Of a stretch of DNA of 39,584 nt, positions 1 to 39,584 are shown one piece after another. Made by a program: the position numbers and the translations under genes. The notes under the pieces were generated by a model. That model did no database searches. It was not told where the DNA came from and was given only the letters and a program-made list of their open reading frames with translations. The stretch is taken from NCBI GenBank assembly GCA_030147745.1, contig JASBUS010000090.1, positions 1 to 39,584 on the forward strand, given 5' to 3'. Position 1 is the stretch's first letter. Each line of letters begins with the position of its first letter. The stretch is from Alphaproteobacteria bacterium. GTDB taxonomy: Bacteria; Pseudomonadota; Alphaproteobacteria; Micavibrionales; Micavibrionaceae.

Positions 1-43
1 CTGATTTTTTGCATTAATATAAATCAATAAGTTTTAAGAATAT

Positions 44-80
44 GAAGCCTATAGTTGTTTATGCCTATAGGCTTCTTTTT
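44..80 (+). terminator. Rho-independent terminator of an upstream gene
   Basis: A perfect 11-bp stem (GAAGCCTATAG at 44-54 pairing with CTATAGGCTTC at 65-75) encloses a 10-base loop and is followed by five T residues at 76-80. This is the standard shape of an intrinsic terminator on the plus strand. It should end transcription of a gene lying left of the window. It also shows that the ATG at 42, inside the stem, is not the start of the next gene. Confidence 0.85.
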
Positions 81-85
81 CAAAA

Positions 86-91
86 AGGAGG
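86..91 (+). promoter_or_regulatory. Strong ribosome binding site that decides the start at 99
   Basis: AGGAGG lies seven bases before the ATG at 99. That start opens directly into a signal peptide, so it is clearly preferred over the upstream in-frame ATG at 42, which sits in the terminator stem. Confidence 0.85.
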
Positions 92-98
92 ATATTTT

Positions 99-677
99 AT
101 GAGATTTTTTCTAACATGCGCAGTTATAAGCCTATTCAGTTTTGCGACTTTCGCAAATGCTGGAGAGAACACATATTCTGAAGAGCCGTTTACAGCAAAA
201 GTTCAAAATATACGTTTGCAATCTTTGTTGATTGCTCAAGGCAAAAAGAATGAAGACTTAGTCACTACGCAGGCGCGCGTAAAATTATTTAAGCCGAGTG
301 TAAATATTGATGATGTTAGACAGGCAAGCATATCTGACATTGAGGAAGTAAATTTCCTAATCGAATATACCAAAGCAAATATTAATGGTGAGGTAGAGAA
401 GATTTTATCATTTTGGGCACCAGAAGAACGTACCATTATCAAAGAGCGTCTCTCTAATGCGGAGATGTTAGGTAGAAGTAAGGCATATTTTGAGAATAAT
501 CCGGGGTTAAGCGTTCTGGGTGTTGTTGATCAGGGTGAGACGCAAGCGATACTGCAGCGTCGCGGAGCTATGGTACTTGGTGTGAATATCATAAAATCTG
601 ACAATAAAATTCATTTGACCAATAAGCCAGCAGATGATTTAGAGCTAGCAATAATAGAAGCGTCTTTTGTGCAGTAA
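99..677 (+). CDS. Secreted protein of unknown function
   Basis: 192 residues from the ATG at 99, chosen for its strong Shine-Dalgarno sequence and because it starts at the signal peptide MRFFLTCAVISLFSFATFANA, with likely cleavage after ANA. The mature part (about 170 residues) is mixed helix and strand with no cysteines, no membrane segment and no motif I recognise; a run around the middle (ILSFWAPEERTIIKERL) looks helical. Expected location is the periplasm or outside the cell. The gene is visibly richer in A and T than miaA, 15 bases downstream, and stands alone behind the terminator of an upstream gene. A promoter must lie in the few bases around the terminator or upstream read-through must occur; I cannot see a clear one. 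Function unknown. Confidence 0.75.
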   Translation: MRFFLTCAVISLFSFATFANAGENTYSEEPFTAKVQNIRLQSLLIAQGKKNEDLVTTQARVKLFKPSVNIDDVRQASISDIEEVNFLIEYTKANINGEVEKILSFWAPEERTIIKERLSNAEMLGRSKAYFENNPGLSVLGVVDQGETQAILQRRGAMVLGVNIIKSDNKIHLTNKPADDLELAIIEASFVQ

Positions 678-692
678 AAATGGGCATAACCA

Positions 693-1568
693 TTGGATAA
701 GAAAACCGTCTATATCATCGCAGGGCCAACGGCGAGCGGAAAATCCGCCCGTGCGCTTGAACTTGCGCGCCAACATAATGGCGTGGTGATTAATGCGGAC
801 TCGATGCAGATTTATAAAGATTTGCCGATCCTCGCCGCCATCCCTGATGCGAAGGAAATGGGTGATATCCCGCACCGCCTTTATGCATTTTTAAAAGCAG
901 AAGAAACCTATAGCGCCCAAATATGGCGTGAGGTCGCAGAGGCTGAAATCCACCGCGCTTTCGCCGAAGGGCTACAGCCGATTATTTGTGGCGGCACAGG
1001 TTTTTATATCACGACTTTGACCAAGGGGCTGTCGCCTATGCCTGATGTGGCTGATGACATCCGCGCCCGCTTCACGCAGCAAGCCGAAGAAGAGGGCACA
1101 CTAAGCCTGCATGCCTATATGCAGACTCATGACCCTGACACCGCGGCGCGGCTGCACCCGAACGATACGCAGCGCCTTATTCGTGCCTGTGAAATATTTG
1201 CGGCAACAGGCAAGCCATTAAGTTACTGGCAGGCACAGCCACGCATTGGCGCGATTGAGGGAGTTGATTTTGAAATTGAAATCATCATGCCGCCAAAGGA
1301 TGATTTATATACGCGCTGTAACCGCCGTTTTGAAATTATGGTTGCGGATATGGGCGCGCTTGATGAAGTGGCTGCCCTTGATGCCCGCATCGCATCAGGT
1401 GCGGTTGCGCCTGATGCTGCCGTCACGCGTACTTTGGGCTTCAAAGAATTACAGCGCCATTTGCGAGGTGAAATCAGTTTGGCGGACGCGATCGAATTGG
1501 CGCAAATTGAAACTCGCCACTATGCTAAGCGCCAGCGCACCTTCTTTGGTAATCAAAGCCTTACTTAG
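693..1568 (+). CDS. miaA: tRNA dimethylallyltransferase MiaA
   Basis: MiaA transfers a dimethylallyl group from DMAPP to N6 of A37 in tRNAs that read codons starting with U, the first step towards ms2i6A. The 291 residues are the usual length. Visible are the P-loop GPTASGKS (residues 11-18), the NADSMQIY segment with the catalytic Asp and substrate-binding residues, PHRLYAF, GGTGFYITTL and the C-terminal QRLIRACEI region. The start is a TTG at 693; an in-frame stop lies two codons upstream, so no ATG is possible without losing the P-loop lead-in, and no strong ribosome binding site is visible. It is followed after 34 bases by an unknown gene on the same strand and the two could be co-transcribed. 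Confidence 0.96.
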   Translation: MDKKTVYIIAGPTASGKSARALELARQHNGVVINADSMQIYKDLPILAAIPDAKEMGDIPHRLYAFLKAEETYSAQIWREVAEAEIHRAFAEGLQPIICGGTGFYITTLTKGLSPMPDVADDIRARFTQQAEEEGTLSLHAYMQTHDPDTAARLHPNDTQRLIRACEIFAATGKPLSYWQAQPRIGAIEGVDFEIEIIMPPKDDLYTRCNRRFEIMVADMGALDEVAALDARIASGAVAPDAAVTRTLGFKELQRHLRGEISLADAIELAQIETRHYAKRQRTFFGNQSLT

Positions 1569-1594
1569 GGGTTTTTTAAGATTTTTCCCCTAAG
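1564..1594. other. Inverted repeat at the end of miaA
   Basis: CTTAGGGG at 1564-1571 is a perfect reverse complement of CCCCTAAG at 1587-1594, with a 15-base T-rich spacer. It overlaps the miaA stop codon. There is no T-run after the stem on either strand, so a canonical terminator is doubtful; it could be an RNA hairpin at the 3' end of miaA or a protein-binding site. Confidence 0.35.
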
Positions 1595-1602
1595 ATCAGG
1601 GC

Positions 1603-2649
1603 ATGGATCAGCCAAGAGATACTCATAGCCATGCTGCGCCCATTGATGTCGCCATTCGAAAATTGACGATGAATGGCAAATCTTGTGATGTCAAAGTGCA
1701 GGGCATATATATGCGCACGCCCGATGCGCCAAATGCTGAATATGCTGCGCCTGATAAACTTTCTCATAAAGATAAATTATGCGGCTATGTCCAAACATCA
1801 GGGCAGCTTGGTGGCGCACTTGGCCTTGTGGCCTCTGGCTTGCTTGAGGGGAATTTTGCCCGCATCGGCCTTGGCAGTTTCAATGCTTTTCGCAGTGGCA
1901 TGAAACTCGTATCGGACTTTAATGCAAAATCGAAAAGTAAATCACATCGTAATGATATGGCAGAAGGCGCCGTGGCTACGACAGGCAATTCGGTGGGGTT
2001 GCTCAATGTACGTAGCGGCGAAGAATTAATGGCTGTATGCATGGGAGTGACCGCATGGGCAACCAAAGGCATCATGTCTTTCATCCATATGCGCCGCGAA
2101 GAAAATGCAGAAAAACGCCAAGAAGAAATCAAGCGCAATAACCTATTTTTTAATAATGTCGCTGTACAGCCCAAAGGCGACGCACCGCCGCCGCGTGTCC
2201 AAGGTTTTATTCATCGCAATTTAGATGCGTTAAAAGAAAAAGCCCTTGAAAGCACATTCATGGTTATGGCGCATGCACCACCTTTGATGATGGCTGTACG
2301 CGCGGCAAGTTATTTAATGGATGGCATAAATAATAACGATCTGGCGATGGCAGGTGGCGGCGCATCGTTTATTGTTGGGGCGACATTAATGGCGATTAAA
2401 GACCACCGTTCATATATGACGGCACGCGCCGAACGTAAGGAAGAAAAGGGCTTAAAGGAAAAAGCCAAAGAGGATTTCGGACAGGCAAAACAGGGCGCGC
2501 CATTGACCTTTATGGCGGAAATAGATTCAAAAGGACATGTTTCAGCGCGCTGGGGCTTGGAACAATCCAAGATGGATGTGATTATAGAAGCACGTTTGGA
2601 AGATCAAGCGGCGGCCTATAATTTTAATACAGAATTTAAAACAGTATAA
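1603..2649 (+). CDS. Membrane-associated protein of unknown function with repeated hydrophobic hairpins
   Basis: 348 residues from an ATG without a good Shine-Dalgarno sequence (AGGG lies only two bases away). There is no signal peptide; the first 60 residues are polar. Three hydrophobic blocks follow, at about 65-105, 132-165 and 226-268. Each looks like a helix, a short polar turn (LLEGN, RSGEE, DGINNND) and a second helix rich in small residues. Between blocks two and three is a charged, helical stretch (REENAEKRQEEIKR) and after block three another (AERKEEKGLKEKAKED). The C-terminal 55 residues look like a small soluble beta domain. I do not recognise the family. The next gene starts 13 bases later, so the two are probably one transcript and perhaps one functional unit. 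Confidence 0.7.
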   Translation: MDQPRDTHSHAAPIDVAIRKLTMNGKSCDVKVQGIYMRTPDAPNAEYAAPDKLSHKDKLCGYVQTSGQLGGALGLVASGLLEGNFARIGLGSFNAFRSGMKLVSDFNAKSKSKSHRNDMAEGAVATTGNSVGLLNVRSGEELMAVCMGVTAWATKGIMSFIHMRREENAEKRQEEIKRNNLFFNNVAVQPKGDAPPPRVQGFIHRNLDALKEKALESTFMVMAHAPPLMMAVRAASYLMDGINNNDLAMAGGGASFIVGATLMAIKDHRSYMTARAERKEEKGLKEKAKEDFGQAKQGAPLTFMAEIDSKGHVSARWGLEQSKMDVIIEARLEDQAAAYNFNTEFKTV

Positions 2650-2662
2650 ATAAGGGGCAAGG

Positions 2663-2986
2663 ATGAGCGACGAAATCATGAAAGAAATGGATGAAGGTTT
2701 AGGCATTATCACCTTGGTGGCGAGTGACATCGATGGTGAGAAATTCTGGGCTTATGTCGATATCCTACCAAGCAAATATAATGACTTCCTTGCGGTACAA
2801 AAAGGCGATACGCCTTATAAGCTGACCGATTTTGGTGATATTTTAAAATATGGTCTCGGGAGTTACGAGCCACCTGCCGAAGTTGTTGCCGAAATGGCGG
2901 AACTTTATGGCACAGACCCTGAATTTCAAGATAAATTAAAAAATGATGTTGAACGTCAAATCGCCGCGATGCGTGCGCCGAAATAA
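2663..2986 (+). CDS. Small acidic protein of unknown function
   Basis: 107 residues, soluble and acidic, with no signal peptide. AAGG a few bases before the ATG is a plausible ribosome binding site. The first half looks like a short beta-rich domain (IITLVASDIDGEKFWAYVDIL), followed by KLTDFGDILKYG and a helical, charged tail. It follows the unknown membrane-associated gene by 13 bases, which suggests a shared transcript. No family is recognised; a cytoplasmic partner or regulator of the upstream protein is only a guess. Confidence 0.7.
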   Translation: MSDEIMKEMDEGLGIITLVASDIDGEKFWAYVDILPSKYNDFLAVQKGDTPYKLTDFGDILKYGLGSYEPPAEVVAEMAELYGTDPEFQDKLKNDVERQIAAMRAPK

Positions 2987-3002
2987 AACATTTAAAACAT
3001 TT

Positions 3003-3028
3003 GTAACCAATCCCCCTTGATAAGCGAA
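3003..3028 (+). promoter_or_regulatory. SigF-type ECF promoter of the bufferin operon
   Basis: GTAACC at 3003-3008 and CGAA at 3025-3028 are separated by exactly 16 bases. As I recall it, GTAACC-N16-CGAA is the motif described upstream of genes controlled by the ECF sigma factor SigF in Caulobacter crescentus, which include DUF2282/DUF692 (bufferin) operons. It lies about 70 bases before the ATG of the DUF2282 gene. No ECF sigma factor or anti-sigma gene is present in the window. Confidence 0.75.
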
Positions 3029-3086
3029 TTTATCGCTATATTTCCCCTATGGGAATCAGATAGGCTTCAGGCCGCAAGATATATTT

Positions 3087-3093
3087 GAGGAGA
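3087..3093 (+). promoter_or_regulatory. Ribosome binding site that sets the bufferin precursor start
   Basis: GAGGAGA ends six bases before the ATG at 3100. An in-frame TTG at 3085 overlaps this site and is therefore unlikely to be the start. Confidence 0.8.
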
Positions 3094-3099
3094 ATATTT

Positions 3100-3414
3100 A
3101 TGTCGATCACACAAAAAACAGTAAAGACACTTGTTGCAGGCGCATTCGCGGCGACTTTAACAATGGCGGCAGCCCATGCATCTAGCGCACATGACCCAGC
3201 CGCGCCTGAAGGCAAAGAAAAATGCTATGGCGTTGCCAAGGCAGGCATGAATGATTGTGGTTCATTAGACGGTGCACATGGCTGCGCCAGCGCGGCAAAG
3301 GTTGATGGCGATGTGACAGAATGGGTTTTGGTACCAAAAGGTCTCTGCCATAAACTCGTTGGCGGTAAGCTTGCAGAAGAAGCTAAGGCTGAAATGGATG
3401 CCCCAAGCGAATAA
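3100..3414 (+). CDS. bufA: Bufferin precursor, DUF2282 family (BufA1 type)
   Basis: 104 residues starting at the ATG behind GAGGAGA. A signal peptide of about 26 residues ends near AAAHA. The mature part has exactly four cysteines, at 42, 53, 62 and 83, in the DUF2282 settings KCYGVAKAG, NDCGS, HGCAS and GLCHKLVGG. Proteins of this family are ribosomally made precursors whose cysteines are converted to thiooxazole-type groups by a DUF692 (MNIO) enzyme with a DUF2063 partner; the exported product sequesters copper or other thiophilic metals. The enzyme and partner genes follow directly, overlapping end to start. The SigF-like promoter upstream suggests induction by metal or oxidative stress. 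Metal specificity cannot be read from the sequence. Confidence 0.93.
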   Translation: MSITQKTVKTLVAGAFAATLTMAAAHASSAHDPAAPEGKEKCYGVAKAGMNDCGSLDGAHGCASAAKVDGDVTEWVLVPKGLCHKLVGGKLAEEAKAEMDAPSE

Positions 3415-4261
3415 AACGGTTATGGGGCTTGGTTTGCGCCACCCCCATTATCGCCAAATAATTGAATGCCCGCCGCATGAACAAATTTCATGGGTCGAAA
3501 TTCACCCTGAAAACTATTTCGGCGGCGGCATTAATTTTAAATTCCTCGAAAAAATCCGTGAAGACTTTCCTGTAAGTTTCCATGGTGTTGGCTTATCACT
3601 CGGTAGCGCTGAGGCGGTGAGTGCGCATCATTTACAGCAGCTCAAAATATTAATCGACCAGATTGAACCATTTCAATTTTCTGACCATGCCTCATGGAGC
3701 ATGAGTGGCAATGCGCATTTAAATGACTTACTGCCGCTCGCTTATACAGCTGAAAATCTAGACAATCTCTGCCGGAATATTGACCAGGCGCAGCATGTGC
3801 TGGGGCGGCAAATCTTAATTGAAAACCCATCAACTTATCTGCGCTTTAAACAAGATGAAATGACCGAATGGGCGTTTTTAAACGAAGCTGTGGCGCGTAC
3901 AGGCTGCGCCCTCTTGCTCGACATCAATAATATTGTTGTCCAAGGCCATAACCATGGTTTTGCGCCGACGGATTATCTGGACCAAATTAATTTCGCCGCC
4001 GTGAAAGAGATACATTTAGCAGGCTACACACCGCGCGAGATTGATGGGCAGGTCCTTTATATCGATACCCATGGTGAACAGGTTCATAACGATGTGTGGC
4101 AAACGTTCACTTATGCGATGGCGCATTATAATCCCGTGCGCACATTGATTGAATGGGATAATAACATGCCCGATTTAGATATATTGCTTGCGGAATGTGC
4201 AAAGGCTGACGCCATTATCACCAAAGCGCAAGCGCAGGGGGCGGAAGACCATGCCGCTTAA
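3398..4261 (+). CDS. bufB: DUF692 multinuclear iron-dependent oxidase (bufferin maturation, BufB)
   Basis: 287 residues, a TIM-barrel MNIO enzyme that modifies cysteines of the precursor encoded just upstream. Family motifs are visible in order: VEIHPENYF (33-41), FHGVGLSLG (61-69), FSDHASWS (94-101), IENPSTY (141-147), LLLDINNIVVQGHNHGF (172-188), EIHLAGY (204-210), DTHGEQVHNDVW (223-234) and LIEWDNNMP (250-258). The His, Glu and Asp residues in these blocks are the expected iron ligands. The start at 3398 overlaps the precursor gene by 17 bases and has AAGG upstream; an ATG at 3422 is possible but has a weaker site and would leave only a few residues before GLGLR. The following gene overlaps by 11 bases, so translation of the operon is probably coupled. 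Confidence 0.94.
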   Translation: MPQANKTVMGLGLRHPHYRQIIECPPHEQISWVEIHPENYFGGGINFKFLEKIREDFPVSFHGVGLSLGSAEAVSAHHLQQLKILIDQIEPFQFSDHASWSMSGNAHLNDLLPLAYTAENLDNLCRNIDQAQHVLGRQILIENPSTYLRFKQDEMTEWAFLNEAVARTGCALLLDINNIVVQGHNHGFAPTDYLDQINFAAVKEIHLAGYTPREIDGQVLYIDTHGEQVHNDVWQTFTYAMAHYNPVRTLIEWDNNMPDLDILLAECAKADAIITKAQAQGAEDHAA

Positions 4262-5015
4262 GTTTGACTATCAACAGCAGATGAAAGACGCCTTGCTTTC
4301 TAACCATGACGATGTGGCGTTGATGGATGAAATATGTGCGGATGGATTAAGCGCAGCGCAGCGAATGGGTATATACCGTCATAATGTCGTTGGTGGTTTG
4401 GTTGAGGTGCTTTTGGCGCGTTACCCGACGCTTGTCCCGCTCGCAGGCGATGACTTCGCGCGCGGCATGGCGCAGCGTTATATATTGGCGCATCCACCGC
4501 AAAGCGCTAATTTAAATGACTATGCCGCAGATTATGCAGCTTTTTTAGCAGCGCAAGATGAAGCGGCGGAATTCCCATTTCTCAGTGGAATAGCGGCGTT
4601 AGAGAATTTGGAACATTTGGCGTATTACGCCGCTTTTGTGCCCTGCTTAACCCTAGAGAATGTCGATGGATTTTTACCGCGCATCGAAGCGCAAGATTTA
4701 ACCGTGCGCCTTAACCCTGCCGTGGGTTTGCTTCAAAGTGCATATCCATTACGCGACTTGCGTGCGTATGCAGAGGATAATAACTGCCCCGCGCCTGATA
4801 TGAGCGGCGGCACGCCGCATTATTTCATGGTAAGTCGCCGTGATTTTATGGTGGAAAGCCATGAAATCAGCGCCGCTGAATTTGCTTTTTTAAATGCAGT
4901 TGCTGAGGGCGCGGATATTCATCGCGCGCTTGAACAAACGCTGCAGAATGCGCCTGATTTTGATTTCACAGCCTCATGGCAAAAATGGGTTGAACACCAT
5001 GTCTTCGCGTTTTAA
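4251..5015 (+). CDS. bufC: DUF2063 bufferin-maturation partner (BufC)
   Basis: 254 residues. The N-terminal domain carries the DUF2063 signature GIYRHNVVGGLVEVL, RYPTLVPLAGDDFARGMAQRY and HPPQSANLNDYA. Family members are the recognition and scaffold partners of DUF692 enzymes, binding the precursor peptide and presenting it to the oxidase. The start at 4251 is inside the end of the DUF692 gene and has GGGGGCGGAAG upstream; an extended in-frame start at 4188 would add an unusual Arg/Lys-rich leader and is rejected. The C-terminal part is typical of HvfC-like proteins. The usual fourth gene of such operons, a DoxX-type membrane protein, is absent: lspA follows. Confidence 0.92.
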   Translation: MPLKFDYQQQMKDALLSNHDDVALMDEICADGLSAAQRMGIYRHNVVGGLVEVLLARYPTLVPLAGDDFARGMAQRYILAHPPQSANLNDYAADYAAFLAAQDEAAEFPFLSGIAALENLEHLAYYAAFVPCLTLENVDGFLPRIEAQDLTVRLNPAVGLLQSAYPLRDLRAYAEDNNCPAPDMSGGTPHYFMVSRRDFMVESHEISAAEFAFLNAVAEGADIHRALEQTLQNAPDFDFTASWQKWVEHHVFAF

Positions 5016-5121
5016 AACCGTCTTGGGATGAATTTATACTAAAATATATACGACAAGTTTATTTCGCGTTATCATAGGCGGAATAATTTTGTCCCTAACA
5101 GCAACTGGGTTTTGTGGTCTA

Positions 5122-5694
5122 ATGATGAATAAACTGCCTTATTTTATTTCTATTTTCGTTGTGGTGATTTTGGATCAGCTGTCCAAATGGTATGTCTTGG
5201 AAGAAATGCTGCTGAAAAAAGCCTATGACTATAAACAGCCACGTGATTTCTTTACTTGGATGACCGAAGTAAAAACAGCCTATTTGCCATCAGGTGTGCA
5301 TACGCCGATCATGGAAGACTTCATGCATTTTACATTGGTTTGGAATAAAGGCATTAGTTTCGGCCTGTTCCGTTACAGTGGCGAAGGCATTAACCCGATC
5401 GTCGTGATTACAGGGGCAATTACAGCGGCATTAACTGTGTGGCTCTGGAAGGCTGAAGATTTAAACATCCGCACAGGCCTTTTATTGGTGATTGGCGGCG
5501 CGCTTGGGAACATCATTGACCGCGTGCGTTTTGGCAGCGTGATTGACTTTGTCGATGTCTTCTTTGGCGATTGGCATTATCCAGCATTTAATTTTGCGGA
5601 TAGTTGTATTGTCGTGGGCGTTCTGCTATTGCTTTTAAACACCCTTATGAGCGAGAAAAAGGCAGAACCTTTCTCATTAAAGAAAAAGAAGTAA
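5122..5694 (+). CDS. lspA: Lipoprotein signal peptidase LspA, with an inserted loop
   Basis: Inner-membrane aspartyl protease that cleaves the signal peptide of prolipoproteins before the lipidated cysteine. About 190 residues against a usual 160. Four membrane segments are visible, with DQLSK (18-22), NKGISFG (75-81), GNIIDR (129-134) and FNFADSCI (156-163). Asp133 and Asp160 match the catalytic pair. About 27 extra, mostly polar residues lie between the first membrane helix and the NKG motif, on the periplasmic face. The start is uncertain: ATG at 5122 or 5125, or a TTG at 5089 with a GGCGGA site. The next gene encodes a lipoprotein, 11 bases downstream, a likely substrate of the enzyme. 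Confidence 0.95.
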   Translation: MMNKLPYFISIFVVVILDQLSKWYVLEEMLLKKAYDYKQPRDFFTWMTEVKTAYLPSGVHTPIMEDFMHFTLVWNKGISFGLFRYSGEGINPIVVITGAITAALTVWLWKAEDLNIRTGLLLVIGGALGNIIDRVRFGSVIDFVDVFFGDWHYPAFNFADSCIVVGVLLLLLNTLMSEKKAEPFSLKKKK

Positions 5695-5705
5695 GTTTAA
5701 GCACA

Positions 5706-6263
5706 ATGACACATAAATTCAGACTGGTTATTACTCTGTGTTCAGCCCTCACTATGCTTTCGGCATGTGACACTATGCGTGATCAATTCGCCCCGCCACG
5801 TGCGCCGGATGAATTCTCTGTTATGCGACGCGCGCCACTTGAGCGCCCAGAGGCAGTCTACACAGATGCAAATCAGCTGCCGCCCCCTGTCATTGGTAAA
5901 GCACGCCCGCAAGAGGTTGCGCCAATTGTTGAAGCTGAACAAGCTTTGATCGGTAAGGCAAATGCCGCGGTAGCGGCGCAAATGGCAACGCCAGCCGCAT
6001 CAACGGCAGGTCTGGATGAATTGCTCGCAAAAACAGGCGCGAATAATGCCGACCCAACAATCCGTAACTCGATTGAAGCAGAACATGACCGTTTATCAAA
6101 AGAGCAACAGTCAACGGTCAATAAGCTTTTGGGTAAAGTTACCAATAAGCAGCCGGGCGCTAAAATTGTTGATGCAAAGGGGGAATTTGAACGCCTGAAG
6201 AAAAACCGCGAAGAAGGTAAGGCCGTCACAGAAGGCGAAACACCGACCCTTAAAATGGACTAA
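5706..6263 (+). CDS. DUF3035-type lipoprotein
   Basis: 185 residues from an ATG 11 bases after lspA. A lipoprotein signal peptide ends in the lipobox LSAC, with the lipidated cysteine at residue 21. The segment PDEFSVMRRAPLERP just after it is typical of DUF3035, a family of alphaproteobacterial lipoproteins often found beside lspA. The rest is low-complexity and polar: an Ala-rich stretch, a helical region (IEAEHDRLSKEQQSTVNKLL) and a charged tail. The residue after the cysteine is Asp, which in E. coli retains lipoproteins in the inner membrane; whether that rule holds here is unknown. Function is not established for the family; some role at the envelope is likely. Confidence 0.85.
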   Translation: MTHKFRLVITLCSALTMLSACDTMRDQFAPPRAPDEFSVMRRAPLERPEAVYTDANQLPPPVIGKARPQEVAPIVEAEQALIGKANAAVAAQMATPAASTAGLDELLAKTGANNADPTIRNSIEAEHDRLSKEQQSTVNKLLGKVTNKQPGAKIVDAKGEFERLKKNREEGKAVTEGETPTLKMD

Positions 6264-6321
6264 ACTGCAGTTTCTGCATAACTTGTCCTGCGCTGGCTTT
6301 TGTTAACTTTTTATTAACATC

Positions 6322-6350
6322 TTGCAACCATCTGTTCTTTCAGCTAGAAT
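6322..6350 (+). promoter_or_regulatory. Putative housekeeping promoter for the beta-barrel gene
   Basis: TTGCAA (6322-6327) and TAGAAT (6345-6350) are 17 bases apart, a good sigma-70 type match, about 45 bases before the start of the outer-membrane protein gene. Confidence 0.5.
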
Positions 6351-6396
6351 CAATATATCTCGTGCCGAGTCGTGCACATTTTTTACTTATTTATGA

Positions 6397-7056
6397 ATGT
6401 TTCATATGCTGAATATGCGTATAAAAATATTTTTGATTGCCGCGTTGCTTGTGACTTTTATGCTCACAGCGCAGGATGCCTTTGCGCAAAATAGCCGCAT
6501 TTATTTGGCGGGTTATATGGGCTTGAACACCATGCCTGATAACGACTTCAAAGATAATACATCTGGTCAGTCGGGCACATATCAAACCAATAATACAATT
6601 AACTTCGCGGGTGCGATTGGTCTGCGCTATAGCCGCCAAATTCGTTTTGAAGGTGAAGTGAGTTACCGCCAGAGCGATTTTTCTAAATTGCGCACCAATA
6701 GCGGTGAATATACTGCGGGCGGCGAAATTTCTAATACGGCGTTCATGCTGAATGGTTTCTATGACTTTGACCAATTTAAGTGGAAAGCTAAGCCTTATTT
6801 GACAGCAGGTCTTGGTGTGATGCGCTTTAAATCATCTGTTGAGCCAACCGCGCCGCTATCAAGCAGCGACGATACCGCCTATGCCCTTGGCTGGCAGCTC
6901 GGTGGTGGTTTGAAATATCGCCTAAACCCTGGTCTGGCGGTCACAAGTGGTTATCGCTATATGAGTGCTAGCGATTTCGGTATTGGCACATATGATGCAG
7001 ACTACAGCGCCCATGAATTCATGGTCGGCGTTGAATATGACCTACACTGGAAATAA
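6397..7056 (+). CDS. Outer-membrane beta-barrel protein
   Basis: 219 residues. A signal peptide ends near QDAFA, after which the protein is a run of alternating strands and turns: RIYLAGYMGL, RYSRQIRFEGEVSYRQ, AFMLNGFYDFD, KPYLTAGLGVMRF, YALGWQLGGGLKYRL, AVTSGYRYM and EFMVGVEYDLHWK. That pattern fits an eight-stranded OmpA/OmpW-like barrel of the general opacity or outer-membrane beta-barrel families. It lacks a terminal Phe, ending in Trp-Lys. Three in-frame ATGs (6397, 6406, 6415) have no clear ribosome binding site; the one at 6415 gives the most usual signal peptide. A good promoter lies upstream. The specific role is unknown. Confidence 0.85.
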   Translation: MFHMLNMRIKIFLIAALLVTFMLTAQDAFAQNSRIYLAGYMGLNTMPDNDFKDNTSGQSGTYQTNNTINFAGAIGLRYSRQIRFEGEVSYRQSDFSKLRTNSGEYTAGGEISNTAFMLNGFYDFDQFKWKAKPYLTAGLGVMRFKSSVEPTAPLSSSDDTAYALGWQLGGGLKYRLNPGLAVTSGYRYMSASDFGIGTYDADYSAHEFMVGVEYDLHWK

Positions 7057-7066
7057 TTAATCAAAT

Positions 7067-7297
7067 TTACGGATTTTTTGGTGCGCGAAGATCTTTCGGC
7101 AGGCCGAAATCTATGTCTTCAGCGACATTATCCGTATAATTTTCTTCATCTAACGCTTCGCCATCAACGCTTTTAAGGAAGACGATACGAAGGCCTTCGC
7201 CCTGTTCAGCCATATCGGCGAGAATATCATTCGCGGCAAATTGGTAACCCGGTGGGATAATGATTGTCTTGTCTTTGTTTTGATCTTGTTCTGACAT
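7067..7297 (-). CDS. Small acidic hypothetical protein
   Basis: 76 residues, soluble and acidic, convergent with the beta-barrel gene with only 10 bases between stops. Visible blocks are TIIIPPGYQFAANDILADMAEQGEG, RIVFLKSVDGEAL and DIDFGLPKDLRAP. No family is recognised. The upstream ribosome binding site is weak (GGGGACGACT). Confidence 0.6.
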   Translation of the reverse strand: MSEQDQNKDKTIIIPPGYQFAANDILADMAEQGEGLRIVFLKSVDGEALDEENYTDNVAEDIDFGLPKDLRAPKNP

Positions 7298-7378
7298 AGT
7301 CGTCCCCGTTCTTTATTATATTTTTATATGCTTATGAACGAACTATAAAAACTGCGGCGCTACGAGTCAATAATTATG

Positions 7379-8581
7379 TTAAGGTTGCTGCTGTGGTGGT
7401 CGTGGTTTGAAACCACTTTTAAACCCATCAAGATAATCCGCAATATCATTCATTTGTGCAATGATATCCCCATCAATAACTGCGCCATCAGACTGCATTT
7501 TCAATAGATAAGACGCACCAAGGAAGGTAAATAATGCGCCATGCGAGGCAAAGGCCGTTTTAATCAGCGCAGGCGTTAATTCATGTTCAACCACGCCGCT
7601 GGCATCATCACCCGCACTAAACGCGTAAGGGAATTTAGGGTTAGGGCCTTTGATGAAAGACCATGTGTCATCACTGATCATAAACCACGACAGGCGCGTT
7701 TCAATCCATGCGTTATTGGTGCTGCGGTTATCATTTAACATTGGCCCCGCAAAACATTCATGCCCTTTGGACACCACATCATGCAAGCGGGTCATAAAGC
7801 TTGGGTCAAGTGCGTTGACTTGTTCCATTTTCAGGGCGGTTTCAACCTGTTCGGCAATTTCATGTTGCTGCTGCGCGGATAACGCAAGGCCGTTGCGGCC
7901 TGCCATGCGGACGTCATATTCATCTTGGATGGCTTGGGCTAAACGCTCTTTATAGGGGCTGATCAGGTCAATTGAGCCGCTAATCATTTCTTCAAATAAT
8001 TCTTCGCATTGCGTTTCAATCATCGCGGCGCGGTCAAATATATATGCGCCTTTTGCATTACGGCTATATTTTGCAAAGCCGCCAGAAAGGGCAGGCGCGT
8101 CGTTATCAAATTTGCGCAAAATACCAATCGCATGCAGGGTGTTTTTACCATCTGCATTGGTTTTAATGCGTAAGATGCCATTATCAACGGCATGGTTTGG
8201 GCCAAATTGACCAAGCACGCCGCGGCCATTTAGGCCCGTATTCATAAATGGATTGATTGGCTGGCCTGACGCGTTAAAAGCATATTTTAAACCCGTGTTA
8301 CTGGCGCGGCGGCCTTTATGCCATGCTTCGCCTGCTTCTAAAGGCTGTGTGGCATGATCGGCATATGGCGCGCCTAAAATGCTTTCATGCGTGTATACGG
8401 GCGGCGTATTATAATCGCGCTGAATATTCTGAATACGAAAATTGACATCCAAATTTTGTGTCTTATTGAGGTCAAAATTCACCGCGCCATGAATTAAACG
8501 GCGAGCAAGCGCCGTTAGAGGTGTTGCGGGTGCTTGTTTTAAATCAGCATTTAGGGCTTTGATTAATTTATTATATTGCAT
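7379..8581 (-). CDS. NUDT9-like ADP-ribose diphosphatase-type Nudix protein
   Basis: 400 residues from the ATG at 8581; a TTG at 8617 would run into the kinase gene. The sequence closely follows NUDT9 and the TRPM2 NUDT9-H domain: SILGAPYAD near the start, NPFMNTGLNGRGVLGQFGPNHAVD (about 110-133), LSGGFA (166-171), EELFEE (193-198), DNRSTNNAWIET (284-295) and AGDDASG with ALIKTAFASHGAL further on. NUDT9 enzymes split ADP-ribose to AMP and ribose 5-phosphate using Mg2+. The glutamates of the Nudix REUXEE core are kept (EELFEE), but its Arg is Glu and the stretch between GG and this helix is longer than the canonical box. About 75 extra residues precede the DNR-AWIET block. Activity is therefore likely but not certain. 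It lies downstream of a histidine kinase gene on the same strand. Confidence 0.8.
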   Translation of the reverse strand: MQYNKLIKALNADLKQAPATPLTALARRLIHGAVNFDLNKTQNLDVNFRIQNIQRDYNTPPVYTHESILGAPYADHATQPLEAGEAWHKGRRASNTGLKYAFNASGQPINPFMNTGLNGRGVLGQFGPNHAVDNGILRIKTNADGKNTLHAIGILRKFDNDAPALSGGFAKYSRNAKGAYIFDRAAMIETQCEELFEEMISGSIDLISPYKERLAQAIQDEYDVRMAGRNGLALSAQQQHEIAEQVETALKMEQVNALDPSFMTRLHDVVSKGHECFAGPMLNDNRSTNNAWIETRLSWFMISDDTWSFIKGPNPKFPYAFSAGDDASGVVEHELTPALIKTAFASHGALFTFLGASYLLKMQSDGAVIDGDIIAQMNDIADYLDGFKSGFKPRPPQQQP

Positions 8582-8609
8582 GGCGATGAAAATAATATAT
8601 TTAGAATTT

Positions 8610-10016
8610 TTATGCAATTAGTTTTTCATAATTTAGTTTTTGCATTGGCATCTTAACGCGGAAGATCGTTTCATCACCTTGTTGCAGATGGGTGATTTTT
8701 GCGCCAAGCAAATCTGCGCATTTTTTCGCCATATATAAACCAAGCCCTGCGCCATCATGCGTGCGGGACGATTGTAGGCGGTTAAACATGATGAATAATT
8801 TGTCTTCTTCATCGGCGTCAATCCCAATGCCGTTATCAATGACATCAATTATCGTGGCATTGCCTTCATCATAGGTTGCGATCTTAATATAGGATTTCGT
8901 CTTATTTAAATCAGCAAATTTATAGGCGTTCGAAATTAAGTTTTCCAATATCACCAATAAACGATCCGCGCGCAGAACTAGCATATGTTTATGTTGAAAG
9001 TCTGTCTCAATCTCGACGGTACTGTTATGTTTTAAATGTGACAGATTATTCAATGCGTGGTCAATCAGCGCAGGTAAAATAATAGGTTGTGGTTCTTGTG
9101 CCTTAAATTGTGTGCGGATCATTGTCAAAATATTCTCAACCAATTGCCCAAGGCGCATTAACTCATGTTTCGATGTGCTGATAGCTTTCTCAGCCTCGTG
9201 GGTTTTGTTCATCATTAAATGATTTTCTGCCATATTCAGCAATGTCGCGGCGGAAATCAGCGGGCTTTTTAAATCATGAGAGGTACGATAAGCGAAGTTT
9301 TCAAGCTCTTCATGAGCGCTGTGCAAAGCGCGCTGCGTGTCTTCTAAGATAGTTTTCTCTTTTAACGCGCGTTTAATTTCAACATAGCTTGGCCAGAAAA
9401 TGAGTGCGGCTTCTATGCATAAAAGACCTAACGCGAGAATGAAAAATAAGGTTTCCATCTGCTCTAACTGATCACGTAATTTATGGTCGTAATCTTCGAT
9501 CGCATGTACGACGTCATCTAACCCCTTCAGTAAATCATTCGCAGCCATGTCTAAGATGATGTTTAGTTGTTCCTGTGCCGCCTCTTCTGGCGCATCATTT
9601 AATATAAATCGCGCAGCGCGAATGTAATGTATGGTCTTTGAATGGACGTCTTCGGGTTCATTAAAATAAATTTGCTGCGCGACTGTGCCCGCTAAATTCG
9701 AAATACCAATATCGTTATCGCCATAGACAAGCGCTTGATGCGATTTTTCAAATAAATTTACGGCGGATGTTAAGCGTTCTTCATATTGGCGGCGTAAATC
9801 GGCTTGGTCAGGGGATGTATTCTCATAGAGATAAGCAAAATGGGCAATGCGCTGCGACAGCATACGTTGGCGACCGGATATATTGATAATCTTGGCGTTT
9901 TCAACGCCCTGTGCACGTGAAAAAGCCGAAAGACTATAGGCAGACGTGATAAAGGCGGCAATTAAGCCGAGTGCAATGATGTAGCGAAATAATAAGCCCG
10001 AAGCCTTCATTGTCAT
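8610..10016 (-). CDS. Membrane sensor histidine kinase with PilJ-type sensor domain
   Basis: 468 residues. One membrane helix near 8-30, a periplasmic region of about 155 residues opening with NISGRQRMLSQRIAHFAYLY, which is typical of the type IV pili methyl-accepting (PilJ N-terminal, nitrate-sensor-like) fold, and a second helix near 189-209. A short coiled coil leads to the HisKA motif SHDLKSPL with the phospho-acceptor His247. The ATPase domain has the N-box region LISNAYKFA, the G1 box VIDNGIGID and the G2 box GAGLGLYMAKK. No receiver domain or response regulator gene is nearby, so the partner is elsewhere. The ligand is unknown. tadA lies 59 bases upstream on the same strand. Confidence 0.92.
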   Translation of the reverse strand: MTMKASGLLFRYIIALGLIAAFITSAYSLSAFSRAQGVENAKIINISGRQRMLSQRIAHFAYLYENTSPDQADLRRQYEERLTSAVNLFEKSHQALVYGDNDIGISNLAGTVAQQIYFNEPEDVHSKTIHYIRAARFILNDAPEEAAQEQLNIILDMAANDLLKGLDDVVHAIEDYDHKLRDQLEQMETLFFILALGLLCIEAALIFWPSYVEIKRALKEKTILEDTQRALHSAHEELENFAYRTSHDLKSPLISAATLLNMAENHLMMNKTHEAEKAISTSKHELMRLGQLVENILTMIRTQFKAQEPQPIILPALIDHALNNLSHLKHNSTVEIETDFQHKHMLVLRADRLLVILENLISNAYKFADLNKTKSYIKIATYDEGNATIIDVIDNGIGIDADEEDKLFIMFNRLQSSRTHDGAGLGLYMAKKCADLLGAKITHLQQGDETIFRVKMPMQKLNYEKLIA

Positions 10017-10075
10017 CAGCCAAAGTTAAAGATGTAAAAGTCCCAAATACAGTTTACATCCTAACATAGCAAACT

Positions 10076-10564
10076 TTACTTTTCTGCTAACTTTTTGGAA
10101 TGACGTTTATTTTTGAAAAAATTGCTCAAGATCTCACCGCATTCATCCGCTAATATGCCAGAGCATGTTTCAGGTTTGTGGTGCAGCGCGGCCTTGCTAT
10201 AAAGGTTCGGGCCGCTTTCAAGGCTAAGGCCGCCGCTTTTCGGGTCAACCGCGCCGTAAATCACACGGTTAATACGCGCGTATGAAATGGCCGAGGCGCA
10301 CATCGGGCAGGGTTCTAATGTGACATATAAATCATGATCAGGAATACGCTGCGCCCCGACTTCCTTGGCGCGGCTACGGATAAGCGCAATTTCCGCATGG
10401 GCGGTTGGGTCACATAAATGACGGGTCAAATTATGGGCGCGCGCGACAATTTCGCCACTGCTGCGGTCAACCAAAACGGCACCGATCGGCACTTCATCTT
10501 TTGCCAAGGCTTTATTTGCCTCTTCCAATGCAGCCTGCATATATGTTACATCTTTTTCGTCCAT
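10076..10564 (-). CDS. tadA: tRNA-specific adenosine deaminase TadA
   Basis: 162 residues, the usual size. TadA converts A34 to inosine in the anticodon wobble position of tRNA-Arg(ACG). The zinc-dependent deaminase signature is intact: His56 and Glu58 in TAHAE, and Cys86 and Cys89 in EPCPMCA. EVPIGAVLVD near the start and the NRVIYGA segment are also typical. The gene is divergent from rluB with only 20 bases between the two start codons, so each promoter must overlap the other gene or its start region. Confidence 0.96.
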   Translation of the reverse strand: MDEKDVTYMQAALEEANKALAKDEVPIGAVLVDRSSGEIVARAHNLTRHLCDPTAHAEIALIRSRAKEVGAQRIPDHDLYVTLEPCPMCASAISYARINRVIYGAVDPKSGGLSLESGPNLYSKAALHHKPETCSGILADECGEILSNFFKNKRHSKKLAEK

Positions 10565-10584
10565 AAGAAGAGGTTGTAACGAAT

Positions 10585-11328
10585 ATGGCTGAAAAAAGCA
10601 AAGAAGAACGTATAAACAAATATATCGCGGCGGCAGGCATATGTTCGCGCCGTGATGCTGAACGCATGATTGCTGAAGGCCGCGTCAAAGTGAATGGGCA
10701 GGTTCTGACCGAACTTGGCTATAAAGTGAAGCCTAAGGATGTTGTTGAAGCTGACGGCAGGCGCATTGGCGCAGCACAGAAAATGCGTTTCTTTGTTTAT
10801 CACAAGCCCGCAGGTTTGGTGACCACCAACCGTGATGAGAAAAACCGCCCAACCGTCTTTGATAATCTGCCCGCCGATATGCCGCGCGTGGTTTCCGTTG
10901 GGCGTTTAGATATGAACACTGAAGGCTTGTTGTTGTTAACCACCAGCGGTGAATTAGCACGTGCCTTGGAATTGCCATCAAAAGGCTGGGTGCGTCAATA
11001 TCGCGCCCGTGTTCATGGCGTTGTGAATGATGATAAACTACAAAAACTCGCGCGTGGCATTACCTATAAAGGCGTGAAATACGGCTCAATCATTGCTGAA
11101 CTTGACCGTGCGAGCGGTACGAATAACTGGCTGATGGTCAAATTGACCGAAGGTAAAAACCGCGAAATCCGTAATGTGATGGAAGCTTTGGATTTAAAAG
11201 TAAACCGCCTAATCCGCGTGGCTTATGGGCCATTCCAATTGGGTCAGCTAGAGCGCGGCGAAGTTCGTGAAATTCAAGGTAAAGCGCTTCGTGAAATGCT
11301 GCCGAAAGAATTTGCAAATAAGGTGTAA
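10585..11328 (+). CDS. rluB: 23S rRNA pseudouridine synthase, RluB type
   Basis: 247 residues. An S4 RNA-binding domain (residues 8-55, RINKYIAAAGICSRRDAERM) precedes a RsuA/RluB-type pseudouridine synthase domain with the catalytic Asp109 in GRLDMNTEG. KLTEGKNREIRNVMEAL is the usual late motif. RluB makes a pseudouridine in the peptidyl-transferase region of 23S rRNA (U2605 in E. coli numbering). AAGAGG upstream is the ribosome binding site. rsmD follows six bases later, the standard pairing in alphaproteobacteria. RluE or RluF specificity cannot be excluded, but the neighbourhood supports RluB. Confidence 0.9.
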   Translation: MAEKSKEERINKYIAAAGICSRRDAERMIAEGRVKVNGQVLTELGYKVKPKDVVEADGRRIGAAQKMRFFVYHKPAGLVTTNRDEKNRPTVFDNLPADMPRVVSVGRLDMNTEGLLLLTTSGELARALELPSKGWVRQYRARVHGVVNDDKLQKLARGITYKGVKYGSIIAELDRASGTNNWLMVKLTEGKNREIRNVMEALDLKVNRLIRVAYGPFQLGQLERGEVREIQGKALREMLPKEFANKV

Positions 11329-11334
11329 GTCAAC

Positions 11335-11901
11335 ATGCGTATTACTGGTGGAGAATATGGCGGTCGCAAATTAACTGCCCCGACAGGTAAAGACATTCGA
11401 CCAACATCGGATCGCCTACGCCTCGCCATTTTTAATATGATTGAATCGCGCCTTGACCTTGATGGCTGCCATGTTGCTGATATGTTTTGTGGCACAGGGG
11501 CTCTCGGGATTGAGGCGTTATCACGCGGCGCAAGCTTCGCTCATTTCTTTGATCAAGACCGCCGCTCGTTAATGCTCACCAAAGATAATTTGGCGCAGCT
11601 GAATATACCGTCATCTGCCTTTAATGCGACGTTGGTGAGCGCGCTCAAGGTTGCGCCGCGCGCGGCTGATGCGCAGCCTGCCTTAGATGTTGTTTTCCTT
11701 GACCCGCCATATCATAAAGATTTAGTCGCGCCATGTATTGAAAATTTGATCGCGGGGGATTGGCTTGCGCCTGAGGCGTTATTGGTTGTTGAAACCGAAA
11801 AAGGCGGCCTTCCGAATTTGTCCACCATGCCGCAAATTAAATCCCTGCGTGAGAAAGCCTATGGCGATACAGAACTCGCGCTCTATATCTTTCAATCATA
11901 G
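11335..11901 (+). CDS. rsmD: 16S rRNA (guanine966-N2)-methyltransferase RsmD
   Basis: 188 residues. RsmD methylates N2 of G966 in the 30S subunit using S-adenosylmethionine. It starts with the typical MRITGGEYGGRKL and RPTSDRLRLAIFNMI, has the SAM-binding motif ADMFCGTGALGIEALSRGA (48-66) and the catalytic DPPY (123-126). It is six bases after rluB and presumably translated from the same message. Confidence 0.96.
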   Translation: MRITGGEYGGRKLTAPTGKDIRPTSDRLRLAIFNMIESRLDLDGCHVADMFCGTGALGIEALSRGASFAHFFDQDRRSLMLTKDNLAQLNIPSSAFNATLVSALKVAPRAADAQPALDVVFLDPPYHKDLVAPCIENLIAGDWLAPEALLVVETEKGGLPNLSTMPQIKSLREKAYGDTELALYIFQS

Positions 11902-11969
11902 ACGGCCTTAAGATTTGCCTTATGCGCCTTTATTGCGTATAAATAATGCTGAAAAGAAGGATTATGCTC

Positions 11970-12983
11970 ATGCAAGCGGTTGAAAAAATGACAATGACTG
12001 ATCACGACAATATTGATTATCAAAACGGCTTACAGGTTTTGCGCGATGAAATCGCTGGCCTTGAAGCGATGGCCGCTGCTTTGGATGGGCAATTCATATC
12101 TGCCGTAGAAGCGATTGATGAAATGCGCGGCCGCCGTAGCGGACGTTTGATTATCGCGGGCATCGGTAAAAGCGGCCATGTTGGACGTAAAATGGCAGCG
12201 ACTATGGCGTCAACAGGAACGCCATCTTACTATGTGCATCCAGGGGAAGCGTCGCATGGTGACCTTGGTATGGTCACGGAAAATGATGTCGTACTGATGC
12301 TTTCGAACTCAGGTGAGAACCCTGAGCTATCAGATCTTATTCATTATACACGCCGTTTTGGCATTACTTTAATTGCTATGACGTCTAACCCTGAGAGTAG
12401 CCTTGCGCAGCATGCGGATATTCAATTGGTTTATCCAAAAGTTCAAGAAGCCTGCCCAAATAACATGGCACCGACCACATCAACAACTATGATGATGGCG
12501 CTAGGCGATGCACTTGCGGTTGCGCTTTTGAAGCGTAGCGGCCTGACCAAAGAACAATTTAAAGTCTTCCACCCAGGCGGTAAGCTCGGTAAACAGCTTT
12601 TACGCGTTGAAGATTTAATGTTTAAAGGTGATGACCTGCCAATCCTTTCGCCTGATGTGACAATGGATCAAGCCATCATTACCATGACCGCCAAAAATTT
12701 GGGCTCAGTGCTCTGTGTCGATGCAAGTGGTAAACTGCTCGGCATCTTAACGGATGGTGATTTAAAACGTCATATGGCGCCAGACCTGCTCACTCGCGCG
12801 GTAGGGGATTTGATCTCGCCGACACCAAAATCAATTCGTTCAAACGCACTGGCCGCCGAAGCCATGGATATCATGCTCAATAAACAAAATAGCGTGATTA
12901 CCTCTTTGGTTGTGAAGGATGCCGATGATAAGCTCGTCGGTCTTATCCGTTTGCAAGAATGTCTCCAAGCCGGTCTGGCATAA
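11970..12983 (+). CDS. kdsD: Arabinose-5-phosphate isomerase KdsD (SIS plus two CBS domains)
   Basis: 337 residues from the ATG at 11970, chosen because AGAAGGA lies eight bases upstream; in-frame ATGs at 11946 and 11964 are less well placed. The enzyme turns ribulose 5-phosphate into arabinose 5-phosphate, the first committed step to Kdo for LPS. The SIS domain shows GIGKSGHVGRKMAATMASTGTPS, HPGEASHGDLGM, LSNSGENPEL and TTSTTMMMALGDALAVALL; FHPGGKLGKQLL leads into two CBS repeats (EDLMF through ILTDGDLKRH, then DLISPTP to the end). It is followed by lptC after 15 bases, the expected Kdo-to-LPS-transport order. Confidence 0.95.
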   Translation: MQAVEKMTMTDHDNIDYQNGLQVLRDEIAGLEAMAAALDGQFISAVEAIDEMRGRRSGRLIIAGIGKSGHVGRKMAATMASTGTPSYYVHPGEASHGDLGMVTENDVVLMLSNSGENPELSDLIHYTRRFGITLIAMTSNPESSLAQHADIQLVYPKVQEACPNNMAPTTSTTMMMALGDALAVALLKRSGLTKEQFKVFHPGGKLGKQLLRVEDLMFKGDDLPILSPDVTMDQAIITMTAKNLGSVLCVDASGKLLGILTDGDLKRHMAPDLLTRAVGDLISPTPKSIRSNALAAEAMDIMLNKQNSVITSLVVKDADDKLVGLIRLQECLQAGLA

Positions 12984-12998
12984 CTTAAAAATATTGTG

Positions 12999-13763
12999 AT
13001 GCAAGACGACAACCAAGACGATTTATTTTCAATGCTGAATAAAAGCGCCAAGCCTGACGGATCAGAAGATGATGCGTCAGAGGCGCAAGATTTGTCAGCG
13101 ACTGCGCCGTTTGGTGATCATTATAAGCGCCGCCGCGGCGCGGTGCGCGTTGGGCAGCGCCGCAATAAATTCTATACGAAATTTGTGCGCTCTATGCGAA
13201 TATTATTGCCCCTCACCGCGTTAGGTTTGGTCGCGATTTTGGTTGTGACATCTGGCGATAACAAGGATTTGATCAAAGCGCCGCCGCCAAAAGAGGAAGT
13301 CGTCAAGCAGACGTCAATCGGCAAGAATGAGCTTTTGGAGCCGCGTTTTGATACCTATGACAAAGATGGGCGCCCTTATACCATCACGGCCGTGCGTGCC
13401 TATCAGACCATGGATGATGCCGATATTATCTATCTTGAAAAACCTGTAGCAGATTCAACAATGCGCGATGGTGCATGGGTCGCCTTGGAAAGTGTCTCAG
13501 GCGTTTATAATCAATTGGCGCAAGAGCTAGCACTTGAAGGCAATGTAAAACTTTACCACGATTCAGGTTACAGCCTGCTGATGGAAAAGCTTGATATTGA
13601 TTTGAAAAAGAATATAGCGGTCAGCAATGTCGCGGTAAGCGGCCAAGGGCCAATTGGTCAATTACAGGCCAGTGGCATGACCGCCAATGGCGCAGATAAT
13701 ATTCTGATCTTTAATGGGCCAGCCAAGCTGACGCTTTATAATATGGACAATATGTTGGAATAA
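12999..13763 (+). CDS. lptC: LPS transport protein LptC
   Basis: 254 residues. A polar, partly disordered N-terminus of about 65 residues precedes a single membrane helix (SMRILLPLTALGLVAILVVTS) and a periplasmic LptC beta-jellyroll region (PRFDTYDKDGRPYTITA, ALEGNVKLYHDSGY, MTANGADNILIFNGPAKLTLY). LptC anchors the LptBFG transporter and hands LPS to LptA. The N-terminal tail is longer than in E. coli but usual for alphaproteobacteria. It lies between kdsD (15 bases) and lptA. Confidence 0.92.
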   Translation: MQDDNQDDLFSMLNKSAKPDGSEDDASEAQDLSATAPFGDHYKRRRGAVRVGQRRNKFYTKFVRSMRILLPLTALGLVAILVVTSGDNKDLIKAPPPKEEVVKQTSIGKNELLEPRFDTYDKDGRPYTITAVRAYQTMDDADIIYLEKPVADSTMRDGAWVALESVSGVYNQLAQELALEGNVKLYHDSGYSLLMEKLDIDLKKNIAVSNVAVSGQGPIGQLQASGMTANGADNILIFNGPAKLTLYNMDNMLE

Positions 13764-13778
13764 ACAGGGATGATTCCG

Positions 13779-14597
13779 ATGATGAAGAAAACTAAAAAAT
13801 ATCTAATTTGTGGCTGTACGCTTGCTGTATTGGCAATTGCAGCTTTGCCTGCCTTTGCCGCTGAAAACAACAATAAAAAACAGCCTTTGGATATTAGCGC
13901 CGACGGGACATTAGAATGGCACCGTAATGACAACATGTATATTGCGCGTGGCAAGGCTGTCGCCGCACAGGGCAACACTACCATTAAAGCGCAAGTCTTA
14001 GAAGCTTATTACCGTGAACCTGAAAAAGGTGGTATGGAGATCTGGAAAATTATCGCCAAAGATAACGTCGAAATTGATGCGCCAAATGGACAGGCTTTTG
14101 GGGATCATGCTGTTTATAATCTTGATGATGCCAAGGCCGTTATGACGGGCAAAGATTTAAAATTGATCTCCGATGGTCAGGTCTTGACCGCCAATGAACG
14201 CTTTGAATATTTCACACAGCAAAGCAAATTAGTCGCGATTGGCGAAGCGAAAATTGTCCGCCCAACCGAAACGCTTGAAAGCCAAAATATGACCGCTTGG
14301 TTCAAAGAAGGGCAAGACACGCGTGAGCTTTCTCGCGCTGAAGCCGACGGCAATGTCGTGATTACGACGGCGGAAGAAAAGATCACGGGCAATAAAGGTG
14401 TCTATCGTAAAGATGACAATATGGCTGAAATACTGGGTGATGTCGTTATTACCCGCGGTCAAAATATTTTGAAAGGCACGCGCGCCGAACTTGACCTTGT
14501 CACCAATATCAGCCGTATTTTCGGCGGTGAAACATCAAATGGTGATACCCGCGTCCGCGGCACATTCTATCCTGATAGCGCAGACAAGAAACCTTAA
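13779..14597 (+). CDS. lptA: LPS transport protein LptA
   Basis: 272 residues from the ATG at 13779 (CAGGGA eight bases upstream; an ATG at 13770 lies in that site). A signal peptide ends near PAFA. The OstA/LptA repeat fold is visible in two copies: LEWHRNDNMYIARGKAVAAQGNTTIKA and GVYRKDDNMAEILGDVVITRGQNILKG. LptA forms the periplasmic bridge that carries LPS from LptC to LptD. The usual next gene, lptB, is missing: a gene on the opposite strand begins four bases after the stop. Confidence 0.92.
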   Translation: MMKKTKKYLICGCTLAVLAIAALPAFAAENNNKKQPLDISADGTLEWHRNDNMYIARGKAVAAQGNTTIKAQVLEAYYREPEKGGMEIWKIIAKDNVEIDAPNGQAFGDHAVYNLDDAKAVMTGKDLKLISDGQVLTANERFEYFTQQSKLVAIGEAKIVRPTETLESQNMTAWFKEGQDTRELSRAEADGNVVITTAEEKITGNKGVYRKDDNMAEILGDVVITRGQNILKGTRAELDLVTNISRIFGGETSNGDTRVRGTFYPDSADKKP

Positions 14598-14601
14598 GCG
14601 G

Positions 14602-15417
14602 TTAGCCTAAGGTCCATTTGTTTTTTATGCGCTGTATGATGGATGGGTTATGCGGCTTTTCAATCGCATCTGCCAAGGTAAGCAGATCTTCGCTAGATAG
14701 TTCAGCATTTTCCATGACCCATGATGAAAAGCCATTGAAGACCTTGCTTAATGAGCCGTCTTGCGTAGAACTTGTCGTTGCTTCCCAATGTCTAAGCCAA
14801 CTATGCCATGTTTCAAAACCCCAGCCATGCGTCTTTTTGTCCATACGAATAAGCTGTATGTCTTCACCGCGAATGAACAGCCCTATGGCAGGTTTGCTAG
14901 AGTAGGATGTTTCGCCTTTAACACGTTTAGAAAGTGTGCCTTTTGCTTCGGTTAAGAACAAACCATTCATACCCAAATCAATGTCATGTGTGACTTTGCT
15001 GCCTGATGAGGTATAGCTCGCATGCTTATAAAGCACATAATTTGGATCATCAAATTCATTATATTTAAAATCATAAGGGATGCTTGTATTGCAGGCGATG
15101 GCAATCTCAATTTCGGGCGCGCGATATGTGCCGTCGTCTTTTAAGGCTGTTTTCTCTTTGAAGTTTTGGACTTTGGAACGAATGAAAAATTTATTGCCAT
15201 TCGCGCCTTGCATGTCTTTCAGGCTATTGATTACTGCCTGTACATTGGCGACAAAATTTTCACGTGTGGCATTGCGGTCGGCTAGGTATTTATCACGCTG
15301 CGATTGCTGTTTTTGCTCAATACCACTTTCGCTAAGCGCGATTTGCGCGGCGGCACGCAGTGCGCTCGTGTCTTTTTGCGTAGATGTAATTAACTGCCCA
15401 TTTTCGTCTTTAGCCAT
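14602..15417 (-). CDS. Cytoplasmic protein of unknown function
   Basis: 271 residues, no signal peptide or membrane helix. The first 80 residues are helical and polar (SALRAAAQIALSESGIEQKQQSQRDKY). The middle is beta-like (APEIEIAIACNTSIPYDFKY, THDIDLGMNGLFLTEAKG, PAIGLFIRGEDIQLIRMD) with aromatic GWGFETWHSWLRHWEATT after it, and the C-terminus is helical. AGGGAG upstream is a good ribosome binding site and a TTGACA-type promoter lies in front. I do not recognise the family. Convergent with lptA, with four bases between the stops. Confidence 0.7.
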   Translation of the reverse strand: MAKDENGQLITSTQKDTSALRAAAQIALSESGIEQKQQSQRDKYLADRNATRENFVANVQAVINSLKDMQGANGNKFFIRSKVQNFKEKTALKDDGTYRAPEIEIAIACNTSIPYDFKYNEFDDPNYVLYKHASYTSSGSKVTHDIDLGMNGLFLTEAKGTLSKRVKGETSYSSKPAIGLFIRGEDIQLIRMDKKTHGWGFETWHSWLRHWEATTSSTQDGSLSKVFNGFSSWVMENAELSSEDLLTLADAIEKPHNPSIIQRIKNKWTLG

Positions 15418-15443
15418 TGGTCACTCCCTAAGTTAATTTTAAT

Positions 15444-15472
15444 TACATAAACAATGGTCGGGGTGCTGTCAA
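15444..15472 (-). promoter_or_regulatory. Putative promoter with a perfect -35 box
   Basis: On the minus strand TTGACA (15467-15472) is followed after 17 bases by TATGTA (15444-15449), a modest -10 box. It lies about 30 bases before the start of the unknown gene ending at 14602. Confidence 0.5.
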
Positions 15473-15493
15473 TGTGTTTCGTAAAATGGGGGC

Positions 15494-16201
15494 TTAAGGC
15501 TGTGCTTTCAAAACGCGCTGCCTAAAGTCGATGACATAGAGCAAGATAAAGTAGAATGTGAAATGTTCTAAGACTTCTGAACCGCGGATGAAAGGTGAGC
15601 CGCCAAATTCGCTGCCGATACGGTCTGAAAGCTTCATAATTAAGAATAAAGCAGATGTGAGCACGTAATGTTTATTCGGATAAATAAACCAGAATTGTGA
15701 GGGCAGCTTATGTGGGGCCCATTTAATCAGTGCGGGAATGATTAAGCCGCCGACAACTATGCCGATTTCGACCAGTAAACGTGGTTTTTGGTCTAGCCAT
15801 GATGTGGTGTTATGAAGGTTGGTTTCTTGCTGGTCATTAACGCTGCCCCAAAATTCGGCTGTGCCCCAACCAAATATATGCTGACCCCAGCTAATCTCTT
15901 CACCAGTGATATATAAACAGCCGAGAAAACCTGCAATAATCCAAAAAGCCAGAAAGGGCGATTTTAAATTTAGTGTTGGTTTTATGCTCAGCGCGGCAAA
16001 TATCATCGCGATGAAAATAATTAATGTATGGGTGATTTCTAATAGACCGTTTTCATCATAAGAACGTGCTGCCAGATCATGTGGCAACATGACTTCAATG
16101 CAATATTGCGCAAAGATAAAAAATAAAGGCAGCCATAGATAGAGTATAGGCGACAAATGGCCTAAAAACGTTTGGTGCTGTTCTTTATTAATCGGGGTCA
16201 T
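15494..16201 (-). CDS. Polytopic membrane protein of unknown function (GEEISWGQ motif)
   Basis: 235 residues with six or so hydrophobic segments (starting at about 15, 55, 85, 145, 180 and 210). Between the third and fourth lies a conserved-looking polar cluster, GEEISWGQHIFGW followed by NDQQETNLHN, rich in Glu, His and Asn; a C-terminal segment has RGSEVLEHFTFYF. I have seen this EEISWGQ and N-Q-E-N-L-H-N pattern in uncharacterised bacterial membrane proteins, and such in-membrane acidic and His clusters can bind metal, but I do not claim an activity. The start at 16201 has no strong ribosome binding site. It precedes the unknown gene at 14602 on the same strand by 76 bases. Confidence 0.7.
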   Translation of the reverse strand: MTPINKEQHQTFLGHLSPILYLWLPLFFIFAQYCIEVMLPHDLAARSYDENGLLEITHTLIIFIAMIFAALSIKPTLNLKSPFLAFWIIAGFLGCLYITGEEISWGQHIFGWGTAEFWGSVNDQQETNLHNTTSWLDQKPRLLVEIGIVVGGLIIPALIKWAPHKLPSQFWFIYPNKHYVLTSALFLIMKLSDRIGSEFGGSPFIRGSEVLEHFTFYFILLYVIDFRQRVLKAQP

Positions 16202-16314
16202 ATCTTTAGTTTACTCATTTTTTTTGCAAAGCAACGACTGTCCTATATTTGTCTTTAATTTGTCAAGGAAAATTACATTTAAAAGCTAAAGCTTTGGATG
16301 CTTATGAAAAAAGC

Positions 16315-16343
16315 TTGTGAAAATTTAAGCAGTTTAGTATAAC
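16315..16343 (+). promoter_or_regulatory. Strong putative housekeeping promoter of the PBP gene
   Basis: TTGTGA (16315-16320) and TATAAC (16338-16343) are exactly 17 bases apart, 56 bases before the ATG of the penicillin-binding protein. This is among the best sigma-70 matches in the window. Confidence 0.6.
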
Positions 16344-16399
16344 CCCGCTATGCAATTAAAATAAAGCGTTAAAGCGCGAAAGGTCTTTCAGGGAAAGAT

Positions 16400-19300
16400 A
16401 TGGCAAAGCCAAGACAAACATCATCACCAGATGCCGTAAAGCCGACAAAGCCGAAATGGTCGCTGCGTAAGAAATTTGCGCTCTGTGCCGCGCCTGTCGT
16501 TGTTGCGGCGGGGATTGCTGCAGGTGTGGCATATAATGAACATGAAACATCATCCATGCAGGCCGCGTTTTTCGGTGGTTTGGCGGCGACTTCAGAGTTC
16601 CATTTAACCGATGATGTAAACCAGCCAGATATCGCCCCGCCAACAGGCCCATATGATCAACGCTTGGGCTATACCGCATTTAATGACATTGAACAAAATC
16701 TTCGTGCAAAAAACTATGTGCTCGTGCGCAAAGCCACGGGCCAAAACGCGACATGGCATGGGCCTGATTTTATTCCCCCTGTACCTTTATTCCCGATCTA
16801 TGATGAAAAAAACCAAGCGGGCTTAACTATTGAAGATGCTTATCAGCAAGTCATCCACCAAGCGGCCTATCCACGCGCGGTTTATTCAAATTTTGAAGCC
16901 ATTCCTGAATTGGTTGTGAAGTCATTGCTCTATGTTGAAAATAGAGAGCAGCTTGAAGCCGATATTGCGCCAAGCCGCAATTACGCCATTGAATGGGATC
17001 GTAAATTTTATGCCGTCACGCAGCAAGTGTTTGAAAAACTCGGCATGGGCGGCGATGGTTCAGGTGGTTCGACCTTGGCAGAGCAGCTTGAAAAATTACG
17101 CCACTCGCCGGGCGGTCACACGAATGGCATGATGGATAAAGCGACGCAGGTTTTTACTGCCTCAGCCCGCGCCTATTCAAAAGCGCCAGATAATACGCTG
17201 CAAACCCGCCGCGAGGCCGTTAATAATTATATCAACGCCGTGCCGCTTTCGGGCTATCCAGGATATGGTGAAGTGATTGGTATGCTCGATGGTTTAGCGG
17301 TATGGTTTAATACTGATATTCAAAACTTCAATACGGTCATGGCGAAGGATGAAGCGTCTTTAACCGAAGACGAATGGGCCTTAAAGGCGCAATATTACCG
17401 TCAGACCCTCGCCTTAATTATGGCCGTGCAGCGCCCAACAGGCTTCTTGCGTCAGGATCGCAGTGCCCTTGATAAACGTATTGATATTTACCTGCCGCTT
17501 TTTGCCAAAGAAGGGCTAATTTCAGAAGCATTAAAACAGCGCGCCTTGGCGCAGCGCCTGAATTGGGCGCCGAAAATTGCTCCGCATTTATTGCCGCATG
17601 ATCCTGAAAAGGCGGTCAACCTCGTCCGCGTAAATTTGATGCAGGCCATGGGCTTGCCAAGCATGCATGATTTTGACCGTATGGATATTTCGGCCAAGAC
17701 CACTATTGATTATCGCGCAACGGAAATCGTCAACCAAGCGCTCAAAGACCTAGGTAATCCAGACAGTGAAAAGGGGCAGGCTGTTTTAGGTGAAAAAATG
17801 GCGAAGCCAGAAACTGCTGCCAATATTCAATATAGCTTCACTTTGTATGAACGTGTCGATGGTGCAAACCATCTGCGTATTCAAACCGATAATTTCGGCG
17901 GTGAATTTAACCTCAATGAAGATTCAATGTTAGAGCTTGGCTCAACAGCGAAGCTGCGCACATTGGTGACTTATCTTGAATATAACTTAGCCGCATATCG
18001 CAATATCATTGCCCGCGCGCCTGAGGATTACCCAAAATTAGACGGCCGCCGCGGTGAAGAAGACGGCATCACGGCCTTTGTGCTTGATTATATCGCCGCC
18101 CATGCTGAAGATGGCAGCGATAGTGAACAAGGCCTTTTAGATGCCGCTATGAACCGTGTTTATTCAGCTAAAAATTATGAACGTTTCTATACAGGCGGCG
18201 GCGTCCATCGCTTCCATAATTACATGCCGCGTGATAATAGCCGTTCGGTCACGGTGCGTGAAGCATTTGAGGATTCCGTGAATTTGCCATTCATTCGTAT
18301 GATGGAAGATATTGTTCATTATACGATTTATAACCAAATGCAAATTGACCCTGCGGTTTATGATGATGCGGAACATCCGCTGCGCGCAAAATATCTCGAC
18401 CGCTATGTCTTGCATGATGCTATTCAGCATTTTAACCGCATCTATAACCGTTATAAGGGCAAATCCGCGGATGAAATTCGTGCGCAAATCTTTGGTAAAT
18501 TGCGTGAAGATTTACCGCCTGCGCATATTGCGGCGCTTGACCGTTATATCAACCCAAGTCGTGATCTGGATGGGTTTACAGCGCTGTTAAAGGATAAGAC
18601 AGGCGCAGAGCACCAAGATTTATTGGATGATGAAGACGCCTTTGAATCGCTTCACCGTCGTTATGCGGGCGAAGAGCTTAACTTAAATGACCGTGCTTAT
18701 ATCACGGATATCCACCCAATTGAATTATGGCTCGCACAAACCATGCTGAAAAACCCTGATGCGGATTATAAAGACCTGCGCCGCGGCGTGGTTAATCTTG
18801 CGCCTGAAATTTATCAGTGGTTGGAAAAGTCCAATAACGAAGCGCGTAAAAATCTCTATATCTTCACGATGCTTGAACAAGACGCCTTTGACGTCATTCA
18901 CAAAAATTGGGCAGAAAAGGGCTTTCCATTCCCGCGTTTAATTCCGTCTTTCGCGACATCAATTGGTGTGTCTGGCGATACGCCTGCAGCGCTATCGACA
19001 TTAATGGGCGTGATTTTAAATGATGGTAAACGCCTGCCGAATACAGATTTTACCGAAGTGCATTTAGGCCAGAACACGCCATATGAGCATAATTTTGTTT
19101 ATCACCCTGCGCCTGCGCCACAGGTGCTTGATGCCAATATCGCGGCTGTCGTTAAAGAAAACCTACAGAATATCGTTGAAAATGGCACTGCGCGCCGCGC
19201 CAAAAATGCGGTCACCTTAAGCAATGGTGAAACATGGGCGCTTGGCGGCAAAACAGGCACGGGTGATAACCGTATTGAATATCTTGACCGTTACGGCAAT

Positions 19301-19555
19301 GTTGAAACATCCAAAGTCCGCAACCGTACGGCGACATTTGTCTTTAATTTTGGTGAGCGTTATTTCGGTACAATGGTTGCCTATGCGGGCGAAGAAAATG
19401 CCGAAGGTGAGGAGTTTACAAGCTCCCTCCCTGTACAGGCCTTTAAAGAAATTATGAAAGACCTCACGCCGCTTTTGGAAGCGCAGCAAACGCCGACAGC
19501 GCCTGCGCCACAAACAGTACCGGCGCAACATAAACCTGCCGCGCCGTCTGTGTAA
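16400..19555 (+). CDS. Bifunctional class A penicillin-binding protein (glycosyltransferase plus transpeptidase), atypical
   Basis: 1051 residues; AGGGAAAG lies just upstream. A single membrane anchor at about 25-45 (KFALCAAPVVVAAGIAAGVAY) follows a basic tail. A divergent GT51 region spans about 150-310, with VENREQLE at the position of the catalytic Glu, GGSTLAEQL (222-230) in place of the usual GGSTITQQ, and YINAVPL at 277-283. The transpeptidase domain has SxxK (Ser515-Thr-Ala-Lys518), SxN (Ser627-Val-Asn629) and KTGTGD (952-957). The SxN to KTG distance is about 325 residues, roughly 200 more than usual; the extra segment (about 645-840) is helical and charged. A Pro/Ala-rich tail ends the protein. 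Expected role is peptidoglycan synthesis. The degenerate GT51 motifs leave the glycosyltransferase activity open. Confidence 0.88.
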   Translation: MAKPRQTSSPDAVKPTKPKWSLRKKFALCAAPVVVAAGIAAGVAYNEHETSSMQAAFFGGLAATSEFHLTDDVNQPDIAPPTGPYDQRLGYTAFNDIEQNLRAKNYVLVRKATGQNATWHGPDFIPPVPLFPIYDEKNQAGLTIEDAYQQVIHQAAYPRAVYSNFEAIPELVVKSLLYVENREQLEADIAPSRNYAIEWDRKFYAVTQQVFEKLGMGGDGSGGSTLAEQLEKLRHSPGGHTNGMMDKATQVFTASARAYSKAPDNTLQTRREAVNNYINAVPLSGYPGYGEVIGMLDGLAVWFNTDIQNFNTVMAKDEASLTEDEWALKAQYYRQTLALIMAVQRPTGFLRQDRSALDKRIDIYLPLFAKEGLISEALKQRALAQRLNWAPKIAPHLLPHDPEKAVNLVRVNLMQAMGLPSMHDFDRMDISAKTTIDYRATEIVNQALKDLGNPDSEKGQAVLGEKMAKPETAANIQYSFTLYERVDGANHLRIQTDNFGGEFNLNEDSMLELGSTAKLRTLVTYLEYNLAAYRNIIARAPEDYPKLDGRRGEEDGITAFVLDYIAAHAEDGSDSEQGLLDAAMNRVYSAKNYERFYTGGGVHRFHNYMPRDNSRSVTVREAFEDSVNLPFIRMMEDIVHYTIYNQMQIDPAVYDDAEHPLRAKYLDRYVLHDAIQHFNRIYNRYKGKSADEIRAQIFGKLREDLPPAHIAALDRYINPSRDLDGFTALLKDKTGAEHQDLLDDEDAFESLHRRYAGEELNLNDRAYITDIHPIELWLAQTMLKNPDADYKDLRRGVVNLAPEIYQWLEKSNNEARKNLYIFTMLEQDAFDVIHKNWAEKGFPFPRLIPSFATSIGVSGDTPAALSTLMGVILNDGKRLPNTDFTEVHLGQNTPYEHNFVYHPAPAPQVLDANIAAVVKENLQNIVENGTARRAKNAVTLSNGETWALGGKTGTGDNRIEYLDRYGNVETSKVRNRTATFVFNFGERYFGTMVAYAGEENAEGEEFTSSLPVQAFKEIMKDLTPLLEAQQTPTAPAPQTVPAQHKPAAPSV

Positions 19556-19576
19556 TGCGTTTTAGCTGAACCGCGC

Positions 19577-20320
19577 TTAAGCGGCCTCATGTAGAGCGGA
19601 TTGATACATATCTGCCACCATTTTTTCAAGGTCACGGTAATTGTTATTCCATACGTCAAACATCTGGCGGCCTGCTGCATCTGGGAAAATATCAGCCTCA
19701 CTGGCTTCTAGGCCATCTAATATGGCTTCAGCTGTGTCAGACGCACTCGCTTTATCCATATCAAGGTCTTTTGCCATATCGGTATCAATTGGCCCTGGGT
19801 TTATGCTATGGACAGAAATACCGTCAGATGCAAGTTCAATGCGCGCGGCCTGCGTAAGGGAATAGACCGCGGCTTTTGAGGCGGAATAACCGCCAAGCAT
19901 CGGAAAATTCACAAAGGCCGCGATCGATGCGACATTGGCAATTGCCGCTTGACCTTTACCGCTCAGCTTTGGGGCAAAAGCGCGCATCATATGCATCGTG
20001 CCAAAATAATTGGTATTCATATCGCGCTGGGCTAACTCTGCTTCGCCATGTAGCGCGCTTGCAAAAGCGGCAACGCCTGCGTTATTGATCAAAATATCTG
20101 TATCAGCGGCTTCATTTGCTGCGGCATTAATTTGTGCCTTGTCCGTGATGTCGAGCTTAATGCCGACCACACGCGCATCATTAAATGCGGGCAACTTGCT
20201 TGGGTCACGTGCCGCCGCATAGATTTTCTTCGCACCGCGTTTAAGCAGAGCATCTACCAAGGCTTTCCCGATGCCGCGATTGGCACCAGACACAAAAACA
20301 ACTTTATCTTTTATCTGCAT
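19577..20320 (-). CDS. Short-chain dehydrogenase/reductase
   Basis: 247 residues, classical SDR. The nucleotide-binding motif is SGANRGIG (11-18), NNAG is at 79-82, and the catalytic residues are Ser132, Tyr145 and Lys149 (YSASK). The NPGPIDTDM segment is also typical. The Arg after the glycine motif and the AARD segment at the end of the second strand suggest NADP(H) preference. Substrate unknown. The gene is convergent with the PBP, 21 bases apart. Confidence 0.9.
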   Translation of the reverse strand: MQIKDKVVFVSGANRGIGKALVDALLKRGAKKIYAAARDPSKLPAFNDARVVGIKLDITDKAQINAAANEAADTDILINNAGVAAFASALHGEAELAQRDMNTNYFGTMHMMRAFAPKLSGKGQAAIANVASIAAFVNFPMLGGYSASKAAVYSLTQAARIELASDGISVHSINPGPIDTDMAKDLDMDKASASDTAEAILDGLEASEADIFPDAAGRQMFDVWNNNYRDLEKMVADMYQSALHEAA

Positions 20321-20368
20321 AATATTTACCTTTTTAAATGAGGGGATTAAGAAGCTATAAATTCACTT

Positions 20369-20386
20369 AGCGCGCAAAAGCGCGCT
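20369..20386. other. GC-rich hairpin between lapA and the SDR gene
   Basis: AGCGCGC (20369-20375) and GCGCGCT (20380-20386) form a perfect 7-bp stem with an AAAA loop (TTTT on the minus strand). It lies downstream of the minus-strand ihfB-lapA pair and upstream of the SDR gene. No T-run follows on the minus strand, so it may be a weak terminator, an mRNA 3'-end stabiliser or part of the SDR leader. Confidence 0.5.
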
Positions 20387-20456
20387 GTCAATCAGCAACG
20401 TGAAATGGATACGCAGTAATTAAGATACGAAAGAAGAAACGGGGATAGCGCGGCGT

Positions 20457-20843
20457 TTAAAAAATGCCGTCTTTTTGTTTACGCTTATCTTGAAGGCCGG
20501 GCAGAAACTCAACATTATCGCCAAGCATATGCGGCTGAGAAACGTCACCGCCAAGTTTACGGTTTTGGTTTTGCAATTCATCGATATGCTTATTCAGCGC
20601 TTTGATTTCTTTTTGTAGGCCGCGGTTTTTCTGGCGGAGTGGTGAGGCATTTAACCAGCTAATCACTACACCCCAAATAAAACCAAGGAATAAAAAGCCA
20701 ATGACGGGCACGAATAGCGGCAGGCTTAAATTTTCCGCGAGCGGCTGCAAATTAATAGTGATTTCATCTGTATGGAACGCCGAAAAACCGACAACCAAAA
20801 TGATGAAAGGCAGCGTCACCGCCCAGCGGATAAAATGTGACAT
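20457..20843 (-). CDS. lapA: LapA-domain membrane protein
   Basis: 128 residues. Two membrane helices at about 5-22 and 42-65, with the DUF1049/LapA segment LPLFVPVIGFLFLGFIWGVVISWLN, are followed by a coiled coil (KNRGLQKEIKALNKHIDELQNQNRKL) and a polar tail. In E. coli LapA works with LapB in regulating LPS synthesis. The gene starts 18 bases after ihfB, a pairing that recurs widely in proteobacteria and supports the call. lapB is not in the window. Confidence 0.85.
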   Translation of the reverse strand: MSHFIRWAVTLPFIILVVGFSAFHTDEITINLQPLAENLSLPLFVPVIGFLFLGFIWGVVISWLNASPLRQKNRGLQKEIKALNKHIDELQNQNRKLGGDVSQPHMLGDNVEFLPGLQDKRKQKDGIF

Positions 20844-20861
20844 CGTCGTGTTCCGTTAAAA

Positions 20862-21146
20862 TTAATCTTCGCCGTTTAGACGGTCTTTAAGGGCTTTACC
20901 AGTTTTAAAGAAAGGCATTTTCTTTGGCTCAACGTCAACAGTCTCGCCAGTGCGTGGGTTGCGGCCTGTGCGCGCTTCACGCTCTTTCACTGAAAATGCG
21001 CCAAAGCCACGCAGTTCAACACGGTCACCGCGGCAAAGCGCTTCGGTCACTTCGTCAAAAAATGTTTCGACGATTTTCTCAATATCACGCAGGTAAAGCT
21101 GCGGGTTTTTATCGGCGAGTTTTTGAATGAGTTCTGATTTGGTCAT
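20862..21146 (-). CDS. ihfB: Integration host factor subunit beta
   Basis: 94 residues, DNABII family. Visible are the dimerisation helices ([19 protein letters not shown]), [29 protein letters not shown] in the beta-arm, and [15 protein letters not shown] at the end. The [12 protein letters not shown] form and the C-terminal end fit the IhfB subunit better than HU. IHF bends DNA at specific sites. The usual upstream rpsA is absent here; a 290-base region without genes separates ihfB from serA. Confidence 0.92.
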
Positions 21147-21438
21147 GTGTTTTCAAGCCTTCACGTTGAGTGATCCAAAGATCGATATTGCGTGTTAGTG
21201 ATAAAAATTCAAAATAAACTTATATATTAAGCATGCCTTATTTTGGGGGTGTTCGTCAAGTATTTGATGATAAACAAATTTTCCTATCCCGTTGTTTTCT
21301 ACTTATTTTTCAATTCAAGTTTGACGGCAGAATTCTTATCTGAACAAACTGCAATGCAGTAGATAAACCGATTGAAAGCGCTGCAGCAATCGATAATTAT
21401 AGATAAAGGTACGTAATTAGAGGAATGGAAGGTGTATG
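21147..21438. other. Divergent intergenic region between ihfB and serA
   Basis: The longest gap in the window, visibly AT-rich. No ORF, tRNA or hairpin terminator stands out. On the ihfB side TTGACG followed by a run of five C residues is a possible -35 element, without a convincing -10 box at 17 bases. On the serA side there is a 13-bp palindrome (21348-21360) and a GGAAGG ribosome binding site at 21427-21432. Confidence 0.5.
21348..21360. promoter_or_regulatory. 13-bp palindrome upstream of serA
   Basis: ACTGCA-A-TGCAGT is a perfect dyad with one central base, about 80 bases before the serA start, in the promoter region. It could be an operator half-site pair; no regulator is identified. 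Confidence 0.3.
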
Positions 21439-23019
21439 ATGGCAAAAGTTCTCATCAGTGATAAAATGAACCCGCTCGCAGCGGAGATCTTTAAGGAAAA
21501 AGGTGTCGAGGTTGATGTGATTACCGGCCTATCGGCAGAAGAGCTAATCAAAATCATACCAGAATATGATGGCCTTGCGATCCGCTCATCAACAACCGTT
21601 ACAGCAGAAATTTTAGAAGCGGCAACGAAGTTAAAAGTCATTGGCCGTGCGGGCATTGGCGTTGATAATGTTGACGTGCCTGCCGCAACCCGCAAAGGCG
21701 TGGTTGTCATGAATACGCCTTTTGGCAATTCGATCACGACGGCGGAACATGCCATTGCTATGATGTTTGCCCTCGCGCGCGACATCCCACAGGCGAATGC
21801 CAGCACACATGCTGGTAAATGGGAAAAATCAAAATTCATGGGCGTTGAATTAACAGGCAAAACCTTGGGCGTGATTGGCTGCGGGAATATTGGTTCAATC
21901 GCCGCGGTTCGCGGCCTTGGCCTTAAAATGCGCGTCATAGCCTTTGACCCCTTCCTCACGCCAGAACGTGCGAAAGAGCTAGGCGTTGAAAAGGTCGAGC
22001 TTGACGACCTTTATGCGCGCGCTGACTTCATTACAATCCACGTGCCTAAAAATGAACATACACGCAATATGTTGAATAAAGAAGCCTTCGCCAAAATGAA
22101 AAATGGCGTCCGTATCATCAACTGCGCACGCGGCGGCCTGATTGTCGAGGAAGACTTAAAAGCCGCCCTTGAAAGCGGTAAAGTCGCTGGCGCGGCCTTG
22201 GATGTTTTTGAAAAAGAGCCTGCTGAGGAGAATATCTTATTCGGCATGGACAATGTCATATGTACCCCGCATTTGGGCGCCTCAACGACTGAAGCGCAGG
22301 TTAATGTCGCGGTACAGGTTGCCGAACAAATGGGGGATTTCTTGATGAGCGGTGCAGTCACAAATGCCCTCAACATGGCGCCGATCAGCGCCGAAGATGC
22401 GCCGAAATTAACGCCTTATTTGACCTTGGCTGCACAGCTTGGTGCGTTTGCAGGACAAATTTCCGAAAACGCCATCACCAAAATCGAGGTTGAATATCAA
22501 GGTTTGGTCACGGCGCTGAACACACGCCCGATTAGTGACACGTTATTTGCTGCAATATTAAAAACGTTCCGTAGCGAAATTAATATGGTCAATGTCCGCA
22601 ATATGCTAAAAGACATGAAAGTGTCTTTGGTTGAAAGCGCAAGCGATGAATGCGAAGAATTCCTTACCGCTATTGAGTTGACGATTCATACGGAACATAA
22701 TGTCCGCAGTGTCACAGGGACGCTTTTTGCAGGTAAAGAACCGCGCATTGTCGATATTGAAGGCGTGCCGATTGAGGCACCTATTACGGACAATATGCTG
22801 TTCATTCGTAATGAAGATACACCGGGTTTGATTGGCGGCATCGGGACAATTTTGGCGGATGCAGATATTAACATCGCCGATTTCCGTTTGGGCCGTAAAA
22901 GCGGCGGCGGTCAGGCCGTGGCTTTGATCGCGATTGACGGCATGCTGTCGGATGAAGTTTATCAAAAGGTCAAAGCCCTACCACAAGTGCGTCTTGCGAA
23001 AAGCTTGTCTTTTGTTTAG
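21439..23019 (+). CDS. serA: D-3-phosphoglycerate dehydrogenase SerA (long form with ACT domain)
   Basis: 526 residues from the ATG at 21439 (GGAAGG six bases upstream; an ATG at 21436 is too close). SerA oxidises 3-phosphoglycerate to phosphohydroxypyruvate, the first step of serine synthesis. The NAD motif GCGNIG is at 147-152; the catalytic residues are Arg231 (CARGG), Glu260 (FEKEP) and His278 (TPHLGAS). The second half holds the allosteric substrate-binding (ASB) domain and a C-terminal ACT domain (NMLFIRNEDTPGLIGGIGTIL), which normally mediates serine feedback. serC, its common neighbour, is not present. Confidence 0.96.
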   Translation: MAKVLISDKMNPLAAEIFKEKGVEVDVITGLSAEELIKIIPEYDGLAIRSSTTVTAEILEAATKLKVIGRAGIGVDNVDVPAATRKGVVVMNTPFGNSITTAEHAIAMMFALARDIPQANASTHAGKWEKSKFMGVELTGKTLGVIGCGNIGSIAAVRGLGLKMRVIAFDPFLTPERAKELGVEKVELDDLYARADFITIHVPKNEHTRNMLNKEAFAKMKNGVRIINCARGGLIVEEDLKAALESGKVAGAALDVFEKEPAEENILFGMDNVICTPHLGASTTEAQVNVAVQVAEQMGDFLMSGAVTNALNMAPISAEDAPKLTPYLTLAAQLGAFAGQISENAITKIEVEYQGLVTALNTRPISDTLFAAILKTFRSEINMVNVRNMLKDMKVSLVESASDECEEFLTAIELTIHTEHNVRSVTGTLFAGKEPRIVDIEGVPIEAPITDNMLFIRNEDTPGLIGGIGTILADADINIADFRLGRKSGGGQAVALIAIDGMLSDEVYQKVKALPQVRLAKSLSFV

Positions 23020-23030
23020 TTTAAACTAAA
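23015..23030. promoter_or_regulatory. 16-bp perfect palindrome between serA and hslV
   Basis: TTTAGTTT-AAACTAAA is self-complementary without a spacer. It overlaps the serA stop and lies 35 bases before hslV. It could be an operator for hslVU; without a loop and T-run it is not a good terminator. Confidence 0.35.
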
Positions 23031-23064
23031 TTTGTAGCAGTGAACGTAACAAAAAGGTTTTCTT

Positions 23065-23625
23065 ATGAGTGAACATTCTCCGTTTGATTCATCGAAATGG
23101 CATGCCACGACGATTATCGCCGTGCGCAAAGGTAAAGACGTTGTCGTCGCGGGCGATGGTCAGGTATCCTTCGGCCAGACGGTGTTAAAATCAAATGCCC
23201 GTAAAGTCCGCCGCCTTGGCCGAAATAACGATATTGTTGCAGGCTTCGCGGGTGCAACGGCTGATGCCTTTACTTTATTTGAACGCCTTGAAGCCAAATT
23301 AGAAGCGCATCCGGGGCAGTTAACCCGCGCTTGCGTGGAATTGGCGAAGGATTGGCGCACGGATAAATATCTCCGCCGTTTGGAGGCCATGATGGCCGTT
23401 TGTGACAAAGAAACATCTTTGATCCTCACCGGTAATGGTGACGTGGTTGAGCCTGAAGATGGCATTATCGCGATTGGTTCAGGCGGTAATTACGCCTTGG
23501 CCGCGGCACGTGCCTTGATTGACCGCGACGATATGGGCGCAGAAGATGTCGCCCGCCGCGCCATGGAAATCGCAGGCGATATATGCGTCTACACCAATAA
23601 AAATATCGTTCTTGAAAAACTTTAA
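23065..23625 (+). CDS. hslV: ATP-dependent protease peptidase subunit HslV
   Basis: 186 residues. HslV forms the double hexameric chamber of the HslVU heat-shock protease. After a 14-residue leader the sequence reads [23 protein letters not shown]; Thr15 is the expected N-terminal nucleophile after processing. [17 protein letters not shown] and [16 protein letters not shown] are typical. hslU follows 45 bases later. No clear heat-shock (sigma-32) promoter is visible upstream. Confidence 0.97.
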
Positions 23626-23670
23626 ACGTCATACCGCACGTATCATTTTTTGAAATAGGTTGAAAAGATT

Positions 23671-25008
23671 ATGAGTATCACGAATGAATTGATCGACATT
23701 CCGTCTTACGCCCCACGCGAGACAGTTGAAGAATTAAACCGTTTTATCATTGGTCAGGACGAAGCCAAGCGCGCCGTTGCGATTGCCCTTCGTAACCGTT
23801 GGCGCCGTCAACAGCTTGACCAAGATATGCAAGAAGAAGTCTATCCGAAGAACATTTTGATGATTGGTCCGACAGGTGTTGGTAAGACCGAAATTGCCCG
23901 CCGCCTAGCGAAGCTTGCTTACGCGCCATTCATCAAAGTTGAGGCAACAAAATTCACTGAAGTTGGCTATGTCGGTAAAGATGTCGAATCGATCATCCGT
24001 GATTTGGTCGAAGTCGCCATTCACATGACCCGTGATAAAATGCGCGAAACGGTAAAAGCCAAGGCCGAAGAAAATGCCGAAAACCGCGTGCTTGATGCTT
24101 TGGTTGGCACATCAGCCAGTGATGCGACACGTGAAAGTTTCCGCGCCCGTCTGCGTGAAGGGCATTTAAATGACCGTGAAATCGAAATCGAAGTCGTGGA
24201 TGCGCCCAATAACGCATTGCCATCTTTTGAAGTGCCAGGTATGCCTGGGGCATCGATGAGCATGATTAACATGAATGATATTTTTGGTAAGGCCTTTGGT
24301 CAGCAAACCAAAAAGAAAACCATGCGTGTTGATGAAAGCTATAACGTCTTAATCACCGAAGAATCTGATAAATTATTGGATGAAGATAGTGTGGTTGCAA
24401 CCGCGCTTGAACTCGTGCAGCAAAACGGCATTGTTTTCATTGATGAGGTCGATAAAATCGCCCATCGTCAGGATGCACGCGGCGGTGATGTTAGCCGTGA
24501 AGGTGTGCAGCGTGATTTATTGCCATTAATTGAAGGCACATCGGTGGCGACCAAGCATGGCACTATTCGCACAGACCATATTTTATTTGTTGCTTCTGGT
24601 GCATTCCACTATGCGAAGCCGTCTGACTTATTGGCGGAATTGCAAGGGCGATTGCCAATCCGCGTTGAATTAAAAGCGCTCACGGAAGAAGATTTTAAAC
24701 GAATTCTGACGGAAACCGATGCTTGTTTGATTAAGCAATATAAAGCCTTGATCGCGACAGAAGGCGTAACATTGGAATTTGACGATGGCGCAATTGCAGA
24801 AATCGCACGTGTTTCATTTGAGTTAAATGAAACGATTGAAAATATCGGTGCGCGCCGCTTGCTGACCGTTATGGAGAAATTACTCGAAGAAATTAGTTTC
24901 TCTGCATCTGAGCGTAGCGGTGAAGTCATTAAAATTGATGCAGATTTTGTACGTGAAAATGTATCAGATTTGGCGAGCGACACAGACCTCAGCAAGTTTA
25001 TTCTTTAA
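23671..25008 (+). CDS. hslU: ATP-dependent protease ATPase subunit HslU
   Basis: 445 residues, the AAA+ unfoldase that feeds substrates into HslV. Walker A GPTGVGKT (66-73), the [12 protein letters not shown] pore-region context, Walker B FIDEVDKI, and [18 protein letters not shown] near the end are present. The C-terminal DLSKFIL tail is the element that docks into HslV. The intermediate I-domain lies between residues about 110 and 240. Convergent with the next gene, eight bases apart. Confidence 0.97.
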
Positions 25009-25016
25009 TTTTCGGC

Positions 25017-25796
25017 TTAAGGCGTTTTGTAACGTGTTTTAATCTCTTCCTCAACGCGGTTCAGTTCCGGCGTGGTTAAAAGATTTTCCTTGTGATAAAG
25101 CGCCTTTAGTTCGTTCTCTGTCGTTTGGCCATACCAGCTGGCTTTATAGGACCAGAATACTTCACCATGACGGTTAAAAAAGGCCAAATACGCAATGTCG
25201 GTCATAACTATATTATAGTCTTTATCATCCTCTAATTTGATGCTCTGTCCATTGGTTTTTTGTGCGCGCAGGTGCAAGGTGTAACTAAGATAAGGCTGTT
25301 GATCATAGCCTTTGAAGAATGTTGCGAGCGCCGCCTCTGTCATCGGGATAGTGCCAAAATCTTCAATATCTTTGACGACTAACATCAGGTTATGTTTTTG
25401 GAAATATACAGGAACAAAAAATTCAGGATTAAATTCGTCTAGAACGAAAATATTTTGGCCATTGATTTGCTGTGCGCCAAAAGGAACCACGTCTTGAATG
25501 ACAATATAGTCGCGATCAGGAGAACATTTAGCATAGCGGTCTTGCAGGCGGTTCACTTCTTTTTGTATGGTGTTGACGTTATTTTCCGCAGGCATATTCT
25601 GTACCGCCATCTCCATAAAATTGGGATCAACCTGACGTAGGCTGAAATAGATGAGCGCAGTGTCCTCTGCTGAGGTCGCAGGCATCAGCGCCAATTGACG
25701 GTCATCATCCGCCCATGCCTTGGGCGCGCTCAAAATGAGCAAAAGAGAAAACAAGGTAAGGGCGATCAAGTTTAATTTCATTTTACGCATAGTCAT
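25017..25796 (-). CDS. Secreted protein of unknown function
   Basis: 259 residues with an N-terminal signal peptide ending near PKAWA. The mature part opens with a helical region (TALIYFSLRQVDPNFMEMAVQ), includes a single cysteine (AKCSPDRDY) and alternating strands (YIVIQDVVPFGAQQINGQNIFVLDEF, PYLSYTLHLRAQKTNG, NIVMTDIAYLAFFNRHGEVFWSYKA). It may belong to one of the uncharacterised periplasmic DUF families; I cannot name it with confidence. It is divergent from the Smr gene with 38 bases between starts. Confidence 0.75.
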   Translation of the reverse strand: MTMRKMKLNLIALTLFSLLLILSAPKAWADDDRQLALMPATSAEDTALIYFSLRQVDPNFMEMAVQNMPAENNVNTIQKEVNRLQDRYAKCSPDRDYIVIQDVVPFGAQQINGQNIFVLDEFNPEFFVPVYFQKHNLMLVVKDIEDFGTIPMTEAALATFFKGYDQQPYLSYTLHLRAQKTNGQSIKLEDDKDYNIVMTDIAYLAFFNRHGEVFWSYKASWYGQTTENELKALYHKENLLTTPELNRVEEEIKTRYKTP

Positions 25797-25834
25797 ACTT
25801 TACAGCGGAGCATTTAATAACATATTAATAGGAT

Positions 25835-26428
25835 ATGAAAAAAGACGATAAGAAGAAGCCATCCTCACGCAAGGCGAATTTAACACAAGAAGACAAAGCG
25901 TTATGGGCTTATGTCACGCAAGATGTAACCCCCATTAAACACGAAAACGCGGTGGCTGAAAATAGTGAAAATGAAGCGGCAGAAGATGCACCTGTACCGC
26001 AAGCGCCGAACGTGACCGTTCAGCCGCAATTTCTGCCAGATGCTGGTAAGCCTGCCGCAGCGCCAAGCCGCACGGCACATGACCTACACAGCCATGCCGA
26101 TATTGATGCGCGCAGTTTTGATCGTTTCCGTAAAGGAGAAATGCCGATTGAGGCGACATTAGATTTACATGGCCTAACCCAGCAAAATGCATATGATCGT
26201 GTGGTCAGCTTTATTACATCACAAGTCGCGCAGGGGAAGCGCTGCGTGATGATCATCACAGGTAAAGGGCGAAATGCTGCGGATGGTGAAATTGGCGTAT
26301 TAAAACAAATGCTGCCCATCTGGCTTGAGCAGCCTACTTTGAAAACGCATATCTTAAAAATGCGTACGGCGCGTCACTTCCACGGCGGAAGCGGCGCTTA
26401 TTATTTGCTGCTTAAACGTCGTAAATAA
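25835..26428 (+). CDS. Smr-domain protein
   Basis: 197 residues. About 105 residues of charged, low-complexity sequence precede an Smr domain (TLDLHGLTQQNAYDRVVSFI, VMIITGKGRNA, GVLKQMLPIWL, HFHGGSGAYYLLLK). The LDLHG and TGKG motifs are the conserved, probably catalytic or nucleic-acid-binding, elements. Stand-alone Smr proteins are nucleases or RNA-binding factors; the precise target is unknown. An Smr gene near hslVU is a recurring arrangement in alphaproteobacteria. Confidence 0.88.
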   Translation: MKKDDKKKPSSRKANLTQEDKALWAYVTQDVTPIKHENAVAENSENEAAEDAPVPQAPNVTVQPQFLPDAGKPAAAPSRTAHDLHSHADIDARSFDRFRKGEMPIEATLDLHGLTQQNAYDRVVSFITSQVAQGKRCVMIITGKGRNAADGEIGVLKQMLPIWLEQPTLKTHILKMRTARHFHGGSGAYYLLLKRRK

Positions 26429-26452
26429 ATATGTAATGGGGTAAGGGCGAGG

Positions 26453-27034
26453 TTATTCGTTATAACGTGGCTTCTTGTTTTGTTCGTAATCACTAACGAT
26501 TTTATCGGCTAATCGTGCGCTTTCTTGATAGGCCTCACTTGCGCGGCCGCCGACGATTTTGCTGACAATCAGACCAGATACATCTTTGCCTGTTTCTTCT
26601 TCTGAAATCACATTAGCGATGCTTGCACTTGCCCCAAGGCCGCCGCCAAATACAGCGCCGCCGATAATGCGCGATGCGGGGTTAATTTCATCCCCCGTCA
26701 GGCCGCGATAGACAGAGCCGACAAGAGGGAGATGCTGCAGAGGGTTGATCATGTCGATCATATCATCAACGCCATAGGCTTTGTCTTTAGGGGCGGATTG
26801 AACCATATAGCCTTTGAACGATTGCACATAGGGTGATGGTGCGGGCGTGGTTGAGCTCTCACCTTGCGCGGCTTCGCTTAAACGGAAAACGCTTTGCTCG
26901 CGCGCTGAGCCTGCGCCGCGCCATTCAGGGGTTGATCCAGCTATCCGTTCGTTCTGCTCACGCATGAACAAAGCCTGTGCATCGGCTTTCTGTGGTGGCG
27001 TCGTCAAGGACGGTGATTTTTGTATATCCATCAT
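26453..27034 (-). CDS. Conserved alphaproteobacterial-type hypothetical protein
   Basis: 193 residues from the ATG at 27034; an in-frame ATG at 27097 would add a Cys- and Lys-containing leader and is less likely. The first 100 residues are polar and disordered. The second half has NPLQHLPLVGSVYRGLTGDEINPASRIIGGAVFGGGLGASASIANV, a Gly/Ala-rich amphipathic region I have seen in uncharacterised alphaproteobacterial proteins. A helical tail follows. No signal peptide. Function unknown. Confidence 0.7.
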   Translation of the reverse strand: MMDIQKSPSLTTPPQKADAQALFMREQNERIAGSTPEWRGAGSAREQSVFRLSEAAQGESSTTPAPSPYVQSFKGYMVQSAPKDKAYGVDDMIDMINPLQHLPLVGSVYRGLTGDEINPASRIIGGAVFGGGLGASASIANVISEEETGKDVSGLIVSKIVGGRASEAYQESARLADKIVSDYEQNKKPRYNE

Positions 27035-27145
27035 GTTTTTGGACCGTTTGCCATGTTCATATCGTTTAAAACCCGCATCTATACATTCAAGAATCATGCC
27101 AGAGGGCTGTTTAAACGTGTTAAGCCTTGCAAAACAATTAATTAG

Positions 27146-27175
27146 CTGACAAATCCCCCTATGCTATGCTACAAA
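27146..27175 (+). promoter_or_regulatory. Putative promoter of the winged-helix regulator
   Basis: CTGACA (27146-27151) and TACAAA (27170-27175) are 18 bases apart, about 64 bases before the regulator start. A run of five C residues follows the -35 box. Confidence 0.4.
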
Positions 27176-27238
27176 GAACAACAGTTACGCCGCCGCGCGC
27201 CAGTTAATTTATGCCGTCTTTCGGGTAAAAAACGCCAT

Positions 27239-27874
27239 ATGCAGAAAAATATCGCCATATATTCCGCAGATACAAACAAAGCGGCACTTTATAGTGAGGC
27301 GTTAACGCGCGCTTTTCAGCAAATTGATCAATCTGTTGAAATTCTCTCGGAAGGCTTTGCGGATATAAATATCTTCATCGCCCCTTTTGAGGCGGCTTTA
27401 CCGTCCCAGTCTTTGGCGCAAAATCCTTTGGCGTTTCAAATTTATATCGGTGCGCAGCCTGATGCGGATGGTTTGTTTGATTATAAATTCCTCTCCCCGC
27501 TGCGTTTGGGGCGCGTGATTGACCGCATTGTCGCCTTGTTGGAAGGGCGCGCCATGGGGCAGCTGCCGCGCCGTTTAAAAATCAAAGGCGCTGAAATCTG
27601 TCTGCCTGAAAATGACCTTCGTTTTAATGATGGCGGTGAGGAACAGGAGTTAACTGATACAGAGGTGCAAATCCTTTGTTATCTCTATGTCGCGGCGCAG
27701 CAGCCGATATCGCGCCAAGACCTGCTTGATAATGTATGGGGCTATCACAAAGATGTTGAGACTCACACATTAGAAACCCATATCTATCGCCTTCGCCAAA
27801 AACTTGAGCGCGACCCTGCCGCGCCAGAGATATTAGTCACCGCCGCGGATGGTTACGTCTTGAAGCTTACTTAA
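27239..27874 (+). CDS. OmpR-type winged-helix regulator with a degenerate receiver
   Basis: 211 residues from the ATG at 27239. The C-terminal 95 residues are an OmpR/PhoB-type winged helix (ELTDTEVQILCYLYVAAQQPISRQDLLDNVWG, ETHTLETHIYRLRQKLERD, ILVTAADGYVLKL). The N-terminal 110 residues have receiver-like layout, but the position of the phospho-acceptor Asp in FADINIFIAPF is hydrophobic and the conserved Lys of the LTKP loop is Ser (FLSPLRLGRVIDRIVALL). It should bind DNA without classical phosphorylation. The start was chosen because the 26 residues upstream are not receiver-like; the ribosome binding site is weak. Targets are unknown. Confidence 0.85.
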   Translation: MQKNIAIYSADTNKAALYSEALTRAFQQIDQSVEILSEGFADINIFIAPFEAALPSQSLAQNPLAFQIYIGAQPDADGLFDYKFLSPLRLGRVIDRIVALLEGRAMGQLPRRLKIKGAEICLPENDLRFNDGGEEQELTDTEVQILCYLYVAAQQPISRQDLLDNVWGYHKDVETHTLETHIYRLRQKLERDPAAPEILVTAADGYVLKLT

Positions 27875-28364
27875 GTGGTATAACTTTTTTTATCTGCTGT
27901 GGCGTTTCTGGACGGGCGCTGATCTGGCTAACTTTCCATGATCCGTTTTCCATGACCATGGTCACTTCTTCAATACTGGCCTTGATGCTATCGGGCGCAG
28001 CACATTGATCATTAAAGCCATAGGTCAGAACGACTTTGTTTGTACCAGATGCCGTGCCGCCTTTAAAATCACGTGTGCCAATACAGCTTTCAGCATATTT
28101 TGTCCGTTCGATCAAAAGCTTTTCAACATCACCCTCGCTTGCGCCTTTTTTCGCTGCAAAGCTATTGATGTAGTTTGTGCGTGCGTCAATCATCTCTTGC
28201 GATAAATAAGGGCTAAAGGCTGAAAGGCTATTGGCGGATTGTCTTTGCTGAAGATATTTGGCATAGCTTGCCGCAGCATCAGAAACCATATCTGCATGGG
28301 CGGGCTGTCCCCAAACCAAAATTGCGCAAAAGCTTGAAACGAAGGATAGAAATAAACGGCGCAT
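27867..28364 (-). CDS. Secreted protein of unknown function
   Basis: 165 residues with a signal peptide ending near AHA and a good ribosome binding site (AGGAGA). The mature part holds a helical section (DAAASYAKYLQQRQ, YLSQEMIDARTNYINSFAAKKGA) and a C-terminal strand-rich section (KVVLTYGFNDQC, ASIEEVTMVMENGSWKVSQIS) resembling periplasmic proteins of the DUF3828 or DUF4878 kind, which I cannot confirm. Two cysteines (SCIG and QCAA) could form a disulfide. Its 3' end overlaps the convergent regulator by eight bases. Confidence 0.72.
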   Translation of the reverse strand: MRRLFLSFVSSFCAILVWGQPAHADMVSDAAASYAKYLQQRQSANSLSAFSPYLSQEMIDARTNYINSFAAKKGASEGDVEKLLIERTKYAESCIGTRDFKGGTASGTNKVVLTYGFNDQCAAPDSIKASIEEVTMVMENGSWKVSQISARPETPQQIKKVIPLK

Positions 28365-28435
28365 TATGTTTCTCCTGTAAATGTCCTGTAAGAAAAAAAT
28401 CAGCTACGCCCAAGTGGATAATTATATGTGTATTA

Positions 28436-30778
28436 TTATGCGTCTTTTGTATGGCCATCACGTGGCAGGGCAATGGTGATCGTTGTACCTTCGCCCATGC
28501 GGGAATCGATACGCACTTCACCGCCATGTAATTCGGTGATGTTTTTGACCAGGGTTAGGCCAAGGCCTGCGCCGCGTGTGTCATTGTTGTTGACGGTAAT
28601 ATCATCACTCGCTTGGCCGCGCTCAAATGGTCTAAAGATGCGTTCAATTTCATCTTCGTCAATGCCGCCGCCTGTGTCTTGTACGAACAGCAAGATATTC
28701 TCTTTCTCACGCTTCGCGCCCAAAACGACATTGCCGCCTTCTGGGGTGTGTTCAATGGCGTTACGCATCAGGTTCAATAACACCTGTTTGATACGGCCTG
28801 AATCAAGTGCGCCGCTGCCGATATTCGCAGGGCACTTAAGCTGAAGACGAATGTTTTCCTTACGCGCCCAATCTTCGGTCAATGTGTATAGATTCTCAAG
28901 CAGCGGTTTGATGGGTTCATCCTGTAGGGTTAATTCCAAATAACCGGCCTCAATCGTTGAAAGGTCGAGAATATCATCAATCAATGTTTTTAGGCGTAGG
29001 CCAGATTCTTCCATATCCAGCGTATATTCTTTTTGCTTGTTATTGAGTGGGCCGAAATACTCATTTTTGAGCATGTCGTTAAAGCCGATCATCGCATTGA
29101 GCGGTGTACGCAATTGGTAAGATACATTGGCAAGGAAATCGACCTTCAACTGTTCGGCTGTTTGCAGCGCCGCATTTTTCTCTTTTAGCGCTTTTTCAGC
29201 CAAGGCACGGTCAGTAATGTCCGTAAAGGTCACAAGCGCGCCGCCATCAGGCAGCGGCGTTGCGGAACAATGCAAGGTCACTTGGTCAACGCGCTCAATC
29301 TCGCGTGAGATTTCTTCACGGTTCAGGGCGAGGGCGAGGATGAAATCACGCATTTCAGGCCATTTAGCATCGCTAAAGAAGCCGTCCATCATATTCACGA
29401 CTTGGGAAATATGTGGTTCACCTTCGATATTTTCAGGGTTAATTTTCCATGTGCTGGTAAAGGCGGTATTGCAAAGCTTTAAGCGCCCATCGCCACCAAA
29501 CACCACAACCCCTTCGGCAAGGTTATCGAGGGTTTCTTTCTGTACCGCAATCAAGGTGTTGTAAGAGGATTCAAGCTCTAGGCGTGAGGTTACATCTTCA
29601 AATGTAGTCATCAAACCGCCATGTGGGCGCGGGATAACCAACATGCGCAAAGCTGTGCCATCAGGCAGATAAAGCATATCATCTAGCGGTTCAATTAGCC
29701 CCGTGAACATATCCATCCATTCCTGCTTATAAGCGCGGAAGTCGGCTTGTTCAGGCAGGCGGCGCTGCTCACGTAATTTTTCAAGAATATCATTCATGCG
29801 CGGCTTGGCGTTGAGCCATTGTTCTTCTAAGCCCCAAAGCTGCGCATAGGCGACGTTGTAATATTCCAAACGGGTCTCTTGATCATAAATACCAATCGCC
29901 GTGGTCAAATGATGGAAGAGCTCGTTATACGCTTCGATAATTTGTGCGTGTTTTTGTTCGCTTTCTTCTTCATCGGTGATGTCGATGGCATAGCTGATGC
30001 AGTGATCAACCGGCAAAAGCGGGGCGCTGCGGATAAATAATTTACGGCGTTGCCCTTTGTGAATGCTATGGATTTTATTTTCTTGGGTTTGCCCTTCAAG
30101 CAGCGCCTTTTGTGCAAAAGCTTTTAAGACAGGTTCACTCGCACGGTTTTTCAGTGGCAATTCAATTTGCTGTTCTAAAATTTCATCTTGGGTTTTGCCG
30201 ACATATTGTTCATAGGCGCTGTTGACCCACATCAATTTACCGCGAATATTGTGAAACCATACAGGGAAGGGCTGATGTTCAAAACCAAGGGTCAGGCGTT
30301 TGACGTCCTGCTTGGCTTTTTCGCTTTCTTCGCGCAGGGTTTGATAATCGGATTCCTGTGCGGTGATGTCTTCAAACCACAAAATATAAAAGAGTAAACG
30401 CCCGTCAATATCGCTGCCTTTACGGCCGTGAATGCGGATGATTTTATCGCCGCTGCGGGTTTTTGCCTTTAACATGAAATTACGGCCATGTTCCTGCAAG
30501 CGGTCAAAATAGCTTTCAAGCGCGGCGCTATCAGCGCTTGATAAGGCATTTTGAATATCATGAATGGATTGTATCGATGTAATGCCAAGCATCGTTTCAC
30601 ATTCAGGATGATAGGCAACACTCTGCCCATCTGTGCCAAAGCCGCAATAGGCGCCCGGAAAGGCGTTAAGGAAGGCTTCAAGCCGTGCGGATTCATCCTT
30701 AAACTGCGCGCGGCCGCTTAGGCGATCCCAAAAGGAATGAAAAACTTTTTTATCTGACTTTAGATTCGCATGATTCAT
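28436..30778 (-). CDS. divL: DivL-like multi-PAS sensor kinase with Tyr in place of the phospho-acceptor His
   Basis: 780 residues from the ATG at 30778; the longer reading from 30865 would overlap cysS by 53 bases. Four PAS-like units cover about 33-140, 164-270, 284-400 and 414-525, followed by a DHp helix pair and an ATPase domain. The HisKA motif reads NVSYQLRTPLNAMIGF: residue 554 is Tyr (codon TAC at 29117-29119) where His is expected. This is the hallmark of DivL, the essential Caulobacter cell-cycle kinase-like protein (Tyr550, 769 residues). The ATPase domain keeps the N-box (LNLMRNAIEHT), G1 (QDTGGGID) and G2 (RGAGLGL). DivL interacts with DivK and controls the CckA phosphorelay. 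No membrane helix is seen here. DivK and CckA are not in the window. Confidence 0.8.
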   Translation of the reverse strand: MNHANLKSDKKVFHSFWDRLSGRAQFKDESARLEAFLNAFPGAYCGFGTDGQSVAYHPECETMLGITSIQSIHDIQNALSSADSAALESYFDRLQEHGRNFMLKAKTRSGDKIIRIHGRKGSDIDGRLLFYILWFEDITAQESDYQTLREESEKAKQDVKRLTLGFEHQPFPVWFHNIRGKLMWVNSAYEQYVGKTQDEILEQQIELPLKNRASEPVLKAFAQKALLEGQTQENKIHSIHKGQRRKLFIRSAPLLPVDHCISYAIDITDEEESEQKHAQIIEAYNELFHHLTTAIGIYDQETRLEYYNVAYAQLWGLEEQWLNAKPRMNDILEKLREQRRLPEQADFRAYKQEWMDMFTGLIEPLDDMLYLPDGTALRMLVIPRPHGGLMTTFEDVTSRLELESSYNTLIAVQKETLDNLAEGVVVFGGDGRLKLCNTAFTSTWKINPENIEGEPHISQVVNMMDGFFSDAKWPEMRDFILALALNREEISREIERVDQVTLHCSATPLPDGGALVTFTDITDRALAEKALKEKNAALQTAEQLKVDFLANVSYQLRTPLNAMIGFNDMLKNEYFGPLNNKQKEYTLDMEESGLRLKTLIDDILDLSTIEAGYLELTLQDEPIKPLLENLYTLTEDWARKENIRLQLKCPANIGSGALDSGRIKQVLLNLMRNAIEHTPEGGNVVLGAKREKENILLFVQDTGGGIDEDEIERIFRPFERGQASDDITVNNNDTRGAGLGLTLVKNITELHGGEVRIDSRMGEGTTITIALPRDGHTKDA

Positions 30779-30812
30779 CGTGGTTGAAGTGTATCGCGCC
30801 CCTGTAAATCCA

Positions 30813-32174
30813 TCAAGCCCCAACTTTACGCCATCTTGGCCCTTCTGGGGTGTCTTCAACCTCAATGCCCATATCGGTTAGGGTTTTGCGGATCTCATCG
30901 GCACGACCCCAATCTTTATTGGCTTTGGCTTCGGTGCGGGCGACTAATAATGCATCAATCGCGCTGTCATCATCACCGCCGCGGCCAAACCACGCATCAG
31001 GATCTTGTTGAAGGATACCTATCAACGCGCCAGTGGCTTTCAAATCAGCGGCAAGGGCTGCATCGCTCGTGGCGCTGTCTTTAAGGCCATGTAACTTGCT
31101 AAATGCAAGTGGCGTATTCAGGTCATCGCATAATGCTTCAAGCACATCTTGGGCAATCTGGCCTTTGGCCTCACCTGCTTGGCCTTTTTCAATCAAGCTA
31201 TAAAGGCTATCAAGGGTCTTTTTGCTCTGCTTTAATTTGTCTTCAGACCAATCAAGCGGCTGACGATAATGCGCCGAAAGCAAGGTGAAGCGCAAAACTT
31301 CGCCGTCATATTCTTCAAGCAAGTCGTGGGCGAGCAGGAAATTGCCAAGGGATTTTGACATCTTCTCACCATTGACGGTCACAAAACCGTTATGCACCCA
31401 ATATTTTGCGAATGCATCTAAGTTAGTCTTGTTATGGGCGCAGCAGCTTTGTGCTATTTCATTCTCATGATGCGGGAATTTTAAATCCGCGCCGCCGCCA
31501 TGAATATCAAAGGGCAGGCCAAGATGCACTTCGCTCATCGCGCTACATTCAATATGCCAACCCGGACGGCCGCGACCCCATGGGCTATCCCAACCTGGTT
31601 CATCATCAGCCGATGGCTTCCAAAGCACGAAATCGGCAGGGTCTTTTTTATAGGACGCGACTTCAACGCGCGCCCCTGCAATTTGTTCATCACGGCTGCG
31701 CCCTGAAAGCCCGCCATAATTTTCAAAACTTGGGACGTTAAACAAGACATGCCCATCCGCTGCATAAGCGTGGCCATTTTCAATCATCGATTCACAAAGC
31801 TTGATCATATCATCAATATGGTCGGTGGCATGTGGCTGAATATCTGGCTTGGCGACACCAAGCGCCGCCATATCATCATTATAAATTTTTGTATATTTCG
31901 CGGTAATCTCGCTAATCGGCAGGCCTGTTTCTTTCGCTGCTGCCATGATTTTATCATCAACATCGGTGATGTTGGATGCATAAGTGACTTTTGGGTAAAG
32001 CTGCTTTAACACACGGCTTAACAGGTCAAACACCACTGCCATGCGGGCATTACCAATATGCGCATAATTATAAACCGTCGGGCCGCAGGCATAAACGCGA
32101 ATATGATTAGGATCAATCGGTTCGAATTTATCTTTATTACGGGTCAGGGAATTGTATAAGTAAAGTTCAGTCAT
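30813..32174 (-). CDS. cysS: Cysteinyl-tRNA synthetase
   Basis: 453 residues, full length. Charges tRNA-Cys. Class I signatures HIGN (39-42) and KMSKS (in NGEKMSKSLGN) are present; zinc ligands include Cys30 (ACGPTVY) and those in HIECSAMSEVHLG and FPHHENEIAQSCC. The C-terminal anticodon-binding region ends in VEDTPEGPRWRK. The DivL-like gene starts 34 bases downstream on the same strand. Confidence 0.97.
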   Translation of the reverse strand: MTELYLYNSLTRNKDKFEPIDPNHIRVYACGPTVYNYAHIGNARMAVVFDLLSRVLKQLYPKVTYASNITDVDDKIMAAAKETGLPISEITAKYTKIYNDDMAALGVAKPDIQPHATDHIDDMIKLCESMIENGHAYAADGHVLFNVPSFENYGGLSGRSRDEQIAGARVEVASYKKDPADFVLWKPSADDEPGWDSPWGRGRPGWHIECSAMSEVHLGLPFDIHGGGADLKFPHHENEIAQSCCAHNKTNLDAFAKYWVHNGFVTVNGEKMSKSLGNFLLAHDLLEEYDGEVLRFTLLSAHYRQPLDWSEDKLKQSKKTLDSLYSLIEKGQAGEAKGQIAQDVLEALCDDLNTPLAFSKLHGLKDSATSDAALAADLKATGALIGILQQDPDAWFGRGGDDDSAIDALLVARTEAKANKDWGRADEIRKTLTDMGIEVEDTPEGPRWRKVGA

Positions 32175-32267
32175 AATGCGCCGTCTATTGTTAAGTGCTG
32201 ACTTAATTTATGACGATTATCAGGCAAAAAATCAATAGGGGCTTTGAATTTATAAAAGTAAGGGGCT

Positions 32268-32915
32268 TTATATTCTAAGCGCATGTAGCGATGTGGTTAG
32301 CGTACAATTATGATCATGCATAAGCGCTTTTAAAGTCACATGCTGTGGCGTGTCGATTGTTTTGTCGTTGCCGATGGCATCAACGGCGATTGCGCATTGA
32401 AAGCCAAGATTTTGTGCATCCTTCACCGTTTCTGCAATACAGGCAGATGTGTTGAACCCAACGAGTAGTAAATGTTTATGTCCATGGGCATTTAATTGTG
32501 CAGCAAATGCGCCGCCATGTTCACCATCAAAAGCTGAGGCGCGATATTTTGCATGTGTAATATCTGCTTTTTCGGGTGCGTAATGATGGAAGTCAATATA
32601 ATCACGCGCGACATCTTCATGGCTATAGTAAATATTATATATCGGCAAACCAGCTTTCCGGAATGAGGGGACTATATTGGCAATATGCTTGGCGATTTTA
32701 TCGGTATCCTGTGTGCCGCGTGCTTGCGCAGGGTCACAAAAATGTTTCTGCACATCAATCACCAAAACGGCGTCAAAATTCATAGCTGCCTTTTGATGGT
32801 TTGTGGATGGTATAAGTTTCATAGTTTTTTTTAAGTCCGCCGTGTCGGCGCTAGGAAATACCTTTAGCAGATCTCGTCTAAGTTTTGATGTTGGACGATG
32901 GAGCCTGTTAAACAT
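32268..32915 (-). CDS. Isochorismatase-like cysteine hydrolase, copy 2
   Basis: 215 residues from the ATG at 32915, which overlaps the stop of the upstream paralogue by eight bases (translational coupling). After about 45 residues of leader the family fold begins: VLVIDVQKHFCD (catalytic Asp), HAKYRASAFDG (catalytic Lys) and GFNTSACIAETVKDA (nucleophilic Cys). The triad is therefore intact. Family members are nicotinamidases, isochorismatases and related amidohydrolases; the substrate cannot be read here. The pair Asp-Lys-Cys and the YSHEDVARDYIDFHHY stretch are shared with the upstream paralogue. Confidence 0.88.
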   Translation of the reverse strand: MFNRLHRPTSKLRRDLLKVFPSADTADLKKTMKLIPSTNHQKAAMNFDAVLVIDVQKHFCDPAQARGTQDTDKIAKHIANIVPSFRKAGLPIYNIYYSHEDVARDYIDFHHYAPEKADITHAKYRASAFDGEHGGAFAAQLNAHGHKHLLLVGFNTSACIAETVKDAQNLGFQCAIAVDAIGNDKTIDTPQHVTLKALMHDHNCTLTTSLHALRI

Positions 32916-33630
32916 TATGTGGGGCAAGCCTTTGTATTGTTCTGTGTTTTCTAACAACATCTAATGCATATTCTGATGGAACGAATTTGACACCGTTTTT
33001 GCGTGCAACGTCTTTCAAGTCAGGAGCCATATCACCAAAGCCAAATCCGCAGCCATCACTAATGCAGTCTGTAACAAGGGTACAATTATACCCATAAAAC
33101 TGACCGTCTTTTACGGTTTCTAGGACACATGCCGTGGCATTAAATCCCATGACAAGCAAGTTTTTATGGCTATGTTTGTTCAGGATCTCAAAAAAACGGT
33201 TATCCCCGTTCTCATCGCCGACATCTCTAAAAGCTGAGTTCTCAGTTTTTCTAATTGGGATGTCTGTCTTTTTGTATAAATAATGGTGAAAGTCTACCTC
33301 AGAGGGAGGTATATCTTCTTGCGCGTAGAAAACACTGTAAATAGGTAGCTGCACAGCACGAAACTTAGGAACAAGACTTGCAATGCGTTTGCAGGTGTTT
33401 TCTGTATCAATATTACCACGTGCTTTGCTGACGTCGCAGAACTCTTTTTGTACATCAATTAGAATGAGTGCATCATAGCCTTGTTCTTCATTAATACAGA
33501 ATTGGTTGTCATTAGCATATCGTTGTACGGCTATCTTTTGCATTAAACGCGGGAAGTCAGTAATAGTGAGTTCATTAAGAAGTTGGTCTGTATATGCGTT
33601 TATGCGTATATATTCTTGCTTTAAGCTCAT
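32908..33630 (-). CDS. Isochorismatase-like cysteine hydrolase, copy 1
   Basis: 240 residues. Paralogue of the next gene: ALILIDVQKEFCD (Asp), PIRKTENSAFRD (Lys) and GFNATACVLETVKDG (Cys) form the triad, and YAQEDIPPSEVDFHHY aligns with its partner. The first 50 residues are a leader without known motif. The base composition is visibly more AT-rich than that of its partner and of cysS. AAGGG seven bases before the ATG is the ribosome binding site, and a TTGACA promoter lies just upstream. Both genes probably form one transcript. Substrate unknown. Confidence 0.88.
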   Translation of the reverse strand: MSLKQEYIRINAYTDQLLNELTITDFPRLMQKIAVQRYANDNQFCINEEQGYDALILIDVQKEFCDVSKARGNIDTENTCKRIASLVPKFRAVQLPIYSVFYAQEDIPPSEVDFHHYLYKKTDIPIRKTENSAFRDVGDENGDNRFFEILNKHSHKNLLVMGFNATACVLETVKDGQFYGYNCTLVTDCISDGCGFGFGDMAPDLKDVARKNGVKFVPSEYALDVVRKHRTIQRLAPHNV

Positions 33631-33659
33631 GAGCTGACCCTTGTTGTGTGTGCGTGTGG

Positions 33660-33688
33660 ATAGTATAATAACCCACAGATTATGTCAA
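33660..33688 (-). promoter_or_regulatory. Promoter of the isochorismatase-like pair
   Basis: On the minus strand a perfect TTGACA (33683-33688) is followed after 17 bases by TACTAT (33660-33665); TATACT two bases nearer is an alternative -10. It lies about 30 bases before the start at 33630. Confidence 0.65.
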
Positions 33689-33788
33689 ATAAATTATTTG
33701 TAAATCCCCCTAGACCTTTTGGGCGAGATGTTTATATATAGAAGGGGTTTAATAAAGATTTTCTTCAGCGATAAAGACATAGACACAG

Positions 33789-35168
33789 ATGAGCAAACAG
33801 CCAGCATATGCCAAAAAATCAGGTCCATTAAATGGGCGCGCCGTTGTGCCGGGGGATAAATCAATCTCGCACCGTGCGGTGATGTTTGGCGGCCTTGCTG
33901 AAGGGGAAACGATTATCTCCGGTCTGCTTGAAGGCGAAGATGTACTCTCTACCGCCGAAGCGATGCGTAAATTAGGCGCGACGATTAACAAAGATGACGA
34001 TGGTTTATGGCGCTGCTATGGCGTCGGCGCACAAGGCCTGCGTGAAAGCGCTGAAATTATTGATATGGGCAATAGCGGCACGTCAATTCGCTTGTTGATG
34101 GGCGTGGTCTCTGGCTATGCGATCAGCACATTTTTTGTCGGTGATGCATCATTGAGCAAGCGCCCAATGGGCCGCGTTATGAACCCGCTTAAAGAAATGG
34201 GCGCTGAATTTATTTCACGTGACCAAGGGCGCATTCCGCTCGCCGTCAAAGGTGCCGCCAATTTGCGCGCGATTGATTATGTGTTGCCTGTTGCCTCAGC
34301 GCAGGTGAAATCTGCCGTGTTATTAGCGGGTTTAAATGCGAGTGGCAAAACGCAAGTGACTGAACCTGCCGCCTGCCGTGACCATACTGAAAATATGCTG
34401 CGTCACTTTGGTGTGAATCTTGATATCACCCTTGATGATGCAGGACAGCGCGTCATTAGCCTTGAAGGCGGGCAAATCCTTCAGGGCTGCGCCGTTGATG
34501 TGCCTGCGGATCCAAGTTCTGCCGCTTTCCCCGTTGTTGCAGCCTTGCTATGTAAGGGCTCTGAAGTCGATGTTTTTGGCATTTGCTACAATGAAACCCG
34601 TAACGGCATTTATAAAACTTTGATCGAAATGGGCGCGGATATTGAAATTATTCGCAGCTATGACCAAGGCGGCGAAACCGTGGTCGATATGCGCGTACGT
34701 GGCGGTAACCCGCTTAAAGGGGTGAATGTGCCTGCTGAACGCGTGCCGTCAATGATTGATGAGTTTCCTGTTCTCGCGGTGGCGGCAGCCTGCGCGGAAG
34801 GCACAACCTATATGAGCGGCCTTGAAGAACTTCGCGTTAAAGAAAGTGACCGTTTGGCGCTTGTCGCCAATGGCCTGCGCGCTGCGGGCGTGGAGCTCGA
34901 AGAAGGTGAAGATAGCCTGACCATTCATGGCACAGGCAAACCACCAAAGGGCGGAAATACGGTTGAAACCATGCATGACCACCGTATCGCGATGAGCTTC
35001 TTGGTGCTTGGTTTGGCGAGTGATGAATCTGTGCATATTGATGATGCCTCGCCAATTCGCACATCTTTCCCGAATTTTATTTCACTTATGCGCGGCATTG
35101 GTGCTACTATAGAAGCGGATGATACGCCATCTGCTCCAAAAACCTTCCGCTTTGAAGAGGATTTATAG
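33789..35168 (+). CDS. aroA: 3-phosphoshikimate 1-carboxyvinyltransferase (EPSP synthase), CP4-like class
   Basis: 459 residues. AroA joins shikimate 3-phosphate and PEP in the shikimate pathway. PGDKSISHRAVMFGGLAEGE (21-40), RPMGRVMNPLKEMGAEF, SAQVKSAVLLAGLN, RDHTENMLRHFG, DPSSAAFPVVAALL, GLEELRVKESDRL and DHRIAMSFLVLGL run through the protein and resemble the Agrobacterium CP4 type. In the glyphosate-critical loop CP4 has GNAATG, whereas this protein has GNSGTS, with Gly97 where CP4 has Ala100. cmk follows 74 bases after the stop, the usual order. Confidence 0.95.
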   Translation: MSKQPAYAKKSGPLNGRAVVPGDKSISHRAVMFGGLAEGETIISGLLEGEDVLSTAEAMRKLGATINKDDDGLWRCYGVGAQGLRESAEIIDMGNSGTSIRLLMGVVSGYAISTFFVGDASLSKRPMGRVMNPLKEMGAEFISRDQGRIPLAVKGAANLRAIDYVLPVASAQVKSAVLLAGLNASGKTQVTEPAACRDHTENMLRHFGVNLDITLDDAGQRVISLEGGQILQGCAVDVPADPSSAAFPVVAALLCKGSEVDVFGICYNETRNGIYKTLIEMGADIEIIRSYDQGGETVVDMRVRGGNPLKGVNVPAERVPSMIDEFPVLAVAAACAEGTTYMSGLEELRVKESDRLALVANGLRAAGVELEEGEDSLTIHGTGKPPKGGNTVETMHDHRIAMSFLVLGLASDESVHIDDASPIRTSFPNFISLMRGIGATIEADDTPSAPKTFRFEEDL

Positions 35169-35242
35169 TCATGCAGCAACCAAAACGACCATATTTCCGT
35201 TCCACAGATTATATTGGTTCTAACAGATATAGGAAAATGTCT

Positions 35243-35938
35243 ATGGCTAGTTTAGTTATCGCCATTGATGGCCCTGCGGCAAGTGGCAAGGGTACACTCG
35301 CCCGCAAAATTGCTGAACGTCTTGGCTTCGCGTATTTGGATACTGGCGCAATTTATCGCGCCGCTGCACATCACTTGCTCCGTAACATGAACAGCGTCGC
35401 TGAAAATGAAGCGGATGCGCTTATCGCTGCGGAATATGTGCGTGATCATCTTGATGACGACATGATGAAAAACCCTGAACTGCGCGCTGAAGACGTGGCG
35501 CAGGCGACATCAAAAATCGCCGCCAACCAAAAAGTGCGCGCAATTTTGTTGGACGCACAGCGCAAATATGCGGAATCTCCACCAGATGTAAATGGTCAGG
35601 CCGTCAGCGGCGCAATCCTTGATGGACGTGATATCGGTACAGTGGTTTGCCCTGCGGCAGATGTAAAACTTTTTGTTACCGCCAGCAACGAAGTGCGCGC
35701 AAAACGCCGTTATGATGAACAAATCGCCAAAGGTGTTGACGTCGCATATGACGCCATTCTTGCTGATATGATTGAACGTGATAAACGCGACCGTGAACGC
35801 AGCGTTGCGCCGTTAAAACCCGCTGATGACGCTTTCGTGATCGATACATCAAACGACACGCCGAAAGACGTTCTTGCCCGCGCGCTCGACATCATCCGCG
35901 GTCACCTCGCCGAACAAGTCGCGAAGAACGCACCTTAA
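35243..35938 (+). CDS. cmk: Cytidylate kinase
   Basis: 231 residues from the ATG at 35243 (AGGAAA six bases upstream). Phosphorylates CMP and dCMP. IAIDGPAASGKGT is the P-loop, followed by YLDTGAIYRAAA and later LDGRDIGTVVCPAADVKLFVTAS, then RDKRDRERSVAPLKPADDAFVIDTS. An in-frame ATG at 35171 would add 24 residues before the P-loop strand and is unlikely. rpsA, normally the next gene, is absent: a minus-strand gene ends 13 bases later. Confidence 0.95.
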   Translation: MASLVIAIDGPAASGKGTLARKIAERLGFAYLDTGAIYRAAAHHLLRNMNSVAENEADALIAAEYVRDHLDDDMMKNPELRAEDVAQATSKIAANQKVRAILLDAQRKYAESPPDVNGQAVSGAILDGRDIGTVVCPAADVKLFVTASNEVRAKRRYDEQIAKGVDVAYDAILADMIERDKRDRERSVAPLKPADDAFVIDTSNDTPKDVLARALDIIRGHLAEQVAKNAP

Positions 35939-35951
35939 GCTTAAATCTTTG

Positions 35952-37157
35952 TTATTCTTCCGCTGCTGCACGTTTCAGGAGAATGATTTGCGCGGTGGTG
36001 AAGAGCAATGTGCCAATCCACCAGCTTTGCCACATGCCGTAACCTGTGGCGGAAATCGACAGCACAGCCATAAACATCGCTAGCGCGGCGCGTTTCACGG
36101 CAGGGTGTTCAAGCTGCATGATTTGACGCAGTAATGTGATGACGAGGGCGCAGCCTGCTAAGGCACCAATCACGCCAAATTCAATCCAAAGCTGAAGCGC
36201 AAAGTTATGTGGGTGCAGAATAGTATTGCCTTCAATAAATTTTTCGGCGGAGTCAAAATCAGTAATATTACGCGTTGCTTCTAAGCCATAACCAAATAAT
36301 GGGTTTTGCTGCACATAACGCCCTACATAATCCCAAATCTCGAGCCGCGGCCCTGCATAGCCCATGCCTTGACCAAGGAATGGAAGGTTATTAATTGTAT
36401 CGGCTTGTGTGTAAAGCAAAGGCGTGAAAAACGGTGCGGCAAGGGTCAGGGCACAAATAAGTCCGCCAAGTGCATAAAAGGATATTTTACAGTTCACCGG
36501 AAAGGCGAAAAGGAAGATAAGCGCGACAAGTAAGGCGAGCTGTGTGGATTGACTATCCGTAAAGGCCATCAGAGCCAAAAGCGGCGCAGTAATAAGAGCG
36601 GCGGATTTAATGGATTTTTTAATGAAAATAAAATAGCTAAATACGGCAATCCAGCTAAAGCTAAGAACCACTGTGCCACGGTTAAATGCGGCTGGCCAAA
36701 TAAAGGTTTCAGTATCAAGCCCGCGGAAAAATTTATGCGCGCTATAATTCGCATTAAGGTCAAAAAGGGTGAGGGCGCCACCTGCACAAATGAGCGTGCC
36801 AAGCATCATAATAACAGGACGGATCATTGAATGTTTTAAGGTTTTTGCCGCGCTAATGCACACGAGCCCTGCAAAAAAGACAGGGATCAGCTTACCACTG
36901 CGTTCAAGCGCGTAACCACTATCAATCGCCCAAAGGCTGCTGAGTGCGGCGAGGGCGGTAATGCCAATAAGGATGAATAAACTCAGTTTAGGCAGCGTAG
37001 GTTTGATTTTATCTTTGCCATAGATATAACCGAGCATCGCAAGCCCCATAACCCCAGGCATAAAGGCCAAGCTGCGTGGGAATTCAATCACAATCACGGC
37101 AAAAACGAGGCCGAGTATGAAGGGCAGAATTTCTATTGCTTTTGGCGCGGTCATCAC
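35952..37157 (-). CDS. O-antigen ligase/polymerase-like membrane protein (WaaL/Wzy type)
   Basis: 401 residues with about ten membrane segments. The diagnostic region is the long periplasmic loop and the motif HPHNFALQLWIEFGVIG near residue 320, preceded by NPLFGYGLEATRN. Members of this superfamily join O-antigen or other surface polysaccharide to lipid A-core, or polymerise it. WaaL or Wzy cannot be told apart from the sequence alone. A family 25 glycosyltransferase is divergent next door, supporting a surface-polysaccharide role. Confidence 0.85.
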   Translation of the reverse strand: MMTAPKAIEILPFILGLVFAVIVIEFPRSLAFMPGVMGLAMLGYIYGKDKIKPTLPKLSLFILIGITALAALSSLWAIDSGYALERSGKLIPVFFAGLVCISAAKTLKHSMIRPVIMMLGTLICAGGALTLFDLNANYSAHKFFRGLDTETFIWPAAFNRGTVVLSFSWIAVFSYFIFIKKSIKSAALITAPLLALMAFTDSQSTQLALLVALIFLFAFPVNCKISFYALGGLICALTLAAPFFTPLLYTQADTINNLPFLGQGMGYAGPRLEIWDYVGRYVQQNPLFGYGLEATRNITDFDSAEKFIEGNTILHPHNFALQLWIEFGVIGALAGCALVITLLRQIMQLEHPAVKRAALAMFMAVLSISATGYGMWQSWWIGTLLFTTAQIILLKRAAAEE

Positions 37158-37241
37158 GGCATAATCCTTTTTTTAACTCGGGCAAAGACTAATTAGCCTT
37201 GCCTATAAAATCAATCAAAAACAATGGTAAGGTGTCATCTT

Positions 37242-38015
37242 ATGCTGCCCAAAATCTATGTCATTAATATGAAGTCCTCAACGGAGCGCCGCGCTAAAAT
37301 CGCCGCGCGGCTTGATGCCTTGGGGCTGCCATATATATTTTTTGATGCGGTGCGCGGCGCGGATTTAGATTATAAAAATGCGCCTTATTATGACCGTCAA
37401 AAGCGTTTGCGTTATTTTGGGCGTGATTTATTACCGGGTGAAATTGGCTGTTTGCTCTCTCACCGTGGTGTCTATCAACAAATGCTTATCGATGATGTCG
37501 AAGTCGCTTTAGTCCTCGAAGATGATGTGACGCTGAGCGATGATTTTAAAGAGATATTAGAGCGCATCATGGCGCATGATAAAAAATGGGACTTATTACG
37601 TTTTCTTGGGAATAAGAAGCCTTTTTCAAAAGGCTATCGCACGCTAGAAGCTTTGGATGAGACTCATAACTTCATTCGTATTCCAACAGTGCCGGGCGGT
37701 GCGTATGGCTATATGCTAACCCGCAAAGCGGCGGCGGTTCTAATTGAACAGACAGCATGCAGTGCCTTTCCGATTGATACCATCCACGGGCGGGTATGGG
37801 ATACTGGGCTGGATGTCTATGCGCTGCTTCCATCACCGATTTATGTCGATATGTCACAAGAAACCACGATTGGTGATGAACGTTTTGATAAAACCCTGCA
37901 AATCACCGGCGTGAAAAAAGCTTTGTACCCGCTGTTCCGCTTTGCTTTTAAAATGGGTGAAGCATGGGATAAGCGCCGCGCTTATGCCGCGAGCGCCATC
38001 CGTGACAAAGCGTAA
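37242..38015 (+). CDS. Glycosyltransferase family 25 (LPS/lipooligosaccharide type)
   Basis: 257 residues from the ATG at 37242, with TAAGGTG seven bases upstream; an ATG at 37224 is possible but overlaps that site. KIYVINMKSSTERRAKIAARLDALGLPY is the typical start, LPGEIGCLLSHRGVYQQM and LVLEDDVTLSDDF (the acidic EDD motif) follow, and PGGAYGYMLTRKAAAVLIE is the usual later motif. Family 25 enzymes add galactose or glucose to LPS cores. The exact sugar is unknown. Convergent with the protease gene, six bases apart. Confidence 0.92.
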   Translation: MLPKIYVINMKSSTERRAKIAARLDALGLPYIFFDAVRGADLDYKNAPYYDRQKRLRYFGRDLLPGEIGCLLSHRGVYQQMLIDDVEVALVLEDDVTLSDDFKEILERIMAHDKKWDLLRFLGNKKPFSKGYRTLEALDETHNFIRIPTVPGGAYGYMLTRKAAAVLIEQTACSAFPIDTIHGRVWDTGLDVYALLPSPIYVDMSQETTIGDERFDKTLQITGVKKALYPLFRFAFKMGEAWDKRRAYAASAIRDKA

Positions 38016-38021
38016 AGTGTA

Positions 38022-39584
38022 TTAACCTTGCGGCGCTAAGATATTTTTGATGGTTATGCTGTAACGCGAAGTTTGATTTAGATTATCTATTGCGCAAAGC
38101 ATGACATGATCACGGCTTATATCGGCCTCTTTAACATCTTGTGTTTTCATTCGGAAAACGGAGAGTAGAGCTTTGTCGCCTGTCGCACTACATTTATAAG
38201 CCGATGGTTTTGGCGCTGTTTTGCCTTGTGGGTTACGTAGCGCGTTTTCGTGGTCTGATTCACGCGCGATCATGCCGTCTTGGCTAAGATAGGCTTTGTA
38301 TTCCGTATCCATCGGGACAAGAACATCTGGTTGAATACCAATTTGTTGATATGACCCACTCTTCGGAAGATAGATCAGCATATTGGTCAGTTTAAGGCTC
38401 GGCACTGTGCCGTCTGGACTTTTGAATTGCATCATCACCTGCCCATTGGCTTTACCATGGCTTGGCCCATCACCAACAATGGTCGCGCGACCATAATCTT
38501 GCAATATACCTGCGAAAATTTCAGAGGCTGACGCACTGAAATTATTGATCAGCACGGTAACCGGTAAATCTGTTAATTCGTTATTGGGTTCAGATATATA
38601 TGCGCCGCCAACCTCTTGACCGAATTGGATGCGGGCAATTTCAAATAATTTATTGTCATCTTTGATGAAATAATCGGCAAGCTCTGCCACGGCGTGGACG
38701 GATCCGCCTGAATTGTCACGTAAATCAATCACAATGCCTTTCAGGGCATTGCCGCCTTTGGCTTGAACGGCTTCAAATTGCGCTTTGAATTGAAGATGTA
38801 CGTCATTTGCAAAGCTAAAAATTTTAAAATAAGCCGTTTGATTGTCGATGATAGAGCTGCGCACGGCATCTAGTTTAACATCAGCTTTAACAACTGCGAT
38901 ATCTTGTGGTAAGGCGGTGCCATCGCGTGTGACTTTAAATGCGAATTTCTCTGGATCGGTTAGATAATCACGAACATCTTCTGTGCTCATGCCTTTAAAA
39001 CTTTTCGTGCCATCACCATGAATGATGTCATCGACTTGTAAGCCCGCGGCTTCAGCGGCGCTGCCTTCGGTCACTTGTCGAATGATGATGCCTAGGTCAT
39101 GTGCTTCAAACGTGATGCCGATCATATGGATGACGCCATTCATGCCGTTAAGGAAGTCTTCTCTTTCTTTTGGCAAGAAAAAATTGCTATGCGCATCAAG
39201 GGATTCGATCATCTCGCTTGTTTGTGCATTAACTAAATCTTTGATTTCATCGCTCGTATAATCTTTTTGCGCATCTAATTTAGTCAAAAACTTTGTTGAA
39301 CTATAATGTTCTAGAATGGCGCGCATATTCGGACGGGTCACATGCATTTGTGAAGCGGCAAAAGCGGCGTTTGTAAAATTACTTGACCAATAGGCATATG
39401 AATTGAGTTCATCCTGCGTGATCCCTTCGATCGGATCGACAGCAACAAAGCCTTTCTTATTGGCAGTTATGGCAACCATTTTACCTTGTGCTTTTGCGGC
39501 ATCTGCACGGTTTTGAAGGGCAACCATCGGATCTTGAGGTTGCTGTGGCTCTGCCTGTTCTGGCGGCAGATTGTTCAATGTTGA
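38022..39584 (-). CDS. C-terminal processing (S41/CtpA-like) protease, cut by the window edge
   Basis: The reading frame runs off the window on its 5' side with no signal peptide or membrane helix in view, so the N-terminus is missing. Domains in view: LDAHSNFFLPKEREDFLNGMNG at the start of the protease region, a PDZ domain (GIIIRQVTEGSAAEAAGLQVDDII), IVIDLRDNSGGSVHAVAELADYF, the catalytic NNFSASASEIFAGIL with its Ser, and the Lys in PSHGKANGQ about 30 residues later. S41 proteases cut the C-termini of periplasmic or exported proteins, controlling envelope turnover or maturation. A TTG at 39578 is in frame but probably internal. Confidence 0.93.
   Translation of the reverse strand, partial: STLNNLPPEQAEPQQPQDPMVALQNRADAAKAQGKMVAITANKKGFVAVDPIEGITQDELNSYAYWSSNFTNAAFAASQMHVTRPNMRAILEHYSSTKFLTKLDAQKDYTSDEIKDLVNAQTSEMIESLDAHSNFFLPKEREDFLNGMNGVIHMIGITFEAHDLGIIIRQVTEGSAAEAAGLQVDDIIHGDGTKSFKGMSTEDVRDYLTDPEKFAFKVTRDGTALPQDIAVVKADVKLDAVRSSIIDNQTAYFKIFSFANDVHLQFKAQFEAVQAKGGNALKGIVIDLRDNSGGSVHAVAELADYFIKDDNKLFEIARIQFGQEVGGAYISEPNNELTDLPVTVLINNFSASASEIFAGILQDYGRATIVGDGPSHGKANGQVMMQFKSPDGTVPSLKLTNMLIYLPKSGSYQQIGIQPDVLVPMDTEYKAYLSQDGMIARESDHENALRNPQGKTAPKPSAYKCSATGDKALLSVFRMKTQDVKEADISRDHVMLCAIDNLNQTSRYSITIKNILAPQG

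Follow-up and report, generated by a model that had tools for sequence, protein, structure and literature searches.

Among the closest described counterparts of the locus analysed here is the SigF-NrsF system of Caulobacter crescentus (CC2907-2905, CC3254-3257, CC2748), which has the same promoter motif, bufferin-type operons and an NrsF with two cysteines (PMC3511200). Kohler 2012 (PMC3511200) gives GTAACC-N16-CGAA as the SigF motif and lists two DUF2282-DUF692-DUF2063 operons in the regulon, in agreement with the initial annotation of our sequence, which had named this motif and bufferin operons among its targets. The transcription start lies at -61 for CC3254 and at -7 for CC2907, and NrsF residues C131 and C181 are important for control (PMC3511200). 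The two systems also differ. In Caulobacter a bufferin operon adjoins sigF-nrsF, whereas here sigF is on another contig; Caulobacter sigF has a similar promoter, without strong autoregulation under metal stress, whereas our sigF lacks the site; and the regulon as listed for Caulobacter is small and includes a YedY/MsrP gene but not MsrA, MsrB, ScsB or ScsC.

In Bradyrhizobium japonicum, the ECF16 factor EcfF is paired with OsrA, a DUF1109 anti-sigma factor with two cysteines like the NrsF found here; C129 and C179 of OsrA are important for control (PMC3420878). The EcfF motif, GTAAC(g,a)-N14-15-(c,t)CG(t,a), is a related one, transcription of ecfF starts 6 bp past the -10 box, and the targets include Msr genes and a pair interpreted as a DsbD-core protein plus a thioredoxin (PMC3420878). 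Unlike the present case, the published table holds no target annotated as bufferin, the ecfF-osrA promoter is itself a target and the system answers ROS (PMC3420878). Sinorhizobium meliloti RpoE7, also ECF16, has a motif-matched promoter at the orthologues of CC3254-3257; it appears autoregulated, with a divergent neighbour operon and seven targets, and its reporter fusions did not respond to H2O2, Cd or chromate, no inducer being found in that study (PMC6180224). In Haemophilus influenzae (RpoE2) and Neisseria (SigE) one ECF factor serves MsrAB and a DUF2063/UPF0276/DoxX operon, but the anti-sigma factor is small and cytoplasmic (67 aa in Haemophilus), unlike NrsF (PMC7907618). Brucella BcrS is reported with an MsrQP-type operon and a response to HOCl.

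The Scs system of Caulobacter, Proteus and Salmonella shares with our genome the ScsC-like proteins with ScsC_N and DSBA domains and the DsbD-like, ScsB-like proteins. It has been linked to copper, and the accessible text of that account does not mention SigF control (PMC8900818); here scsB and scsC lie apart from each other, and their names come from domain matches only. Bufferins are recently described copper-chelating modified peptides; according to the literature found, their regulation is understood in just a few bacteria, and a bufferin survey mentions sigma and NrsF genes for Buf1 clusters but none for Buf2. In the accessible literature we found no case of scsB/scsC and bufferin genes sharing a single ECF16 promoter, which is not proof of absence. 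The parts of the regulon described below have published precedents; the way they are combined, and a sigF that is unlinked and lacks the site, make it a variant.

The bufABC operon and its upstream site

The window, by which we mean the whole stretch of 39,584 nucleotides analysed, carries a three-gene operon (Table 1) consisting of a four-Cys DUF2282 precursor, an MNIO BufB and a DUF2063 partner, the composition of a Bufferin 1 operon. BufA has an N-terminal segment resembling a signal peptide by eye, and its four cysteine columns contain C in 77, 77, 77 and 76 of 77 copies. BufB scored 353.1 bits against NF050167 MNIO_BufB (cut-off 310), and bufC overlaps bufB by 11 bp. By analogy with characterised bufferins, the product of bufABC would be a putative copper-chelating, Cys-modified bufferin 1.

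Table 1. Coordinates of the promoter elements and genes in the window, and loci of the cusA-linked bufferin copies
Feature	Position	Strand	Basis
-35 element GTAACC, SigF/ECF16-type promoter	3003..3008	+	sequence; conserved before bufA in the order and in both genus-mates
-10 element CGAA, next base T	3025..3028	+	sequence; 16-bp spacing conserved
Predicted transcription start	3034..3038	+	predicted from 6 bp past the -10 (B. japonicum ecfF) and about 10 (initial annotation)
Putative ribosome-binding site GAGGAGA	3087..3093	+	sequence; 6 nt before ATG 3100
bufA, DUF2282 bufferin precursor, 104 aa	3100..3414	+	PF10048, 79.3 bits
bufB, MNIO (DUF692) bufferin maturase	3422..4261	+	PF05114, 328.7 bits
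bufC, DUF2063 partner protein	4251..5015	+	PF09836, 73 bits (cut-off 27.2)
cusA-linked motif-free bufA copies	L010, L013, L014, L015, L030, L036, L071, L072, L083, L095, L115		

The two half-sites are exactly 16 bases apart, as the initial annotation had read them, and 71 bp separate CGAA from the bufA start codon. With the predicted start, the leader would be about 62-66 nt long. Taken without comparative evidence, the single exact site at 3003-3028 proves nothing. With one mismatch allowed, the window contained 3 matches against 1.56 expected, and 22 of 100 shuffled sequences reached 3. The motif was not enriched in the genome either (2.39 Mb in 101 contigs): the exact pattern occurred 8 times and its reversed control 17 times, while the GTAACY form occurred 16 times against 26 for the control.

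Of 142 genomes belonging to the same order, 58 have DUF2282, at 78 places, one of which fell below the family cut-off and was dropped; 75 of the remaining 77 copies, including the window's own bufA, had a full 500 bp of DNA before the DUF2282 domain. The exact motif was found before 24 of these 75 copies and GTAAC[CT]-N16-CGAA (the strict form) before 35. The strict form was absent from the antisense strand and from the 500 bp downstream (0/75), and Markov resampling gave a mean of 0.03 matches and a maximum of 1. When spacers of 10-22 were tried, 16 was found 35 times, 15 five times and the others never. The distance from the site to the DUF2282 domain was 138-207 bp in all 35 strict matches. 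The relaxed form, which leaves the sixth base free and accepts a spacer of 15 or 16, was found at 46 of 77 copies. In all three genomes of the genus the bufA site is present, with its half-sites kept and its spacer diverged.

These data bear on whether the site is a chance 10-base match in a 2.4-Mb genome, with the operon read from another promoter. The missing enrichment in the window and the genome would fit such a match, but 35 of 75 upstream regions share the motif with both controls at zero, and a sigma-70 scan of 2850-3100 found no promoter-like site on the + strand. Despite the lack of enrichment we place the site above chance because it is conserved before bufA in the order, and a coincidence is hardly credible. 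On this sequence evidence, 3003-3028 is very likely to be a genuine promoter recognised by a stress sigma factor of the SigF type.

Alternatively, bufABC might mainly be read through from upstream genes, the site adding little. The preceding ORF, which has the same orientation, stops at 2986, and no terminator-like site was found in the 113-bp gap between it and bufA. That gap, however, holds the conserved site, which in relatives keeps its place before the DUF2282 domain in 35 of 35 strict matches, and we regard read-through as the main route as improbable. Two ORFs (348 and 107 aa) lie upstream of the operon at 1603-2986 and had no Pfam match at E 0.001.

Of the nearest named BufB loci, seven from Azospirillum (44-48% identity), none carried a site within the 1200 bp preceding BufB, and among all 16 named BufB loci the site was found in one, a Gemmatimonadetes MAG. 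On that contig (L338, VGVM01000052.1) BufB is 43% identical to the window's, and GTAACC-N16-CGAA starts 365 bp before it; transfer or mis-binning is possible.

A SigF-NrsF pair and other genes with the site

The initial annotation had placed the sigma gene elsewhere in the genome. A search for a SigF-like ECF factor and its anti-sigma partner found both, on another contig (G000:C14), so the genome does not lack a SigF-like factor. The sigma factor has Sigma70 region 2 (PF04542, 41.3 bits) and region 4 (PF08281, 44.5 bits) and no other domain. Directly downstream is the only NrsF match of the genome (PF06532, DUF1109; 42.4 bits, cut-off 26.8). An alignment of 31 NrsF sequences, to which Caulobacter NrsF does not belong, has two cysteine columns, with C in 30/31 and 29/31, and our NrsF has both. 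We assign the sigma factor to the ECF16/SigF type from its domains, its NrsF neighbour and the NrsF cysteines rather than from comparison with the Caulobacter SigF sequence, and the assignment is a probable one.

The sigF gene itself has no site within 300 bp upstream, even with up to 2 mismatches, and GTAACY-N15-17-CGAA was found within 400 bp of none of 30 sigF genes; candidates with one mismatch occur upstream of sigF in G104, G002, G068 and G120. Since our sigF lacks the site, the switch is probably post-translational. DUF2282 occurs in 49 of 85 NrsF+ genomes and in 9 of 57 NrsF- genomes. In one relative, msrB lies about 200 bp downstream of nrsF, in the same orientation (G026:C23:78495-79694).

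A scan for further sites kept the bufferin operon in the candidate regulon, as the initial annotation had supposed, and revealed a wider set that also takes in thiol-disulfide and methionine-sulfoxide repair genes. The strict form occurs at 7 places in one genus-mate (G097) and 12 in the other (G098). Sites close before gene starts form a coherent set, whereas sites in coding DNA look like chance. Six of the 16 sites in our genome were assigned to the regulon; C65:2483 and C93:61091 were left out. Gene names such as scsB and scsC rest on domain matches, with the DsbD- and CusB-type NCBIfam models below cut-off.

An scsC-like gene (ScsC_N and DSBA domains) and an scsB/dsbD-like gene each have the strict site in our genome and in G098, and GTAACG in G097; in our genome a redoxin gene lies behind the scsB/dsbD-like gene. 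The site precedes an AhpC/TSA peroxiredoxin gene in our genome and in G098, and none was found there in G097. For msrA it is present in all three genomes, ending in ours 4-13 bp before the likely start codons. For msrB, whose product has an N-terminal signal-like segment, our genome has the site, G098 a 17-bp spacer and G097 one mismatch. Of the nine GTAACR sites found in our genome we retained one, in front of a thioredoxin-NHL gene (L404); it reads GTAACG in our genome and GTAACT in G098. The shared site before periplasmic thiol and methionine-repair genes suggests one candidate switch for copper or oxidation damage.

Other candidates were set aside. The site 125 bp before a CBS-domain gene (L001) was treated as chance, as was 6641-6666, which lies inside the ORF 6397-7056. 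dsbB was dropped as a target, its site in G097 and G098 lying inside the preceding ORF. Separately, most members of genera g3 and g30 (e.g. G012, G069) are NrsF+ and have no DUF2282, several of them with scsB or scsC sites; the regulon seems to persist there without bufferin.

Association of the site with NrsF across the order

We compared the presence of the site with that of NrsF, using for each gene the best 30 loci (for the peroxiredoxin, the 22 of 30 that were closer orthologues), our own genus included, and the strict site within 700 bp upstream. The site was found at 7/20 NrsF+ and 0/10 NrsF- loci for scsC, 9/24 and 1/6 for scsB, and 7/22 and 1/8 for msrB. The peroxiredoxin (3/21 NrsF+, 1/1 NrsF-) is a weak case. 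Loci with short flanks have imprecise starts; L172 and L174 were rescanned for scsB, and the other genes were left as found.

For scsB the scan was extended with the relaxed form GTAACN-N15/16-CGAA to 106 of the 133 genomes with an ScsB match, namely the 30 already given and 76 picked by hand, mainly those with the N-terminal part listed, while their upstream DNA was still unseen. The relaxed site was present in 51 of 72 NrsF+ genomes and 4 of 34 NrsF- genomes (Fisher 7e-9). Among 719 permuted half-site patterns the mean was 0.28 genomes, and the two highest (18 and 13) were the real motif shifted; the antisense control gave 0 genomes. When each genus was counted once per NrsF state, the association held (21 with and 9 without the site vs 4 and 18, p=0.0003), as it did for the strict form counted over genomes (23/72 vs 1/34, p=0.0004). 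In mixed genera, the NrsF- members lacked the scsB site in g6, g30 and g38, with exceptions in g31 and g32, and g37 had no scsB site in either NrsF state. The relaxed site was missing at scsB in 21 of the 72 NrsF+ genomes.

At bufA the relaxed motif did not track NrsF (40/49 NrsF+ vs 6/9 NrsF- genomes), which leaves room for a different explanation: the promoter is real but is read by a different ECF sigma factor, or by SigF acting without NrsF, and the SigF-NrsF pair is incidental. Two nearly complete genomes, G031 and G092 (100% and 99%), have the motif at both bufA and scsB, and the sigma search found nothing in them; either their assemblies lack sigF-nrsF or a different sigma factor recognises the site. 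G023, with the motif at bufA, had no SigF match, and G045 and G079 had weak ECF matches only; in G057 a contig end truncates the SigF match, and this could account for the lack of NrsF there. Our own genome has two further ECF-like matches, though at 56 and 41 bits vs 271. Against such an explanation stand the scsB association in the 106 genomes and within g6, g30 and g38, and the fact that the motif is the one published for SigF/ECF16 (PMC3511200, PMC3420878). We judge it very improbable that the promoter belongs to another factor, and keep to SigF-NrsF.

Proposed switch, its inducer and the Cus-linked bufferins

Our preferred reading, which we consider highly likely from the sequences compared, is that a SigF/ECF16 promoter would drive bufABC and that SigF, held by NrsF and freed by a copper or thiol insult, would join metal buffering with thiol and methionine repair. 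SigF would be kept inactive by the membrane anti-sigma factor NrsF until its two conserved cysteines are modified by periplasmic copper or by some other insult that acts on thiols. This change would release SigF, and the dispersed, similar promoters would be transcribed. The bufferin operon would then provide periplasmic metal buffering; the scsB/dsbD-like gene with its redoxin and the scsC-like gene would supply electrons and repair disulfides, the peroxiredoxin would act on thiols, and msrA and msrB would repair methionine sulfoxide. What the present data show is the DNA side of this reading: the motif, its conservation, the sigma/anti-sigma pair, the motif shared with other genes and the NrsF association at scsB. 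We infer binding, start site, inducer and cysteine switch, with induction and cysteine sensing carried over by analogy from published relatives.

The same promoter and sigma factor might instead answer an oxidative signal (ROS or HOCl), as EcfF or Brucella BcrS do, with the bufferin acting as a redox peptide. This concerns the inducer and is compatible with the promoter claim. The initial annotation had presumed a metal or oxidative stress regulon. Msr, peroxiredoxin and Scs-like genes have the same promoter here, published ECF16 regulons answer H2O2 or HOCl, and Caulobacter SigF is needed for H2O2 survival in stationary phase (PMC3511200). However, the Caulobacter regulon is induced by Cr, Cd and Cu (PMC3511200; Cu: PMC8224329), which fits the metal part of the presumption, and was not induced by ROS generators (PMC3511200). 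The Caulobacter sigF::Tn5 mutant is also copper-sensitive (PMC3511200, PMC8224329). Also against an oxidative signal, a second class of bufA lies directly behind cusA copper-efflux genes. Our preferred reading, in turn, has against it that Caulobacter strains mutated in sigF or DUF692 showed no raised sensitivity to Cr or Cd (PMC3511200) and that the RpoE7 fusions of S. meliloti gave no response (PMC6180224). An oxidative inducer is possible, but we hold it to be the less probable case; copper or another thiol-active insult remains our preferred signal.

The second class was seen among the motif-free copies: 11 of 31 immediately follow a CusA-like gene in the same orientation, vs 0 of 46 motif-bearing copies (p=1.3e-5). 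Among copies with at least 1000 bp upstream the counts were 11/27 and 0/45. Nine genomes have both kinds of bufA. The cusA-adjoining class suggests a tie between bufferins and copper and a second control route for the Cus-linked copies.

Across the order, the data tie bufferins to one sigma/anti-sigma switch that apparently also serves Scs-like thiol reduction and methionine repair. The analysis raises the claims that copper and thiol stress share one sensor, the NrsF cysteines, that the bufferin cysteines depend on the Scs-like branch, and that there are two bufferin classes, one SigF-controlled and one Cus-linked. As a tentative and rather doubtful extension, scsB/dsbD may be the steadiest SigF target in the order and ECF16 may sense periplasmic thiol damage; the bufferins would then be metal-binding clients, their cysteines usable through electrons from ScsB/ScsC, and the second class would have left the regulon by way of cus operons.

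The cus operon was considered as a SigF target and is not claimed as one: a site no more than 1500 bp away was found at only 4 of 30 cusB loci (our own included). One of these belongs to an NrsF- genome; the other three, all NrsF+, have nearly identical spacers with an inverted repeat by eye, and the cus site may be another operator travelling with a mobile cluster. In our genome GTAACT-N16-CGAA stands before a four-Cys 137-aa ORF, a cusB-like gene whose product has a heavy-metal binding domain, cusA and a copper P-type ATPase gene (L384:540-7654, contig C46). That site contains an inverted repeat by eye, and nearly the same site is found in G021 and G140.
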